Below, in pieces: positions 1 to 64,000 of a stretch of DNA of 64,000 bases. How positions within the stretch are numbered: position 1 is the stretch's first letter; each line of letters opens with the position of its first letter. A program made the translations under genes and the position numbers. The notes under the pieces were generated by a model. That model was not told the DNA's origin and ran no database searches. It saw nothing but the letters and a program-made list of their open reading frames with translations. Source of the stretch: Candidatus Frackibacter sp. WG13 (GTDB taxonomy: Bacteria > Bacillota > Halanaerobiia > Halobacteroidales > Acetohalobiaceae). The DNA lies in assembly GCF_900114655.1 (NCBI RefSeq), contig NZ_FOTT01000008.1:1-64000 (forward strand), in the 5' to 3' direction.

Positions 1-99
1 AAAAAATGGAAACTAATTTAAGCTAGAGATCCCCTAATGCATATGTATGAAATTTTTAAATAGTTAAAAGCAAGACCAGTAGTTACCAAGATGAACTTA

Positions 100-1338
100 T
101 TAACCTGCTTTATTTAAGACATCGTAGTCTGGAGTTTCAGGCAATTTATAAGCTGTTTTATCTCTCATCATAGCAAAAATAATATCAACTAAGCGACGTT
201 GTAAGCAGACTAAAGCAGATTTGCCAGATTTACCTTCGGCTAATTTTTTTTGGTAGTAGTTATAAGCAACTGGATTTTTGGGTTTACCATTTCTAGTAGT
301 ACTGATTTGTTGTAAGGCCAGCATATAAAAGGCATTGTTAAGATTACGACAACCATACTTTTTACGAGATGTGTGGCTTGATTTACCTGAACTGTGTTCA
401 GTCGGTGCTAAGCCTGAATATCTAGCTAACTGATTGGCTGAATTAAAGCGGCTAATATTACCGATTTCAGCAATGAATTGAGCCGCCAGGTTATAGCTAA
501 TGCCAGGCATGGTAGTAAGTTGATAAGGACTGTTATCAACCGCTTCTTGAAGCTCAGTCTTAATCTTTTCTAGTTGTTGGTTAATTAGCCGAAGTTGTTC
601 AATTAGCATAACAATAAGTTTATTTCTAGCTCTTACAGAAACATCTTGTTCTTGGTCTTTATCAACTAACGAAAGGATTTTACTAGCTTTATCATTGGAT
701 ATGTTTTTGGTCTGTTTTTTAAGGAATTTTTGTAATCTTTTTTCACCGTAATGCTTAAGTTTATTGGGATGAGGGAACTTTTTCCAAAAAGCTAAAGCAG
801 TCTTTACCTTAAAAGGGTTGCTAAAAAACTTCTCATAGTTAGGATATTGTTGATGAATTAAGTTATGTAATTGATTTTTAATCTGAGTTCGTTGCTTAAC
901 TAGCCCACGAAGATGATTATTTAATTGCTTAATAGCTTTATGATTACCGTCTTCATGAATGGTGGGTAACTTATCCCATTGAGCTAGTAATACGTTGGCG
1001 ATGGCTTCGCCATCAACTTGATCAGACTTATCAGGATTAGGACTATGTTGTCTTTCTCGTTTAGTTAAAGCAGGATTAACTTCTTTAACTTGATAATCCC
1101 TTTTAATTAACCATTGAGCTAAAGAGCGGCCTAATCCCTGGGTGTCTTCTAGACCAAAAACTAAAGTTTCCTGATTAGGAGTAAGAGTTTCAAGTTCTTT
1201 AATAAGTTCGTCAAAATTACTAGGGTTATTATGTGTTTCAACTACGCCAAGTTTTTGATGAAAGCAATTGATGACCACAGCAGTATGTTGATTCTTATGA
1301 GTGTCAACACCAACGAAGAGATAGTCTTGATAATTCAT
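100..1338 (-). CDS. IS110-family transposase (DEDD recombinase)
   Basis: A 412-residue transposase. The N-terminal DEDD-type RuvC-like domain starts with GVDTHKNQH and has a GLEDTQGLG segment near residue 65. The C-terminal Tnp_20 (IS116/IS110/IS902) domain contains PGISYNLAAQF and YSGLAPTEHSSGKS, which carries the conserved serine region. Family members excise and insert the element through a circular intermediate, using RuvC-like and serine catalytic residues. The length is normal and the frame is intact, so the protein may be active. The start was set at the ATG at 1338 because AAAGGAGTTG lies directly upstream; the TTG three codons earlier has no such site. The gene is read toward the left edge of the window. 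Confidence 0.93.
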   Translation of the reverse strand: MNYQDYLFVGVDTHKNQHTAVVINCFHQKLGVVETHNNPSNFDELIKELETLTPNQETLVFGLEDTQGLGRSLAQWLIKRDYQVKEVNPALTKRERQHSPNPDKSDQVDGEAIANVLLAQWDKLPTIHEDGNHKAIKQLNNHLRGLVKQRTQIKNQLHNLIHQQYPNYEKFFSNPFKVKTALAFWKKFPHPNKLKHYGEKRLQKFLKKQTKNISNDKASKILSLVDKDQEQDVSVRARNKLIVMLIEQLRLINQQLEKIKTELQEAVDNSPYQLTTMPGISYNLAAQFIAEIGNISRFNSANQLARYSGLAPTEHSSGKSSHTSRKKYGCRNLNNAFYMLALQQISTTRNGKPKNPVAYNYYQKKLAEGKSGKSALVCLQRRLVDIIFAMMRDKTAYKLPETPDYDVLNKAG

Positions 1339-1370
1339 GAAAATCAACTCCTTTAAAGATTATTTATTAA

Positions 1371-1625
1371 TAATCATCAGGCGAGTCCTGTTGTAGAAGC
1401 GTTGGTTCGCAGCGTCCTATCTATCGTCTCTGATGATTAAAAGGAGTGGGAGCCAGTCTTAATAAAAGCGTTACTTCAAAATCAATTGAAGCCGCAAGGA
1501 GGGATAAAGACTAACCCACTCCCTATTGATTGACTTTTTCAAAAATTAAAAAGCGAGTTGGAGTCCTCAATGGTACGAGCGTTACTCCTTGAAAAAGGAG
1601 TCGCAGAGGTACTCCACCTCGCTTC
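1371..1625 (-). ncRNA. Candidate IS110 bridge RNA: three related hairpins
   Basis: Three hairpins lie in a row upstream of the transposase. Arms are 1551-1557 with 1618-1624; 1443-1450 with 1515-1522 (plus AGTCTT/AAGACT at 1455-1460/1507-1512); and the perfect ten-base arms 1371-1380/1430-1439. Each carries the same inner module: GCGTT (1579, 1468, 1399) and CGCA (1602, 1493, 1408) around a distal stem. Each has asymmetric internal loops between distal and proximal stems. IS110-group elements encode a bridge RNA in this position on the transposase strand, with internal loops that recognise target and donor DNA. Identity as a bridge RNA is inferred from position, promoter and architecture. Confidence 0.6.
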
Positions 1626-1631
1626 AGGGTA

Positions 1632-1660
1632 ATTATAACAAAATTTTAGACAAATGTTAA
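1632..1660 (-). promoter_or_regulatory. Sigma-A promoter for the IS110 leader RNA
   Basis: Read on the minus strand, TTAACA (1660-1655) and TATAAT (1637-1632) are separated by exactly 17 bases. The predicted start near 1625 falls at the base of the first hairpin, so transcription would begin with the structured RNA and continue toward the transposase gene. Confidence 0.7.
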
Positions 1661-1681
1661 GGTGGAGTACAATTATTTAAC

Positions 1682-1707
1682 TTATTAGTAAGATTTCTTA
1701 CTAATAA
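1682..1707. promoter_or_regulatory. Perfect inverted repeat ahead of the NhaC gene
   Basis: TTATTAGTAAG (1682-1692) and CTTACTAATAA (1697-1707) form an 11-base perfect inverted repeat with a 4-base gap. It ends about 13 bases before the AGGAGG site of the antiporter gene. It could be a repressor operator or a 5'-UTR hairpin. It lacks a T-run and so is not a typical terminator. Confidence 0.45.
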
Positions 1708-1731
1708 AATATCACAACAGGAGGGGTTAAT

Positions 1732-3180
1732 ATGCCAACAGAAATAGTAGCAGTGTTACCACCATTAATAGCAATTATCTTAGCTTGGATTACCAATCAG
1801 ATTATTCCTGCTTTATTACTAGGATTGTTAGCAGGTTCATATATAATCTCCCCGGGAATAATTTCAGGAATTGCTAAGATGGTTGAATATATTGAGACTA
1901 CACTTCTTGATCAAGGAAACTTAGATGTATTGTTATTCTTATATGTTTTTAGTGGTTTTGTTGGACTTTTAAAGATGTCAGGAGGAATTGAAGGGTTTGC
2001 TAGACTATTAGATAAGAGGACTAAGACTAAGAAGGGAACTTTATTGGCAATGTGGGCCATAGTACCTATAACATTTTTAGATTGTGCTTATCGGGTAGTA
2101 GCTACTGGTTCAATCTTTAAGCCTTTAACTGATAAACAAGGAGTGTCTAGAGAACGATTAGCATATATGCTGAATAATTCAGCTAGTCCAGTAGTGATTA
2201 TGATTCCAATTGCTACGACTTTTGTAGGCTTTTTAGTAGGCACAGTTGGCAGTGGTTTAAAAGCTGCTGGTTTGGAAAGTTCGCCCTATATTACATTTCT
2301 AAGAAGTATTCCATTTAATTTTTTTAGTATTACATCAATTATAATTGCATTAGGCTCAATTCTTTTTAATCTAAATTTTGCAGCAATGGGTGCCTTGGAA
2401 GATGAAGGTAAGGAGGTAGAAAGGAATCAACATTTACGCCCTGCCCTAGATATGGAAGCAGGAACAATGGAGAAAGTAATGAAGCAAGATGATAATAATC
2501 AAGCAGGGAAGGCTTATAATCTAATTATTCCTATTTTATCATTATTGTTTTTAAGTGTTTATTTGATGTGGTGGACAGGACAAGATGAGCGAAGTACTTT
2601 TTGGCAGGCAATTATGAATGCCGAAGCTTCACGGTCTATGTTCTTAGCATTAGTTATTACGACTGGTATAGCTGCAATAATGTATCTTAGTCAGGGGTTT
2701 TCGTTAAAAGAATTGACCGAAAGCTTTTTTGAACAAGGTAATCAGATCATTCATACTATTGCTATTTTGGCAGTAGCTTGGCCTATTGCTGATATTACTA
2801 ATGATTTGGGGTTATCAGAATTAATTACATCTACATTAGGCGATAGTTTACCTAATACATTAGTGCCAATCATTATTTTCTTAGTTGCTTCGTTAGTTTC
2901 GTATTTTATTGGCTCCTCTTGGGGAACGTTTGCTTTATTAATGCCGATTGCTATTCCGTTAGCTGCTATCACTAATGCGGCAATTCCTATTACTATTGGG
3001 GCAGTCTTCGCAGGTGGTACATTTGGAGATGTAACTTCTCCTTTATCAGGAATGACGGTGATGGCTGCAGATGCAGCAGAAGCTAAACATATGGAATACG
3101 TCAAGGCCCAATTGCCATATAATTTATTCGCTTTTGGTTTAGCCGCTATTCTATTTACAGTTGCTCCTTTGATTATTTAA
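1732..3180 (+). CDS. Na+/H+ antiporter, NhaC family
   Basis: A 482-residue polytopic membrane protein with about 11-12 hydrophobic segments, starting with the helix PPLIAIILAWITNQIIPALL. The C-terminal block GDVTSPLSGMTVMAADAAEA and the central LNNSASPVVIMIPIATTF match the NhaC-type ion transporter family. Members exchange Na+ for H+ (some act on malate/lactate) in the cytoplasmic membrane, fitting sodium extrusion in a halophile. A charged cytoplasmic loop lies near residues 225-260. AGGAGG precedes the ATG by seven bases. The gene appears monocistronic; a perfect inverted repeat precedes it. The exact exchanged substrate cannot be told from sequence. Confidence 0.85.
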   Translation: MPTEIVAVLPPLIAIILAWITNQIIPALLLGLLAGSYIISPGIISGIAKMVEYIETTLLDQGNLDVLLFLYVFSGFVGLLKMSGGIEGFARLLDKRTKTKKGTLLAMWAIVPITFLDCAYRVVATGSIFKPLTDKQGVSRERLAYMLNNSASPVVIMIPIATTFVGFLVGTVGSGLKAAGLESSPYITFLRSIPFNFFSITSIIIALGSILFNLNFAAMGALEDEGKEVERNQHLRPALDMEAGTMEKVMKQDDNNQAGKAYNLIIPILSLLFLSVYLMWWTGQDERSTFWQAIMNAEASRSMFLALVITTGIAAIMYLSQGFSLKELTESFFEQGNQIIHTIAILAVAWPIADITNDLGLSELITSTLGDSLPNTLVPIIIFLVASLVSYFIGSSWGTFALLMPIAIPLAAITNAAIPITIGAVFAGGTFGDVTSPLSGMTVMAADAAEAKHMEYVKAQLPYNLFAFGLAAILFTVAPLII

Positions 3181-3202
3181 ATTTGTTTTCTAAAAAGAGT
3201 AA

Positions 3203-3400
3203 TTTAAATTAAAGAAATGGTTAATAAACAAGATTATCGGTTGGTATGTAACTACAGGTAATCTAACGATAGCAATTTTAAATATGACTGCAGTCTTAGT
3301 AATCGCCTGCCCATGTTCGTTAGGCTTAGCTATGCTAATAGCAATTATGATGGAAACCGGTAAATGAAAAGGTGGAATTAGAAGATCTATAATATTAAAT
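3203..3400 (+). pseudogene. Remnant of a P1B-type (copper-like) ATPase
   Basis: The frame open from 3203 reads through a membrane segment into [12 protein letters not shown] and IMMETGK, then stops at TGA 3365. This is the signature of heavy-metal P-type ATPases ([14 protein letters not shown]...GTGKG in CopA), including the metal-binding CPC motif. After the TGA the similarity continues in another frame (KGGIRRSIIL, resembling the GAEHGILIK region). Only some 65 codons of a normally 700-800 residue protein remain. There is no start and no ATP-binding or phosphorylation domain. It is a dead fragment left by deletion, with at least one frameshift. Confidence 0.75.
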
Positions 3401-3410
3401 CATTTTAGCA

Positions 3411-3439
3411 TTGACAAATTGGAAAAGGAATGTTATAAT
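3411..3439 (+). promoter_or_regulatory. Consensus sigma-A promoter
   Basis: TTGACA at 3411-3416 and TATAAT at 3434-3439 are separated by 17 bases, a perfect consensus match. The predicted start, near 3446, lies just upstream of the CsoR-like operator and the gene at 3486. Confidence 0.85.
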
Positions 3440-3449
3440 TTGGTTAATA

Positions 3450-3464
3450 TACCATACTGGGGTA
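3450..3464. promoter_or_regulatory. CsoR-like (copper-responsive) operator candidate
   Basis: The 15-base pseudopalindrome TACCATACTGGGGTA lies immediately after the predicted transcription start. It resembles the CsoR operator of the Bacillus copZA promoter (TACCCTACGGGGGTA, from memory), differing at two positions. The neighbouring ATPase remnant also points to a copper locus. No CsoR gene is present in the window, so the site is a candidate only. Confidence 0.45.
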
Positions 3465-3485
3465 CGATATAAGGAGATGGATTAT

Positions 3486-3986
3486 ATGTATAAATGGTTA
3501 AATATACTTAAAATTGCTTCTTTTACAATTTTAATTCTTGGTTTAATTAAACCAAGTTTAGTCATATGGGGGGAGCAAAAGCAAAGAACAAAAGTTTTAC
3601 AGTTTTATGGTTTGGCTTTCTTATTTATTATTGCTATATCAGGGATATTAGCACAAGAGGCAACAGTAGGGAATATGGTTCTTAAGGCTAGGCATGATGT
3701 TAAAGAAAGTAACTACAAAAGAGCAGTAAGTTATTATGAACAAGTTCTTGAAAAATGGAGTAATAATAAGGAATATCAATTTAATAAGAAAGAGATTAAT
3801 CAAGAATATATTAATGCTAAGAGAAATTATGTAGATGCATTAATACTTAATGCGGAGGTAGCTATCAAAAATAGTAATTTGGAAAAAGCAACAAAGTTGT
3901 TAAATGAAGCTAAAAAGTATGATAAAGATAATAGTAAGATTAAAAGATTTGAATCGCAGTTAAATGGTTCAATGAATAGGAATTAA
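3486..3986 (+). CDS. Membrane-anchored TPR-like protein, function unknown
   Basis: A 166-residue protein. Two hydrophobic helices occupy roughly residues 8-28 and 42-58. A hydrophilic helical part follows, with two TPR-like helical hairpins (KRAVSYYEQVLEKW and NLEKATKLLNEAKKYDKDN). TPR domains usually mediate protein-protein contacts. No enzymatic motif is visible. The start is the ATG at 3486, eight bases after AAGGAGATGG. The frame also stays open upstream to 3411, but that stretch is the promoter itself. A consensus promoter and a CsoR-like operator precede it, so expression could respond to copper. A terminator follows. Confidence 0.6.
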   Translation: MYKWLNILKIASFTILILGLIKPSLVIWGEQKQRTKVLQFYGLAFLFIIAISGILAQEATVGNMVLKARHDVKESNYKRAVSYYEQVLEKWSNNKEYQFNKKEINQEYINAKRNYVDALILNAEVAIKNSNLEKATKLLNEAKKYDKDNSKIKRFESQLNGSMNRN

Positions 3987-4008
3987 GGATATATAGAATT
4001 GATATTGA

Positions 4009-4041
4009 GATGACTCCATGAAACAGGAGTCATCGTTTTTT
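4009..4041 (+). terminator. Rho-independent terminator
   Basis: GATGACTCC (4009-4017) pairs with GGAGTCATC (4026-4034) and is followed by TTTTTT at 4036-4041. It ends the TPR gene transcript just before the convergent MFS gene. Confidence 0.85.
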
Positions 4042-4046
4042 ATTAT

Positions 4047-5255
4047 TTAAGACTTTTCAGTCTCTTGGATAAAAATTAGAGCGATAGGAATCGCAATAAG
4101 TGTAACTATAAAAGTAAATAGGTATGTATAGTTAGCTCCACCTAACTCGCCTAATATGCCAGATAGGGCTGTCTGGATGATCATTCCAATACCCATACAA
4201 AATTCAGAAAAACCTAAAGAAAAACCACGATATGCTTCGGATGCAGAATCAGAAATTAAAGTAATATTAACTGGTAGTATAATTCCTGTGCCAATACCTC
4301 CCCAAATAGCAGCAAAGATTAAGAATTCAAAGTTATTAGCAATTAAGAAGATTCCGGTAGCTAAAGTACTGCAGCCAAGACCAATGATAAGTAACTTCTT
4401 TCTTCCTATTATCATGGCAATTTTATCAGTAGTTAAAACTGTAATTAAACGCATTACCCAGAATAAGGAAAAGATGATACCTATTCCCCATAATGATACT
4501 CCAAATATATCTGCTACCTTAGATAATAACCCCCAGATTGAATATAAGAATCCTGAATAAGCAAAACCTACATAGCACATAGGCCATATTTTCTTTATTT
4601 CTTCGATAAATGCATTAGAATTTATAGAGTCGGTGTCTATGGTATGCATATTACTTTCAGTTTTCATTTCGGTAACTCCAGCCATGACTATAATAAGAGC
4701 AATAATACTTAAAATTGGATAAAAAGGAAAGACAGCAGTAAGATCAATGAACTGCATAATATAGCCTCCTGATAAGGTACCGACAGTTACTCCAGCACCA
4801 TAGGCAGCGGTGAACCGGCCTATGGCTTTTCCTCTATCATCATAGTTAGTATTATCTGCTACTATCGTTTCAGCAATTGGCCATAAGATACCACGGCTCA
4901 TACCTTCGAGAGTACGGAAGATAAGGAGGGTAGATGGCAAATTAGAATAATAGTAGCCAGCTGAAGCAATGACTGATAAAATAATACTCAGAAGCAAGAG
5001 ATATTTACGTCCTATTTTATCGGAGATTCTGCCTGCAGTTACAGTCATGAATGTAAAAGCAATTGAATATCCTGTCATTAAGAAGCCGAGTTGTTTGTAA
5101 GAAGAACCTAAAAGATCACCATATAGTGGAATAGCTGGTGCAGTTAAACCTTCGCCAATAGACATTAGAAAGATAAATATACTCATTGATAATAATGTTT
5201 TAGATTGAGTTTCTTTATTGATTTTTCTTTGTTCTAATTTATTAATTGGTTGCAT
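4047..5255 (-). CDS. MFS transporter
   Basis: A 402-residue major facilitator superfamily permease with 12 predicted membrane segments. The loop 2-3 signature appears as GRISDKIGRKYLLLLS near residue 75, and a related GRKKLLIIG stands at the mid-protein repeat. It most resembles MFS_1 drug/sugar efflux-type carriers; the substrate is not deducible. The start was placed at the ATG at 5255 because AAGGAGT sits seven bases upstream. The same frame extends to a TTG at 5273, but those codons overlap the ribosome-binding site. The gene converges with the upstream TPR gene and diverges from the dms-like operon. Confidence 0.85.
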   Translation of the reverse strand: MQPINKLEQRKINKETQSKTLLSMSIFIFLMSIGEGLTAPAIPLYGDLLGSSYKQLGFLMTGYSIAFTFMTVTAGRISDKIGRKYLLLLSIILSVIASAGYYYSNLPSTLLIFRTLEGMSRGILWPIAETIVADNTNYDDRGKAIGRFTAAYGAGVTVGTLSGGYIMQFIDLTAVFPFYPILSIIALIIVMAGVTEMKTESNMHTIDTDSINSNAFIEEIKKIWPMCYVGFAYSGFLYSIWGLLSKVADIFGVSLWGIGIIFSLFWVMRLITVLTTDKIAMIIGRKKLLIIGLGCSTLATGIFLIANNFEFLIFAAIWGGIGTGIILPVNITLISDSASEAYRGFSLGFSEFCMGIGMIIQTALSGILGELGGANYTYLFTFIVTLIAIPIALIFIQETEKS

Positions 5256-5421
5256 TTGATTACTCCTTTGCAATATTGATACAATTATGAAGACTATTGT
5301 ATAAATTAGATATAAATTTTAATTACCCTCTTTAATATTGCGAAAATTGAGTTTTTCAGCATTAATTATTAAGGAAATTATAATCTCTTATAAGTTATCT
5401 ATAACATATAATAACTTTATC

Positions 5422-5450
5422 TTGACAAGGGATTTTAATTCTGCTATCCT
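5422..5450 (+). promoter_or_regulatory. Sigma-A promoter of the dms-like operon
   Basis: TTGACA at 5422-5427 and TATCCT at 5445-5450 are separated by 17 bases. The leader to the first gene is about 60 bases. I found no convincing FNR-type palindrome next to it. Confidence 0.65.
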
Positions 5451-5518
5451 TTTCAACAAGAGTTGAGACTAATTATGTAGATTTTAATAGAAAATTGCAA
5501 GGAAGAGGATTGGTATTT

Positions 5519-8500
5519 ATGGATAGTGCTAAACAACAAGTATCTTTAGAAAGTATATTAGAGATTAGACAGTGGTTTTATCATATTTTAAGTAAGTATT
5601 TCTATCAAGAACCGACTCAGCAGGAATTACATCAGTTAGGGCAAACTAACTACTTTTGTGAGCTAGCTAAAATTCAAGATGAAAGTAATAATGGAGTAAG
5701 ATTAATAGCTGATTTTATTAAAAGCTTACCTAACTTATCGGAATCTAAATTAAATAAGATTCAAGAAGAATATCAAAGAATATTTATAGGGACAATTCCT
5801 TCATCTCCTTTCCCTTGGTCATCGGTTTATTTGAATGGAGATGGAACTATCTTTAATGAATCTACTTTAAAAGTAAGAGAATTTTATCGACAATGGGGTG
5901 TGGAGTTAGATAGTGATTATAAAGAGCCAGATGACCATATTGGCTTAGAATTAGAATTTGTAGCTTTATTAACTAAAAGGCTCTTAGATTGTGAACAAAA
6001 TGATGAGGCTAAATTATTAAGGTTAATGAAAGCACAAAAGGAATTTTTAGAAGTCTATTTAATTAGTTGGGTGGAAGAATTTGCTAACAAGTTAGTTCAA
6101 AGTACAGAGACTAATTTTTATAAAGGGTTAGCCCTATTTATGCCTAACTATCTAAGGATGGATTTAGATTTATTAGATGACTTAATTTTAAATTTAGAGA
6201 CTTCGAATGAGCTTGATTTATGTTTAAAACAAAATATTAAGTATGATTCATTGTTGAAATTGAGTAAGAAAATCGATGGAAGTATTTCGTTTAATAACTA
6301 TAAGAAGATTGGCTTACAGGAAGTAAAGGATAAAAAGAGAAATTTAAAAATAGAAGAGAAGGTTATTCCTACAGGTGGTACTAATAACTGCGGAGGGCGT
6401 TGTGTAATTAAAGCTCATGTTAAAGATGATATTATAACTAGATTGAGTACTGATAATAAAGCTGATTCTTTTGAAACTCCGCAGATGAAAGCTTGTGTTA
6501 GGGGCAGAGCTTATCGACAAACTTACTTTAAAGCAGAACGTTTAAAGTATCCATTGAAAAGAATTGGGAAGCGTGGAGAAGGAAAGTTTAAGCGAATCTC
6601 CTGGGAAGAAGCTATTGAGACAATTGCTAATGAACTAAATAGAGTGAAGGAAGAGTATGGACCTAGTAGTCGTTATGTAAATTATGCTTGGGGTTATAAT
6701 GCTCAAATTCAAGCTATGAAGCTAGCTGAAAGATTACTTGCTTTAGATGGAGGCTATTTAGGTAGATATAACAGTTATAGCAGTGCTTGTACTAAGTACG
6801 CTACACCTTATACTTATGGAACAAAGGATACAGGCAATACTCCTGATGATTTGGTTAATTCTGAATTGATTATTCTTTGGGGACATAATCCAGTGGAAAC
6901 TCAATTTGGGACAATGCTACATTATCTACAAAGAGCAAAGGAAATGGGAGCTAAGATTATAGTTATAGATCCTAGGTATAGTGATACTGCTGCTGCCTTA
7001 GCTGATGAGTGGGTTCCGATTTTACCTACTACAGATAATGCAGTAATGGATGCAATGGCTTATGTAATGATTACTGAGGATTTATATGATAAAGATTTTA
7101 TTGATAAGTATTGTTTAGGTTTTGATAAGAATAATATGCCAGAAGGAGTAGTAGATGAAGAATCATACAAGGAATATATCTTAGGTAAAAGTGATGGAGT
7201 AGCAAAGACTCCTGAATGGGCTGCTGAAATTTCTAAAGTAAGTGCAGAGACTATTCGAAGATTGGCTAGAGAATATGCAACGACTAAACCAGCGGCTTTA
7301 ATTCAAGGTTGGGGGCCACAGCGTCATGCTTATGGAGAACAGCCTGTTCGTGGAGCTACTGTATTAGCAGCAATGACTGGTAATATAGGCATTAATGGTG
7401 GCTGGGCTTCTGGAATGGGGAGTGTTAGTCGGCAGTCCATTCCTAGTGTGCCGATTCCTCAAAATCCATTTCCGGGAAAAATCCCGTCTTTTTTGTGGAC
7501 TGATGCAATTGTACGAGGAAAAGAGATGGGAGGAGAAGATGGAGTTAAAGGGGTTAAAAGTTTACCTAGTAACATTAAATTAATTATGAATTTAGCTGGT
7601 AATTGTTTAATTAACCAGCATGCTAATTGTAATAAGACAGCAGAGATTTTAAAAGATGAGGATAAAATAGAGTTTATTGTGGTTAGTGAGATCTTTATGA
7701 CTTCTAGTGCTAAATTTGCGGATGTTTTATTGCCAGGAGATACATTCTTTGAGCGAAATAATATTTCTACTCCTTGGGCTTACGGAGACTATGTTATCTA
7801 TAATAATAAAGCAGTTGAACCTCCGTTTGAATGTCGCAATGAGTATGATTGGTTAAAAGATGTGGCTGATAAATTAGGAGTTAAAGCTGAATTTACTGAT
7901 GGTAAAGAGACAATGGAAGATTGGTGTAGGTGGATTGTAAAAGAGATTCAACAAAATCACCCTGAATTTCCAAGCTATAAAGAGTTTAAAGAGCAAGGGA
8001 TCTATAAATGGTCTTATGATGAGCCTTATGTAGCATTTAAAGACCAGATTGAAGATTTAGAAAATAATCCGTTTCTTACACCGTCAGGTAAGATTGAGAT
8101 ATTTTCTAAAAGATTATATGATCTAAATAAGCCAAGTGAAATTCCAGCAGTGCCTAAGTATATTGATGCTTGGGAAGGGTCTAATGAGTCTTTGCAAGAA
8201 GAATATCCTTTACAATGTATTGGTTGGCATTCAAAACATCGCTGTCATTCCACTCATGATAATAATGTTTGGTTAAAAGAGGTGGTTCAACAGACAGCAT
8301 GGATGAATCCAAAAGATGCTGATATGAGAGGAATAGCTGATGGTGATAAAGTGAGAGTTTATAATAGTCATGGGGAGATGATTATTCCAGTCAAGGTGAC
8401 ACCACGGATTATACCAGGAGTAGTTGGAATTCCACAAGGTGCCTGGTGGCAGCCCGACGAAGATGGAATAGATAAACGAGGCAATATTAATACGCTTACT

Positions 8501-8572
8501 AGTCAAAACCCAACTCCACTAGCTAAAGGGAATGCCCAACATACTAATTTAGTTGAGATATCTAAAGTATAA
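5519..8572 (+). CDS. TorD chaperone - DmsA-like molybdopterin oxidoreductase fusion
   Basis: A 1017-residue two-part protein. Residues 1 to about 215 are a TorD/DmsD-type chaperone (EEYQRIFIG, EPDDHIGLELEFVALL). From about residue 285 to the end it closely resembles E. coli DmsA/YnfE: RLKYPLKRIGKRGEGKF, TPEWAAEIS, GWGPQRHAYGE, AGNCLINQH, and a C-terminal LAKGNAQHTNLVEI. Such enzymes reduce S- or N-oxides, or selenate, with a bis-MGD molybdenum cofactor; S421 in YSS is the likely Mo ligand. The Fe-S motif keeps C291, C295 and C326, but the first cysteine is Gly287. No Tat signal is present, so the enzyme is probably cytoplasmic. The start is ATG 5519 after AAGGAAGAGG. The DmsB-like gene follows. 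The physiological acceptor is unknown. Confidence 0.9.
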   Translation: MDSAKQQVSLESILEIRQWFYHILSKYFYQEPTQQELHQLGQTNYFCELAKIQDESNNGVRLIADFIKSLPNLSESKLNKIQEEYQRIFIGTIPSSPFPWSSVYLNGDGTIFNESTLKVREFYRQWGVELDSDYKEPDDHIGLELEFVALLTKRLLDCEQNDEAKLLRLMKAQKEFLEVYLISWVEEFANKLVQSTETNFYKGLALFMPNYLRMDLDLLDDLILNLETSNELDLCLKQNIKYDSLLKLSKKIDGSISFNNYKKIGLQEVKDKKRNLKIEEKVIPTGGTNNCGGRCVIKAHVKDDIITRLSTDNKADSFETPQMKACVRGRAYRQTYFKAERLKYPLKRIGKRGEGKFKRISWEEAIETIANELNRVKEEYGPSSRYVNYAWGYNAQIQAMKLAERLLALDGGYLGRYNSYSSACTKYATPYTYGTKDTGNTPDDLVNSELIILWGHNPVETQFGTMLHYLQRAKEMGAKIIVIDPRYSDTAAALADEWVPILPTTDNAVMDAMAYVMITEDLYDKDFIDKYCLGFDKNNMPEGVVDEESYKEYILGKSDGVAKTPEWAAEISKVSAETIRRLAREYATTKPAALIQGWGPQRHAYGEQPVRGATVLAAMTGNIGINGGWASGMGSVSRQSIPSVPIPQNPFPGKIPSFLWTDAIVRGKEMGGEDGVKGVKSLPSNIKLIMNLAGNCLINQHANCNKTAEILKDEDKIEFIVVSEIFMTSSAKFADVLLPGDTFFERNNISTPWAYGDYVIYNNKAVEPPFECRNEYDWLKDVADKLGVKAEFTDGKETMEDWCRWIVKEIQQNHPEFPSYKEFKEQGIYKWSYDEPYVAFKDQIEDLENNPFLTPSGKIEIFSKRLYDLNKPSEIPAVPKYIDAWEGSNESLQEEYPLQCIGWHSKHRCHSTHDNNVWLKEVVQQTAWMNPKDADMRGIADGDKVRVYNSHGEMIIPVKVTPRIIPGVVGIPQGAWWQPDEDGIDKRGNINTLTSQNPTPLAKGNAQHTNLVEISKV

Positions 8573-8632
8573 TAAATAGTAAACCATTATTGAATAAATT
8601 AAAGAGTATATAATTAAAGGAAGGAAAGAAAA

Positions 8633-9121
8633 ATGGACCGACGACTAAAATTTGATTTTGAACAGAATAAGTGTATTGGTTGTAAGACTTGTCAAATTGC
8701 GTGTAAGGATAGGAATGGGTTACATGCCGGAGAGCTTTGGCGTAAAGTTAGTGAATTTACTAGTCACAAGTATAAGGAATATAATGAAAAAAAAGAAAGA
8801 AAGAATTTGCAAGTTGATGTCTATTGGATAAGTAAGAGCTGTCATCATTGTAAAGAGCCAGCTTGTAAATCAGTTTGTCGGTTTGGTGCAATAACTAAGA
8901 CTGAAGAAGGGATTGTGCTTATAGATAGTGAAAAATGTACTGGCTGTCGTGAGTGTGAGAAAGGTTGTCCGTATGAGGTATTACAATATAGAAGCAATAA
9001 GAATAAAATGAGCAAGTGCAATTTTTGCTATGATTTAATACAACAAGGTGAAGAGCCTGCTTGTGTAGCAGCTTGTCCTATGTATGCTTTAGATTATCAT
9101 GGTGTTAAGAAAATAGATTAA
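8633..9121 (+). CDS. DmsB-like four-cluster ferredoxin subunit
   Basis: A 162-residue iron-sulfur protein with four cysteine groups: CIGCKTCQIAC, CHHCKEPACKSVC, CTGCRECEKGC and CNFCYD...CVAAC. This is the DmsB/PhsB pattern for four [4Fe-4S] clusters that pass electrons to the molybdenum subunit. It is shorter than E. coli DmsB (about 205 residues), with a trimmed C-terminus. AAGGAAGG precedes the ATG, and the gene sits 60 bases after the DmsA-like gene, clearly as its partner. No DmsC/NrfD membrane anchor follows. The pair therefore probably takes electrons from a soluble donor or an unlinked membrane protein. Confidence 0.9.
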   Translation: MDRRLKFDFEQNKCIGCKTCQIACKDRNGLHAGELWRKVSEFTSHKYKEYNEKKERKNLQVDVYWISKSCHHCKEPACKSVCRFGAITKTEEGIVLIDSEKCTGCRECEKGCPYEVLQYRSNKNKMSKCNFCYDLIQQGEEPACVAACPMYALDYHGVKKID

Positions 9122-9153
9122 TTATTTTTTAAGAAGTAAAGTTCAATTTATTG

Positions 9154-9185
9154 AACTCTGGATTTGAATCCAGAGTTCTTCTTGT
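9154..9185 (+). terminator. Hairpin terminator after the dms-like operon
   Basis: AACTCTGGATT (9154-9164) and AATCCAGAGTT (9167-9177) form a perfect 11-base inverted repeat, followed by the moderately T-rich CTTCTTGT. It is probably an intrinsic terminator with a weak T-tract. Confidence 0.6.
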
Positions 9186-9223
9186 ATGCTATAATATATT
9201 CTGTTATAATTAATCACGTGATT
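9182..9223 (+). promoter_or_regulatory. azlCD promoter with palindromic operator candidate
   Basis: TTGTAT (9182-9187) and TATAAT (9205-9210) are 17 bases apart. The perfect 12-base palindrome AATCACGTGATT (9212-9223) covers the expected transcription start near 9217, a position typical of a repressor site. The cognate regulator is unknown. Confidence 0.55.
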
Positions 9224-9272
9224 TAATAATAATTCGTAGGATGTGAGGTACTATGGGAGGATGGATATTAAA

Positions 9273-10007
9273 ATGGAAACAGCAGATGTAAAAACAAATG
9301 CAGCCAAAGATTTATCATTTTTTGCAGGAACTAAAGAAGGAATTCCGATAGCTTTAGGTTATATACCGATAGCAATCGCTTTTGGTTTATTGGCAAAGTC
9401 GGTTGGGCTCCCAAACCGTATTAGTATTATCATGTCATTATTAGTCTTTGCAGGAGCTAGTCAATTTGTAGCCGTAAATCTATTAGCTTTAAGTAGTAGT
9501 TCTTGGGAGATTATATTGACTACTTTTATCGTTAACTTACGTCACTTATTGATGTCAGCATCTATTTCACAACGAATTGAGAATAGGGTTACAAAGGGAT
9601 GGCGATTTTTATTATCTTTTGGAATTACTGATGAAACTTTTTCCATTGCATCATTACGTCCAGAAGAAAAGTTAAGTCCAAATTTTATTTTGGGTTTAAA
9701 TTTAATAAGTTATAGTGCTTGGGTAGGTGGGACAGCAATAGGAGTCTTTTTAGGTGCAGGGCTGCCAAAAGTTGTACAGAATAGTATGGGAATTGCTCTT
9801 TATGCTATGTTTATTGGGTTACTAATACCAAATACAAGAGATTCCCGACAGGTATTTATTTTAGTAGTGTTAGCAATGATGATTAATTCGTTATTAAACT
9901 GGGTATCATTATTTAACTTTTTATCTGCTGGTTGGAATATTATTATTACTACTATCGTAGCTGCTATGTTGGGGGCAATATTTTTTCCAGAGGATGGTGA
10001 AGAATAA
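9273..10007 (+). CDS. azlC: AzlC family branched-chain amino acid exporter subunit
   Basis: A 244-residue membrane protein of the AzlC family. The conserved entry GTKEGIPIALGYIPIAIAFGL is followed by FAGASQFVAVNLL and NLRHLLMSASIS. AzlC works with the small AzlD as a branched-chain amino acid (or azaleucine) exporter in the cytoplasmic membrane. Several starts are possible: GTG 9243, ATG 9261 and ATG 9273. GGGAGG at 9255-9260 abuts the second and lies 12 bases before the third, which I prefer with modest confidence. The stop overlaps the azlD start by one base, so translation is coupled. Confidence 0.85.
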   Translation: METADVKTNAAKDLSFFAGTKEGIPIALGYIPIAIAFGLLAKSVGLPNRISIIMSLLVFAGASQFVAVNLLALSSSSWEIILTTFIVNLRHLLMSASISQRIENRVTKGWRFLLSFGITDETFSIASLRPEEKLSPNFILGLNLISYSAWVGGTAIGVFLGAGLPKVVQNSMGIALYAMFIGLLIPNTRDSRQVFILVVLAMMINSLLNWVSLFNFLSAGWNIIITTIVAAMLGAIFFPEDGEE

Positions 10008-10318
10008 TGCAAAATATGAATCTGTGGTTAATTATAATTGGAATGGCAATTGTAACTTATATTCCACGTATGTTACCTATGGTTCTGCTACAAGAGATAA
10101 AATTGCCTCCATTAATTAAGAGATTTTTAGAGTTGATTCCGTTTGCAGCTTTAAGTGCACTGATTTTTCCAGGAATTTTATCATCGACAGGCTCTACTAC
10201 TTCTGCAGTTATAGGAGGAATTATTGCTGTTCTTTTAGCATTTTTTCGTTTGAATTTAATAGTAGTTGTTGTTGGGAGTATATTAAGTGTATTTTGTTGG
10301 GAAACTCTTTTAGTTTGA
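10007..10318 (+). CDS. azlD: AzlD family transport subunit
   Basis: A 103-residue protein of four hydrophobic segments. AIVTYIPRMLPMVLL and FLELIPFAALSALIFPGIL are typical of AzlD. It is the small partner of AzlC, and its ATG overlaps the azlC stop (TAATG). A strong terminator follows, so azlCD is a two-gene unit. Substrate assignment (branched-chain amino acid export) comes from the family. Confidence 0.87.
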   Translation: MQNMNLWLIIIGMAIVTYIPRMLPMVLLQEIKLPPLIKRFLELIPFAALSALIFPGILSSTGSTTSAVIGGIIAVLLAFFRLNLIVVVVGSILSVFCWETLLV

Positions 10319-10349
10319 GCTCATTAGTAAATTTAATATTAAGCTTCTT

Positions 10350-10386
10350 AAAAGTCATCTAGTATATTATAATTAGATGACTTTTT
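10350..10386 (+). terminator. Rho-independent terminator of azlCD
   Basis: AAAAGTCATCTA (10350-10361) pairs with TAGATGACTTTT (10374-10385), ending in a T-run. The rest of 10387-10680 is AT-rich and holds no gene. A possible -10 TATAAT lies near 10614-10622 without a clear -35. Confidence 0.8.
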
Positions 10387-10694
10387 AATTGAATGAGTTT
10401 CATAATTAAATTTCAAGCATAACTATTTAGCGATTTATTATGCAAGAGCCTTAATTATTAAAAGTGATATTAACTATAGTTATATGTGAATATCATTCTC
10501 AATATGCAATAATGTTAAAATTAGTCATATAATATAGTTTTATTTTATAATAGTGTTAATATTAAGAATTAATAGCATTCCTCTTATTATATTTACATTT
10601 GTTCCAAAATATGTTAATATAATAAGAGTTGACTTAATGATAGATGTTAATTCACAATCTTAAGTTGAGTTTTAAAGTGAAGGGGAGGATGATA

Positions 10695-12281
10695 GTGGAT
10701 GATATTTTAAAGACTTTTATAGACCAGTTTTCAGGAGCAGTTAATATTGTTAATAGTAACAAAGAAATTTCTATATTTAATAAAAAATTCTGTGAGTACT
10801 TTCAACTGTCGGTAGATGAATTGAAAGGTAAGAAAGTTTTTGATATTTTTCCTGAATGTGAGGAAGAATATTCTCCAATAACTTATGCTTTAGAAAGTGG
10901 TAAGCCTATTTCTAATTATAAATATTTTAACAGAGGTAAATATAAGTTTGGTTATGTGTGTTGCAATATTCCTACCATTTTGAATGATGGACAATATGGA
11001 GTAGTTTCACTAGGCTTTAAGTCGAATAAATCACTTGGATTAATGACTTGTCAGACTAAGAAAGAATACGTATTAGAAACGATTAAGAAACGTTTTATAG
11101 ATTCCGATACTTTGATGGTAAGTGTTGTAGATAAAGAAGGTAAAATATTAAATATAAATTCTATTGCTTTAAAACAATTTAATCTAAAAAAGAATGAAGT
11201 ACTTGGTAAGAGTATGACAAAAGTTTTACATAATAAATTAGGGAAAAATATTAAACCTTTAGAATTAAATGTTATGAAAGAAAAAGAGATGATTCATACA
11301 CAAAAATTATTTGAATTCGAGAAAAAGAAGAAATATTTCGATATGATCGCTTTACCGATAATAGTAGAGCAAGAAGTCATTGGGGCAATATGTTTGTCTA
11401 TAGATAATACTGAAAAGATGCGATTAAATAAGTATTTAGAGCGTTCTGAAAAGATAAAGAATGCTGGAGAGATGGCATTTAGAATTATACATGAAATACG
11501 CAATCCTTTACAGTTAGTTAAAGCTTCAGCTCAATTAGGAAAGAATACGATCGAAAATAAAGAAATTAATCTATCCAAATTGGAGCAATATTATCATAAA
11601 ATTGATCAAGGTATAGAAGAAGTTATGAATGTTTTAGATGAAGTATTAAAACTCTCTAAGATGGAAAAACCTAATCTGAAAGTTGTTAAAATGAATGATT
11701 TACTGACAGAAGTAAAAGATTTGATTGCTTATTATTGTGTTGAAAATAATATAAGATTAAAAGTAAATATAGAGCAAGAATTAAAAGGTTTAAATTTAGA
11801 GTTAGACCCTAAATTAATTAAAGAAGCCATTTTAAATGTAATTCAAAATGCTATTGAACAGTTAGAAGTCTGTAGAGTTCAAAAGATGCAAAGTAATGAA
11901 ATAGATGCAGGACAAGCAGATGTATGTTGTAAAGGCTGTCAGTGTGAAATAACTATTAGATCATGGATTAATCAAAGAAATTTATATATAACGATTAATA
12001 ATAATGGCCCTGTTATTTCTCGTGAGATTAGAGAGACACTTTTTGACGTCTTTACTTCTACAAAAGGTCAGAATGGGACAGGCTTAGGGCTTTCAATTGT
12101 ACATCATATTATCCATCATTTACATCACGGTAAAGTATGGTTTAATTCTAATTTTGAGGAAGGAACTACGTTTTATTTCGAACTACCTTTGCAAAAGAAA
12201 GAATCTGCTCAATTATATTCTAGTTTGATAGATAAAGGACTTTATTATAAGAGAGATAAACAGATCAACTGCATGACATAA
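10695..12281 (+). CDS. PAS-domain sensor histidine kinase
   Basis: A 528-residue soluble kinase without membrane helices. Two PAS-like domains (roughly residues 5-115 and 135-245) precede the HisKA H-box HEIRNPLQLVKASAQL. The HATPase domain has the N-box VIQNAIEQLE and the G-box GTGLGLSIVHH. An unusual insert between these boxes reads DVCCKGCQCE, and another cysteine pair (VCCN) lies in the first PAS region, suggesting metal or redox sensing. It resembles NtrB/KinA-type cytoplasmic kinases. No response regulator is adjacent. The start is GTG 10695, six bases after AGGGGAGG; an ATG at 10644 in the same frame has no such site. Confidence 0.82.
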   Translation: MDDILKTFIDQFSGAVNIVNSNKEISIFNKKFCEYFQLSVDELKGKKVFDIFPECEEEYSPITYALESGKPISNYKYFNRGKYKFGYVCCNIPTILNDGQYGVVSLGFKSNKSLGLMTCQTKKEYVLETIKKRFIDSDTLMVSVVDKEGKILNINSIALKQFNLKKNEVLGKSMTKVLHNKLGKNIKPLELNVMKEKEMIHTQKLFEFEKKKKYFDMIALPIIVEQEVIGAICLSIDNTEKMRLNKYLERSEKIKNAGEMAFRIIHEIRNPLQLVKASAQLGKNTIENKEINLSKLEQYYHKIDQGIEEVMNVLDEVLKLSKMEKPNLKVVKMNDLLTEVKDLIAYYCVENNIRLKVNIEQELKGLNLELDPKLIKEAILNVIQNAIEQLEVCRVQKMQSNEIDAGQADVCCKGCQCEITIRSWINQRNLYITINNNGPVISREIRETLFDVFTSTKGQNGTGLGLSIVHHIIHHLHHGKVWFNSNFEEGTTFYFELPLQKKESAQLYSSLIDKGLYYKRDKQINCMT

Positions 12282-12321
12282 GAGATTATGAACTAAAATT
12301 CAATTTATAATTTATGGTTAA

Positions 12322-12350
12322 CTTCTAGAGGAATCTAGAGGTTTTTTATT
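12322..12350 (+). terminator. Rho-independent terminator
   Basis: CTTCTAGA (12322-12329) pairs with TCTAGAGG (12334-12341) with one wobble and a 4-base loop, followed by TTTTTT. It ends the histidine kinase transcript. Confidence 0.8.
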
Positions 12351-12527
12351 TTTAAATTAAAGTTTTGTTATTTATCCTCTTAAAACTCTTGATGAATATC
12401 TAATTTAAATTAGCAAATAATAAATTCAAACTTGATTTAATTAGGGGTTTGCATAATCAAGTGGTGATGTCTAAAATTCATTATTAATTATACTTGGAAT
12501 TTAATTAGGAGTTGAAGGAGGATTATA

Positions 12528-14573
12528 ATGACTGAAGCTAATAAATTAATTAATGAAAAGAGTCCGTATCTTTTACAACATGCTTATAACCCAGTTAATT
12601 GGTATCCTTGGGGAGAAGAGGCCTTTAAAAAGGCAGAAGAAGAGGATAAACCTATCTTTCTATCAATAGGCTATTCGACTTGTCATTGGTGTCATGTGAT
12701 GGAACGAGAATCATTTGAAGATGAGGAAGTAGCACAGGTCTTAAATGATAATTTTATTTCTATTAAGGTAGACCGTGAGGAGAGACCTGATGTTGATAAT
12801 ATTTATATGACAGTCTGTCAGGCTTTAACTGGACGTGGAGGATGGCCGCTAACTATAGTTATGACGCCCGATAAACGACCTTTCTTTGCTGGTACTTACT
12901 TTCCTAAAAAATCAAAACGGGGACATTCTGGGTTATTATGTATCTTAAATAGAATACAATCTGCTTGGAAAAGTAATAAAGCATCATTATTAGAATCTAG
13001 TGAAGAAGTCATTAGTGTATTAAGACAGGCAGATGAAAGAAGGAGTACAGAAGAATTATCAGTGCAGGAGATTCATGACTTAATAGAGAAGATTTTTCAA
13101 GATTTTAAAGATCTCTTTGATGAAAAATATGGTGGGTTTAGAACAGCACCTAAATTTCCTACACCTCATAACTTAATGTTTTTATTAAGGTATTGGAAAT
13201 TAACTACTGACCATGATGCTTTACATATGGTGCAAAAGACTTTAGATTATATGTATCGGGGTGGAATATATGATCATATTGGCTATGGTTTTTCAAGGTA
13301 TTCAACTGACCGCCAATGGTTAGTGCCACACTTTGAAAAAATGCTATATGATAATGCGTTACTAGCTATAGTCTATTTAGAGCTATATCAGATTACTAAT
13401 AAAAAAGATTATGCTAAGATAGCAAGGGAAATTTTAGATTATGTTCTTCGTGATATGACTTCACCACAGGGAGGCTTCTATTCAGCTGAAGATGCTGACT
13501 CGGAAGGGGAGGAAGGTAAGTTTTATGTTTGGACGCCACAAGAAGTTAAGGATGTATTAGGTGAGAAGGATGGCAGTGAGTTTTGTGAACTATATGATAT
13601 TACACCTGAGGGCAATTTTGGAGAGAAGAGTATTCCAAACTTGATAGGAGTCAAAAAAGGCAAAATAGAAATAGATAAGAAGTTTGCTAATTTGCGGCAA
13701 CGACTTTTTGAAGTAAGGGAAGATCGAGTACATCCGCACAAAGATGATAAGATATTAACTTCTTGGAATGGATTAATGATTGCAGCTATGTCTATAGCAT
13801 CACGGGTATTAGATGATAAAAAATATTTACAAGCTGCGGAAGGAGCAATAGATTTTATCGATAATAACTTAATTAGAGAGGATGGAAGATTATTAGCTAG
13901 GTATCGAGAAGAAGATGCAGCTTACTTAGGATATGTTGATGATTATGCCTTTTTAATTTGGGGATTAATTGAACTCTATGAAACTAACTATAAAGCTAAA
14001 TATTTAAGTATGGCCTTAAAATTGAATCAAGATCTTTTAGAATATTTCTGGGATGAAGAGGAAGGTGGATTATATTTTTATGGTAAAGATAGTGAGGAAC
14101 TACTTGTAAGACCGAAAGAAATTTATGATGGGGCAACTCCATCAGGCAATTCTGTAGCTACTTTGAATTTCTTACGTTTATCTAAGTTAATGGGCAAAGA
14201 GGAATTAATGGAAAAGGCCGAAGAACAATTTAAGTTCTTTGGCGGTCAAATCAAGAAGAATCCAACTGCTTATACTTACTTTTTATCAGCGTTATTGTTT
14301 ATGCAAAGTAAGGGTAAGGAAGTGGTAATTGTCGGTGAAGAAGATCAGGTCAATACTAAGAAAATGTTAACAACTATCAAGAAAAAGTTTTCTCCTTTTA
14401 CAGTTACATTATTAAATAACAAAGTAGAAAAAGATGAATTAGCGAACTTAGCACCTTTTGTATCAGATCAAAAACAGATTAAAGGAAAACCTACTGCTTA
14501 TATCTGTGAAGATTTTACTTGTCAAGCTCCTATTACTGATCTGCAAAAGTTTACTAAGAGACTAAATAGTTAG
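12528..14573 (+). CDS. DUF255 thioredoxin-like / glycosidase-fold protein (YyaL family)
   Basis: A 681-residue protein. The N-terminal DUF255 thioredoxin-like domain starts [20 protein letters not shown] and carries the CxxC-type motif [14 protein letters not shown] near residue 48. A long alpha/alpha-barrel-like remainder follows ([32 protein letters not shown]). The family corresponds to B. subtilis YyaL and human SPATA20. Its reaction is not established; a redox or N-acylglucosamine-epimerase-like role has been suggested from the folds. AAGGAGG precedes the ATG. The length is normal for the family. Terminators lie on both sides, so it is monocistronic. Confidence 0.88.
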
Positions 14574-14583
14574 TTAAAAAGGA

Positions 14584-14610
14584 GGTGTTGAGTGACCTCA
14601 GCACCTTTTT
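14584..14610 (+). terminator. Rho-independent terminator
   Basis: GGTGTTGAG (14584-14592) pairs with CTCAGCACC (14597-14605), flanked by AAAAA upstream and TTTTT downstream. It follows the DUF255 gene by about ten bases. Confidence 0.85.
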
Positions 14611-14646
14611 GCACTTTTAATTGGAAAGGAAGGTTGGGGGGATTAG

Positions 14647-15753
14647 ATGGATAAGCTTTATAACTTATATGGCTCGCAAGGTAGAGAGATGGCTTTAGAG
14701 ATATTAGAAGAGGTTCCTTTAGAATTAAGTTCTAATATGAAAGTAGGGATTAAACCAAATTTAGCATTAGCTAAAGAGAGTCAAAGCGGAGCTACTACTG
14801 ATCCAGAATTAGTAGCAGGAGTAATCGAATATTTACAAGCCCAAGGCATAGAGGATATTATTATTATAGAGAGTTCTTGGGTTGGAGATAAGACTAAAAG
14901 AGCATTTAAAGTCTGCGGTTATGAAGATTTGGCCAATCAATATGGAGTAAGACTATATGATTTAAAAGACGATTCATTCCAAACTTATGTAAGTGGTGAT
15001 TTAGAGATAAAAGTCTGTCAGAAACCATTAGAGGTAGATTACTTAATTAATATGCCGGTACTTAAAGCCCATTGTCAAACCAAAATTACTTGTGCCTTAA
15101 AAAATTTAAAGGGATGTATACCAGATAGTGAAAAGCGTCGCTTCCATACTTTAGATTTACATAAGCCAATAGCTCATTTGAACCAAATATTAAGATCAGA
15201 TTTAATAGTAGTTGATGGTATCATCGGAGATTTAACCTTTGAAGAAGGTGGAAACCCGGTGCGGATGAACCGTGTTTTAGTAGGTAAGGACTCAGTTTTA
15301 ATTGATGCTTTTGTAGCACAATTATTAGGTTTTGATATAGATGAGATTCCTTATATTAAGATTGCAGAAGAATTAGGACTAGGTTCTACAGATTCAACAT
15401 CTGCTGAAATTAAATATCTCAACAATTCAAAAGATTTAATACAGGAAGAGAATAAATTGGTTGATACTGATATTAATGCTAGAAAAGTAGAAAGGCTTGC
15501 TCAATATATTGTTGAAAAGGAAGCTTGTTCAGCTTGTTATGGTAGTTTAATTCATGCTTTACAGCGAATTGATGATAAGTATGGTCTTCCCAAAGATACT
15601 CAAGTATATATTGGTCAAGGCTGGCAAGAAGAAAGCATATCTGGAATAGGAATTGGAAGATGTACTGGTCAAGCTAAGGATCATATATCTGGTTGTCCCC
15701 CGGAAGCAAAGCGAATTGTTGATAAGTTAATAGAGATTTGGGGTTTAGATTAA
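14647..15753 (+). CDS. DUF362 domain protein
   Basis: A 368-residue protein with the DUF362 core: MKVGIKPNLALAKESQSGATTDPELV, IIESSWVGDKTKRAFKVCGY, and MPVLKAHCQTKITCALKNLKG. The C-terminal third has scattered cysteines (ACSACYGSL, GRCTGQAKDHISGCPP) that could bind a metal or Fe-S cluster. DUF362 proteins are common in anaerobes, often joined to ferredoxin domains; the biochemical role is not known. A G-rich site (GGGGGGA) precedes the ATG. The next gene starts 38 bases later with its own site, so the two may be cotranscribed. Confidence 0.8.
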   Translation: MDKLYNLYGSQGREMALEILEEVPLELSSNMKVGIKPNLALAKESQSGATTDPELVAGVIEYLQAQGIEDIIIIESSWVGDKTKRAFKVCGYEDLANQYGVRLYDLKDDSFQTYVSGDLEIKVCQKPLEVDYLINMPVLKAHCQTKITCALKNLKGCIPDSEKRRFHTLDLHKPIAHLNQILRSDLIVVDGIIGDLTFEEGGNPVRMNRVLVGKDSVLIDAFVAQLLGFDIDEIPYIKIAEELGLGSTDSTSAEIKYLNNSKDLIQEENKLVDTDINARKVERLAQYIVEKEACSACYGSLIHALQRIDDKYGLPKDTQVYIGQGWQEESISGIGIGRCTGQAKDHISGCPPEAKRIVDKLIEIWGLD

Positions 15754-15791
15754 TTAGATATATATAGTTATATAAAACAGGAGGTATAATT

Positions 15792-16457
15792 ATGGAGGAT
15801 ATAATTGAAATTACAAAAGACTATCTTAAAAAATATCATATTGAAGATGTGCTTCATGAAGAATCAGTTATCTTATTTATTTTAGAGTCACCACATACCC
15901 AAGAGATGAAATATGGTTATCCTGTAGCTGGTAGTTCAGGATTGGATATGACAAGATTTATCTATGATAAAGGTAGCAATGATGCTTTTGGTAAGATTGT
16001 TAGTCAGTCGGGGAAATATGAGACAGAATATGATGATTTAAGAAAATTTGGCATATTGAATGTATCTCCAGCACCGATGCAAGTTGGAGGCTTAAAGGCA
16101 TATGATTTGACTTCGTCTGAGCAAGATATAGTAGAAATATTAGAAAAGTTACGAGTGAATTATAAAACTAAAAAACATAATAAGCAAGACTGGAATCAAG
16201 TTAAGAAGATTGTTCTTAATGATTTTAAGGAGCGTTTAGTTTCCACTTTAAAAGAATATCCAAGAATAAAATACATTGTTCCTTGTGGTAAACTAGCAGA
16301 AACTTATTTAAATTTAATTAGCGATGAAGAAATTATTGCAGGTAAAAGGATTATTTCAAGTATACCACATCCTTCATTTAATCAATGGAGTCGTTATGAT
16401 ACAATGGATAAATTAAGAGAGATATTAGTAGAATTAGGGATAAGCGGACAAGAGTAG
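15792..16457 (+). CDS. Uracil-DNA glycosylase-superfamily-like protein
   Basis: A 221-residue protein. The order ILFILESPHTQE with GYPVAGSSG, GILNVSPAPMQ, YIVPCGKLAE and SIPHPSFNQW matches the arrangement of the uracil-DNA glycosylase fold. There, an early active-site loop, an NxxP-type strand and an HPS leucine-loop motif follow in that order. The usual catalytic Asp/Asn of family 1 is not obvious, so activity on uracil is unproven; a divergent UDG-fold DNA-binding or repair protein is a fair description. AGGAGG lies seven bases before the ATG. It may be cotranscribed with the DUF362 gene. Confidence 0.55.
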   Translation: MEDIIEITKDYLKKYHIEDVLHEESVILFILESPHTQEMKYGYPVAGSSGLDMTRFIYDKGSNDAFGKIVSQSGKYETEYDDLRKFGILNVSPAPMQVGGLKAYDLTSSEQDIVEILEKLRVNYKTKKHNKQDWNQVKKIVLNDFKERLVSTLKEYPRIKYIVPCGKLAETYLNLISDEEIIAGKRIISSIPHPSFNQWSRYDTMDKLREILVELGISGQE

Positions 16458-16611
16458 TGAGGAATATAGGAAAGGGTGAAAAGTTAGCATTTCAAATTGA
16501 AGATATAACCAAGAGTAAGATTACTGATTAAAATTGATTATAATTAATTAAGTTCTAAATATATCGTAGGATATTAAAGAATAATAAAAAATTATAAAAA
16601 AGAAGGAATTA

Positions 16612-16639
16612 TTAACTAAAGTATATAATAATATATAAT
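16612..16639 (+). promoter_or_regulatory. Possible promoter of the glycine cleavage operon
   Basis: TTAACT (16612-16617) and TATAAT (16634-16639) are 16 bases apart and lie about 65 bases before the riboswitch. Other TATA-like words are nearby in this very AT-rich stretch, so the exact site is uncertain. Confidence 0.4.
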
Positions 16640-16704
16640 ATAGTCAGGAACATTATTGGTATTAAAGAATAAACTGTTACATATAGGTTGAAAATTAAAT
16701 AAAG

Positions 16705-16830
16705 AAAGGCCGGATGACTTTTAAGGGAGAGACCTAATTTTAAATTAGGCGCCGAAGGGGCAAGAAAGATTAACGTCTTTTTAAACTCTCAGGCAAAAGG
16801 ACTTTAAAAGGACGGGCTTTGGACTAATTA
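16705..16830 (+). promoter_or_regulatory. Glycine riboswitch (single aptamer)
   Basis: The conserved glycine-aptamer words appear in order: GGGAGAGACC (16725), GCGCCGAAGGGGCAAG (16750) and ACTCTCAGGCAAAAGGAC (16785-16802). P1 pairs CTTTTAA (16718-16724) with TTAAAAG (16804-16810). Only one aptamer is visible, with a partly paired outer helix (AAAGGCC near 16706 with GGGCTTT near 16814) as in singlet riboswitches with a ghost partner. It precedes gcvT, the classic target, where glycine binding usually turns the operon on. Confidence 0.93.
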
Positions 16831-16841
16831 TCTTAGGACAG

Positions 16842-17010
16842 AGGAGAGTATAAAGTTAACGAGTATGTTAACTTTTGCTCTCCTTTTTTAATTAGAACAG
16901 AGGGGAGTTTGAGATTAATAAGTTATATTAATTTCTGCTTCCCTCTTTTGTATAATTAGAACAGAGGGGGGAAAGATTAGCTGACTGAACTAATCTTGTC
17001 TCCCTCTTCT
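16842..17010 (+). terminator. Array of three tandem terminator-like hairpins
   Basis: Three similar hairpins follow the riboswitch. Hairpin 1 pairs AGGAGAG (16842) with CTCTCCT (16878) plus inner AAAGTTAAC/GTTAACTTT, then TTTTTT. Hairpin 2 pairs GAGGGGAG (16900) with CTTCCCTC (16938), then TTTTG. Hairpin 3 pairs AGATTAG with CTAATCT and GAGGG with CCCTC (17002), then TTCTTTT. Each is introduced by a near-identical leader: TTAGGACAGAGG, ATTAGAACAGAGG, ATTAGAACAGAGG. The first is the expected riboswitch expression platform; the others look like sequence-diverged copies of it. Confidence 0.75.
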
Positions 17011-17154
17011 TTTATTAATGATCTATTAGTGCAAATTACAATATCTTAATTATCTTAATGTTTTGAATAATTAAAGAAGGGAGGAGTAATAATAGGAGTT
17101 TTAAAGTAAAATATTAATGAGAATCTTTCAGAATTTAAAAGGAGGGATTAGATA

Positions 17155-18258
17155 GTGAGTGATAATTTAAAGAGAACGCCTCTTTATCAATCACATGTTG
17201 ATACTGAAGGAAAAATAGTTGAATTCGGCGGTTGGGAAATGCCGGTTCAATATAGTGGAGTCATTGCTGAACACCAAGCAGTTAGAAATCAAGCAGGGAT
17301 TTTTGATGTTTCGCACATGGTAGAGATTAGAGTTAGCGGGGAAGATGCATTAAAATTTTTGCAGAAATTATTAGTTAATGATTTATCTGAAATAGAGGAT
17401 AATCAAGTCCAATACACTATGATGTGTTATCCAGATGGAGGAGTTGTAGATGATTTATTAGTTTATCGTTATAATGAAGACGATTATTTATTAGTAGTTA
17501 ATGCATCTAATACTGATAAGGATTACAAATGGATTAAGGACAAAGAAGAGCAAGGAGTAAGAGTTGTTAATCAATCTGATGAGATAGCAGAAGTGGCATT
17601 ACAAGGGCCATTAGCCGAAGAAGTGCTGCAAGAATTAACGGATTTTGATTTAAGTACTATAAAATACTTTTGGTTTGAAGATAGTGTAGAAATTGCTGGA
17701 GTAGAAGCAATCGTCTCACGAACTGGATATACTGGAGAAGATGGTTTTGAGATATATACTGCTAATGAAGGTATTGAAAAAATTTGGAATGCAATCTTAG
17801 ATGCTGGTCAAGATAAAGGAGTTGTGCCAGTTGGTTTAGGAGCTAGAGATACTTTGCGTTTTGAGGCTAATCTTCCTTTATATGGACATGAGATAGGAAA
17901 AGAGAAGAATCCATTAGAAGCAGGTTTAAGATATTTCGTTGCTTTAGATAAAGAGGAAGAATTTATTGGTCAAGACGCCTTAAAAGAGATTGAAGCTAAT
18001 GGTTATCAACGAAAATTAGTAGGTTTAGAGATGATTGATAGAGGAATACCAAGAGATGGTTATGATTTATTGAAAGATGACGAAAAAATTGGAGTAGTAA
18101 CTACTGGTTCTTATGCCCCAACTTTGGATAAGAATGTTGGGTTAGGTTATGTTAAAACAGAATATGCTGAGGAAGGAACTGAGATTGAAGTGCAGATTAG
18201 GCGCAGGAAATGTAAAGCAAAAGTGGTTGCATTACCGTTTTATAGGAGAGAAAAATAA
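17155..18258 (+). CDS. gcvT: Glycine cleavage T-protein (aminomethyltransferase)
   Basis: A 367-residue GcvT. It transfers the methylene group from aminomethyl-lipoyl GcvH to tetrahydrofolate, releasing ammonia. Family landmarks are TPLYQSHVDTEGKIVEFGGWEMPVQY, GIFDVSHM, SRTGYTGEDGFEIY and LGARDTLRFEA, covering the folate-binding core and the C-terminal barrel. The start is GTG 17155 with AAAGGAGGGATT upstream. It is the first gene after the glycine riboswitch. In this setting, the CH2-THF made here could join the methyl-THF produced by the corrinoid cluster at 28-36 kb. Confidence 0.97.
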   Translation: MSDNLKRTPLYQSHVDTEGKIVEFGGWEMPVQYSGVIAEHQAVRNQAGIFDVSHMVEIRVSGEDALKFLQKLLVNDLSEIEDNQVQYTMMCYPDGGVVDDLLVYRYNEDDYLLVVNASNTDKDYKWIKDKEEQGVRVVNQSDEIAEVALQGPLAEEVLQELTDFDLSTIKYFWFEDSVEIAGVEAIVSRTGYTGEDGFEIYTANEGIEKIWNAILDAGQDKGVVPVGLGARDTLRFEANLPLYGHEIGKEKNPLEAGLRYFVALDKEEEFIGQDALKEIEANGYQRKLVGLEMIDRGIPRDGYDLLKDDEKIGVVTTGSYAPTLDKNVGLGYVKTEYAEEGTEIEVQIRRRKCKAKVVALPFYRREK

Positions 18259-18270
18259 AGTAATAAAATT

Positions 18271-18389
18271 AGACACAGACTAACACAGACAAGACACAGA
18301 CTAAAAAATAAGATTAAGACTAAGATTCAATTGGTACTGATTTTTGAAACTAAAAAGTCTTGTGTATAGTCTTGTGAAAGATTTGTGTC
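18271..18389. repeat. Imperfect inverted repeat between gcvT and gcvH
   Basis: The left part repeats the word ACACAGAC three times (18272-18300). The right part (18356-18389) carries the reverse-complement-like words AGTCTTGTGTA, TAGTCTTGTG and TTTGTGTC. The transcript could fold into a long imperfect hairpin. The middle (18308-18327) is the low-complexity word series AAGATTAAGACTAAGATT. Confidence 0.5.
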
Positions 18390-18437
18390 AAAGGAGCTAA
18401 GTAAGCTGTGTTAAAAATTAAAATGGAGGGATAACTA

Positions 18438-18824
18438 ATGGAAATTTTAGAAGGTTTGTATTATTCAGAGGATCATGAGTGGGTAAGAGTAGAAGGAGAC
18501 AAGGTGTATGTTGGTATTGCTGATTATGCTCAGAATGCGCTAGGAGACATTGTTTTTGTTGAGTTTCCTATGGAGGGAGAGGAGTACGAAGCAGAGGAAT
18601 CAGTAGGAGTAATTGAGTCAGTTAAAGCAGTAGCAGACCTGTATACTCCAGTTAGCGGTGAAGTCTTAGAGATTAATGAAGATCTATATGATAATCCCCA
18701 GAAGCTAAATGAAGCACCTTATGAAAATTGGATGATAGCGGTTAAATTAGCTGATGAAGAAGAGCTAGATGATTTAATGACAGCAGAAGAATATAAAAAA
18801 TTCTGTGAAGAAGAGGAGGAATAA
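18438..18824 (+). CDS. gcvH: Glycine cleavage H-protein
   Basis: A 128-residue lipoyl carrier. The lipoylated lysine lies in GVIESVKAVADLYTPVSGEV (family motif ESVKA). YYSEDHEWVRVEG and YVGIADYAQNALGDIVFVEFP are typical of GcvH. It shuttles the aminomethyl group between the P, T and L proteins, and it is the expected first target of octanoyl/lipoyl transfer by the downstream lipM and radical SAM genes. AATGGAGGG precedes the ATG. Only three bases separate it from gcvPA. Confidence 0.97.
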   Translation: MEILEGLYYSEDHEWVRVEGDKVYVGIADYAQNALGDIVFVEFPMEGEEYEAEESVGVIESVKAVADLYTPVSGEVLEINEDLYDNPQKLNEAPYENWMIAVKLADEEELDDLMTAEEYKKFCEEEEE

Positions 18825-18827
18825 AAA

Positions 18828-20174
18828 ATGTTTCCCTATTTACCTCATACTAAAGAAGAACGCGAGGAACTATTAGCGGGGATTGGGATTGATTCTATTG
18901 ATGAGCTATTTACAGACATTCCCGATGAAGTCAAGCTAGAACGAGAATTAGATCTTGGCCAACCCCTTTCAGAATTAGAAATTAAGAGAAGAATGGAGGA
19001 ATTAAGCGGTAAGAACCAAGACTTAAGTGAATATACTTCCTTTTTAGGGGCAGGAGTTTATGACCACTATATTCCAAGTGTTGTTGATCATATCCTTTTG
19101 AGGTCTGAATTTTATACTGCTTATACTCCTTATCAACCAGAGATTAGTCAAGGTTATCTGCAAGCTATCTTTGAATATCAGACTATGATCTGTGAATTAA
19201 CTGGGCTAGATGTAGCAAATGCTTCGATGTATGATGGAGCTAGTGCCACGGCTGAGGCTGCTTTAATGTCTACGGCTGTTAAACGGCGTAGAAAGGAGAT
19301 TGTAGTTTCGACTACTGTTAGCCCTGAGATTAGAGAAGTATTAGTAACATATTGTAGCGCTGCTGACTTGGTTCTAAAGGAAATAGATTTTAATCAAGGA
19401 GTTACAGACCATGATAAGTTAAAAGAAGTTATTACTGAAGAGACAGCTTCGGTGATTGTACAGAATCCTAACTTCTTTGGTCAACTAGAGGATTTAGCTC
19501 AATTAGCAGATTTGGCCCATGATGTAGATGCTTTATTTGTAGTAGTTGCTGACCCTATTTCATTAGCTATTTTAGAAGCACCAGGTAACTTAGGGGCAGA
19601 TATTGTTGTTGGTGAGGGTCAAGGCTTAGGCAATCCACAGAGTTTTGGTGGACCACATTTTGGATTCTTCGCTACTACTAAGCGTAATATGAGAAGAATT
19701 CCAGGGCGAGTTGTAGGAGAAACAGTAGATGATGAAGGTAATCGTGGCTTTGTTTTGACTTTACAGACACGAGAACAACATATTCGTCGTGAACGGGCAA
19801 CTTCTAATATCTGTTCTAATCAAGCATTAAATGCATTAGCTGCTACGGTATATCTAACATTGATGGGCAAACAAGGTTTAAAAGAAGTAGCAAAGCAGTC
19901 ATTAAAGAAAGCACACTATGCAGCTGAAAGGATAGCTAAGCTAGATGGTTATGAATTAGCATTTGATGGTCCGTTCTTTAAAGAATTTGCCATTCAAACG
20001 GAAGAATCAATTTCTGAAATAAATCAAGAATTGCTGGAGGATAAAATAGTTGGTGGCCATGATTTAGGGAACGACTATAGTGCATTAGATAATACTATGT
20101 TATTAGCTGTAACTGAAAAACGAACTAAAGAAGAGATTGATAACTTAGTAGAAGGATTGGAGGGGATCAAATGA
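18828..20174 (+). CDS. gcvPA: Glycine dehydrogenase (decarboxylating) subunit 1
   Basis: A 448-residue P-protein subunit 1. It forms, with subunit 2, the PLP enzyme that decarboxylates glycine and loads the aminomethyl group onto lipoyl-GcvH. Landmarks are [15 protein letters not shown] at the start, [33 protein letters not shown] and [21 protein letters not shown]. The ribosome-binding site is inside the end of gcvH (GAGGAGG), and the gene overlaps gcvPB by four bases (ATGA), showing translational coupling. The length matches the split P-protein type found in Firmicutes. Confidence 0.97.
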
Positions 20175-21631
20175 GAAAGGAAAAAGAGTTGATTTTTGAT
20201 TTAGGCAGAGAAGGTAGAGTTGGCTTTTCTCTCCCCGAAGATGAATTTAGTGATATGAATATTGAAGATGAAATTCCAGCTGATTACTTACGAAAAGAGG
20301 AACCAGCACTACCAGAGGTTAGTGAATTAGAAGCAGTGAGACATTTTACAGAATTGTCAACTAGAAATCATGGTGTAGATAGTGGATTCTATCCTTTAGG
20401 ATCCTGTACTATGAAGTATAATGCTAAAGTAAATGAAGATGTAGTTAGATATTCTGGGTTTACTAATACTCATCCTTTACAGCCGGAAGGTATGGTGCAG
20501 GGTAACTTAGAATTAATTTATGACATGGATCGAAAGTTATCGGAGATTACCGGTATGGACCGCTTTACTATGCAGCCGGCTGCTGGAGCACATGGTGAAT
20601 TAACGGGATTAATGATTATTAAGTCCTATTTAAAAAAGCAAGGTGCAACTGAAAAGACAGAAGTAATTGTGCCGGATTCAGCTCACGGAACAAACCCAGC
20701 TAGTGCGTCTATGGTTGGCTTTAAAGTGGTAGAGGTTAAATCTAATAAAAAAGGTTTAGTTGATATTGATGCTTTAAAAGAAGTAGTTAGTGAAAAAACT
20801 GCTGGACTGATGCTAACTAATCCAAATACTTTAGGGTTATTTGAAGAAGATATTACAGAAATGGCTGAAATAGTTCATGATGTGGGAGGATTACTCTATT
20901 ATGATGGAGCTAATGCTAATGCTATCATGGGTAAATCGCGACCGGGAGATATGGGGTTTGATGTAATTCACCTAAATCTTCATAAAACTTTTGGAACGCC
21001 ACACGGTGGAGGAGGTCCGGGTTCTGGGCCAGTAGGTGTTAAAGAAGAATTAGTCGAATTTTTACCGAAGCCTTTAGTAGAAAAAGAAGAGGATAAATAT
21101 TACTTCAACTATGATATGCCAAATTCAATTGGGAAAGTACGTTCTTATTATGGTAATTTTGGAGTAGTAGTTAAAGCCTATGCTTACTTATTAGCTCTAG
21201 GAGCTAAAGGAGTAGAAAGAGTTAGTGAAGATGCTGTTTTAAATGCTAATTATTTAAAAGAAAAGTTAAAAGAATATTATGAGTTACCGTATGATAGGGT
21301 TTGCAAACACGAATTTGTTCTTTCTGGTAAGCGTCAAAAAGAAGGTAAGGTTGCTACTTTAGATATTGCTAAGAGACTATTAGATTTTGAAGTACATCCA
21401 CCGACTATCTATTTCCCATTAATTGTAGAAGAAGCGTTAATGGTAGAGCCAACAGAAACAGAGACTGTTGAAACATTAAATCAATTTATAGATACTATGA
21501 TTCAGATAGCTAAAGAGGCAGAAGAAAATCCAGAAGTAGTCCAGGAAGCTCCACATAATACAGTAGTAAGTAGGCTAGATGAAGCTACTGCTGCTAGAAA
21601 GCCAAAGTTACGATGGAAATCAGAAGAATAA
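20171..21631 (+). CDS. gcvPB: Glycine dehydrogenase (decarboxylating) subunit 2
   Basis: A 486-residue PLP-binding half of the P-protein. The Schiff-base lysine is in [20 protein letters not shown] near residue 272. [24 protein letters not shown] and [21 protein letters not shown] are family hallmarks. The start overlaps the gcvPA stop (ATGA). The 3' end overlaps the next gene, a radical SAM protein, by 19 bases, so the lipoylation genes belong to the same transcript. Confidence 0.97.
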
Positions 21632-22494
21632 CTTCTGCTTTACAAAAGAAAGTAAAAGAGGCTTGGGAAGTTCGTAAAGAGAACTTCCCACCTTTCATTC
21701 AATTTGATTATCCAACCGAGACTAAGCCGGTTAGCTTAACCGGGAATCAGTGTCACCTGGACTGCGCCCATTGTGGGGGCCATTATCTAGAACATATGGA
21801 TTCTTTAGATTCTTTAGCTAAACAAGAGAAAAATAAATATTCTAGTTGTTTAATTAGCGGTGGTTGCGATTCTAGTGGAAAGATAGATTTTGATGCTCAT
21901 TTAGAAGAACTAAAGCATATTAGTAATGATAAAAAGCTTAATATGCATGTAGGCTTAGTAGATGAGGAAGAAATTCCTAAAATTAGTCAAATAGCAGATT
22001 CAGTTTCTTTTGATTTCATAGCAGACCAAGAAACAATTAAAGAGGTTTATGGTTTAAATAGAACAGTAGACGACTATATTAAGGCTTACCAAAACTTAAG
22101 AAAAGAGATGACCGTTCTACCTCATATCTGTATTGGTTTAAAAGGTGGAGTGATTGCAGGAGAATATAGAGCTTTAGAAATTTTAAAAGAATTAGGGGCA
22201 GAGGGCTTAGTTTTTATTGTATTTATTCCTACTAAGGACACAAGATATGAAAACTGTAGTCCACCAATTTTAGAAGAAGTTATCGAGGTTTTGACTACAG
22301 CTAGGATAAATTTTCCTGATATCCCAATTCATCTTGGTTGTATGCGGCCTAAAGGTAGATATCGAGCTGAACTGGATTATTATGCTGTGGCAGCCGGGGT
22401 AAATAAAGTAGTAGTTCCTACGAGCTTTGGTATTAAAAAAGCAGAAGAATTAGGGTTGGAAATAAAAAAAGGAGAGGAGTGTTGTATTTTATGA
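21613..22494 (+). CDS. Radical SAM protein, LipS1/LipS2-type lipoate synthase component
   Basis: A 293-residue biotin-synthase-like radical SAM protein (COG1856 type). The [4Fe-4S]/SAM motif is CHLDCAHC in [20 protein letters not shown], near residue 47, and [11 protein letters not shown] follows. Two-component lipoyl synthases (LipS1 plus LipS2, first shown in Thermococcus and later in bacteria) use two such proteins in place of LipA. The next gene is the second component, and both sit inside a gcv operon beside lipM. The product is therefore most likely sulfur insertion into octanoyl-GcvH. I did not decide which of the two names applies. The cluster of C-terminal cysteines (EECCIL) could bind an auxiliary cluster. 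The start lies inside gcvPB. Confidence 0.7.
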
Positions 22495-23453
22495 TTAAAT
22501 TATCAGCCGGAACGGCTCATGTGCTAGGAATGAAGAGGTTAAAGACCGATGCTCCTCCTACTACTGCTTATTTAATGGCTGGAGAAGGGTGTAGTAATGA
22601 TTGTAGTTTTTGTGCTCAAGCTACTAATAGTGATACAGATAAAGATAACTTATCAAGAATTAGATGGCAGAAATTTAAGCAAGAAGATATTATTGATAAT
22701 TTATCTTTGGCAGCTAAGGATAATAAGTTAAAAAGAACCTGCATACAAGTAGTAGACACTCCATCAGAAAAGAAATTATCAGTTGATTTTTTAAGACAGT
22801 TAAAAGAAAAAGTAGGTCTACCAACTTGCGTTTCTAAAAAAGTTAATTCTTTAGCAGAAGTTAAATAATTATTATCTGCAGGTGCTGATAGAGTTAATAT
22901 TGCTTTAGATGTAGTTAGTCCTGTTAAATATCAGGAGATTAAAGGTGGTTCTTATTACGAAAGGTATCAACTATTGATTAGAGCAGCTAAAAAATTTCCA
23001 GGGAAAATTTCTACTCATATAATTGTTGGTCTAGGAGAAAACGAGGCAGAAATAATAAAATTATTAGTTGAATTGAAAGAATTAAAAGTAAAAACGGGTA
23101 TTTTTGCTTTTACTCCTTTATCAGGAACTAAGTTAGCCGATCATCCACGTCCAGACATAGGCAAGTATCGACGGGTTCAAATAGCTAATTATTTAATTTA
23201 TAAGCATAATTTCAAATTAAATAACTTTATTTTTAGTAACGGCAAGTTAATTAATATTGATATACAGAATGAAGAGCTAAAACAGTTGTTAAGTGATGGT
23301 AAAGCGTTTGAAACAATAGGCTGTCCCGATTGTAATCGGCCTTATTATAATGAAAAACCAGGTGGTATTATTTATAATTATCCTCGTTCATTAGAATTTG
23401 AAGAAATAGAAGAGGCGGTAAATGAAAGTCAGTTGGTGTTTAATAATGAGTAA
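22491..23453 (+). pseudogene. Second LipS1/LipS2-type radical SAM gene, interrupted by in-frame TAA
   Basis: One continuous reading frame of 321 codons contains a single internal TAA at 22866-22868. Before it comes [13 protein letters not shown] with the radical SAM motif CSNDCSFC. After it, in the same frame, come AGADRVNIALDVVSP, THIIVGLGENEAE, FTPLSGT and IGCPDCNRPYYNEKPGG. Together they make one normal-length COG2516-type biotin-synthase-related protein. The stop replaces what would be a lysine, glutamate or glutamine codon (one base change). The start ATG overlaps the preceding stop (ATGA). It could be a recent nonsense mutation, a sequencing error, or a read-through stop. TAA is not the selenocysteine or pyrrolysine codon. 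Confidence 0.75.
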
Positions 23454-24273
23454 AATGAAATGGCGTTTATTATATACCGGTTATTCTGATGGGGCAATGA
23501 ATATGGCTTTAGACGAAGCTGTAATGGAAAGTATTAAAGCTGGTGAAGCTCCTCCGACTATTAGGTTTTATGGGTGGGAGCCAGCAGCTATTTCTTTAGG
23601 TTATTTTCAGAGTTTAGAGCAAGAGGTGAATACTGTTGCTTGTGAAGAAGAAGGAATAGATATTGTTCGACGTTTAACCGGAGGAAGAGCAGTTTTACAT
23701 GATGATGAATTAACTTATAGCTTATTAATTGCTGAAGAATTTGACTTTTTGCCAGATTCGGTAATTGAATCTTATAAGATAATTAGTCAAGGATTGCTAG
23801 CTGGATTACAAGAATTAGGGGTTAATGCTGAAATGATATCTTTAGCTGATAAAGAGAAGAAAGAAAAGAGTCAGAGTGCAGCTTGCTTTGATGCCCCATC
23901 TTGGTATGAAATAACAGTTGATGATAAAAAAATAGTTGGTAGTGCTCAAACAAGAAGAGATGGAGTCATCTTGCAGCACGGCTCAATACTTCATACTCAA
24001 GATATAGATAAATTATTCTCTCTTCTTAATTTTAAAAATGAAAGAAGAAGGAAAAGATTTAAAGAGATATTTACTAAAAAAGCGACTACTATTCATGAAG
24101 CTAGTGGAAAGAAGTTTAATTTAGAAGGTTTAATAGACGCTTTTAAAAAAGGTATGGAAAAAGGACTAGATATTACTTTAGAAGAAGGTAGGCTAACTGA
24201 TAAAGAGTTAAAATTAGCTCAAGAGCTAGCAGAAAAAAAGTATAATAGTAAGGAATGGAATTATAAAAGATAG
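23446..24273 (+). CDS. lipM: Octanoyltransferase LipM
   Basis: A 275-residue protein of the LplA/LipB fold that closely resembles B. subtilis LipM. Shared features are NMALDEAV, IRFYGWEPAAISLGYFQ, VRRLTGGRAVLHDDELTYS, the catalytic-cysteine block ACFDAPSWYE, VGSAQTRRDGVILQHGSIL and the ending EWNYKR. LipM moves octanoate from acyl carrier protein to GcvH, supplying the substrate for the two radical SAM proteins encoded just upstream. The start at ATG 23446 overlaps the upstream stop codon and fits the family N-terminus. An in-frame ATG at 23422, with GAGGCGG upstream, is the alternative. Confidence 0.9.
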   Translation: MSKMKWRLLYTGYSDGAMNMALDEAVMESIKAGEAPPTIRFYGWEPAAISLGYFQSLEQEVNTVACEEEGIDIVRRLTGGRAVLHDDELTYSLLIAEEFDFLPDSVIESYKIISQGLLAGLQELGVNAEMISLADKEKKEKSQSAACFDAPSWYEITVDDKKIVGSAQTRRDGVILQHGSILHTQDIDKLFSLLNFKNERRRKRFKEIFTKKATTIHEASGKKFNLEGLIDAFKKGMEKGLDITLEEGRLTDKELKLAQELAEKKYNSKEWNYKR

Positions 24274-24282
24274 GGTGTATTA

Positions 24283-24410
24283 GTTGACAGTTGATAGTTG
24301 ACAGTTGACAGTGAAGCCCAGAAAAGAGCTTTTGAATTAGAAGTAGAGTTTAACATAGGCTTGCGCCCAGCCTTGACTTGTAGGCTGGGCGAGACAGTGA
24401 AGCCCAGAAA
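24283..24410. repeat. Short direct repeats and hairpin between lipM and lpdA
   Basis: A run of GTTGACA/GTTGATA heptamers (24283-24311) is followed by GACAGTGAAGCCCAGAAAA, which recurs at 24393-24410. Between the copies, GCCCAGCCT (24365-24373) and AGGCTGGGC (24382-24390) form a perfect 9-base hairpin. The rest of 24411-24590 holds taaggc/taaggt words and no gene. Confidence 0.6.
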
Positions 24411-24594
24411 AATGCAGGTTAAGGCTAAGGTTAAGGATGAGGAAATTAAATAGGCGATAGTGAAGTTTGGTAAAAATTATTATATTAAGAGCATTGTGAA
24501 ATTTTTGGTGTTAGCAATTAGTCATACAAGATTATTAACTACAAGGATCGGATATAAGATTGAATTATAAGTTTATAAGGAGGCTTAAAAAATC

Positions 24595-25971
24595 ATGCAA
24601 GAATATGATATTGCTATTATTGGGGGTGGGCCAGGAGGTTATGTAGCCGCTATTAAGGCTGCTCAATTAGGTGCAGATGTATGCTTGATTGAGAAAGATG
24701 AATTAGGTGGAACCTGTTTAAATCGAGGTTGTATTCCGACTAAAGCTCTAACTGCTACCTGTGATGTAATAAGTAATGTTAAAAATGCTCGGCGTTTTGG
24801 TGTTAAAGTTGATGATTTTGAGATTGACTGGCAGAGTGTTTCTAAGAATAAAGATCGTAAAGTTAGTCAGTTAGTTAAAGGTATTGAGTACTTAATGAAG
24901 AAGAATGAAATTGATGTTATTTCTGGAACTGCTTCTTTTCAAAGCAAAAACTTATTAAAGATAGATGGTAATGATGAAGTTACTAACGTTAAAGCGGATA
25001 ATGTAATTATTGCTACTGGTTCGCAACCGATCATTTTAGATGACTTCAATTATGATGGTGATAAAGTGGTTACTAGTAAGGAAATATTAAATCTAGATGA
25101 ATTGCCTAAAAGTTTGTTGATCGTAGGTGCTGGAGTAATTGGGTGTGAGTTTGCTTCAATCTTTGCTACGGCAGGAGTTAAGGTTACTCTTGTAGACGTA
25201 ATGCCTAGATTATTACCAACAGAGGATGAAGAGATTAGTCAAAATTTAGCTCGTGCTTTTAAGAGAGCTAGGATTAAATTTAAACCGGAAACTAAGATTA
25301 AAGACATCAAAACTATTGAACAAGGAATTGAGGCTAACTTAGTAGAGGGTGATACTTTGGAAGCAGAGATGGCACTTTTGGCTATTGGCAGAAAGCCTTA
25401 TGTAGGTGGATTGAACTTAGAAGCTATTGGATTAGAGACTAAAAACAGTGCTATTTCAGTTGATGAATATTTAAAGACAGAAGTTAATGGAATTTATGCG
25501 ATTGGAGATGTTACTAATAAAATTCAATTAGCTCATGTGGCTTCTAAACAAGGGATAGTAGCAGTTGAGAATATTTTAAGTGAAGAGAAAGAGATGGAAT
25601 ATAGAGTGGTACCTAATACTATTTTTACCCACCCTGAGGTAGCTAGTGTCGGAATAAATACTCAGGAGGCTGAGGAACAAGGCCTGGATGTTAAAATCGG
25701 TAAATTTTTCTTTAAAGGAAATGGTAAAGCAGTAACGCTTAATAAAACACAAGGATTAGTCAAGATTATTGCAGATTCCGAAAGTAAAGTGATTTTAGGC
25801 GGACATATTATGGGACCCCATGCTTCTGATTTGATTCATGAAATTGCTTTAGCAGTAAAGAAGAAATTAACTATAAATGATATAGTAAATACAATTCATG
25901 CCCATCCAACTTTAGCAGAATCAGTTTTAGAAGCAGCTGAGGATATATTTGGTATGGCAATTCATGGATAA
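24595..25971 (+). CDS. lpdA: Dihydrolipoyl dehydrogenase (glycine cleavage L-protein)
   Basis: A 458-residue flavoprotein disulfide reductase that reoxidises dihydrolipoyl-GcvH with NAD+. The FAD motif is IIGGGPGGYVAAIKAAQLG, the redox disulfide is GGTCLNRGCIPTKAL, the NAD motif is VGAGVIGCEFASIF, and the C-terminal His-Glu pair is in HAHPTLAESVLEAA. AAGGAGG precedes the ATG. It lies 320 bases after lipM and closes the glycine cleavage cluster before a strong terminator. The same enzyme could serve other lipoyl complexes if present elsewhere. Confidence 0.96.
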   Translation: MQEYDIAIIGGGPGGYVAAIKAAQLGADVCLIEKDELGGTCLNRGCIPTKALTATCDVISNVKNARRFGVKVDDFEIDWQSVSKNKDRKVSQLVKGIEYLMKKNEIDVISGTASFQSKNLLKIDGNDEVTNVKADNVIIATGSQPIILDDFNYDGDKVVTSKEILNLDELPKSLLIVGAGVIGCEFASIFATAGVKVTLVDVMPRLLPTEDEEISQNLARAFKRARIKFKPETKIKDIKTIEQGIEANLVEGDTLEAEMALLAIGRKPYVGGLNLEAIGLETKNSAISVDEYLKTEVNGIYAIGDVTNKIQLAHVASKQGIVAVENILSEEKEMEYRVVPNTIFTHPEVASVGINTQEAEEQGLDVKIGKFFFKGNGKAVTLNKTQGLVKIIADSESKVILGGHIMGPHASDLIHEIALAVKKKLTINDIVNTIHAHPTLAESVLEAAEDIFGMAIHG

Positions 25972-26000
25972 TTTAAAATAATAAAGATTAAATTAACTCT

Positions 26001-26041
26001 AGCTCTTGCTTATATTACTAGATATAAGTAAGAGCTTTTTA
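26001..26041 (+). terminator. Rho-independent terminator after lpdA
   Basis: AGCTCTTGCTTATA (26001-26014) pairs with TATAAGTAAGAGCT (26023-26036) with one G-U pair, followed by TTTTT. Confidence 0.87.
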
Positions 26042-26185
26042 TATTTAGAAAATCTATGTTTTACTCGACTCTTATTAATCAAAATTTAGGTAATAAAGGA
26101 GTTTATTAAGTATTTGTAGAAATTGAACTGTAAGGTAAATTTCTTTTGAATATTCATAATTTTTTGATAAAAAGGAGGTTTTGAT

Positions 26186-28003
26186 ATGGTTCAATTAAAA
26201 GATGTGAAGCTTTTTATTCAACAAGTAGCTGATGCTTTTGCAGCTGTTTTAGATTATGAAGTGGCGATAATCGATAATGATTTGGAAGTAGTAGCCGGAA
26301 CTGGAAAGTATCAAGGAGAGGTAAGTACTCAGTACCAACCGGGGTCAATGACTCACTATTTACTCAATAATCCAGATAAAGCTTTAGTTGTTGAAGATAC
26401 TAAGAACAGTGAATTATGTAGCAACTGCAAGGATGACTGTCCAGTATGGTCTGTGATTATGTGCCCAATTAATTTCGAAGATGAAACGATAGGTTCTCTT
26501 TCCTTAATGGCTTTTAATGAGAAACAGCGTCAAAATTTAATTGAGGAGCGTTTAAGTTTAATTACTTTTTTAAGAAAAGTTTCACAATTTTTAGCTAGTA
26601 GTTTAGGAGAAAGAGAGATGAAGAGTAGAATTACAGTTATAGCTAATAAATTTAGAGCAGTAATTAATTCGGTACATGAGGGAATTATTGCGACTAATGC
26701 TGTGGGAAGAATAACGCATATAAATCAATCAGCTAAAAAAATCCTAAATATCAGTTCAGCACAAGTAGGAGAACATATTAATACTTTCTTTTCGGAGTTA
26801 GATTTAGATAAGGTGTTTAATAATATGGAGGAAGAAGAATCCAATTATTTTGAGATAAAGACAGAATATACAAAAGGGAATACGAAAATTAATCTTATCT
26901 GTAATGTTACTTTAATTAAAGATAATGGTAATGTTTTAGGAGCTACTATTTCTTTTAGAAAATTAGATGAAATGAAGCGTTTAGCTAATGAAATTATTGC
27001 TGAGAATAAAAAGACTACTTTTGATGATATTAAAGGAACAAGCAATCAGATCATTAAAGTTAAAAAACAGATGCAGCGAGTAGCTAAAACCGATTCAACA
27101 ATCTTAATTCGTGGCGAAAGTGGCACCGGGAAAAGTATGTTTGCTAAAGCGATTCATGAAGAAAGTGATCGAAGTTCAGGGGCTTTTGTTAATGTAAATT
27201 GTGCTGCTATCCCTGAGTCATTATTAGAATCAGAGTTATTTGGTTATGAAGAAGGAGCCTTTACTGGAGCTAAAAAGGGAGGGAAGCCTGGAAAATTTGA
27301 AATTGCTCATAAAGGGACGATCTTTTTAGATGAAATTGGGGATATGCCTCTACACTTTCAAGTTAAATTGTTAAAGGTGATTGAAAGTAAGCAGATAGAA
27401 AGAGTAGGTGGAGTTAAATCTATTGATATTGATGTAAGAATTATTGCAGCGACTCATCAGAATTTAGAAAAGATGGTTGAAGAAGATGAGTTTAGAAAGG
27501 ATTTGTTTTATAGATTGAATGTTATTCCATTTTATATACCACCATTGAGAGAACGAGAAGAAGATATCTGTTTATTACTGCATTCTTTTTTGAAGAAGTA
27601 TTCTAATTTGTTAAATAAAGAGATTACAGGTTTTACAGAGGAGGTAAAGCGGGAATTAGTTAATTATTCTTGGCCTGGAAATGTTCGCGAGCTAGAGAAT
27701 ACTATTGAGTATGCAGTTAATCTTGAAACTGCTAGATATATTACGAAAAAAAGTCTTCCCAAAAGAATTAAAAGCAATCAAGCAGAAAATAGTAATTTTT
27801 CTAATATTCCTACTATTAATGAGTTAGAAAAAAGAGCAATTATTGAAGCATTGAAGAAGTTTGGTATAACTAGTAAAGCCAAAGAGAAAGCAGCTAAAGC
27901 TTTAGGTATTGGAAGAGCTACGTTATATAGAAAACTAAAGAAATTTAACATAGAAGAATCTCAAATCGATATAGAATCTCAAAAAGAGAAGAAAGTTCTT
28001 TAA
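26186..28003 (+). CDS. Sigma-54-dependent transcriptional activator (PAS, AAA+, Fis)
   Basis: A 605-residue enhancer-binding protein. The N-terminal sensor region (1-150) carries a cysteine group, CSNCKDDCPVWSVIMCP, and may bind a metal, Fe-S cluster or ligand. A PAS domain (about 155-265) follows. The AAA+ domain has GESGTGKSMFAKAI (Walker A), GYEEGAFTGAKKGG (the GAFTGA sigma-54 contact), GTIFLDEIGDM (Walker B) and PWNVREL-type SWPGNVRELENTIEYA. The C-terminal Fis helix-turn-helix is AAKALGIGRATLYRKLKKF. It lies directly upstream of a sigma-54 promoter driving the methyl-transfer operon, its probable target. The start has an AAGGAGG site. Confidence 0.93.
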   Translation: MVQLKDVKLFIQQVADAFAAVLDYEVAIIDNDLEVVAGTGKYQGEVSTQYQPGSMTHYLLNNPDKALVVEDTKNSELCSNCKDDCPVWSVIMCPINFEDETIGSLSLMAFNEKQRQNLIEERLSLITFLRKVSQFLASSLGEREMKSRITVIANKFRAVINSVHEGIIATNAVGRITHINQSAKKILNISSAQVGEHINTFFSELDLDKVFNNMEEEESNYFEIKTEYTKGNTKINLICNVTLIKDNGNVLGATISFRKLDEMKRLANEIIAENKKTTFDDIKGTSNQIIKVKKQMQRVAKTDSTILIRGESGTGKSMFAKAIHEESDRSSGAFVNVNCAAIPESLLESELFGYEEGAFTGAKKGGKPGKFEIAHKGTIFLDEIGDMPLHFQVKLLKVIESKQIERVGGVKSIDIDVRIIAATHQNLEKMVEEDEFRKDLFYRLNVIPFYIPPLREREEDICLLLHSFLKKYSNLLNKEITGFTEEVKRELVNYSWPGNVRELENTIEYAVNLETARYITKKSLPKRIKSNQAENSNFSNIPTINELEKRAIIEALKKFGITSKAKEKAAKALGIGRATLYRKLKKFNIEESQIDIESQKEKKVL

Positions 28004-28042
28004 AGCCTCTATTGTTAAGCATAACTGAAGATTTATTTGTGA

Positions 28043-28073
28043 ATGATATCTCAAAGCGAGATGTCATTTTTTT
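28043..28073 (+). terminator. Rho-independent terminator of the activator gene
   Basis: ATGATATCTC (28043-28052) pairs with GAGATGTCAT (28058-28067) around AAAGC, with one G-U pair, followed by seven T residues. Confidence 0.85.
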
Positions 28074-28093
28074 ATTTTTACTAAAAAATACAT

Positions 28094-28193
28094 TCTCATT
28101 ATGAGATTTTATTTCAAAATGATAATAGTTATTATATATCTTGATATAATAGGCTTGACCTTTAAGTAAACACGATTAATTCTCATTTTGATA
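28094..28193. promoter_or_regulatory. Three 13-bp enhancer-like sites for the sigma-54 activator
   Basis: Three related palindromes occur: TCTCATTATGAGA (28094-28106), TTTCAAAATGATA (28112-28124, reverse complement TATCATTTTGAAA) and TCTCATTTTGATA (28181-28193). Their shared form is TnTCATTnTGAnA. They lie roughly 120-220 bases upstream of the -24/-12 promoter, the usual place for enhancer-binding-protein sites. Confidence 0.6.
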
Positions 28194-28312
28194 TATAAAT
28201 TTTAATTTTTTGAACTTTTAATGATAAGATAAGAATTTGATAACAGGTTATACTTCCTATGATTACAACTATTTAGCAAAAAATCTATTTTATTATTATT
28301 AAGTGCTAAAGA

Positions 28313-28328
28313 TGGCATGGAATTTGCA
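28313..28328 (+). promoter_or_regulatory. Sigma-54 (-24/-12) promoter of the methyl-transfer operon
   Basis: TGGCATGGAATTTGCA has GG and GC exactly ten bases apart and matches the TGGCAC-N5-TTGCA consensus at all but one position. The predicted start near 28340 gives a leader of about 140 bases before the first corrinoid gene. The adjacent gene upstream encodes a sigma-54 activator. Confidence 0.88.
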
Positions 28329-28479
28329 CTTAAAATATTATGAGATAAATTTTATATTTGCAGATTCAAAAAAGAGAGGTGAATAAAGCTTAAAATAATT
28401 AAAAAAGTTTGAAAATTATGATTATAGTTAATTTTAAAGTAAAGGAATCAATAACTCAAATCAAAAGGAGGAATGAATA

Positions 28480-29112
28480 ATGGCTGATTTTGAAAAGTTA
28501 AGTAATTCTGTAATTAAGGGTAATGTTGAAGAGGTAACGGAACTTACTCAGACAGCTATTGATGAAGGAGCAGAACCTACGGATATCATTAAGAAGGGTT
28601 TAATTGGTGGTATGAAGGTAGTTGGTCAGCGATTTAAAGATGGAGATATGTTTGTACCCGAAGTGATGATGGCTGCTAAATCAATGAAAGCCGGGGTAGA
28701 GTTAGTTAATCCTTTACTCGCGGAAGGAGACACTTCATCAGAAGGCAAAGTATTGTTAGGTACAGTTGCTGGTGATTTACATGATATCGGTAAGAACCTA
28801 GTAGGCATGATGATGGAAAGTGCTAGTTTAGAGGTAATAGATTTAGGAACAGATGTAGACCCGGAAGAATTTGTAGAAGCTGTCAAAGAACATCAACCAG
28901 ATGTAGTAGGAATGAGTGCTCTATTAACAACAACTATGTTAGAAATGCAGAATACGATAGAGCTTTTAGAAGAAGAAGGATTAAGAGATTCAGTAAAAAT
29001 TATAGTTGGTGGCGCACCAGTAACACCAGATTTTGCTGAAGAGATAGGTGCAGATGGTTGGTCTGCGGATGCTGCTTCAGCTAAAGATAAAGCCCTAGAG
29101 CTAATCGGTTAA
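28480..29112 (+). CDS. Corrinoid protein (MttC/MtbC-like), copy 1
   Basis: A 210-residue corrinoid-binding protein. A four-helix cap (residues 1-85) precedes the B12-binding Rossmann domain with DLHDIGKNLV (the histidine is the lower cobalt ligand), SALLTTTM and VGGAPVT. It accepts a methyl group from a substrate-specific methyltransferase and passes it to tetrahydrofolate through a second methyltransferase. It is the first gene after the sigma-54 promoter, with AAAGGAGG before the ATG. A nearly identical copy lies at 30696, differing at three residues and about ten bases. Its partner is probably the MttB-family gene just downstream. Confidence 0.93.
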   Translation: MADFEKLSNSVIKGNVEEVTELTQTAIDEGAEPTDIIKKGLIGGMKVVGQRFKDGDMFVPEVMMAAKSMKAGVELVNPLLAEGDTSSEGKVLLGTVAGDLHDIGKNLVGMMMESASLEVIDLGTDVDPEEFVEAVKEHQPDVVGMSALLTTTMLEMQNTIELLEEEGLRDSVKIIVGGAPVTPDFAEEIGADGWSADAASAKDKALELIG

Positions 29113-29196
29113 TAGTTCAAAATTAGAAAGAAGATTAAAGGATTAAATATAAATACTTTGTTTAAATTAGATAAACTGTGAAAGGGGAGATCAGTT

Positions 29197-30666
29197 GTGG
29201 AAAAGATGGTTAGGTCAAATTCGATTGTGAATAAAACAGTTAACTTTTCTTCATTAAGTGAAGAAGAAAGAAAGGCTATTTATTTGGCTGCTCTTGAAAT
29301 TTTAGAGAAGACTGGTGCTATTGTTCACGATGAAGAAACACTTGAAGTGCTAGAAGACGCTGGATGTTGGGTTGATGGCAATCGGGTACGAATTCCTTCA
29401 GGTGTAACACAAGAAGCGGTCAATTCAGCACCTGAAAGAGTAGTCTTTTATGACCGTAATGGAAGTCGAAAGATAATTGCCGAGGGACATAATACTTACT
29501 TCGGTCCAGGACCTACAAATAATTATTATAGGGATCCCGAAACTGGAGAAAGAAGAGATCCTAAAAAAGAAGATAAGGCAGATGTAGCTAAGGTCTGTGA
29601 TTACTTGCCGAATATTGATTATGTAATGGATTTGGGAACTCCTAAGGATGTGGAAACAGGTATTTCGGATATTCATTCATTTGATGCTATGGTACGCAAT
29701 ACTACTAAGCCGATCTTCCACTGGGGTTTTGATATAGATCAGTATGAAGATATTATTGAGATGGCAGCAGTAGTAGCCGGTGGTATGGAAGAGTTACAAA
29801 GGAAGCCTTTTATTGCACTTTATTCAGAGCCAACGCCACCATTAGTTCATTCGGAAGAAGCGATTGCTAAAGCTACTTATGCTGGTAAGCATAAACTACC
29901 TATTATTTATACTCCTTGTATTATGTCAGGAGGGACTGCTCCAGCGACATTGGCATCTACAATAGCGTTAGGTGTAGCTGACAGTTTAGTTGGTTTAGTT
30001 GCTAATCAGCATTTAAATAAAGGGAATCCATTTATTATGGGAGGAGTATATACGATTGTAGATATGAAGAGTACTGTCTTCTCATATGGTTCGCCAGAGT
30101 TTTTAGCTTTACAGGCAGGAATTGCTGAAGTTGCACACTATATGGGAATTCCGGTCTTTGGAACTGCTGGTTGTACAGATTCTTGTACGCTTGATGGTCA
30201 GGCAGCAGCTGAATCAGCGATGAGTATTTTAATTGCTGCAGAAGCTGGTGCAAATGTAGTTCATGATGTAGGATATACTGAATATGGATCTACAGGTTCA
30301 TTATATCAGTTAGTAATGGGTAATGAGATAATCGGTATGGTTAAGCGATTTATGAGAGGAATTGATGTCAATTATGAAACATTAGCTACAGATGTAGTAG
30401 ACGCTGTAGGCCCAGGTGGTCATTTCCTTGGTCAAGAACATACTCAAAAACACTTTAAAAATGAAACTTGGTTCCCGGAGTTAATCAATCGCCAACGATA
30501 TCCTGGATGGAAAGCTGCAGGAGCAACTACTATGGGTGATAGAGTTATTGATAAGACACAAGAAATTCTTGTTGAACATAAACCAGAACCACTTTCAGAA
30601 GAAATTCAAAAGAAATTAGATGAAATAGTTAAAAATGCTGTTAAGCGAGAAATGAGTAAACAATAA
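29197..30666 (+). CDS. Non-pyrrolysine MttB-family methyltransferase 1 (betaine-type)
   Basis: A 489-residue member of the trimethylamine methyltransferase (MttB) superfamily. Landmarks are AALEILEKTGAIVHDEETLEVLEDAGC, TPCIMSGGTAPATLA, FIMGGVYTIVDMK, FGTAGCTDSCTLDGQAAAES and VGPGGHFLGQEHTQKHF. It contains no in-frame TAG, so it belongs to the non-pyrrolysine branch that includes the glycine betaine methyltransferase MtgB. It probably transfers a methyl from a quaternary or N-methylated amine to the corrinoid protein next door. The BCCT carrier at 36.6 kb makes glycine betaine the likely substrate, which is an inference. The start is GTG 29197 after AAAGGGGAG. Confidence 0.85.
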   Translation: MEKMVRSNSIVNKTVNFSSLSEEERKAIYLAALEILEKTGAIVHDEETLEVLEDAGCWVDGNRVRIPSGVTQEAVNSAPERVVFYDRNGSRKIIAEGHNTYFGPGPTNNYYRDPETGERRDPKKEDKADVAKVCDYLPNIDYVMDLGTPKDVETGISDIHSFDAMVRNTTKPIFHWGFDIDQYEDIIEMAAVVAGGMEELQRKPFIALYSEPTPPLVHSEEAIAKATYAGKHKLPIIYTPCIMSGGTAPATLASTIALGVADSLVGLVANQHLNKGNPFIMGGVYTIVDMKSTVFSYGSPEFLALQAGIAEVAHYMGIPVFGTAGCTDSCTLDGQAAAESAMSILIAAEAGANVVHDVGYTEYGSTGSLYQLVMGNEIIGMVKRFMRGIDVNYETLATDVVDAVGPGGHFLGQEHTQKHFKNETWFPELINRQRYPGWKAAGATTMGDRVIDKTQEILVEHKPEPLSEEIQKKLDEIVKNAVKREMSKQ

Positions 30667-30695
30667 AAGAGACCAATCAAAAGGAGGAATGAATA

Positions 30696-31328
30696 ATGGC
30701 TGATTTTGAAAAGTTAAGTAATTCTGTGATTAAGGGTAATGTTGAAGAGGTAACGGAACTTACTCAGACAGCTATTGATGAAGGAGCAGAACCTACAGAT
30801 ATCATTAAGAAGGGTTTAATTGGTGGTATGAAGGTAGTTGGTCAGCGATTTAAAGCTGGAGATATGTTTGTACCCGAAGTGATGATGGCTGCTAAATCAA
30901 TGAAAGCCGGGGTAGAGTTAGTTAATCCTTTACTCGCGGAAGGAGACACTTCATCAGAAGGCAAAGTATTGTTAGGTACAGTTGCTGGTGATTTACATGA
31001 TATCGGTAAGAACCTAGTAGGCATGATGATGGAAAGTGCTAGTTTAGAAGTAATAGATTTAGGAACAGATGTAGACCCGGAAGAATTTGTAGAAGCTGTC
31101 AAAGAGCATGAGCCAGATGTAGTAGGAATGAGTGCTTTATTAACAACAACTATGTTAGAAATGCAGAATACGATAGAGCTTTTAGAAGAAGAAGGATTAA
31201 GAGATTCAGTAAAAATTATAGTTGGTGGCGCACCAGTAACACCAGATTTTGCTGAAGAGACAGGTGCAGATGGTTGGTCTGCGGATGCTGCTTCAGCTAA
31301 AGATAAAGCTCTAGAGCTAATCGGTTAA
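30696..31328 (+). CDS. Corrinoid protein (MttC/MtbC-like), copy 2
   Basis: A 210-residue twin of the protein at 28480. The differences are A for D in QRFKAGDMF, E for Q in KEHEPD, and T for I in EETGADG. The B12 ligand motif DLHDIGKNLV is unchanged. The identity also covers the ribosome-binding site (ATCAAAAGGAGGAATGAATA) and partly the downstream region, indicating recent duplication or ongoing gene conversion. It sits between two divergent methyltransferases and probably serves the one that follows. Confidence 0.93.
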   Translation: MADFEKLSNSVIKGNVEEVTELTQTAIDEGAEPTDIIKKGLIGGMKVVGQRFKAGDMFVPEVMMAAKSMKAGVELVNPLLAEGDTSSEGKVLLGTVAGDLHDIGKNLVGMMMESASLEVIDLGTDVDPEEFVEAVKEHEPDVVGMSALLTTTMLEMQNTIELLEEEGLRDSVKIIVGGAPVTPDFAEETGADGWSADAASAKDKALELIG

Positions 31329-31414
31329 TAGTTTAAAATTATAAAAATGATTTAAAAATTTAAATGTAAATAGTTTGTTTAAAGCAGATAATTTGTGAAA
31401 GGGGAGATTTGTTT

Positions 31415-32872
31415 ATGATGAGAAGTAACTTTAAGGCCAATAATTCGATGGTTTTAGAAGTACTTACCGAAGAACAATGCCAGATGATCTTATCAGCAGC
31501 AATGGAAATTTTAGAACGTACCGGAGTTGTGTATCACTATGATGAAGCATTAGAAATTTTAGATGAAGCTGGATGTTGGGTTGATGGCAATCGCGTAAGA
31601 ATTCCAACTAAGTTAGTAGAAAAGGCTTTAAGAACGGTACCTTCACGGGTAACTTTATATAATAGTAGAACTAAAGAGCCAGCATTAAGATTAGAAGGAA
31701 GTAATGCTTATTTTGGTACTGGTTCTGATACTCCACATTTTATTGACCCATATACTCAAGAAAGAATAAAGGCTAGTGAAGAGACGGTAAGCATGGCTAC
31801 TAAAGTAATTGATGCTTTACCTAATCTTGACTTTGTTATGTCCTTAGGAATTGTACAGGATGTACCACAACCAATTTATGATCGTTACCAATTTCGAGCT
31901 CAAATCTTAAATACATCTAAGCCAATAGTTACAACTGCTACTGATGTTGAAGGTTATGCAGATATTATTAAGATGTGTGAAATAGTCGCCGGAGGAGAAG
32001 AAGAATTAAGGCAGCGACCATTTATGACTCTTTATGCTGAACCGATTTCTCCGCTTCAGCATGATAATGATGCATCGACAAAATTAGTATTAGCGGGTAA
32101 GAAATCGTTACCTGTTGTTTACACACCTTGTATTATGGCTGGGGGAACAGTACCAGCAACATTAGCTGGGGCAATGGCTAATGGTTTAGCTGAAAGTTTA
32201 AGTGGGTTAGTACTTAATCAACAAACAAATGAAGGAAATCCATTTATTATGGGTGGAGTATTTACAATAATGGACATGGAAACTACTATTTTCTCTTATG
32301 GTGCACCTGAATTTCATTTAATGCAGGCTGCTTTAGCTGATATGGCTCACTTCCTGCAAATACCAATGTTTGGAACCTGTGGTTGTACTGATTCAAAAGT
32401 AGTTGATGAACAAGCAGCAATTGAAGATGCCTTATCTATCTTAATCACTGCTCAATCAGGGGCTAATTTGAATCATGATGTTGGTTATATTGAGCATGGG
32501 AATACTGGTTCACTAGAGAATTTAGCAATTTGTGATGATTTAATTGGTATAGCTAGAAGGGTAGTTAAAGGAATAGAAGTTAATGAAGAGACTTTAGCAT
32601 TAGATGTAATTGATGAAATTGGGCCTGGAGGACACTTCCTAGCTCATGAACATACTATGGAGAACTTTAAAAAGGAGACATGGTACCCAGACTTATTACA
32701 ACGCAAGCGATATGGTGAATGGCAAAAAGATGGTAAGAAAACATTAACGGAACGAGCTAATGAAAAAGTTATTGATATTTTAGAGAATTATGAACCAGAG
32801 CCGCTTTCTGATGAAGTTGTACAAAAGCTTAATGAGGTTGTACAAAAAGCTGAAGAAAGTTTAGATCTTTAA
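31415..32872 (+). CDS. Non-pyrrolysine MttB-family methyltransferase 2
   Basis: A 485-residue MttB-superfamily protein, clearly related to but diverged from the one at 29197. Landmarks are AAMEILERTGVVYHYDEALEILDEAGC, TPCIMAGGTVPATLAGAMANGLAES, FIMGGVFTIMDME, FGTCGCTDSKVVDEQAA and IGPGGHFLAHEHTMENF. There is no in-frame TAG. It may take a different substrate from the first, for example dimethylglycine, proline betaine or carnitine; the sequence cannot tell. The start is ATG 31415, eight bases after AAAGGGGAG; a TTG two codons upstream is less likely. The gene completes the second corrinoid/methyltransferase pair. Confidence 0.83.
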   Translation: MMRSNFKANNSMVLEVLTEEQCQMILSAAMEILERTGVVYHYDEALEILDEAGCWVDGNRVRIPTKLVEKALRTVPSRVTLYNSRTKEPALRLEGSNAYFGTGSDTPHFIDPYTQERIKASEETVSMATKVIDALPNLDFVMSLGIVQDVPQPIYDRYQFRAQILNTSKPIVTTATDVEGYADIIKMCEIVAGGEEELRQRPFMTLYAEPISPLQHDNDASTKLVLAGKKSLPVVYTPCIMAGGTVPATLAGAMANGLAESLSGLVLNQQTNEGNPFIMGGVFTIMDMETTIFSYGAPEFHLMQAALADMAHFLQIPMFGTCGCTDSKVVDEQAAIEDALSILITAQSGANLNHDVGYIEHGNTGSLENLAICDDLIGIARRVVKGIEVNEETLALDVIDEIGPGGHFLAHEHTMENFKKETWYPDLLQRKRYGEWQKDGKKTLTERANEKVIDILENYEPEPLSDEVVQKLNEVVQKAEESLDL

Positions 32873-32976
32873 GGAAATTTCAAGCATAATTAATCGATGC
32901 AAAGACTCTATTATCTAAGATTCTTAATTAACTAGGGAAGATTAGCTTTCTATCTGTAAATTGAGGAGGATGGTTT

Positions 32977-34947
32977 ATGGAAATAGCACTGGGGATTGAC
33001 ACTGGTGGGACTTATACTGATGGCGTAGTTATGGATGTTGATGAAGGGGTTATATATGACAAGGCTAAGGCCCTTACTACTCGTCAGGACCTATCAATAG
33101 GCATTAATGAATGTATTAATAACCTTGAAAAGATAGATTTTAATGATATTAAGATGGTATCTCTTTCTACCACTTTGGCTACTAATGCTACTGTTGAAGG
33201 ACAGGGATGTGAAGTAGGGTTAATCCTAATTGGATTTGAACCTGACCGTAATCTACCGACGGAACATGTTGTTCAGGTTAAAGGTGGTCATAACATAAAA
33301 GGTAAGCCTAAGGAAGAGTTAGATTTAGCTGAAGTTAAAGAAGTAATTAATTCTATCCAAGGTAAGGTAGATGCATTCGCAGTTTCTGGTTATCTCAGCG
33401 TTAGAAATCCTGAGCATGAAGAGAAGGTTAAGGAATTAGTTCAGGAGTTAACTGATTATCCAGTGGTTTGTGGTCATGAATTAACTTCTTCACTGGGTAT
33501 GCATGAAAGAACATCTACAGCTGTGCTGAATGCTCGTTTAATTCCAATTATTGCCGAATTAATAGATGCAGTGAAGAAGAGTATGGCTGACAAGAAGATA
33601 GATGCTCCTTTAATGATTGTTAAAGGTGATGGAAGTTTAGTTGGCGAAGAGATAGCTAGAGAAAAACCGATTGAGACTGTACTCTCTGGGCCGGCATCTA
33701 GTCTAATTGGTGCTACTTACCTTACTGATATAGAGGATGGAGTTGTAGTAGATATGGGCGGTACCACTACTGATGTAGCACTTTTGGAAGAAGGAAGACC
33801 AAGCCTTAATCAAGATGGAGCTATGGTTGGTGGTTGGCTAACCCGGGTTCAAGCAGTGGATATCGCTACTATAGGTATAGGTGGCGACAGTTATGTGCAG
33901 GTTTCTAAAGATGGTTTACTTCAGGTTGGTCCCCAGCGTGTATTTCCTCTTTCCTGGATTGTAGAGGAATATGAACATTTAGGAGAACAGCTATTTGAAA
34001 TTAGAAAGGAAGAATATTTTCCAATTAATTCACAGCCATTTGATATTCTAACCTTTATTAAAGAACCATTAAATATAGACTTAACTAGGACTGAAGCTAA
34101 AATGCTTGATATAATTAAGGAAGAACCTCAATCTCTATACCATTTAGGAAAAAGGTTAGATAAAGACCCTAACTTATTACCGTGGGAACGTTTAGTTAAT
34201 GTTGGTTCTATCCATAGAGCTTCTTTGACTCCTACGGATATATTACATGCAGCAGGAAGATTAGACAGATGGGATAAACAAGCAGCTAAAGTAGGAGTAG
34301 AGATTGCTGCTAAAAGGTACAATGTTGAAGTTAAGGACTTTATAGAAGCAGTTTATGAAGAAATTTATTACAAGATAGCTTTAGTAGTTACAGAAATGTT
34401 CATTAAAAATCAAGGAATAGATTTTAAGTGGCAATCAGGGTCATTAGTAGAGTTTTTATTAGAGGAAATGTTTAAGAAAGGTAAGGAAGAGACATTAATT
34501 GATTTTTCAGCATCAATTAAAGTACCTATTATTGCTATTGGTGCACCAGTAGAAGCTTATTTTCCTCAAATTTCAAAACGATGTAATACATCATTAGAGA
34601 TACCAGAACATTCTGAAGTAGCTAATGCAGTAGGAACTGTTACTAGTAAAGTTATAGAAAGAATTAAGATTTTAATTAAACCAGGAGCCGAGATCGGCTA
34701 TGTAGTTCATGCTCCGTGGGAGGCAAAAGGTTTTGTTGAATTAGAAAAAGCAGTTGATTATGCTAAGAATAAAGGAGAAAAATATGTTAGACAACGCGTT
34801 GAGCTTTCAGGAGTTACAGATATCAAAGTAATGCTAGAACATGAGGATGTTTATAGTAGTTTTTCACAGGTTGATAGAGTTAATGATGATCTATACTTAG
34901 AGAGTAGGATTGAAATTGTTGCTATGGGGAGACCGAAACTAAGATGA
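32977..34947 (+). CDS. Hydantoinase A/oxoprolinase-like ASKHA protein in the methyl-transfer operon
   Basis: A 656-residue protein. The N-terminal hydantoinase/oxoprolinase domain has the ASKHA phosphate loops GIDTGGTYTDGVV (residue 6) and VVDMGGTTTDVALL (about 262). IETVLSGPASSLIGA lies between them, and a further helical region and C-terminal domain follow. HyuA-type proteins are ATP-dependent hydrolases, but this divergent subgroup travels with MttB-family methyltransferases. Unlike reductive activators of corrinoid proteins (RACE, RamA), it has no cysteine-rich Fe-S domain, so the role is open. Candidates are an ATP-using activator or a hydrolase. GAGGAGG precedes the ATG, and the gene overlaps the next by four bases. 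Confidence 0.75.
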   Translation: MEIALGIDTGGTYTDGVVMDVDEGVIYDKAKALTTRQDLSIGINECINNLEKIDFNDIKMVSLSTTLATNATVEGQGCEVGLILIGFEPDRNLPTEHVVQVKGGHNIKGKPKEELDLAEVKEVINSIQGKVDAFAVSGYLSVRNPEHEEKVKELVQELTDYPVVCGHELTSSLGMHERTSTAVLNARLIPIIAELIDAVKKSMADKKIDAPLMIVKGDGSLVGEEIAREKPIETVLSGPASSLIGATYLTDIEDGVVVDMGGTTTDVALLEEGRPSLNQDGAMVGGWLTRVQAVDIATIGIGGDSYVQVSKDGLLQVGPQRVFPLSWIVEEYEHLGEQLFEIRKEEYFPINSQPFDILTFIKEPLNIDLTRTEAKMLDIIKEEPQSLYHLGKRLDKDPNLLPWERLVNVGSIHRASLTPTDILHAAGRLDRWDKQAAKVGVEIAAKRYNVEVKDFIEAVYEEIYYKIALVVTEMFIKNQGIDFKWQSGSLVEFLLEEMFKKGKEETLIDFSASIKVPIIAIGAPVEAYFPQISKRCNTSLEIPEHSEVANAVGTVTSKVIERIKILIKPGAEIGYVVHAPWEAKGFVELEKAVDYAKNKGEKYVRQRVELSGVTDIKVMLEHEDVYSSFSQVDRVNDDLYLESRIEIVAMGRPKLR

Positions 34948-35588
34948 CTAAAATAATTGCTTGTCAGACTATTCAAGATGAAATTTTATCAATCTTGCCT
35001 AATAATGTTGAGACTAAATTTTTAAAATATGCATTACATCGTCAACCGGGACGTCTTAAAGAGAAGTTGCAGGAAGCTATTAATGAAACACGAAATCATA
35101 ACACCATCTTATTAGGTTATGGTCTCTGTTCAAATAGTATTGCAGGGCTTCATAGTAAAGATAAAACCTTAGTTATACCAAGAGTTCATGATTGTATTAG
35201 TATTCTTCTCGGATCTAGAGAAGAATATAATAAAAAATTTAGACAGAGCCCTGGGACTATTTATCTAAGTAAAGGTTGGATTGATCATGGAGGAGATCCT
35301 TACGCAAATTATCAAGATTATGCTGAACAATATGATGAAGAAACAGCCCAATGGATAATTGAGGAAGAGTATAAGAATTATGAACAGTTGGTATTTATTA
35401 ATACTGAAGTCGGTGATTTAAGTAAATATAAGGACTATTCTCGTAAGGTTGCTAACTATTTGGACTTAAATTATAAAGAAGTGAATGGTTCGCTTAGAAT
35501 GGTAGAAAAGTTGTTGAATCAAGATTGGGATCAAGACTTTATCACTGTTCCACCGGAACAAATGGTGATTAGAAACCACTTTATGTAA
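34944..35588 (+). CDS. DUF1638 protein, methyltransferase-associated
   Basis: A 214-residue protein of the DUF1638 type: ILLGYGLCSNSIAGL, RVHDCISILLGSREEY and TIYLSKGWIDHG. The conserved Cys and His residues (LCSN, VHDC) could bind a metal. Its function is not known. Its ATG overlaps the stop of the HyuA-like gene (ATGA), and the pterin-binding methyltransferase follows closely, so all three are translated together. Co-occurrence with corrinoid methyltransferases suggests a role in corrinoid activation or methyl-group handling, but that is an inference. Confidence 0.72.
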   Translation: MTKIIACQTIQDEILSILPNNVETKFLKYALHRQPGRLKEKLQEAINETRNHNTILLGYGLCSNSIAGLHSKDKTLVIPRVHDCISILLGSREEYNKKFRQSPGTIYLSKGWIDHGGDPYANYQDYAEQYDEETAQWIIEEEYKNYEQLVFINTEVGDLSKYKDYSRKVANYLDLNYKEVNGSLRMVEKLLNQDWDQDFITVPPEQMVIRNHFM

Positions 35589-35615
35589 GGAACTATGGCA
35601 AGGAGGTTAAAGCTA

Positions 35616-36413
35616 ATGATAATTATTGGAGAGTTGATTAATACTAGTCGTGATGAAGTGGAGCCAGCAGTTAAAGAAAGAGATGCAGACTTTATTCAGA
35701 AGTTAGCTAAAGAACAGGAAGAGGCTGGGGCTGCTTTTATTGATGTTAATTGTGGAACTTTAATTAGAGAAGAAGCAGAAGCTTTAGAATGGTTAGTTGA
35801 GACTGTACAGGAGGTTGTTGATGTCCCACTTTGCATAGACAGTCCAAGTCCAGAAGTACTTAAACGAGGCTTAGCAGCTCATGAAGGGAAGGCGATTGTT
35901 AACTCAATTACAGCTGAAGAGGAGAGATATAATGAAATTTTACCATTACTCAAAGAATATGATGCAGCGGTAGTTGCTTTAGCAATGGATGATAGCGGTA
36001 TGCCGAGTGATGCTGATGATAGAATTAGAGTGGCTTCTAAGCTGATTGATGATTTAACAGCCGATGGTATTTCTTTAGAAGATATCTATGTTGATCCAAT
36101 TATTCAACCAATAGGAACAGATGGAGAAATGGGTCTGCATATTCTAAATGCAATTGAGGAGATTGCTACTAAATATGAAGGAGTACATATTACTTGTGGG
36201 TTAAGTAATATCTCTCATGGATTACCAGAAAGACAGCTGTTGAATCAAGCTTATTTGGTATTGGCAATGAGTAGAGGCTTGGATAGCGCGATTATGGATC
36301 CATTAGATGATAAGATTATGTCACTTGCTATAGCATCGGATACATTACTTGGTAATGATCAGTATTGTACTAATTATATTAAGGCAGCCAAGAGTGATAG
36401 GTTAGTTATTTAG
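35616..36413 (+). CDS. Methyltetrahydrofolate:corrinoid methyltransferase (pterin-binding, MtgA/AcsE-like)
   Basis: A 265-residue TIM-barrel of the pterin-binding family. Landmarks are IIIGELINTSRDEVEPAV, EAGAAFIDVNCGT, VPLCIDSPSPEVLKRGL, KAIVNSIT, VYVDPIIQP-type DIYVDPIIQPIGTDG, and THCGLSNISHGLP-type ITCGLSNISHGLPER. Such enzymes pass methyl groups between corrinoid proteins and tetrahydrofolate, here presumably from the operon's corrinoid proteins to THF (MtgA role). The methyl-THF would feed the Wood-Ljungdahl pathway. The start is ATG 35616, nine bases after AAGGAGG; an in-frame ATG at 35595 is upstream of that site. It is the last gene of the operon. Confidence 0.88.
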   Translation: MIIIGELINTSRDEVEPAVKERDADFIQKLAKEQEEAGAAFIDVNCGTLIREEAEALEWLVETVQEVVDVPLCIDSPSPEVLKRGLAAHEGKAIVNSITAEEERYNEILPLLKEYDAAVVALAMDDSGMPSDADDRIRVASKLIDDLTADGISLEDIYVDPIIQPIGTDGEMGLHILNAIEEIATKYEGVHITCGLSNISHGLPERQLLNQAYLVLAMSRGLDSAIMDPLDDKIMSLAIASDTLLGNDQYCTNYIKAAKSDRLVI

Positions 36414-36481
36414 CTGCATCAAAGATAGAAATATACAATAAAATCTTTTTTTACCATAAATTTTCAGAAAATTTATGCAAT

Positions 36482-36550
36482 ATTAAGGCTAAGGCTAAGG
36501 TTAAGATTAAGGCTAAGACTAAGATTAAGACTAAGGTTGAAATTAAGAAT
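36482..36550. repeat. Low-complexity 6-base repeat tract (TAAGGC/TAAGAC)
   Basis: About ten imperfect copies of TAAGGC, TAAGGT, TAAGAT and TAAGAC run in tandem after the methyl-transfer operon. The same words appear in the gaps at 18308-18327 and 24416-24438. No coding or structured feature is apparent. Confidence 0.7.
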
Positions 36551-36623
36551 GGTTACAAATTTATGATGACTACTAACACTGATTACTGATAATTTTCAAA
36601 TAACTTAAAGGAGTGATGTAATT

Positions 36624-38183
36624 ATGCCAGGGACAGAGAAAGAAACTAATGTTTCAAGTCAAATGATTAAGATAGATTCAGCGGTTTTTTGGCCTTCAGC
36701 GATCATTTCGGGTATCTTAATTATTTGGGGTATCGTGGCTAATGAAAGTTTTGGGAAGGCGGTAAATGGTGTATTTGACTTTTTAGTTGGTAAGTTTGGT
36801 TGGCTTTATCTCATATTCGTGTCGGCAGTCTTAGTTGTGACATTAGTAGTAGGATTAAGTAAGTATGGAGAGATTAAGCTAGGAAAACCAGATGAAGAGC
36901 CAGAGTTTAGTAAAAGGTCTTGGTTTGCTATGTTATTTAGTGCTGGTATGGGAATTGGACTTGTATTTTGGGGAGTAGCTGAACCTATTTATCATTATGC
37001 TAGTCCTCCGTTTGGTGAAGGGCAGACAGCTGAATCAGCTTTGTTGGCGATTCGTTATGCTTTTTTCCATTGGGGCTTACATCCATGGGCGTTGTATTCT
37101 CTCTTTGGGATGATGATTGCTTATTTTGGTTTTAGAAGAGGGATGCCTCAATTACCTAGTTCTACATTATATCCTTTGGTAGGCAAGAAAGGTGTAAAAG
37201 GATTAACAGGTAAAGTATTCGATATATTGGCTGTGTTTGCGACTTTATTTGGGATTGCTACTTCATTAGGATTAGGTGCACAGCAGATTAATAGTGGTCT
37301 TAATGTTTTATTTGGTATTCCCAATAATAATGTGACGGCAGTAATTCTTATAGGAATAGTAACTGGAGCTTTCATTCTTTCGGCTGTAACAGGGCTAGAC
37401 AAAGGGATTAAGATATTAAGTAATATAAATATTTCTTTAGGCTCACTCTTATTACTATTAATGATCATTGTTGGTCCTACTATCTTTATCTTTGATCTTC
37501 TTGCTCAGGGTATAGGCGGGTATTTTCAAAATATCTTTGATATGAGCTTCTTTACTAGTCCAGTTAAGCAGAATCCTTGGCCAGGCTGGTGGACTATCTT
37601 TTACTGGGCATGGTGGATTGCATGGACTCCATTTGTAGGTGGATTTATTGCTCGAATTTCTAGGGGACGGACTATTAAGGAGTTTGTTATCGGTACATTA
37701 TTCTTACCTACAATTGTAAGTTTTCTTTGGTTAGCAGTTATGGGTGGCTCAGCTATCTGGCTTGAACAGTTTGGTGCTGGTGGAATTGTTGGTCCGGTTA
37801 AGGCTGATATAGCTTCTGCTTTCTTTGTGACCTTAGGTAAATTTCCACTAGGAAGCATAATGAGTCTAATAGCAACTATATTAATCGGCACATTCTTTAT
37901 TACTTCTGCTGACTCAGGAACTTTTGTAATGGGAATGTTAACCTCTCATGGTACTTTGAATCCTTCAACAAAGGTTAAGGTAACCTGGGGAGTGGCGGAA
38001 GGTTTAGTAGCAGCTATTTTGTTATTAGCTGGTGGTCTTTCAGCATTACAAACGGCATCAATTGCTGGAGCTTTTCCATTTATGCTCTTTATGATCTTTT
38101 CTATATTTGCCTTTTTTAAAGCACTTAGAAATGATTATGAATTTCTTGAAAAAGGAGAGTTTATTGGTAGCGTGGATCTTTAA
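36624..38183 (+). CDS. BCCT family transporter (glycine betaine type)
   Basis: A 519-residue carrier with 12 membrane helices. SAGMGIGLVFWGVAEPIYHY holds the glycine-rich stretch of TM3. WWTIFYWAWWIAWTPFVGGFIARISRGR is the BCCT signature with the aromatic tryptophan box that binds trimethylammonium groups. The GMGIG form is that of sodium-coupled betaine carriers (BetP/OpuD) rather than the carnitine antiporter CaiT. It presumably imports glycine betaine, or a related compound, as substrate for the methyl-transfer operon and possibly as osmolyte. AAAGGAGTG precedes the ATG. A terminator follows. Confidence 0.92.
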   Translation: MPGTEKETNVSSQMIKIDSAVFWPSAIISGILIIWGIVANESFGKAVNGVFDFLVGKFGWLYLIFVSAVLVVTLVVGLSKYGEIKLGKPDEEPEFSKRSWFAMLFSAGMGIGLVFWGVAEPIYHYASPPFGEGQTAESALLAIRYAFFHWGLHPWALYSLFGMMIAYFGFRRGMPQLPSSTLYPLVGKKGVKGLTGKVFDILAVFATLFGIATSLGLGAQQINSGLNVLFGIPNNNVTAVILIGIVTGAFILSAVTGLDKGIKILSNINISLGSLLLLLMIIVGPTIFIFDLLAQGIGGYFQNIFDMSFFTSPVKQNPWPGWWTIFYWAWWIAWTPFVGGFIARISRGRTIKEFVIGTLFLPTIVSFLWLAVMGGSAIWLEQFGAGGIVGPVKADIASAFFVTLGKFPLGSIMSLIATILIGTFFITSADSGTFVMGMLTSHGTLNPSTKVKVTWGVAEGLVAAILLLAGGLSALQTASIAGAFPFMLFMIFSIFAFFKALRNDYEFLEKGEFIGSVDL

Positions 38184-38211
38184 TTAGATATTTTAACTGA
38201 ATAGAAATGTT

Positions 38212-38245
38212 AGGGCAAGCAGATTAAATCTGCTTGCTCTTTTTT
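38212..38245 (+). terminator. Rho-independent terminator after the BCCT gene
   Basis: AGGGCAAGCAGAT (38212-38224) pairs with ATCTGCTTGCTCT (38228-38240), one G-U pair, followed by six T residues. Confidence 0.87.
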
Positions 38246-38310
38246 ATGCACAGATAAAACTTTCTTGCATAATATAAGTATAGAATTATAAAAAAGAAGG
38301 AGGAGATTAG

Positions 38311-39300
38311 ATGAAAAGAGTATTAACTATTGGTTTAGTCATTGCTTTACTTTTAGCATCTAGCATGGTCGGTATTGCTAAGACTAAGGTTAGATTAAGT
38401 GAAGTAGTGCATTCAATCTTTTATGCACCACAATATGTAGCTTTACATAAAGATTTTTTTGGAGATGAGGAATTAGAAGTTGAATTATCAACGGCGTGGG
38501 GTGGTGATAAGGCAGCTACTACCTTAATGGCTAATCATGCTGATATAGCACTTATTGGTCCAGAACCTACGATTTATATTTATCAAGAAGGAGCAGATAA
38601 TTACTTAGTTAACTTTGCTCAGCTAACGCAAAGAGCAGGTTCTTTCCTAGTGGCAAGAAAGCCGATGCCTAATTTTAGTTTAGAGGATGTAAGGGGAAAG
38701 ACAATCATAGGTAACCGTCCTGGTGGTGCACCAGAGATGGTTATGGAATATACTCTGCGCCATAATGGGATTGAACCTTTTGAAGATGTTGAAATTATTA
38801 CTAACTTAGACTTTACAGCTAATGCACCAGCCTTTAAAAATGGTTTAGGTGATTTTGTTCAATTATTTGAGCCAAAAGCTTCTCAACTAGAGAAGATGGG
38901 TGCTGGGCATGTAGTAGCTTCTTTCGGAGAATTAGGAGGGAATCTTCCATATACTGTATATATGGCACGTAAAAACTATATTGCTGAGAATCCAAAAGTT
39001 ATTCAAAAGTTCACTGATGCTATCTATTGTGCACAACAATGGACTTATTCTCATACACCAGAAGAAATTGCTGAAGTTATCAGACCTTCTTTTCCTAATT
39101 TAGACTTTGATATCTTAGTAAAAGTTATTAAGAGATATAAAGACCAAGATACTTGGGCTTACAATCCATCATTAGATCGTTCAGAATTAGATTATTGGCA
39201 AGATATTATTATTGAAGCAGGTGAGTTAGAAGAGAAAGTAGATTATGATAATATTGTAAATCCAGAGTTTGCAAAGAATACAATTAAGAATTCAAAGTAG
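38311..39300 (+). CDS. ABC transporter substrate-binding protein, NMT1/SsuA type
   Basis: A 329-residue secreted binding protein. The signal peptide is MKRVLTIGLVIALLLASSMVGIA, with no lipobox cysteine. The mature part shows the NMT1/THI5-like pattern: VHSIFYAPQYVALHKDFFGDE, AALIGPEP-type DIALIGPEPTIYIY, and GKTIIGNRPGGAPEMVMEYTL. These proteins deliver sulfonates, pyrimidine precursors or similar small molecules to SsuBC/TauBC-type importers; the ligand is unknown here. A lack of lipid anchor is unusual for a Gram-positive-type cell but fits the diderm Halanaerobiales. An AGGAGG site is present. The ATPase and permease genes follow immediately. Confidence 0.87.
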   Translation: MKRVLTIGLVIALLLASSMVGIAKTKVRLSEVVHSIFYAPQYVALHKDFFGDEELEVELSTAWGGDKAATTLMANHADIALIGPEPTIYIYQEGADNYLVNFAQLTQRAGSFLVARKPMPNFSLEDVRGKTIIGNRPGGAPEMVMEYTLRHNGIEPFEDVEIITNLDFTANAPAFKNGLGDFVQLFEPKASQLEKMGAGHVVASFGELGGNLPYTVYMARKNYIAENPKVIQKFTDAIYCAQQWTYSHTPEEIAEVIRPSFPNLDFDILVKVIKRYKDQDTWAYNPSLDRSELDYWQDIIIEAGELEEKVDYDNIVNPEFAKNTIKNSK

Positions 39301-39313
39301 AGGAGGAGCAGAA

Positions 39314-40081
39314 ATGAATAAAATCGAGTTTAAGGAGGTGGGGATGAAGTATCATACCCAAGTAGAAGAGACCGAGGCATTACGAAATCTTTCCTTTACT
39401 ATTAAAGAGAACGAATTTGTTAGTTTAGTAGGGCCAAGTGGTTGTGGGAAGACGACATCACTGTCACTGCTAGCTGGTCTGTTATCTCCATCCAGTGGGC
39501 AAGTAATAGTTGACAATGAACCAATTAATGGGGTTAACGAGAAAATAGGCTACATGCTACAAGAGGACTATCTTTTTCCTTGGCGAACTATTTTAGATAA
39601 CGTGTTATTAGGGTTAGAACTGAAAGGGGAACTTAATGCTAAGACAGAGAATAAAGCGAGAAGACTATTAGCTGATTATGGCTTAGATGGATTTGAAGAT
39701 TACTATCCAACTCAACTTTCTGGAGGCATGAGACAACGGGTTGCTTTAGCTAGGACATTAGTATTTGAACCAGAAATTCTACTTTTAGATGAACCATTTT
39801 CTGCTTTAGATTATCATACTAAATTAGCATTAGAAGACGAAGTCGCCCAAATTCTTCGTGATGAAAAAAAGACAGTAGTCTTAGTTACTCATGATATTGC
39901 TGAAGCAATTGCAATGTCTGATCGTGTATTAGTCTTTACTGAACGACCTGGCAAGGTTAAAGAAGAATATAATATTGATTTAACAATTGATGGAAAATAT
40001 TCTACTTTTAAGGCACGAGAAGCGTCAGAGTTTAGTAATTACTTTAACTCTATTTGGGAGGAGTTGGATGTTTATGTTTAA
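39314..40081 (+). CDS. ABC transporter ATP-binding protein, SsuB/TauB type
   Basis: A 255-residue ATPase: Walker A GPSGCGKTTS, Q-loop MLQEDYLFPWRTI, signature LSGGMRQRVALAR, Walker B ILLLDEPFSALD, and H-loop VTHDIAEAIAMSD. The DYLFPWRTI stretch is typical of nitrate/sulfonate/taurine-class importers. The start is ATG 39314 after AGGAGGAGCAG, just beyond the stop of the binding-protein gene. The 3' end overlaps the permease gene by 14 bases, so the two are translationally coupled. Confidence 0.93.
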   Translation: MNKIEFKEVGMKYHTQVEETEALRNLSFTIKENEFVSLVGPSGCGKTTSLSLLAGLLSPSSGQVIVDNEPINGVNEKIGYMLQEDYLFPWRTILDNVLLGLELKGELNAKTENKARRLLADYGLDGFEDYYPTQLSGGMRQRVALARTLVFEPEILLLDEPFSALDYHTKLALEDEVAQILRDEKKTVVLVTHDIAEAIAMSDRVLVFTERPGKVKEEYNIDLTIDGKYSTFKAREASEFSNYFNSIWEELDVYV

Positions 40082-40916
40082 AAGATTGAAGGACATCTAT
40101 AATGAAGTTCTAACCAAAGGAGCAGTTACTGAGGAACATGGTGAATATTTAAAAAGAATGAGATTAAAGGACTTTAGCATTAAGGTTCTACAATTAATGA
40201 TTTTAATAGTATTCACTGTTGGGTGGGAACTAGCAGCTAAATACCGGATTGTTGACCCTTTTATCACAAGTTACCCAACAGAAATCATGAAGACAATTTA
40301 TAAGATGGCTCTTAATGGTCAATTATTTAAACATGTATGGACTACGGTCTATGAAACCTTAGCCGGCTTTTCTATTGGTGCCGGCTCTGGTTTATTAATT
40401 GCTATTACTCTTTGGTGGTCTGATTATCTTTCCCGTATCTTTGAACCATATATCGTTGTACTTAATGCGTTGCCTAAAATGGCTTTAGGACCAATATTAA
40501 TTATTTGGCTAGGCAATGGTAGTCAAGCTATTATTGGTATGGCTCTCTTAATTTCGGTAATTGTAACAATTATGATGGTTTATAATGGTTTTCGTGAAAC
40601 AGATAAGAATAAGGTTAAATTACTTAAAACTTTAGGAGCTAGTAGGTTACAAATATTTAAGAAAGTTGTCTTGCCTGAAAACTTACCAACTATCTTTGCA
40701 GCTTTAAAAGTAAATATAGGGCTTTCATTAGTAGGAACCATTGTTGGAGAATTTCTTGTTTCCCAAGCAGGACTAGGTTACTTAATTGTCTATGGTGGTC
40801 AGGTCTTTAAGTTAAGCTTAGTAATGACCAGTGTAATTATTCTTTCGATTTTGGCTGGAGTACTATATTATCTAATTGTTTGGCTAGAAAAAAGAGTTAT
40901 TAAATGGGAGCAATAA
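40068..40916 (+). CDS. ABC transporter permease, SsuC/TauC type
   Basis: A 282-residue membrane protein with six predicted helices. The EAA loop is TLGASRLQIFKKVVLPENLP, and VGEFLVSQAGLGYLI is typical of SsuC/TauC/ThiX permeases. It is the membrane channel for the ABC importer encoded just upstream. The start was set to ATG 40068 within the end of the ATPase gene, just after GGGAGGAG; ATG 40074 is nearly as good. The substrate is unknown. Placement right after the betaine carrier suggests another methylated amine or a cofactor precursor, which is only a guess. Confidence 0.88.
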   Translation: MFMFKRLKDIYNEVLTKGAVTEEHGEYLKRMRLKDFSIKVLQLMILIVFTVGWELAAKYRIVDPFITSYPTEIMKTIYKMALNGQLFKHVWTTVYETLAGFSIGAGSGLLIAITLWWSDYLSRIFEPYIVVLNALPKMALGPILIIWLGNGSQAIIGMALLISVIVTIMMVYNGFRETDKNKVKLLKTLGASRLQIFKKVVLPENLPTIFAALKVNIGLSLVGTIVGEFLVSQAGLGYLIVYGGQVFKLSLVMTSVIILSILAGVLYYLIVWLEKRVIKWEQ

Positions 40917-40940
40917 GAATATATTTTACTCCCGTATCTT

Positions 40941-42548
40941 TTATTGCAGCTTAAGACCAGGAGCAATTGGGGTGGCGGTTGGTATATCAATTAATACCGG
41001 TTGTTGAGGTTCTTTTGTTTGTTCAAGAATTTCATTTAATTCATTAATACTTGTTGCTCTAAGCCCCTGTGCACCGCATGTTTTTGCTAATTTAACGAAA
41101 TCTGGGTTAGTTAAATCAACTTCTTCAGGTTGAAGATTAGCAATAAGCATGCGGTTTTTTTCCATAGATAAGGTGCCATTATTTAAAACTATAATTCTAA
41201 CTGGTAATTGATATCTGACTGCTGTTAAAATCTCTCCTAATACCATGCCAATTCCACCATCACCGATGATACAGGTAACAGGATCTTGAGGACGATTAAT
41301 TTTAGCGACTAAAGCTGCTGGAAGCCCAAATCCCATAGTTCGCCAAGTACCAGAAATTAATATATCTTGGCAATGATTTGCAAAATATTTTCCAAACCAA
41401 ATAACATTATCGCCAGAATCAAGTGCAATAACTTCATTATTTGCTATCTGCTGACTAATAGATTGAATAATTGATTGGGGTGATAAAGGAGGTTCAGTAA
41501 CTTGAATCTTTTCTTCTAGAGATTCCAACCAAGCTTGGTGAGCTTTATTAATTCTTTTCTTCCAGGCTTGCTTATTTTGTTGTGGAATCTCTTTTATTAA
41601 TGATTGAAGAGAAAGTTTCAAATCGCCAACAATACCTAAATCAACCGGGTGGGTTGCACCAATATTCTCTTTAATAGCATCAAATTGAATTATTTGTGGT
41701 CTTCTAGGGACATAATCCATTGGCCACCAAGTTGTTCCTAAGGTAATGATTAAATTAGCTTGCCCTAATAACTCTTTTGTTTTTTCATTACCCCCTAATC
41801 CTAAGCCCCCTAAAAGAGAGTTGTTTTTATATTCTATGATACCTTTTGCTGGGAGTGAGTGAATTAAACCAGCATCAATTTTATTAGCAATTTGCTTTAG
41901 CTCTGGACGACAATTTTTAACTCCACGACCATATAAAATAACTGGTTGAGAAGCTTGTTCTATTCTCTGAACAGCATCTTTAATTAATTCTTGATGTGGG
42001 ATTTTTTTCTGTATAAGGTGTGGCGGATATTCCCGAGGTAAAGCATTAGTGTTAGCCTCCCACATGTCCATAGGGATTACTAAATGGCTAACTCCTCCTT
42101 TAACAATCGACATCGTCATTGCTTTAACTAATAAATCAACTATAGCATCTGGATTAGTAACGATGCTAGAGAAGACAGTGAGGGGTCTAGTTAGTTCTAA
42201 TTGGTTGACAAATTGCTTATAGTTAGTACCAATATTCCAGCTAGGAACTTGACCAGTAATTAAGAGAACAGGGACACGGTCACTATAAGCATCAGCAATA
42301 CCATTAATAATGTTTGCCGTTCCAGGACCGCTATGTGCGACACATACTGCTAATTGATCTCTTAATTTTGCTTCAGCAGAAGCCATCATACCAGCAGTGC
42401 TTTCATGTTTAGTAGTATAAAGCTTAATTGGTGAATCTTTTAAAGCAGAAAATAATCTTAAAATCGTATCACCAGCATAACCATAGATATTACCAACGTT
42501 CCATTTGTTTAACTGTTCAATAAAAATATCAACTAACTTTTTATTCAT
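40941..42548 (-). CDS. Thiamine pyrophosphate-dependent enzyme (pyruvate oxidase/acetolactate synthase-like)
   Basis: A 535-residue TPP enzyme with the three usual domains. The N-terminal catalytic glutamate is in TTKHESTAGMMASAEAKL; AHSGPGTANIINGIADAYSDRVPVL follows. The C-terminal TPP/Mg motif is GDGGIGMVLGEILTAVRYQLPVRIIVLNN. The closest relatives by pattern are PoxB-type pyruvate oxidases and acetolactate-synthase-like proteins; the reaction cannot be settled. In an anaerobe, oxidase activity with O2 is unlikely. The start is ATG 42548 after TGGAGTGAT; the frame continues 28 codons upstream without a site. The gene is convergent with the ABC importer operon. Confidence 0.85.
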   Translation of the reverse strand: MNKKLVDIFIEQLNKWNVGNIYGYAGDTILRLFSALKDSPIKLYTTKHESTAGMMASAEAKLRDQLAVCVAHSGPGTANIINGIADAYSDRVPVLLITGQVPSWNIGTNYKQFVNQLELTRPLTVFSSIVTNPDAIVDLLVKAMTMSIVKGGVSHLVIPMDMWEANTNALPREYPPHLIQKKIPHQELIKDAVQRIEQASQPVILYGRGVKNCRPELKQIANKIDAGLIHSLPAKGIIEYKNNSLLGGLGLGGNEKTKELLGQANLIITLGTTWWPMDYVPRRPQIIQFDAIKENIGATHPVDLGIVGDLKLSLQSLIKEIPQQNKQAWKKRINKAHQAWLESLEEKIQVTEPPLSPQSIIQSISQQIANNEVIALDSGDNVIWFGKYFANHCQDILISGTWRTMGFGLPAALVAKINRPQDPVTCIIGDGGIGMVLGEILTAVRYQLPVRIIVLNNGTLSMEKNRMLIANLQPEEVDLTNPDFVKLAKTCGAQGLRATSINELNEILEQTKEPQQPVLIDIPTATPIAPGLKLQ

Positions 42549-42796
42549 AGAATCACTCCAATTTTCAATTTTTGGTTTTGTTATTCTAGTTCTTATTATT
42601 AGCAATAAAGAGGTATATATTAATATAAACAATCAATAAGTTACTATTTCATTATATAAAGGATAATAGTTTTTAATATAGAAATTAAAATAGTAGGTAA
42701 TTGATTTTTATATAAGATCATCAGTGAGAAAAGGAATTAATCTTAAAATGTAGAAAAGAATATTGAGTATGAACTAATAAGGGGAGGATGAATAAG

Positions 42797-44302
42797 ATGA
42801 ACTTAACTTTTATTGTGAGCCCGATTGTGGGTTCAATAATTGGATACTGTACTAACTGGGTAGCAATCAAAATGTTATTTAGACCATTAGAAGAAAAGAG
42901 GATTATGGGGATTAAGGTACCTTTTACCCCGGGAGTAATTCCGAGACGAAGAGGAAAGTTAGCTGAAAGTATTGGTGATACAGTAGGGAGACAGTTATTA
43001 ACTCCTGATGCTTTTCATCGGATGTTACAGGGAGAAGAGATGAAAGGTAAGGTTAGAAAATTCATTCGTGAAAGGATAGAAAGCTTAGAGCAAGAAGAAC
43101 GAAGCATAAATGAACTCTTAACCGAAGTGATTGATGACCCAGATGAAAGAGATAATTTAAAACTTGAATTTAAAAAGCTAATTTCACAGTCAATTGGAGG
43201 GCTATTAGATAATGAAAAGATAGTTGATTTAATTAAAAAAGAGTTAGAAGATATAGATCCTAGCAGAGTAGAAGAGTATTTTAACTCTGATCAATATAAA
43301 GAATTAAGAACGAACTTAGAGGAATTTTTAATAGATAATCTTCATAAAGAAGAGACTAAAGGGCGCTTAAGTGATTTTTTGAAAAAAAAGTTAATGTCTG
43401 TCAAAGAAAGTGAACAGACAATAGGTGATTTATTACCAGAGGGAGTTAAGAAGAGCTTAAAAGAATGGTTAAATGGACAAGGACCAGAATTTGCTGAACA
43501 ATTAGTTGAATTTTTAAGTTCAGAGTCTACTAAAGAAAGAATTAATAATAAACTTGAGGGGTACTTAAATAATAATCCATTAATGCAAATGATTGGAGGA
43601 TTTATAGATAAAGAGAAGATAATTAACCAGTTTGTAGATTATGTTGTTAAATTTTTAAATGAACCAGAGAATCAAGTTGAAATAGTAGCACAAGTTGAGA
43701 AGTTTATTAATTCTACTTTAGATACTAAGGTAGCAAATCTAATAGAAAGAGTAGATGAAGGAAACATAAATGAATTGTCAAATTTTGTCTTAAATAAATT
43801 TGGTTCAAGAGAGATGGTCGATAATCTATTAACAGGACTTGAGAAGTCTATATTAAAGAAAGTTAAGAGCTCTCAAGAATTAAACTCAGAAGAAAAGATT
43901 AATATTAGTGAAGTAATTGGCGATCTAGCAGGTGAGCTGTTGCAGAGCAAATTCGTATTTGATCTGTTAGAATCTTGGGCTTATGCCCAATTGGACAGTT
44001 TAGGTAATCGTCCAGTGACTTCTTATTTTGATAATTTAGATGGAAGTACAGTTCGTAAGTTAGAAGCAGGAATTTTAGCTAGCTTACAGTATATAGTAGA
44101 ACATCACTTAGGTAGAGTCTTAGCTACTTTAGACTTTAAAGAGATGGTTATTAAAAAAGTCAATAACTTCGATATTTTAGAAGTAGAAGCACTATTATTA
44201 AATGTTATTGAAACTGAATTAAAAGCCATCACTTGGTTTGGGGCAGTATTAGGATTGATTATGGGATTAATCACACCGCTTATTTCTATGGTAATGGGCT
44301 AA
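42797..44302 (+). CDS. DUF445 family membrane protein (YheB-like)
   Basis: A 501-residue DUF445 protein. It begins with a membrane helix (IVSPIVGSIIGYCTNWVAIKML). The conserved segment FRPLEEKRIMGIKVPFTPGVIPRRRGKLAESIGDTVG follows. A long helical, charged middle region and a C-terminal membrane segment (TWFGAVLGLIMGLITPLISMVMG) complete it. The family includes B. subtilis YheB; its function is unknown. The start is ATG 42797, nine bases after GGGGAGG; an ATG at 42788 touches that site and is less likely. Confidence 0.83.
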   Translation: MNLTFIVSPIVGSIIGYCTNWVAIKMLFRPLEEKRIMGIKVPFTPGVIPRRRGKLAESIGDTVGRQLLTPDAFHRMLQGEEMKGKVRKFIRERIESLEQEERSINELLTEVIDDPDERDNLKLEFKKLISQSIGGLLDNEKIVDLIKKELEDIDPSRVEEYFNSDQYKELRTNLEEFLIDNLHKEETKGRLSDFLKKKLMSVKESEQTIGDLLPEGVKKSLKEWLNGQGPEFAEQLVEFLSSESTKERINNKLEGYLNNNPLMQMIGGFIDKEKIINQFVDYVVKFLNEPENQVEIVAQVEKFINSTLDTKVANLIERVDEGNINELSNFVLNKFGSREMVDNLLTGLEKSILKKVKSSQELNSEEKINISEVIGDLAGELLQSKFVFDLLESWAYAQLDSLGNRPVTSYFDNLDGSTVRKLEAGILASLQYIVEHHLGRVLATLDFKEMVIKKVNNFDILEVEALLLNVIETELKAITWFGAVLGLIMGLITPLISMVMG

Positions 44303-44397
44303 ATGTTTGATTCTTAATAAAATAGTTTAGGTACATTGAGAGTATCTTTCGATGTGCTCGATGTAACTTATTCATATTTAAATCATAAAATTATTTG

Positions 44398-44425
44398 ACC
44401 ACCAGAATAGTAACTGGTGGTTTAT
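44398..44425 (+). terminator. Weak hairpin terminator
   Basis: ACCACCAG (44398-44405) pairs with CTGGTGGT (44414-44421), followed by TTATTCTT. It lies between the DUF445 gene and the nuclease operon. Confidence 0.5.
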
Positions 44426-44453
44426 TCTTAACAATAAGGTAGGTGATAACCAG

Positions 44454-45716
44454 ATGTCTACAATAAAATTCATTCATGCGGCTGATTTACATTTAGGTAG
44501 TTCTTTTCAAGGGGTCAAAGAAGTAGATGAAGACTTACATCAGCTTCTATATAACTCGACTTACCAAGCTTTTAGAAATATAGTTGACTTAGCATTAGAA
44601 GAGGAGGTTGATTTTATATTAATAGCCGGCGACCTCTATGATATAGCTGATATGAATATTCGAGCTCAAATCTTCTGTCAAAGAGAATTAAAGAGGCTAG
44701 CAATAGAAGGGATTCATACTTTTATTGTTCATGGCAATCATGACCATTGTGGTGGGTGGAGAGCAAAGTTAGATTGGCCTGAGGAAGTACACTTCTTTTC
44801 TCCAGATAAGGTAGAGAAGTTTTCTTTTCTCAAAGATGGGGTTGAGGTAGTAAAAATTCATGGTATTAGCTATTCAGAACGTAACATAAAGGAAAATTAC
44901 TTACCGAAGTTTGATATTGATGATGAAACATTATATCATATTGGTCTTTTACATACGAATGTCGATAGTAATAGCAATTATCAAGATTATGCTCCTTGCC
45001 GTTTAAGTGAACTGATTAAAAAAGATTTCGATTATTGGGCTCTAGGTCATATTCATAAAAGACAGGTGCTATATGAAGCTAGTCCAACAGTCATTTACCC
45101 AGGAAATATTCAGGGTAGACATCCTAATGAAACAGGAGTTAAAGGGTGTTATTTAGTAGAAATATCAGAAGAAAGAATAGTAGATTATCAATTTATGGCT
45201 ACTGATGTTGTTAGATGGTATCAAGAAGAGATAGATTTAACAGGGGTTAATGAAGAACAAGTCCTACTGGACAAGATTCAAACTCGCATTAATGAAATAA
45301 AAGAAAGAGATAAATCAGCAGTAGTTAGATTAAAGGTTAAGGGAAGAACAGAGTTACATAAGAAATTAAAAAAGGATAATTACTGTCAAGAGATCCTATT
45401 AGCTTTACGAGAGAATTGGCAGCATCGAGATAGATTCTGTTGGCTAGACTCTTTAGAGGTTGCAACTAAGCCTGATGTTGATAAGGAGAGGTTAAGATGT
45501 GAAGAGACTCTAGTTGGAGACTTTTTACAACTTGCTAAAGAGAGTAGAGAAGATGATCTACTCTTAGATGAATTGAGGAGAGCAATTAAGCAAGTCTACA
45601 AGGAAGATAATCGGGCAAGCAAGTTATTAAAAGCACCTTCTGATGAACAGTTAAAAGAATTAATTTTAAAAGCAGAAGATTTAGGGCTAGATCTTCTGTT
45701 AGAAGGCGGTGATTAG
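44454..45716 (+). CDS. SbcD/Mre11-type DNA repair phosphoesterase (YhaO-like)
   Basis: A 420-residue metallophosphoesterase. The metal-binding motifs are in order: HAADLHLGS, GDLYD, GNHDH and GHIHK. A C-terminal helical extension follows, as in B. subtilis YhaO. It pairs with the SMC-like ATPase gene one base downstream, the YhaO/YhaN arrangement, and probably forms an SbcCD-like nuclease acting on DNA ends or hairpins. AGGTAGGTGATAA precedes the ATG. The partner gene's start lies against its stop, so both proteins are made together. Confidence 0.9.
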   Translation: MSTIKFIHAADLHLGSSFQGVKEVDEDLHQLLYNSTYQAFRNIVDLALEEEVDFILIAGDLYDIADMNIRAQIFCQRELKRLAIEGIHTFIVHGNHDHCGGWRAKLDWPEEVHFFSPDKVEKFSFLKDGVEVVKIHGISYSERNIKENYLPKFDIDDETLYHIGLLHTNVDSNSNYQDYAPCRLSELIKKDFDYWALGHIHKRQVLYEASPTVIYPGNIQGRHPNETGVKGCYLVEISEERIVDYQFMATDVVRWYQEEIDLTGVNEEQVLLDKIQTRINEIKERDKSAVVRLKVKGRTELHKKLKKDNYCQEILLALRENWQHRDRFCWLDSLEVATKPDVDKERLRCEETLVGDFLQLAKESREDDLLLDELRRAIKQVYKEDNRASKLLKAPSDEQLKELILKAEDLGLDLLLEGGD

Positions 45717-45717
45717 A

Positions 45718-48700
45718 ATGAGAATTAAGGAATTTCATATAAATGGTTTCGGACTCTTTAATGATTTATATATTAATGATCTTTCCTCAGGATTAGTCTT
45801 ATTTAGTGGTAATAATGAAGCAGGAAAAACAACATTAATGTCGTTCATTCGTGCTGTTTTGTATGGATTTCCCCGGGATATTAGTAGTAATAATCGTTAT
45901 GAGCCCCTAAATGGTGGCAAACATGGTGGCGCATTAACTTTTCTAGACCAACAAGGGAATGAATATAGAGTCGAAAGAAAAGAAGGACGATTAAGCGCAG
46001 GAGAGGTAGTAGTCTATGGTCCTAATGGGAAGACTGAAGGCGACAAGGCATTAGAAATTTTACTAAGAGGGGTTTCCGAGCAACTTTATAAGACTTTATT
46101 CTGTTTTGGGTTAGATGAGTTACAGAAATTAGAGAACCTACAGCGAGATGAGGTTAATAATTTTATCTATAGTGCCGGAATGAGCAGAGGCACAAGGTCA
46201 ATAATAGATGTTAGAGAAGAATTAGTTGCTAAAAAGGAAGAACTCTATACTCCACGCGGCAGGACTAAACCGGTTATTAAGAATTTGTTAAGTGAACTAG
46301 ATGACGTAGAAGAAGAATTACAAGATTTAATGAGATTACCCCAAGAGTATAATCAATATCAAGCAGAGATGGAGAATTTAAAAGAAGAAATTGTCGAAGG
46401 TGATAAGGAGTTAAACAGGATTACAGCAGAGATCGATTGGTTAAGAAAGCTTAAAGATGCCTTAGAGCCTTGGAAGAAGACTAAAATATTGGAAAAAAAG
46501 CTATCTAACCTGGCTGACATCAATTTCTTTCCCGAAGCAGGAATTGATAGATTAGAAGAGCTAAAAGAAGAGATTGAAGAATTAAAGCAAAGAATAAAGG
46601 TCGTTGAGAAGAAGCGAGAACAGAAAGAGACTGAATTAGGAGTCATTAATATTGATAAACTAATATTAGATAATGATACCGAGATTATCAACTTAAATGA
46701 AAATAAAGAATTATATTTACAGAAACTAGATAGAACTAAAGAGTTAAAGAATGATTTAAAACATGTGCAAAAAGAATATAAAGATGGGTTATCACATTTA
46801 GGCTCTAACTGGGATGAAAAAAAGATTGATGAGTTTGACTTATCTGTTCAATTTAAAGGTAAAGTAAGGGAATACAAACAAGCATTAGAAGATGCAAAAT
46901 TGAACTTAAATCAGATTGAAGCTAGAATTAAAATGCAAAAAAACAATTTGCAGGAAAAGGAATTCGCAGTAGAAAAGTCTAAAGGAAAGATAGAAGAACT
47001 TAAAAAGGATACTTTAAGAGAAGAAGCATTATTACAACAAGAAAATGAACTAGAAAGATTGAAAGAGGTACAAACTAAACTAGAGTTTAAAGAAGAGGTA
47101 TTAAATACTAAAATAGATGAGAGGAAACAATTACAGGATAGACTAAATTACATAATGAACGAAAGAAAAGAAATTGATAATATTCAACAAGAAACAGATT
47201 CTTTTATTTCAAAGAATAAAGTACTTAGTCTATTCTTAGCAAGTACTGGTTTCTTTGGTTTATGGCAAGCAGATTATATATTAGGTGCAGTGTTAATAGT
47301 GATTGCTTTTATCTTACTATTTATGTTTAAAGAAGAGAAGGATGATAATATTAACTCTAATCTCCAGCATATTGAAAACGAAAGAGAACGCTTAGAAATG
47401 CAACTTGGAGAATTAGACAGAGTGGTTGCAGATTTAAAAGAAGAAATAAATAATTTACAAAAAGAAGTTAAACGAATAATTGGGCAATGGGATATAAATG
47501 AAAAAAGAATTAAAGAGTGGGAAATGAATATTAAGCAAGAACGAAAGAGGTTAGATGAGTTAGAGTTTTTACAAAAAGAGTATTCTGAAAAAGAAGAAGC
47601 ATATAGACGTACTAAACAACAACATAATAATCTAAAAGATAAATTTCTGGCAATAAAGAAGCATTTAAAAGATTTAAAGTTAGAATGGAAGGATTGGTTA
47701 AGGAACCATAATCTATCTGAGGAGATTAGTCCTGATAATCTATTAGATTTAACTAGAGAAGTAGAGAAGGTAAATGAAAGGCTCAAAAGCAAAAGGAAGA
47801 TTGAAGATAAATTGGATCATTTAGAAAAAGAATTAGAAGAATATCAGACTAAGGTTGGTGACCTAGCAAAGAAGTGTAATCTACATAATAATAAGAATGT
47901 AGAGTATAAGGTTACAGAACTAATTAATAAATTAAAGGATAATCAAGAACGTCAAGAGCAAAAAGAAGAATTAAAAGAAGAGATAAGCACTTTAGAATTA
48001 GAGTTAATTAAATTCACAGAGAGTTTGACAAGTAAGAATAAAAAAAAGAATCAGTTATTGAGTCAAGGAGAAGCAGAAGATGAAGAAGAATTCAGAAAGA
48101 ATGCAACTGATTATATTCAACGTCAGAAATTATTAGACGATTTAAGTGAAGAAGATGTAAAGATTAAGACTTTGGTTAAAACTGAAGAGAAAGAAGCTAG
48201 ATTAGTTAATGATTTAAATACTTACGATTCATTACAGATTGATCAAAAAAGAGATGAGTTAGAGCAGGCTAAACAAGACTTAAAACAAGAAACTGGAGAT
48301 AAACAGGAACGGTTAGGTGAACTAAGAGAAAAGATAACGAATTTAGAATCATCTGATAAATTGATAAGATTGAGAAATAAACAAGAAAGATTATTAACTA
48401 AATTAAGAATCAATACTGAAGATTGGGCTATATATGCTATCTGTGAAAGATTAATAGAAATGGCAAAGGAGAAGTACGAAGAAGAAAGGCAGCCGGCAGT
48501 ATTAAAAAGGGCATCAGAATACTTTAGAGTTATGACTAAAGAGAAGTATCAACGGGTCTTAAAGCCATTAGGAGAAGAGGAATTAGAAATAGAAAGGTAT
48601 GATGGCAAAAGGTTAACGACCAATGTATTAAGTAAAGGAACTGCTGAACAGCTATACTTAGCTATGCGGATTTCTTTTGTAAGAGAGTACTCTAAAAGAG

Positions 48701-48921
48701 TAGTACCATTGCCGTTAATAATGGATGATATTCTTGTTAACTTCGACCATGAACGCTTAATGACTACCTTAGAAGTTATCAAACAAGTTGCTAAAGAACA
48801 GCAAATTATCTTCTTTACTTGTCATTCTCATTTAGTAGAGGTGGTAGAGAAGGTAGTTGAGGACTATCAACATTATAGGTTAGAGTCGGGAGAAGTATTA
48901 AATTCGTCAATTTCTGTTTAA
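45718..48921 (+). CDS. SMC-like AAA ATPase (YhaN-like), partner of YhaO
   Basis: A 1067-residue ATPase. The head starts MRIKEFHINGFGLFN with Walker A SGNNEAGKTTLMS. Two very long charged coiled coils follow. Between them lies a hydrophobic stretch (VLSLFLASTGFFGLW to IVIAFILLFMF, about residues 500-540), unusual for SbcC but seen in YhaN. The C-terminal head carries LSKGTAEQLYLAMR (signature) and PLPLIMDDILVNFD (Walker B). It probably works with the phosphoesterase upstream, held at the membrane by the hydrophobic hairpin. The start is ATG 45718 after AAGGCGG; the GTG at 45709 is inside the preceding gene. Confidence 0.88.
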   Translation: MRIKEFHINGFGLFNDLYINDLSSGLVLFSGNNEAGKTTLMSFIRAVLYGFPRDISSNNRYEPLNGGKHGGALTFLDQQGNEYRVERKEGRLSAGEVVVYGPNGKTEGDKALEILLRGVSEQLYKTLFCFGLDELQKLENLQRDEVNNFIYSAGMSRGTRSIIDVREELVAKKEELYTPRGRTKPVIKNLLSELDDVEEELQDLMRLPQEYNQYQAEMENLKEEIVEGDKELNRITAEIDWLRKLKDALEPWKKTKILEKKLSNLADINFFPEAGIDRLEELKEEIEELKQRIKVVEKKREQKETELGVINIDKLILDNDTEIINLNENKELYLQKLDRTKELKNDLKHVQKEYKDGLSHLGSNWDEKKIDEFDLSVQFKGKVREYKQALEDAKLNLNQIEARIKMQKNNLQEKEFAVEKSKGKIEELKKDTLREEALLQQENELERLKEVQTKLEFKEEVLNTKIDERKQLQDRLNYIMNERKEIDNIQQETDSFISKNKVLSLFLASTGFFGLWQADYILGAVLIVIAFILLFMFKEEKDDNINSNLQHIENERERLEMQLGELDRVVADLKEEINNLQKEVKRIIGQWDINEKRIKEWEMNIKQERKRLDELEFLQKEYSEKEEAYRRTKQQHNNLKDKFLAIKKHLKDLKLEWKDWLRNHNLSEEISPDNLLDLTREVEKVNERLKSKRKIEDKLDHLEKELEEYQTKVGDLAKKCNLHNNKNVEYKVTELINKLKDNQERQEQKEELKEEISTLELELIKFTESLTSKNKKKNQLLSQGEAEDEEEFRKNATDYIQRQKLLDDLSEEDVKIKTLVKTEEKEARLVNDLNTYDSLQIDQKRDELEQAKQDLKQETGDKQERLGELREKITNLESSDKLIRLRNKQERLLTKLRINTEDWAIYAICERLIEMAKEKYEEERQPAVLKRASEYFRVMTKEKYQRVLKPLGEEELEIERYDGKRLTTNVLSKGTAEQLYLAMRISFVREYSKRVVPLPLIMDDILVNFDHERLMTTLEVIKQVAKEQQIIFFTCHSHLVEVVEKVVEDYQHYRLESGEVLNSSISV

Positions 48922-48924
48922 AGC

Positions 48925-49055
48925 CAATCATAGTTTGATATTAAATTAAGTATAATTAAGCAAATTTCATAATCAGATTTTAAGCACAATTAATATAGAA
49001 TCTTTGGGTGTGAGCAATTAATTATGCAGGATTATTATTTATCAAACTATGATTG
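48925..49055. repeat. 16-base perfect inverted repeat enclosing 99 bases
   Basis: CAATCATAGTTTGATA (48925-48940) and TATCAAACTATGATTG (49040-49055) are exact reverse complements. They flank an AT-rich non-coding segment between two convergent genes. The segment could be a tiny mobile-element relic or a shared long-stem transcription barrier. No T-run terminator follows either arm closely. Confidence 0.7.
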
Positions 49056-49063
49056 AATATTAT

Positions 49064-49351
49064 TTATTGTTCACGAATTATCTTTAAAACATCTCTAACT
49101 TTATCATGGTCGTAATTTCTAAGTAACTTTAAAGTTATCTTTCTATAAATTGTCTTTTCGTAACGACTAAATAAGACTGAAAAACCTAACCAACCAAACA
49201 AGCCACTAAGAAATGCCCATTCGTATGCTCCATAGATAATAAAACTAACCATAGCTGAGGAAGCAAGCATTCCGATAAAGAATGATATCAAATTTACTAA
49301 TTCGTGCCCAAAATGAACTTTGCTAATGAGTCTACTTAAGCCTTTAAACAT
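49064..49351 (-). CDS. Small two-helix membrane protein, function unknown
   Basis: A 95-residue protein with two hydrophobic helices (LISFFIGMLASSAMVSFIIYGA and WAFLSGLFGWLGFSVLF). A basic C-terminal tail follows (RKITLKLLRNYDHDKVRDVLKIIREQ). I do not recognise the family. AAGGTGGTG precedes the ATG. A perfect palindrome (TACGAAGA/TCTTCGTA at 49367-49383) lies directly upstream of that site and could be an operator or a hairpin limiting translation. It is convergent with the YhaN-like gene. Confidence 0.6.
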   Translation of the reverse strand: MFKGLSRLISKVHFGHELVNLISFFIGMLASSAMVSFIIYGAYEWAFLSGLFGWLGFSVLFSRYEKTIYRKITLKLLRNYDHDKVRDVLKIIREQ

Positions 49352-49510
49352 TACTATTCACCACCTTACGAAGATTCTTCGTAGTCGTATAAAGTCTTCT
49401 ATGTAAATGATAAAAATCCTTTAATTTAATAGTTATTCTTAAAATTATTAATTATGCAAAAGCTTTATATGTTGTAAGATGGAGGAGATAATTAAGGAGG
49501 AGTGATAGAG

Positions 49511-50392
49511 TTGTCTATTAGATTTATTGTAAATCCTTGCTCAGGTCGAGGTCGAGGCAAGGATGCTATTAAAATTATAGAAAATGAATTAGAAGGGAGA
49601 TGTTTAGACTTTGATATTAAGGAGACTACATATCATAAAGCAGGAATTGAATTAGCTAAACAAGCTGTAAAAGATGGTTGCTCAAAAATAATTGCAGTAG
49701 GAGGAGACGGGACATTAAATGAAGTGGTGACCGGTATTTTAAGAATGGACGCTCCATACCCTAAACTAGGCTTAATTCCAGCTGGTACCGGGAATAATTT
49801 GGCTCGTAGTATAGGGCTGCCCTTGAAATTAAAAAAAGCTTGTCATAGGGTTATTAATAATAAGACTATGAAGATTGATATCGGGCAAGTAAATGACCGT
49901 TATTTTATTACTTCAATGGGTATAGGTTTGAATACAACTGTAGCTGATGAGGCTAACCGAAACTTTAATCATTTACGCGGGACAATTGTATACATATTAG
50001 CGACTTTAAAAGTTATGCCTGAATATCAAAGTGTAGATTTAGAGGTTATGCTTGAAACAGGAGAAAAGTTTACTGGAGAATACTTATTATTAGTAGTAGG
50101 AAATAGTAAAGTATATAGCAAGACTTTAGAATTGATTCCTGAATTTTCTCTTGATGATGGGCTATTAGAACTATGTCTAGTAGAAAAGATGTCTAAACCA
50201 GAATTAATGGCCAAAGCACCGTATTTCTTATCTAGCCGTCACCAAGAATTAGAAGAAGTAGTAGTAAAAAAAGTCAAGGAACTTCGGGTTCAGTTGAAGA
50301 ATACAGATACTTTTCATGTTGATGGTGAAGTATTAAAAGGCAATGACCTAAAGATAAAGGTTCTACCCCAAGTATTAGAATTAATAATTTGA
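49511..50392 (+). CDS. Diacylglycerol/lipid kinase family protein (YegS/BmrU-like)
   Basis: A 293-residue protein of the DAGK catalytic-domain family: FIVNPCSGRGRGKDA near the start, the nucleotide motif VGGDGTLNEVVTGI, IPAGTGNNLARSIGLP and the C-terminal DTFHVDGEVL. It likely phosphorylates a lipid alcohol at the inner membrane, with ATP; the exact lipid is unknown. The start chosen is TTG 49511, ten bases after AAGGAGG; a GTG at 49502 is too close to that site. Confidence 0.85.
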   Translation: MSIRFIVNPCSGRGRGKDAIKIIENELEGRCLDFDIKETTYHKAGIELAKQAVKDGCSKIIAVGGDGTLNEVVTGILRMDAPYPKLGLIPAGTGNNLARSIGLPLKLKKACHRVINNKTMKIDIGQVNDRYFITSMGIGLNTTVADEANRNFNHLRGTIVYILATLKVMPEYQSVDLEVMLETGEKFTGEYLLLVVGNSKVYSKTLELIPEFSLDDGLLELCLVEKMSKPELMAKAPYFLSSRHQELEEVVVKKVKELRVQLKNTDTFHVDGEVLKGNDLKIKVLPQVLELII

Positions 50393-50458
50393 TATAATAT
50401 TTTAAAAGTGATATAATGTATCTATGCTCGGTATAGGGGGGCAGGGTATATTAAGGAA

Positions 50459-50499
50459 GAAAAAAGAAAGGTCTCCTAAGTTTAGAAAAATTAGGAGAC
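50459..50499 (-). terminator. Terminator of the glyoxalase-family gene
   Basis: Read on the minus strand, GTCTCCTAA (50499-50491) pairs with TTAGGAGAC (50479-50471), followed by CTTTCTTTTTT. It lies just downstream of the gene at 50516. Confidence 0.8.
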
Positions 50500-50515
50500 A
50501 ATAATGACTTTACCA

Positions 50516-50899
50516 TTAGTCTTGAATAATTTCAATTCTATACCCATCAGGGTCAGTTAAGAAGTAGTAACCGCCTTCAGCTTCTTCGTCTAGGCTCTTT
50601 AATTCACTAACTTCATAACCAGCATCTTGATGTTTTTTATAAGCAGATTTCAAATCATCAACTGTAACAGCAAAATGACTGAAACCGTCACCAATGGTGT
50701 AAGGTTCTTCTTGGTCATAGTTATAGGTTAATTCTAATTCGAAGTTATTATTATCATTCTTCATATAGACTAATGTAAATTCATATTCAGGGAAGTCTCT
50801 TTCTCTAGCTATTTTTAAGTTTAGTGCGTCCTTGTAAAAATCAATTGATTTTTCTAAATCCATTACTCGAATACAAGCATGTACAAAAGTATAATTCAT
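50516..50899 (-). CDS. gloA: Lactoylglutathione lyase-like VOC protein (glyoxalase I)
   Basis: A 127-residue VOC-fold protein: HACIRVMDLEKSIDFYKDALNLKI, ELELTYNYDQEEPYTIGDGFSHFAV, and the end GYYFLTDPDGYRIEIIQD. Metal ligands of glyoxalase I are in place: His in HACIRV, Glu in LELTY, His in SHFAV and Glu in RIEII. It isomerises the hemithioacetal of methylglyoxal and a thiol. It is interesting that thiol-synthesis genes (51.0-53.7 kb) start right upstream on the other strand, which may supply the needed thiol. AAAGGGG precedes the ATG. Confidence 0.88.
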   Translation of the reverse strand: MNYTFVHACIRVMDLEKSIDFYKDALNLKIARERDFPEYEFTLVYMKNDNNNFELELTYNYDQEEPYTIGDGFSHFAVTVDDLKSAYKKHQDAGYEVSELKSLDEEAEGGYYFLTDPDGYRIEIIQD

Positions 50900-51060
50900 A
50901 TTAAAAACCCCTTTCCATAATTATATGTATTTTGATTCTCTTTTTAGAATACTAATTTTAAGAGCAAATGTCAATTCTTATTAGAATTATTTTAAAAAAA
51001 GAGCAAAATTATTCTTAAAAAAGATATTAATTAGCTATAAGCATAAAAGAGGTGAAAATG

Positions 51061-52377
51061 ATGAAATACCAAAAGCAACTAGATAAATTTGAAAATTATT
51101 TTCGTAATAGTGAAAAAGAAGCAGGAAATGAAGCAATAGGTTTAGAAGTAGAACATTTCGTAGTCGATAGTAAGACTTTAGAAACTATTTCTTACTCTGA
51201 TGAACAAGGGATTGAACAGATTCTTTATCAGTTAGTATCTAAAGGTTGGAAAGAGAAGAAAGAAGGTGAATCTTTAATTCAAGCTAATAAAGATGAAATG
51301 GTAATTACGTTAGAACCTGGAGGACAATTAGAAGTAAGTATTAGTCCCCATTCAACAATAGCCGATTTAGAGGAAAAATACTTCATGTTTTTAGATGAAT
51401 TAATTCCAATTTTAAATCAAAATAAACAACTACTGCTAGCTACTGGTTATCAGGTTGAAAATAAAATTTCTGAAATTGAATGGAATCCTAAAAAACGTTA
51501 TAAGATTATGTCTAATTATCTAGGTGAGAAAGGAAAGTATGCTCATAATATGATGAAAGGTTCAGCTTCGATTCAAGTAGCTGTTGATTATATAGATGAA
51601 GAATATTTTATTAAGAAATTTAGAATTACTAATGCTCTAGCCCCAGCAGTTGCTGTTTTATTTGATAATACTGCCTTTTTTGAAGGAGAGGAGTATAAAG
51701 ACCATACTATTCGAACTGATATCTGGTCTAATTGTGACCCAGACCGAGCTGGGACTATTGAAGAAGCATTTGCTTCCGATTTTGGGTATCGAAAGTATGC
51801 CGAATATATTTTAAATAGACCGCCTATCTTATTAAAACAAGACTCTAAATTCATATCTACTGGAGATATGACCGGGAGAGAAATATTTAAAGATCAAGAA
51901 TTAGGCCAAGAAGAGTTAGAGCATCTTTTGACTATGTTCTTTCCTGATGTAAGAGCAAAGAACTTTATTGAAATTAGAATGATGGATTCTTTGCCACCAG
52001 AACTTAATTTTGCTACTGTTGCTTTTTGGAAAGGTTTATTATATGACAAAAGTAATTTGGACGAGGTTTATAAAATGATTAGTGATTTAACTTACCAAGA
52101 AGTCTTATCAGCACGAAAAGATGTAGTCAAGAGAGGTTTAGAGGCTAATTTAGGCAAGTATCAAATTTTAGAATTAAATAAAAAATTAATCCAGATGGCT
52201 AAAACTGGATTGTCTGATGCAGAAAAAGAATATATATGCCCTATTGAGAAATTAATAAATAAAAATAGCAATCCTGTGGGAGAGATTAGAGAAAAGATAG
52301 CACAAGGAGCTAATAAACATGAGGCATTAAGTTCACTAATCTTAAATTTTGAGGTAGAAGACAGAGGTGAAGAATAG
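51061..52377 (+). CDS. Glutamate-cysteine ligase, GCS2/EgtA-like
   Basis: A 438-residue ATP-dependent amino-acid ligase of the GCS2 (plant/alphaproteobacterial) class. GLEVEHFVVD near residue 27 is the ATP/Mg entrance, and ANKDEMVITLEPGGQLEVSISPH is the glutamate/ATP core. MMKGSASIQVAVDY follows, then MFFPDVRAKNFIEIRMMDSLPPEL. It would make gamma-glutamylcysteine. The next gene begins directly after its stop codon and encodes an ATP-grasp ligase, so the two form a thiol pathway. The start ATG 51061 is six bases after GAGGTG; ATG 51058 is an equal alternative. Confidence 0.85.
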   Translation: MKYQKQLDKFENYFRNSEKEAGNEAIGLEVEHFVVDSKTLETISYSDEQGIEQILYQLVSKGWKEKKEGESLIQANKDEMVITLEPGGQLEVSISPHSTIADLEEKYFMFLDELIPILNQNKQLLLATGYQVENKISEIEWNPKKRYKIMSNYLGEKGKYAHNMMKGSASIQVAVDYIDEEYFIKKFRITNALAPAVAVLFDNTAFFEGEEYKDHTIRTDIWSNCDPDRAGTIEEAFASDFGYRKYAEYILNRPPILLKQDSKFISTGDMTGREIFKDQELGQEELEHLLTMFFPDVRAKNFIEIRMMDSLPPELNFATVAFWKGLLYDKSNLDEVYKMISDLTYQEVLSARKDVVKRGLEANLGKYQILELNKKLIQMAKTGLSDAEKEYICPIEKLINKNSNPVGEIREKIAQGANKHEALSSLILNFEVEDRGEE

Positions 52378-53730
52378 ATGTTAGAGAGAGTTAATAGTGA
52401 GTATCACGAAGTATTAGCTAAACGACCCAAGAAGTATCAGCAAGACTTAAATTATATCTATCAAAAGTTGGATAGTAACGAAGTATACTATGAAGGGGAA
52501 GTAATTCCCATCTTATATCAGCCATTATTCTTTAATCAAGCAATTATAGATCAATTAACCGAATTAACAGAAAGATTGGGTTTAATATTGAAGAAGGTTA
52601 TTGAACAATACTTAGATGACCCAAGTTTTAGGGCCTATTTTGGCTTTTCAAAAGCATTAGAAGAGTTAATCCTAGTTGACCCTGGTTATTCTAATTCGGT
52701 ACCGATGGCTAGATTTGATATATTTTATTATGGGAACGGTAACCCAAAGTTTTGTGAATTAAATGCTGATGGATCTTCAGGCATGGTTAAAACTAATATT
52801 TTAGAGAAGTACTTCTTAAAATCAGAAGCCATCCAGGATTTAGTTAATAAATATGAATATGAGTTTACACATTGTGAATTATTAAATAGTTGGATAGATA
52901 ATATGTTAACTAATTATAATGAATTTTATTCAAATGATGACTCTAGTTTAAGGGAAGAGAAACCGAATATAGCAATTATGGACTTTGATAATCTAGGCAT
53001 GGTGAGTGAATTTAAACACTTTGAAAAGCTATTGAATGAGCAAGGATATAAAACAGTAATTGTAGACCCACGAGAATTGAATTATCAGCAAGGGAACCTT
53101 TATTATCAAGATTTAAGGATAGATTTAATATATCGACGGGCTGTCACTACTGAATTAATGGAGCGATACTCAGAAATTAGCGATTTACTAACAGCATATA
53201 AAGAGGGAACAGTCTGTATAGTAGGCCCTTTGAGATCACAAATAATCCATAATAAGGTTATTTTTTCTATTTTACATGATGAAGAAAAGACTGAGTTCTT
53301 GTCAGAAATTGACAGGGAGTTTATTAATAAGCATATTCCTTATACTGCTATTGTAACTAATAATCAAGAGCAATTAGAATATATAAGAAAGAACAGGCGA
53401 GATTTGGTATTAAAGCCACTAGACTTTTATGGAGCACAAGGAGTATATATTGGGCGCGATTTAGAGCAGAGCAAGTGGGAATCAGTAATAAATAATATTG
53501 ATTTTACTAAGCAAAGGTATTTAGTACAAGAATTCTGTTTGGTACCAGAATTAGAGATGGCTTTACTATCTGATCAACAATTAAAAATCGAATCTTTCAA
53601 ATATACTTTAGGGTTATTTATGTATAACTTGAATTTTGCGGGAATTTATACTAGGGCGGGAAAAGACAATGTAATTGCTAGTTCTACCGGCTGTGTAACG
53701 CTTCCTAATCTTATACTAAAAAATATTTAA
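52378..53730 (+). CDS. ATP-grasp ligase, glutathionylspermidine-synthase-like
   Basis: A 450-residue ATP-grasp protein. GNPKFCELNADGSSGMVKTN matches the preATP-grasp motif of the glutathionylspermidine-synthase family, and LVLKPLDFYGAQGVYIGRDL is the ATP-grasp lysine/glycine loop. RYLVQEF and ELEMALLSDQQLKIESFKYTLGLFMYNLNFAGIYTRA complete the fold. It begins on the base after the GCS2 stop codon. The likely role is to join a second amine or amino acid to gamma-glutamylcysteine, but its acceptor cannot be read from sequence: glycine would give glutathione, while the family resemblance allows a polyamine or other amine. Confidence 0.72.
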   Translation: MLERVNSEYHEVLAKRPKKYQQDLNYIYQKLDSNEVYYEGEVIPILYQPLFFNQAIIDQLTELTERLGLILKKVIEQYLDDPSFRAYFGFSKALEELILVDPGYSNSVPMARFDIFYYGNGNPKFCELNADGSSGMVKTNILEKYFLKSEAIQDLVNKYEYEFTHCELLNSWIDNMLTNYNEFYSNDDSSLREEKPNIAIMDFDNLGMVSEFKHFEKLLNEQGYKTVIVDPRELNYQQGNLYYQDLRIDLIYRRAVTTELMERYSEISDLLTAYKEGTVCIVGPLRSQIIHNKVIFSILHDEEKTEFLSEIDREFINKHIPYTAIVTNNQEQLEYIRKNRRDLVLKPLDFYGAQGVYIGRDLEQSKWESVINNIDFTKQRYLVQEFCLVPELEMALLSDQQLKIESFKYTLGLFMYNLNFAGIYTRAGKDNVIASSTGCVTLPNLILKNI

Positions 53731-53804
53731 ATTTTATGCAGGTTATAATTGCTTAAACCCAGAAGAGTAATAAAGGTATTTCTGAAAGAAGGAGGCAGTA
53801 AGTA

Positions 53805-54197
53805 ATGAAGAAGCCAATAGTCCTAACTAAAGAGTTTGAATTTGATGCAGCACACTATTTAGAAAATTACGAAGGTGATTGTGCTAATTTACATGGGCAT
53901 CGATATAAATTAGCAGTTTCTATTTTAGGCTATGTTAATGAAGAAAAATATTTAGCGATAGATTTTAAAGATTTAAAAAGAATCAGTAAAGAATTAATAA
54001 TAGATAAACTAGACCATCAGAATCTAAATGAAGTCTTAAACTTTAACACATCTTGTGAAAATATAGTCTATTGGATTTGGGAAACTTTAGAGAATGAATT
54101 TGTTAAGTATGATTGTAAATTATATGAAGTAAAGTTATGGGAAACTCCAGATAGTTATGCTGTTTTAAATCATCAAATTATGAATGAGGGGATATAA
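53805..54197 (+). CDS. queD: 6-carboxy-5,6,7,8-tetrahydropterin synthase
   Basis: A 130-residue QueD. EFEFDAAHYL and NLHGHRYKLAV give the three zinc histidines, the cysteine of GDCANLHGH is catalytic, and LDHQNLNEV and WETPDSYAVL complete the site. It converts dihydroneopterin triphosphate to carboxytetrahydropterin in queuosine (7-deazaguanine) synthesis. AGGAGG precedes the ATG. queE starts on the next base and queC 40 bases after queE, giving a queDEC operon. I looked for a preQ1 riboswitch in 53731-53800 and saw none. Confidence 0.95.
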   Translation: MKKPIVLTKEFEFDAAHYLENYEGDCANLHGHRYKLAVSILGYVNEEKYLAIDFKDLKRISKELIIDKLDHQNLNEVLNFNTSCENIVYWIWETLENEFVKYDCKLYEVKLWETPDSYAVLNHQIMNEGI

Positions 54198-54851
54198 TTG
54201 TTGGTTAACAATATCTTTTCTAGTATTCAAGGAGAAAGTATATATAGCGGTTTTCCAACGACATTTATCCGATTTACTGGTTGTAATCTTAAGTGTGATT
54301 ACTGTGATACGACTTATGCGTATGAAGAGGGAGAAGAGTTAAATACTGAAGCAATAATGGAACAAGTTGAGAAGCTAAATAATAATTATGTCTGCTTAAC
54401 CGGTGGAGAACCATTATTACAAGAAGATGTCCAACAACTAATTAATGAACTAACTAATTACGGATATCAAATTAGCATTGAAACTAATGGAACGGTTGCT
54501 TTAGACCAGTTTAATCTTGAGGAAGTAAAAGTGGTAATGGACCTTAAACTCCCAAGTAGTGGTGAATATCGTTCTGAATTGAATGTAATAGATAATAATA
54601 TTAGAACTCTTAATAATAAAGATGATTTGAAATTTGTAACCGGTTCGAGAGAGGATTTTCAATTAGCTAGAGATTTAGTAATAGAGAAAGAGTTGCAGGA
54701 GAAAATTAATATTATCTTTTCACCAGTTTTTGGTCAATTATCTCCTGAAATATTGGTTGAATGGTTAGTAGAGGAAACAAAATTAAACCAGTGTCGTTTA
54801 CAATTACAGCTACATAAAGTGATTTGGGATGAAGAAACTAAAGGAGTATAA
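54198..54851 (+). CDS. queE: 7-carboxy-7-deazaguanine synthase (radical SAM)
   Basis: A 217-residue radical SAM enzyme. It opens NNIFSSIQGESIYSGFPTTFIRFTGCNLKCDYCDTTYAY, with the SAM cluster motif CNLKCDYC, and has the LTGGEPLLQ motif that binds SAM. It contracts the pterin ring to 7-carboxy-7-deazaguanine, the second step after QueD. The start is a TTG directly after the queD stop, with GAGGGGAT upstream. Confidence 0.95.
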   Translation: MLVNNIFSSIQGESIYSGFPTTFIRFTGCNLKCDYCDTTYAYEEGEELNTEAIMEQVEKLNNNYVCLTGGEPLLQEDVQQLINELTNYGYQISIETNGTVALDQFNLEEVKVVMDLKLPSSGEYRSELNVIDNNIRTLNNKDDLKFVTGSREDFQLARDLVIEKELQEKINIIFSPVFGQLSPEILVEWLVEETKLNQCRLQLQLHKVIWDEETKGV

Positions 54852-54890
54852 TCATACAACTACCTATATTTGTAGGAAAGGAGTATATTT

Positions 54891-55559
54891 ATGACTAAAA
54901 GAGCTATTGTATTAAGTTCAGGTGGTTTAGATAGTACTACATGTCTTAGTATTGCTTTAGACGAAGGTTATGAAGTCTATCCTTTAACATTCTTATATGG
55001 ACAGAAGCATAGTAAAGAAGTAGAACAGGCCAAATTAGTAAGGTCAGAACTAGGCATTCCTGAAGATAATCATCTATTTGCGAGAATAGATAATATCGGT
55101 CATTCGGCTCTGACTAGCGATGAGATTGAGATTCCAGACGGAGAAGGTGAAGGAATTCCAGATACCTATGTTCCAGCACGTAATATCTTATTTTTAAGTT
55201 ATGCAGTTAGTTTAGCAGAAGGAATTGATGCCGAAGTAGTTTATATTGGTGTATCAAGTATAGATTATAGTGGTTATCCAGACTGTAGGCCAGAATTTAT
55301 TAATGCTTACCAGCAGGTAATCAATGTAGGTACTAAAGCAGGAGTTGAAGGAAATCCTATAGAAATCAAAACTCCATTAATAGATAAAACTAAAGCAGAA
55401 ACGATAGAAATAGGCTTGAAATTGGATGCGCCATATTATTTAACAACCACCTGCTATCGAGGGGATGAGAAAGCCTGTGGTAGCTGTCCCGCTTGTGAAA
55501 TTAGGTTAAAAGCTTTTGCAAAAGTAGGGGTAGAAGACCCTATTGAATATGAAATATAG
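54891..55559 (+). CDS. queC: 7-cyano-7-deazaguanine synthase
   Basis: A 222-residue QueC with the PP-loop SSGGLDSTTCLSIA and a C-terminal zinc site CYRGDEKACGSCPACEIR. It converts carboxydeazaguanine to preQ0 with ATP and ammonia. AAAGGAG precedes the ATG. A terminator ends the queDEC unit; queF and tgt are not in the window. Confidence 0.96.
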   Translation: MTKRAIVLSSGGLDSTTCLSIALDEGYEVYPLTFLYGQKHSKEVEQAKLVRSELGIPEDNHLFARIDNIGHSALTSDEIEIPDGEGEGIPDTYVPARNILFLSYAVSLAEGIDAEVVYIGVSSIDYSGYPDCRPEFINAYQQVINVGTKAGVEGNPIEIKTPLIDKTKAETIEIGLKLDAPYYLTTTCYRGDEKACGSCPACEIRLKAFAKVGVEDPIEYEI

Positions 55560-55572
55560 AACTATTATTAAA

Positions 55573-55598
55573 CGAGCCTTGGTTAGGGCTCGTTTTTT
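55573..55598 (+). terminator. Rho-independent terminator of queDEC
   Basis: CGAGCC (55573-55578) pairs with GGCTCG (55587-55592), followed by TTTTTT, 14 bases after the queC stop. Confidence 0.8.
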
Positions 55599-55733
55599 AT
55601 GTGAACATTCTTTTAAATTTACACCTTTTAGCGAATATTTAAAGGATAATAAGCGATCTTTGTAGAAAAAAATCATGAAGACGTGATAATTGTAGAAAAG
55701 TATATTAGTAACTTTTAATTGGAGGAATTTAAG

Positions 55734-56843
55734 ATGGCTGAATTGCAAATAGATATTAATCAAATGATAGAGATCGATGCTGAATCTAAATATTTTGAAG
55801 AAGTATATAAAAGTAAAGTCTTAGCAATTAATTCAGACCATTTATTAATAAAGATACCGTATCATAAAAGACAACCGATCCTGTTTGGAGTCGGAACTAA
55901 GATAAAAGTTACTGCTAAAAGAATTGGTGATGATTTTAATTTTTACTCAGAAATAATAGATAGAGATTTAGACCAAGAGACATTTAAAATAATTAGACCA
56001 GATGGAATTTCTAGATATAAAAGAGAATATCAAGAGGGAATGACTAAGGTAATAGCAGTTACAAGCGGAAAAGGTGGAGTTGGGAAATCAACTTTTACTA
56101 GCAATTTAGCAGTAGCATTAGCTCAAAAAGGTAAAAAAGTAAGTCTGATAGATGCTGACTTAGGGACAGCAAATTTAGATATATTATTGAATATACAGGC
56201 GGAATATAATTTGCGAGATGTAATTGAAGGTGAAAAGGCATTAATCGAAGTAGTTCACGAAGGACCAGAAGGAATTATCTTAGTACCTGGTGGTTCTGGA
56301 TTTCAAGACTTAACTAAGATGGGAGAAGGACAATTTAGTAAGTTGATATCTAGTTTTAATCAGCTAGATAACTATTCAGATTTAATACTAATTGATACAG
56401 CAGCTGGTGTTTCAGAGAATGTAACTAACTTTTTATTAGCAGCTGATGAAACAATTGTGGTTACCACTCCAGAGCCGCATAGTATTATAGATGCTTATTC
56501 GATCATAAAGGTAGTTGCACAGATTGAAAAAGATATTAAGATTAAGTTAGTAGTCAATAAAGCTGATAATGAAAAAGAAGCTCGTCAAGTTGCTGATAAG
56601 ATGAAGTATGTGGTAAAAGAGTATATAGGCTTGGATCTTGAATTTATTGGTTATGTAACAATGGATTTAAAAGTATTAAAGGCAATAAAACAGAAAGAAA
56701 TTCTTGTTTTATCTTATCCGCGTTCGAAAGCAAGTAAAGGGATTAAAGAAATAGCAGTTAATAATTTCTTAGAAAACAATCAAGAAGATAATCCTGGTGG
56801 ATTAAAAGGTTTTATGAACAAATTAAAGAGTATTATTTCATAA
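55734..56843 (+). CDS. PilZN (YcgR N-domain) - MinD/FlhG-type ATPase fusion
   Basis: A 369-residue protein. Residues 1 to about 100 resemble the PilZN/YcgR_2 domain of flagellar brake proteins (INQMIEID, LLIKIPYHKRQPILFGVGTKIKV, YSEIIDRDLD). The remainder is a MinD/ParA-like ATPase with the deviant Walker A TSGKGGVGKSTFTSNLA, IDADLGTANLDILLN and LILIDTAAGVSENV. It ends GGLKGFMNKLKSIIS, a probable amphipathic membrane-targeting helix as in MinD. FlhG (YlxH) is the nearest type. The C-terminal PilZ domain that binds cyclic di-GMP in YcgR is absent. The start is ATG 55734 after GGAGG; a TTG at 55719 overlaps that site. Confidence 0.75.
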   Translation: MAELQIDINQMIEIDAESKYFEEVYKSKVLAINSDHLLIKIPYHKRQPILFGVGTKIKVTAKRIGDDFNFYSEIIDRDLDQETFKIIRPDGISRYKREYQEGMTKVIAVTSGKGGVGKSTFTSNLAVALAQKGKKVSLIDADLGTANLDILLNIQAEYNLRDVIEGEKALIEVVHEGPEGIILVPGGSGFQDLTKMGEGQFSKLISSFNQLDNYSDLILIDTAAGVSENVTNFLLAADETIVVTTPEPHSIIDAYSIIKVVAQIEKDIKIKLVVNKADNEKEARQVADKMKYVVKEYIGLDLEFIGYVTMDLKVLKAIKQKEILVLSYPRSKASKGIKEIAVNNFLENNQEDNPGGLKGFMNKLKSIIS

Positions 56844-56980
56844 CAAAGGAAGGGTTAATCTAAATGATTATCGAAATAAAATTATATAAGTCAAATTTAT
56901 ATTAGGGCTAGATTATAGTTATTTTCTTTAAAGCAGGATATAATAGAAGAAAGCGATAATCATTTTGGAGGCTAATATAT

Positions 56981-57304
56981 ATGAAAGGTAGATTATCAAT
57001 TTTAAAGTGGGGTAAGTTACTAAAACGGTTAAGTAAATTTTTGCAAGATAAAGATGTCCCTAAATTTAAGAAAATCCTTCTCATTTTACCATTGATCTAC
57101 ACTATTTCACCGATTGATTTAGTAAGTGATTTCTTCCCAGTAGTAGGCTGGTTAGATGATGCAGCTATTTTGACTGTTGCTTGGAACTTCTTTTTAGAAG
57201 AACTAAAGAGTTATGAACAAGAATCGGGAACTATTGATGATGAAAGTCAGTCTAATAAAAAAGCTGATTATACTTTAAATCAAGATGATTATGAAGTTGA
57301 TTAA
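56981..57304 (+). CDS. DUF1232 (YkvA-like) membrane protein
   Basis: A 107-residue protein with the DUF1232 block KKILLILPLIYTISPIDLVSDFFPVVGWLDDAAILTVAW, forming two short hydrophobic segments around a conserved SPIDLVSD. An acidic tail follows. The family is widespread and its function unknown. TTGGAGG precedes the ATG, and a TATAAT-like -10 (ATATAATAG near 56940) lies upstream. The next gene begins 20 bases after its stop. Confidence 0.8.
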   Translation: MKGRLSILKWGKLLKRLSKFLQDKDVPKFKKILLILPLIYTISPIDLVSDFFPVVGWLDDAAILTVAWNFFLEELKSYEQESGTIDDESQSNKKADYTLNQDDYEVD

Positions 57305-57324
57305 AAGTTTGAAGGGGAGAGTTA

Positions 57325-58023
57325 ATGAAGAAGAAATTACTCGTTATTCTTTTAATAATAACAACAATAATAATGTTTAATACATTTGTTATGGCTAACA
57401 ATGTACAAGAACGGGAAAATGAAATTAAGCATTTAAAGGTTAAAATTAAGAAGGTTAAAGACGTTAAGAGAAAGGTAAAGATTTTAAAGAGATTAGGGAT
57501 TTTATATCATCGTGAAGCAGCTTTAGGTAATGAAGAAGCCGTGGCTAAAGCTATTGATTACTTAAAAGAAGCTAAAATGTTAAGTAATTCTCCAGCAATT
57601 AGAGCTTGGTATGGTAGTGCTCTAACTCTCAAGGGTCGTTATGCCTTTGCTTTTGGTAAGTTATATTATTCTAAAAAAGGAATAGGAATTTTAGATGAAG
57701 TAATTAATGAAGCACCAAAGAATATCGAAGCAAGGTTAGTGCGTGGGATTAATAGTCTTTACTTACCAGACTTTATCTTTAGACGTTTAGACTTAGCTAA
57801 AGAGGACTTGCAGTATGTTATTAATTTAGCTAATAATAATTCGCAGTTAGTTACTAAAGAAGAATTAGCAACTGCTCATTTGAATTTAGGGAAATATTAT
57901 CAAAAACGGAATAAACAGCAATTAGCTATAAATGAATGGAAGAGAGTTATTGCTTTAGGAATAAATCAAACTCAGGTTAAAAGAGCTAAAGAATATATTG
58001 TTGAGATTAAGACTACTAATTAA
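57325..58023 (+). CDS. Exported TPR-repeat protein
   Basis: A 232-residue protein. The signal peptide is MKKKLLVILLIITTIIMFNTFVMA with a cleavage site after the Ala. Three or four TPR-like helical pairs follow (KAIDYLKEAKML, GIGILDEVINEAPKNIEARL, KEDLQYVINLA, TAHLNLGKYYQKRNKQQLAINEWKRVIAL). It is probably a periplasmic scaffold. AAGGGGAGAG precedes the ATG, and the DUF296 gene starts 12 bases later. Confidence 0.75.
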   Translation: MKKKLLVILLIITTIIMFNTFVMANNVQERENEIKHLKVKIKKVKDVKRKVKILKRLGILYHREAALGNEEAVAKAIDYLKEAKMLSNSPAIRAWYGSALTLKGRYAFAFGKLYYSKKGIGILDEVINEAPKNIEARLVRGINSLYLPDFIFRRLDLAKEDLQYVINLANNNSQLVTKEELATAHLNLGKYYQKRNKQQLAINEWKRVIALGINQTQVKRAKEYIVEIKTTN

Positions 58024-58035
58024 GGAGGGGAATTT

Positions 58036-58461
58036 ATGATTAAAAAATATCAATTAAAGCAGGTTCATATGGGAAGACTACCTCATGGTTCGGATTTAAT
58101 TGAAGAACTAACTAAGATTGTTAAAGAACGTGATATCGAATCAGGGAAGGTGACAGTCATTGGGGCTGTTACAAAAGGAACGATTTCATTTTACGACCAA
58201 AAAGAACAAGAGTATAATGAAAAAGCATTTAATGAAGAATTAGAGATAGTTAATTGTATTGGTAATATATCTTTAAAAGATGGGGAACCATTAATTCATG
58301 CCCATATCTCTTTTGGTGATGAAAAAGGGAAATTAATTGGAGGACATTTAGCTAGTGGAACAATAGTCTTTGCTGGTGAATTTATTATTGAAGAATTTTC
58401 TGGAACGCCATTCAAAAGAGGAAAAGATGAAGTAACTGGACTACCATTATGGGAAGAATAG
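58036..58461 (+). CDS. PPC/DUF296 domain protein
   Basis: A 141-residue PPC (DUF296) domain. The features are VTVIGAVTKGTISFYDQ, LIHAHISFGDEKGKLIGGHLASGTIVFAGEFIIEEFSG, with histidines that in family structures bind zinc. Bacterial stand-alone PPC proteins are trimers of unknown role, sometimes annotated as DNA-binding by similarity to plant AT-hook proteins. AAGGAGGGG precedes the ATG. Confidence 0.85.
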   Translation: MIKKYQLKQVHMGRLPHGSDLIEELTKIVKERDIESGKVTVIGAVTKGTISFYDQKEQEYNEKAFNEELEIVNCIGNISLKDGEPLIHAHISFGDEKGKLIGGHLASGTIVFAGEFIIEEFSGTPFKRGKDEVTGLPLWEE

Positions 58462-58545
58462 TTTATTTTTAGATTAGCACTTATACATAAAATCAGTTCC
58501 TTTACAAAGAATAAGTATTAAATTATAAGAAAGGACTGATAAAAA

Positions 58546-58674
58546 GTGAGCCAAAAAGATGTTAAATTTACTGATTTAAATGAGCATGAATTACAAAAGT
58601 TAAACAAGATGGAAAGGGCTTTAGGAGACCGTAAAGGTAAGAAAGTAATACTTTTAGCTTATGAAATGGAGTAA
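58546..58674 (+). CDS. Small 42-residue protein, unknown
   Basis: A short frame from GTG 58546 encodes a polar protein (SQKDVKFTDLNEHELQKLNK, then MERALGDRKGKKVILLAYEME). AAAGGACTGAT lies upstream at proper distance. The even spread of charged residues and the lysine-rich end suggest a real small gene, but I do not recognise it. No other gene occupies this strand here. Confidence 0.45.
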   Translation: MSQKDVKFTDLNEHELQKLNKMERALGDRKGKKVILLAYEME

Positions 58675-58687
58675 TTCATAAAAAAGA

Positions 58688-58769
58688 CTGACAAAGCCAT
58701 GAATCGCCTCATATAATATAAAAATTCATACTTTAAAGGGGTGATTCTATGGCTATTAAAATTAGATAA
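58688..58769 (+). other. Promoter followed by a six-codon leader frame (MAIKIR)
   Basis: CTGACA (58688-58693) and TATAAT (58712-58717) are 18 bases apart. AAAGGGGTGATT then precedes an ATG at 58749 whose frame stops after six codons. A very strong ribosome-binding site before so short a frame suggests a leader peptide or a truncated small gene. Confidence 0.4.
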
Positions 58770-58775
58770 ATAAGT

Positions 58776-58805
58776 TTGACTTAATGTAAATTGTTATGTT
58801 ATAAT
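58776..58805 (+). promoter_or_regulatory. Promoter of the diguanylate cyclase gene
   Basis: TTGACT (58776-58781) and TATAAT (58800-58805) are 18 bases apart, about 60 bases before the start of the cyclase gene. Confidence 0.65.
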
Positions 58806-58872
58806 TTACCAGGAGATATATAATTAGCAAATAGATTTTTAAATTTAAGTTAAATGATGAAAAGAAGGGATA

Positions 58873-60981
58873 ATGATGAAGTTATTAATAATACCTATTT
58901 CTAAATTAGTAATTCTAGTTGGAGCAATATATTCATTGTTTCAAACTGATCAATACAAAAGAATAATTTTTAATAAAGATAATGCTAAGTTGTCAATTAA
59001 AGATAATTTATTATTAATTGCTCTATTTAGTTTAATCGGACTACTTGGTTTCTTAATTCAGCCACAGACTCGGAATTTATTTTTAGGTTTTGAAGATATG
59101 GGTTTTCTTTTAGCTGGGTTGCTAGGTGGTCCATTAATTGGGATATTTGTTGGGATAGTAGTTAGTCTTTATAAAATAACATTAATCAATCAAAATGCTA
59201 TTTTAGTCATAGTAGATGTTTTGGTATTAAGTGGTGTGGCAGGCTTTTTAAGAATTAATTTTGATTTTGAGGAAGAGTTTGACTATAAAGCAGTAATTAT
59301 TAAAAGTTTAGTTCCTGTAAGCCTTTTATATTTATTGTTAAATTTAAATGTTATTTATCGTTTTACCATTTCAACACCTAAAATTGCTACTTTTAAATTA
59401 TTTTTAAATTTAATAGGGGTCTACTTAACTATCTTTAGTATTAACAAATTGAAGCAATATGAACAAGAGAGAAAGTTAAAGGATAAAGCCATGGATAACT
59501 TAAATAAGTCTTTTAAAAAGTTAAATGGTCTTTATGAAATGGTAAATGAGGTTGATACTAGTGCTACTTTACATGCGACATTAAATTCAATAATTAATGT
59601 TACTTGTAAAGCGCTACAAGTAGATGCTGGAGGCATTATGTTACTAGATGATGATAAATCAATGCTTACTTGTGATGCTGTAAAGAATCTTAATAAAAAG
59701 CATATTCCAGGTAAGATAGAAGTTAAAGGGTTATGGGCCTCTATAATCGAAAATCAAAAAGTAATTATAAAAAATGATATTAGTTTTGATAAGGAATCTA
59801 ATTTTATTAATAATAATAATTATACAAATTTATTAGCTGCTCCTTTAGTAGAAGATGATAATATCTATGGCATCTTATTTGTGGCTGAAAACATTAAATT
59901 TAACAATGAAGATTTAAAAACTTTAAAAGCATTAGCTACTCAGGCTTCATTTGTAATTAAGCAAAATCAGTTATTTAATAAGATGCAACGTAATGTGGCA
60001 GAACTATCTACTCTACAAAGAGTTAGTAAGACTATTAATTCTACTTTGAATTTAGAACAAGTTTTAGACTTGACAAACGATGTAATTGTAGGAACCATGG
60101 GTGTCTCTTCTTGTGCTGTGCTTTTAATTGATGAAGAAAGCCAAGAATTAGATTTAGCGGCTAGCAGAGGTGTATTAGGTGAAAAATCTGAAATAAAAAA
60201 TGTAATAAATAATTCTGATTGTATATTAATTAATGAATTATTTGAGATGCAGAAGCCATTAGTTTATAATACGGTTCCAGAGGAAATAAAAGAAAATTTA
60301 GGAATGTCTCAACTTAAATCTGCTATTACCGTTCCTTTGAAGTCTCGGGGCAATATGATTGGAGCAATTATAGCAATCAATACATTAATGGCTCACAGTT
60401 TTAAAGAAGAAGACAAACGTTTTTTGACTACTTTAGCTAACCAAATATCTATTGCGATTGATAACGCAAGAATATATAATCGAATGGAAGAAATGGCTAG
60501 TAGAGATGGATTAACAAAGTTATATAATCATAGTTATTTCCAAGAAGCTTTAGCAGAAGAGATTAATAGAGCTGAGAGATATAATTTAGACCTCTCTTTA
60601 TTACTATTAGATATAGATAACTTTAAAAGCTTTAATGATACATATGGACATCCAGTAGGAGATAAGGTCTTAAAGAAGTTAGCTGAGACTTTACAAATAA
60701 CAACAAGAGATATAGATATTATAGCTAGGTATGGTGGAGAGGAATTTGCAATTATTCTCCCTGAGACGAAACCGGAAGGGGCTAAGAGAGTTGGTAAGAG
60801 AATTAACAAGGCTGTTCGAGAAATGATAATTAAAGAAGGGGATTTAGAGTTAAATGTAACGGTGAGTATTGGTGTAGCAACTTATAATAATGAGTTGTCT
60901 CAAAAAGAATTAATTAATAATGCTGACCAAGCTTTATATCAAGCTAAAGATGAAGGAAAAGATAGAACTTGTGTTGCTTAA
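58873..60981 (+). CDS. Membrane GAF-GGDEF diguanylate cyclase
   Basis: A 702-residue signalling protein. The N-terminal third is a LytS-type membrane sensor (5TM-5TMR-like: LLLIALFSLIGLLGFLIQ, LLAGLLGGPLIGIFVGIVVSLYKI). Two GAF domains follow (about residues 225-370 and 385-540). The C-terminal GGDEF domain has DGLTKLYNHSYFQEAL, and ARYGGEEFAIIL as active site. RDID, five residues before it, is an RxxD inhibitory site for product binding. It makes cyclic di-GMP. No EAL domain is fused. GAAGGGA precedes the ATG. It could set cyclic di-GMP levels for surface or motility control. Confidence 0.92.
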   Translation: MMKLLIIPISKLVILVGAIYSLFQTDQYKRIIFNKDNAKLSIKDNLLLIALFSLIGLLGFLIQPQTRNLFLGFEDMGFLLAGLLGGPLIGIFVGIVVSLYKITLINQNAILVIVDVLVLSGVAGFLRINFDFEEEFDYKAVIIKSLVPVSLLYLLLNLNVIYRFTISTPKIATFKLFLNLIGVYLTIFSINKLKQYEQERKLKDKAMDNLNKSFKKLNGLYEMVNEVDTSATLHATLNSIINVTCKALQVDAGGIMLLDDDKSMLTCDAVKNLNKKHIPGKIEVKGLWASIIENQKVIIKNDISFDKESNFINNNNYTNLLAAPLVEDDNIYGILFVAENIKFNNEDLKTLKALATQASFVIKQNQLFNKMQRNVAELSTLQRVSKTINSTLNLEQVLDLTNDVIVGTMGVSSCAVLLIDEESQELDLAASRGVLGEKSEIKNVINNSDCILINELFEMQKPLVYNTVPEEIKENLGMSQLKSAITVPLKSRGNMIGAIIAINTLMAHSFKEEDKRFLTTLANQISIAIDNARIYNRMEEMASRDGLTKLYNHSYFQEALAEEINRAERYNLDLSLLLLDIDNFKSFNDTYGHPVGDKVLKKLAETLQITTRDIDIIARYGGEEFAIILPETKPEGAKRVGKRINKAVREMIIKEGDLELNVTVSIGVATYNNELSQKELINNADQALYQAKDEGKDRTCVA

Positions 60982-61005
60982 CGTAATTAAATACTATTTA
61001 GACTT

Positions 61006-61035
61006 AAAAAGCACCTAAATTTAGGTGCTTTTTTT
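61006..61035 (+). terminator. Rho-independent terminator
   Basis: AAAAAGCACCTAAA pairs with TTTAGGTGCTTTTT; the stem runs from 61006 and ends in seven T residues near 61035. Confidence 0.9.
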
Positions 61036-61103
61036 ATTTGTCATAATTTTTAAGGTGGTTGAATAGGATAGTTATAGATTGTATAACAAAAGGAGGTATA
61101 TTA

Positions 61104-61784
61104 GTGAGAATTAAGCATAACATGATTTTATTGGTAATAATTGCTTGTCTTTTGATTGCTATAGTTGGAATTACTAATTGGCCTGCGGACCGTACTCAAG
61201 AAGTAAACGTTAATAATGAACAAACACCAAATTTTAGTGAAGCTAACAATATTGAAATAATTTGGGATGTATCTGACAGTATGTGGGGTAAAGTAGATAA
61301 TGAACGAAAGTATTTAAGAGCTAAGAAGGCATTAGTCGATATTATAAACTCCATCCCTACTAATGTTAATATAGGTCTTAGAACAATTGGGAATCAAAAA
61401 GGTAGCAATGGTTCAACTAAGTTAGTGGTTAATATAACTAAAAATAATAAACAGAATTTATTAGATAATATAGAAAGTTTAAGGCCAACTGGTAAATCGC
61501 CAATTGGTAAGGCAATGTTAGAAGCAAGTGATGACTTATCTAATTTAGAAGGGAATAAGCATATCTTATTAGTAACTGATGGTAAAGATACCGGGAAAGT
61601 GATGCCTAGTAAGCTTGCTAATCAAATCTATGATAAAGGAATTCGGGTACATGTATTACAGGTAGGTAGTAATGAAAATGTAATCAATTTAAAATTGCAA
61701 TCTATTGCCCAATTAGGTGGTGGGAAATATTTTACTTATTCTGAAAAGGACAAGGTAGTTCCTACTATGAATTTGATAGAATAG
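61104..61784 (+). CDS. Membrane-anchored VWA domain protein
   Basis: A 226-residue protein. One N-terminal hydrophobic helix (MILLVIIACLLIAIVGI) anchors an extracytoplasmic von Willebrand A domain. The MIDAS metal motif is DVSDSMWG (DxSxS), with a later LLVTDGKDTG. The fold ends GGGKYFTYSEKDKVVPTM. VWA domains bind proteins or serve in complex assembly. The start is GTG 61104, eight bases after AAAGGAGG; an in-frame earlier ATG at 61059 has no site. It has its own transcription unit after the cyclase terminator. Confidence 0.8.
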   Translation: MRIKHNMILLVIIACLLIAIVGITNWPADRTQEVNVNNEQTPNFSEANNIEIIWDVSDSMWGKVDNERKYLRAKKALVDIINSIPTNVNIGLRTIGNQKGSNGSTKLVVNITKNNKQNLLDNIESLRPTGKSPIGKAMLEASDDLSNLEGNKHILLVTDGKDTGKVMPSKLANQIYDKGIRVHVLQVGSNENVINLKLQSIAQLGGGKYFTYSEKDKVVPTMNLIE

Positions 61785-62236
61785 CATACCGACTTGCAAA
61801 AAAATACATCTTTTCCATTGTGAAAAAAAAAACTAATTTTTTTGCAGGGATTTCCTGCAAGTAGAGAGAAATATAGTTATAGCAAAATAATAATATACAA
61901 CCCATAATAAAAAAATAATATACAATTCACTTTTTTGTAGTCTTCAATTCACTAAATAATCTTACATTCTATTCTCTATAAATTTTATCAGACATTATTG
62001 ACGCCTATAGATGATGATTTGATTTTTTAATTATAACTTCTCATAATTCTAATTAATTAAACACTATATATTTTTTTGCCCACAGTAACAAAAATTTCTA
62101 TATAAATACTTTAAGTTCTACTAATGGCATGAAATAAGTAATATGATAAATGTCAATCCATTAGTCAGAAAATTTTAAAACATTATAATATTTCAAAATA
62201 ACATTAAATATCTATAGAAAGAGGTGCTGAAAAGGG
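61785..62236. other. AT-rich gap before the CODH locus
   Basis: No gene is visible. TGCAAAAAAAT (61795-61805) and ATTTTTTTGCA (61836-61846) form an inverted repeat, and GCAGG/CCTGC (61844-61858) a small hairpin next to it. AATAATATACAA occurs twice (61889 and 61914), 25 bases apart. These could be regulatory sites for the cooC/cooS genes. TGGCAT near 62124 lacks the matching -12 element, so I see no sigma-54 promoter. Confidence 0.4.
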
Positions 62237-63007
62237 ATGAAGATAGCAATTTCAGGAAAAGGAGGAGTAGGAAAGACAACAGTAACAGCAAATCTAAGTA
62301 GATTATTTGCACAGAATGATTATCAAGTATTTGCTGTTGATGCTGATCCAGATGCTAATTTAGCAACTGCTCTAGGAATTCCAGAAGAGGATGCAAAAGA
62401 ACTTAAACCATTAGTAGAGTTAGAAGATATAATAGAAGGCAAAAATTCAGGAGGAGGCTCATTTGTTAGTTTAACCCCTACTGTTGATGATGTATTGGAC
62501 GACTATTCTTATAAGTTAGGAAATATCAAATTTGTAAGAATGGGTGCTGCTAAACAAGGAGGGTCAGAGTGTTATTGTAAAGAAAACTCTTTTCTCCGTT
62601 CTTTAATTGAATCATTATTAATAGATAAGAAAGAAGTAGTAATCCTAGATATGGGAGCTGGAATTGAGCACTTAAGTCGAGGAACAGCTAAGGATGTAGA
62701 TTGCTTGATTGTTATTGTTGAACCAAGCCAAGTAAGTATTGAGACAGCTGATAAAGTAAAGAAGATGGCTGCAGATTTAGGAATTCCTATATTCAAGGTT
62801 ATAGCTAATAAAGTTTATGATGAAGAAGCTAAAGATTTCATTGTGAATTACTTTCATGCTGAAGATATATTAGGATTTATACCATTTAGCCAAGAAGTAA
62901 TTACTTCTGCTATGGATAGGAAGCAACAAGATAAGATATCTCAAGCATTAAGACCCAGCATGAAAGATATATATAATAATCTTTTGAGGGAGGCAGGTGA
63001 TAAGTAA
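62237..63007 (+). CDS. cooC: CO dehydrogenase maturation ATPase CooC
   Basis: A 256-residue MinD-like ATPase with deviant Walker A SGKGGVGKTTVTANLS, VDADPDANLATALG, and the CooC metal-binding motif ECYCKEN (CxC) that binds nickel or zinc at the dimer interface. It inserts nickel into the active-site cluster of carbon monoxide dehydrogenase, using ATP. A GAGGTG site precedes the ATG. The CODH catalytic gene starts 343 bases downstream, confirming the role. Related AcsF acts on acetyl-CoA synthase, so some overlap in function is possible. Confidence 0.88.
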   Translation: MKIAISGKGGVGKTTVTANLSRLFAQNDYQVFAVDADPDANLATALGIPEEDAKELKPLVELEDIIEGKNSGGGSFVSLTPTVDDVLDDYSYKLGNIKFVRMGAAKQGGSECYCKENSFLRSLIESLLIDKKEVVILDMGAGIEHLSRGTAKDVDCLIVIVEPSQVSIETADKVKKMAADLGIPIFKVIANKVYDEEAKDFIVNYFHAEDILGFIPFSQEVITSAMDRKQQDKISQALRPSMKDIYNNLLREAGDK

Positions 63008-63350
63008 GTTAAATGATATTCTAGTAGGTGCAGGGGGTTTCATTATTATGCTTCCATTGAATTGTAATAGTACCTTTTTATAAAAATTTTATAGGGTATT
63101 AACTGTTGATGAAGGGAAGATAAATCTTTCATAAGGATGATAGCTATGTAACCTGCTAGATGTGCAATTTGTTTATGGGGTGTTTATTTAGAAACTAGAA
63201 GGATTTGAAGATTGCTCTAAAGACTATTGCTCTATAACAAGTATTTAACAGTATGGTTCAAAGAATGCTTTAATAATTGATTTTACTAGAGACATAATTT
63301 TCTGAAAAACATAATTTTCTGAAAATAAGAATAAGGAGGTTGACAGATAT
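63008..63350. other. Gap between cooC and cooS, with a tandem 17-base repeat
   Basis: No open reading frame of note is seen; short stop-ridden stretches (for example around 63150-63210) may be decayed sequence. ACATAATTTTCTGAAAA occurs twice back to back (63292-63308 and 63309-63325), just upstream of the AAGGAGG site of cooS. It may be a regulatory site for cooS or a simple duplication. Confidence 0.5.
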
Positions 63351-64000
63351 ATGAGTTTTGAATCAAAATCACAAGATCCTGCTAGTCAAGAAATACTTCA
63401 ACTAGCAGAAGAAAAAGGAATGGAGACAATTTGGGACCGTTATGAGGCTATGCAACCACAGTGTGGCTTTGGAAGTACTGGACTTTGTTGTACGAACTGC
63501 TTACAAGGACCTTGTAGAATTGATCCATTTGGAGAAGGACCTAGTGAAGGAATTTGTGGAGTGAAAGATTATTCAGTTGTAGCTCGTAACTTAGTAAGAA
63601 CAATTGTAGGTGGTACTGCTTCTCACTCTGATCATGCTCGTCACGTAGCAGAACTATTAAGAGAGGTAGCTGCTGGTCATATTGAAGGTTATGAAGTAAA
63701 AGATGAAGAGAAATTAATGAAGGTTGCTAATAAGTTAGGATTAGAAACTGAAGGAAAAGACGTAAATGAGTTAACTAAGGAGGTTGCTGAAGAGGCTGTT
63801 GGTAACTTTATTGGCTTCCATGGTGAGGAAATGAGCTTCTTAAAGCCAATGATACCAGAAGCTCGTTATGAATTATTTAAGAAGTGCGATATTGTTGCAA
63901 CTGGTATTAATGATGTTATTAACCAGGCTCTTCATAGAACAGCAATGGGAATGGATGCTGACCCATTAAACTTAATTTTTGGTGGTTTAAAAGGAGCATT
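63351..64000 (+). CDS. cooS: Anaerobic CO dehydrogenase catalytic subunit CooS (partial)
   Basis: The frame is open from ATG 63351 to the window edge (216 codons of about 630 expected). It begins MSFESKSQDPASQEIL, and the cysteine-rich start matches CooS/AcsA: QCGFGSTGLCCTNCLQGPCRIDPFG and GICGVKDYSVVARNLVRT, which bind the B and D clusters. TASHSDHARHVAELL follows. The enzyme interconverts CO2 and CO with a Ni-Fe-S centre and, with acetyl-CoA synthase, forms the carbonyl branch of the Wood-Ljungdahl pathway. AAGGAGG precedes the start. The rest of the gene lies outside the window. Confidence 0.95.
   Translation, partial: MSFESKSQDPASQEILQLAEEKGMETIWDRYEAMQPQCGFGSTGLCCTNCLQGPCRIDPFGEGPSEGICGVKDYSVVARNLVRTIVGGTASHSDHARHVAELLREVAAGHIEGYEVKDEEKLMKVANKLGLETEGKDVNELTKEVAEEAVGNFIGFHGEEMSFLKPMIPEARYELFKKCDIVATGINDVINQALHRTAMGMDADPLNLIFGGLKGA

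What the first reader, a model, noticed from the sequence alone, without database searches (positions are those of the whole stretch)
1371..1670. Structured, promoter-driven RNA upstream of an IS110 transposase: a candidate bridge RNA
Seen: a minus-strand TTAACA-17-TATAAT promoter whose predicted start is at the base of three paralogous hairpins, each with GCGTT and CGCA around the distal stem and asymmetric internal loops. Known: IS110-group elements encode a bridge RNA upstream of the transposase whose loops pair with target and donor DNA. Inference: this is such an RNA, with three hairpin modules. The RNA segment at 1619-1609 equals DNA at 1660-1670 (AGGTGGAGTAC), a possible donor-end match.
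Basis: partly seen in the sequence, partly recalled or inferred. Interest (0 to 1): 0.7.

Follow-up and report, generated by a model that had tools for sequence, protein, structure and literature searches.

The report
IS110 bridge RNA targeting ribosome-binding sites
A mobile DNA element in a bacterium related to the salt-loving Halanaerobiales carries a guide ('bridge') RNA whose loops can be read base by base: one loop matches the element's own two ends, the other matches ribosome-binding sites in front of genes, where its copies sit; it is a well-supported new example of a known system with some unusual features.

Summary
Minus strand 1625-1372 encodes three paralogous hairpins behind a TTAACA-17-TATAAT promoter, upstream of an intact IS110 transposase. 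It is a bridge RNA. Hairpin B (1524-1442) is the target-binding loop and hairpin C (1438-1372) the donor-binding loop. Hairpin A (1625-1549) occupies the place of the 5' stem-loop.

All four guides, the CT core and the handshake bases could be assigned. They covary with target and donor DNA in relatives (LTG-LT and RTG-RT p<=1e-5, LDG p=4e-4, RDG p=8e-5; handshake 11 of 11, with two compensated changes). Empty sites in sister genomes fix a relative's ends: single CT, no duplication. The window's element ends at 1718 (core AG 1719-1720), not near 1670.

It is an inverted repeat between the promoter region and hairpin A, conserved and unexplained.

The target is the Shine-Dalgarno sequence. The left target guide contains CCUCCU, and all three full copies plus a solo end sit 13-16 bases before an ATG, leaving AGGAGG intact. 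IS900 is an older example of an IS110-family element at translation-initiation signals.

New member of a known kind.

The parts
1549..1625 (-). Hairpin A: 5' stem-loop position, third module, no guides found
   Evidence: covariation 13 of 21 pairs; 3' loop does not match own left end or target
1442..1524 (-). Hairpin B: target-binding loop
   Evidence: covariation; guide/target match
1497..1506 (-). Left target guide plus core, UAUCCCUC-CU
1456..1467 (-). Right target guide UUUUAUUA, core AG, handshake AC
1372..1438 (-). Hairpin C: donor-binding loop
   Evidence: covariation; donor match
1413..1420 (-). Left donor guide AUAGGACG
   Evidence: matches right end ATAGGACG in C42 and C10
1386..1394 (-). 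Right donor guide ACAAC, core AG, handshake GA
   Evidence: matches left end 1714-1720; GA complementary to target TC
1632..1660 (-). Internal promoter TTAACA-17-TATAAT
   Evidence: a -35 and -10 lie at this place in relatives
1660..1670 (.). Arm complementary to the 5' arm of hairpin A (1609-1619)
   Evidence: maintained in relatives, p=5e-5
1682..1707 (.). Palindromic hairpin between left end and promoter
   Evidence: fold; hairpin at this place in several relatives
1719..1720 (.). Core dinucleotide (AG on +, CT on -); left end of the element is 1718
   Evidence: C28/C29/C10 comparison; empty sites of a relative
1719..1726 (+). Target: Shine-Dalgarno AGGAGGGG of the antiporter-like gene that starts at 1732
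100..1338 (-). IS110-family recombinase (transposase), 412 aa
   Evidence: PF01548, PF02371, NF033542; alignment to IS621
1..99 (-). Right end, incomplete: the terminal 32 bases lie outside the window (C42:14213-14244)

Best explanation
The segment encodes the bridge RNA of an IS110-group insertion sequence. It would be transcribed from its own internal promoter (and, in the circular form, also from a promoter rebuilt across the junction, TTGACA in the right end and TATNNT in the left end), bound by the transposase, and used to hold two DNAs together. Hairpin B pairs with the chromosomal target: UAUCCCUC-CU with one strand and UUUUAUUA-AG with the other, i.e. TTTTATTA-AG-GAGGGATA, a Shine-Dalgarno sequence before a start codon. 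Hairpin C pairs with the joined ends of the excised circle: AUAGGACG with the right end, ACAAC-AG with the left end. The bases after each core complement (AC in B, GA in C) pair with the incoming DNA after strand exchange, the handshake of IS621. Recombination at CT inserts the element without target duplication. The left end ...CAAC with core AG is thereby placed in front of GAGG, so the downstream gene keeps an AGGAGG ribosome-binding site. Hairpin A is the 5' stem-loop, a degenerate third copy of the module without guides. Shown by sequence: structure, guides, core, ends, covariation, empty sites of a relative. Inferred: transcription, binding by the protein, catalysis, and preserved translation of the downstream gene.
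For: IS110 recombinase with aligned DEDD and serine residues. Structure covariation. Left target guide to left flank: own pairs match 5.2 of 7 bases, other pairs 3.2, 0 of 100000 permutations as good. Right target guide: 41 of 44 cells at the first 4 bases, p<=1e-5. Handshake bases complementary to the donor in 11 of 11, with two compensated variants. Donor guides p=4e-4 and 8e-5. An element with core TT instead of CT has all four guide positions changed to match (L015). Joined flanks of the H. saccharolyticum element equal empty sites in sister genomes with a single CT. Target at the Shine-Dalgarno sequence, ATG 13, 13, 16 and 13 bases downstream of the core in C28, C29, C10 and the solo end on C11.
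Against: No RNA or recombination data exist here. The left donor guide is one base short of the donor (GGACG-CU against GGACG-T-CT). Some old or damaged copies match poorly (L094, L096, L100; the right flank of the Halanaerobacter pseudogene copy). In two relatives (Tobar, G015) the two ends come from different contigs and were assumed to belong to one element. The right flank of the window's own copy is not assembled. No empty site is known for the window's own copies. Guide/flank strings were aligned by eye on the core before the permutation tests.
Confidence: 0.94

Rival explanations
1. The hairpins are an ordinary structured leader or antisense/attenuator RNA that tunes transposase expression, without guiding DNA recognition.
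For: The RNA lies directly upstream of the transposase gene and could be its leader. The Nature 2024 paper mentions small RNAs thought to modulate recombinase expression in ISPpu9 (PMC11208160).
Against: A leader gives no reason for loops that follow the flanking DNA and the element ends from copy to copy, including core and handshake changes.
Confidence: 0.03
2. Hairpin A is a third, active guide loop, for a regulatory DNA site or a second donor contact.
For: It shares the inner-stem motif with B and C, and its 3' side carries ...AG-GA like hairpin C. Its 5' arm is complementary to DNA beside its own promoter.
Against: Its two loop sides mostly pair with each other. Its 3' loop does not follow the left end or target of its own element. 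No copy of its would-be site exists in the genome apart from itself. Two relatives lack it.
Confidence: 0.08
3. Only a short processed part of the RNA is active in target choice, as in the seekRNA description of ISEc21, and donor recognition is by protein.
For: The seekRNA study found 70-100 nt RNAs for ISEc11 and ISEc21 (PMC11187229).
Against: Both sides of hairpin C follow the element's two ends across relatives, which needs an RNA role in donor recognition.
Confidence: 0.05

Closest known systems
IS621 bridge RNA and recombinase (PMC11208160, PMC11208158)
   Same: RNA encoded in the left end upstream of the recombinase; 5' stem-loop, target-binding loop, donor-binding loop in that order; left guides pair with the bottom strand and right guides with the top strand; CT core in the guides; handshake bases after the core; junction promoter in the circle; no target duplication.
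   Different: The recombinase is only distantly related (E 5.6e-12, best stretch the C-terminal half). The RNA has its own complete promoter inside the left end. Here the 5' stem-loop carries the same inner-stem motif as the two guide loops. The target is the Shine-Dalgarno sequence instead of REP elements. There is a conserved arm complementary to hairpin A.
IS900 of Mycobacterium avium subsp. paratuberculosis (Doran et al. [quoted passage not shown]
   Same: IS110-family element that inserts at translation-initiation signals.
   Different: IS900 was linked to expression of its own hed gene; no comparison of its RNA was made here. In the present elements the guide bases that match the Shine-Dalgarno sequence are identified.
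seekRNA of ISEc21 (IS110 family; PMC11187229)
   Same: Upstream non-coding RNA with two short regions complementary to the two target strands.
   Different: In that report the RNA is a short processed form; whether processing occurs here is unknown.

Membership tests
IS110-family bridge RNA system | DEDD RuvC-like plus C-terminal Tnp domain recombinase with a catalytic serine | tested here: met
   Pfam and NCBIfam hits; alignment to IS621 and ISCro4 around the DEDD residues and SSG
IS110-family bridge RNA system | Structured RNA in the left end upstream of the recombinase (IS110 group) | tested here: met
   Covariation on A2 and A3; found beside the transposase gene in relatives
IS110-family bridge RNA system | Loop whose two sides pair with opposite strands of the target | tested here: met
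   LTG-LT p<=1e-5; RTG-RT p<=1e-5
IS110-family bridge RNA system | Second loop whose two sides pair with the element's own joined ends | tested here: met
   LDG p=4e-4; RDG p=8e-5
IS110-family bridge RNA system | Core dinucleotide shared by donor, target and guides | tested here: met
   CT at the junctions of the window element and most relatives; TT in L015 is matched in all four guides. Caveat: the left donor guide is one base out of register with the core
IS110-family bridge RNA system | Handshake bases complementary to the incoming DNA | tested here: met
   TBL side 11 of 11 with GT/AC, GA/UC and AA/UU; DBL side GA/TC in the window element, not in every relative
IS110-family bridge RNA system | Insertion without target duplication at a defined empty site | tested here: met
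   Joined flanks of L037 align through the junction with sister genomes, single CT; not available for the window copy itself
IS110-family bridge RNA system | RNA expressed and bound by the recombinase; RNA-dependent recombination | not testable with these tools
   needs RNA sequencing and an in vitro or plasmid assay
IS1111 group | Non-coding RNA downstream of the transposase and 7-17 bp subterminal inverted repeats | tested here: not met
   RNA lies upstream; no such repeats seen by eye at the ends
Rfam families | Match to a described RNA family | tested here: not met
   No family at E<=10 over 1372-1625

The most novel reading that the evidence does not exclude
Bridge RNAs of this lineage arose from three copies of one module. 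The first (5' stem-loop) lost its guides and, with the conserved complementary arm by the promoter, became a switch: transcripts that start upstream, such as from the circle junction or from outside the element, first pair the arm with hairpin A, while transcripts from the internal promoter do not. At the same time the target guide copies the ribosome's anti-Shine-Dalgarno sequence, so the element can enter many genes' ribosome-binding sites and leave them working.
Probability: 0.25. Interest if true: 0.65.

Novelty: new member of a known kind. Interest (0 to 1): 0.5.

Why it matters
It gives a fully assigned bridge RNA (both loops, core, handshake, ends, and empty sites of a relative) for a branch of the IS110 family far from IS621 and ISCro4. 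It gives a guide-level reason why an IS110 element sits at ribosome-binding sites, as was reported for IS900. Natural variants with altered core, altered handshake bases and a missing 5' stem-loop allow rules so far derived from IS621 to be tested on independent elements.

Tried and rejected
Donor match of 1619-1609 to 1660-1670: rejected, since the left end is at 1718 and hairpin C matches the true ends. Hairpin A as a guide: no match of its 3' loop to its own left end or target, and no exact genomic target besides itself. IS1111-type assignment: the RNA is upstream. Rfam: no match. Relatives in viral contigs: none. Homologues of the antiporter gene for an empty site at the window copy: none in the family; the empty site was therefore shown for a relative instead. 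A first run of the guide test used a mistyped C10 flank; it was corrected.

Full report
WHAT IS THERE. The window is the start of contig C28 of a 2.77 Mb genome. Its relatives in the searches are Halanaerobiales. At 100-1338 on the minus strand lies an intact 412-aa IS110-family transposase. Upstream of it, minus strand 1660-1372 carries a TTAACA-17-TATAAT promoter followed by three hairpins. The fold is far better than shuffled sequence (z -4.8). The segment matches no Rfam family.

THE ELEMENT AND ITS ENDS. The genome holds a second copy (C29, same transposase, one base different in the first 1728), an 87% identical copy (C10), a contig end reading into the element from the other side (C42) and a solo left end on C11. 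C28 and C29 are the same up to ...ATCACAACAGGAGGG and then differ. C10 and C42 share TATTAAGACGTCCTATG at the other end. In transposase orientation the element is [left flank]-CT-GTTGTGAT...CATAGGACGT-CT-[right flank]. The left end is thus base 1718 and the core is 1719-1720 (AG on +). The window lacks the last 32 bases of the right end. The boundary rule was confirmed on the Halanaerobium saccharolyticum element: its two flanks joined over one CT align through the junction with the corresponding sites of sister Halanaerobium genomes, with no duplication.

CONSERVATION. Transposase relatives at 57-88% identity carry these hairpins in Halanaerobium, Halanaerobacter, Natroniella and uncultured Halanaerobiales; a more distant relative (G294) has all three as well. 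On 12 sequences, hairpins B and C have 14 of 37 pairs with double changes. On 10 sequences, hairpin A has 13 of 21. No shuffle of 500 reaches the covariation score, and slid structures collapse. A covariance model of hairpins B and C finds 18 copies in 13 of 59 genomes of the class. It also matches far relatives at about 40% protein identity (L040, L042).

GUIDES. In hairpin B the 5' loop UAUCCCUC-CU corresponds to the left flank plus core. Over 17 element/flank pairs, the seven bases next to the core agree in 5.2 positions on average with the own flank and in 3.2 with flanks of other elements. None of 100000 permutations reaches this, and positions -4 to -8 alone give the same result. The 3' loop UUUUAUUA-AG pairs with the right flank. 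Over 11 elements the first four bases match in 41 of 44 cells (p<=1e-5). In hairpin C, AUAGGACG matches the right end and changes with it in elements ending in ATAGGGAG, ATTGAACG, ACGGGATG, ATAGAACG and ATAGAATG (p=4e-4). ACAAC-AG matches the left end, with the variants ACAAU/ATTGT, ACGAU/ATCGT and ACGGU/ACCGT (p=8e-5). The bases after AG in hairpin B are complementary to the last two donor bases in all 11 elements, including GA/UC and AA/UU. This is the handshake pairing of IS621 (PMC11208158). One relative (L015) has core TT in place of CT and the matching bases in all four guides (sequences). Permutation tests treat related elements as independent, so the p-values are lower bounds on the true uncertainty; the compensated core and handshake changes do not depend on them.

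TARGET. The left target guide with the core reads CCUCCU, the anti-Shine-Dalgarno sequence. In this genome all three full copies and the solo end sit in AGGAGG with an ATG 13, 13, 16 and 13 bases downstream of the core. From their sequences, relatives in L037, L044, L100 and L098 also sit before a start codon; some others (G019, G044, Natroniella, G015) do not. Because the core is the first AG of AGGAGG and the left end stops at ...CAAC, insertion leaves AGGAGG in front of the gene. That translation is kept is an inference. An IS110-family precedent at translation-initiation signals is IS900 (Doran et al. 1997, known here by its title in the reference list of PMC8141618); the guide basis there was not examined here.

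HAIRPIN A. It stands where IS621 has its 5' stem-loop and shares the UGCG...AACGCU inner stem with B and C, so the three look like copies of one module. Its loop sides mostly pair with each other. Its 3' loop does not match the left-end side of its own element or the adjoining target. Relatives G019 and L045 lack it. It is therefore treated as structural.

The identity of 1619-1609 with 1660-1670 is an inverted repeat between the promoter region and the 5' arm of hairpin A. Over 11 elements the own-pair score exceeds all 20000 permutations (p=5e-5), with changed sequence and changed position; one element, G015, is not significant on its own. A nascent transcript from further upstream would pair these arms, although the complete RNA is predicted to return to hairpin A. 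The function is unknown.

PROMOTERS. In the circle, TTGACA of the right end and TATNNT of the left end would lie 17 bases apart, as in IS621. Unlike IS621, the RNA also has a complete promoter of its own inside the left end.

VERDICT. A real IS110-group bridge RNA with all guides assigned: a new member of a known kind, with a Shine-Dalgarno target, a three-module layout and a conserved but unexplained promoter-proximal inverted repeat.

Noticed in passing
window 1609-1619 and 1660-1670: Inverted repeat between the promoter region and the 5' arm of hairpin A, maintained over 11 elements despite sequence change (p=5e-5); it would form first in transcripts that start upstream of the internal promoter. 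Function unexplained.
   Followed up: partly
window 1682-1707: Perfect palindromic hairpin between the left end and the promoter; several relatives have a hairpin of quite different, often GC-rich, sequence at the same place, with no T-run after it.
   Followed up: no
L009 1514-1540 (contig C11, about 59006-59043): Solo left end AAAATATCACAACAG fused to GAGGTGTTTAGATG before a gene that looks like an FtsX-type ABC transporter: remnant of a past insertion at another ribosome-binding site.
   Followed up: partly
L017 (G019) and L045: Elements that lack hairpin A while keeping hairpins B and C; in L045 the deletion looks like recombination between the promoter-proximal arm and the 3' arm of hairpin A.
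   Followed up: partly
L101 (G046) and L098 (G003): Deletion derivatives in which hairpin A is fused into the remains of the target loop, leaving a donor loop but no left target guide.
   Followed up: no
L040, L041, L042: Relatives at about 40% protein identity in other phyla with the same RNA plan, a larger hairpin A and altered handshake bases (AA/UU in L040, GA/UC in L042).
   Followed up: partly
window 103-1338: The transposase has a sub-threshold match (34.8 bits, cut-off 100) to the TIGR-Tas RNA-guided endonuclease family, in line with the reported link between IS110 proteins and Tas.
   Followed up: no
window 1: C28 and C29 both start at the same base inside the element: an assembly break in a repeat, so the right flank of this copy is unknown.
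   Followed up: yes
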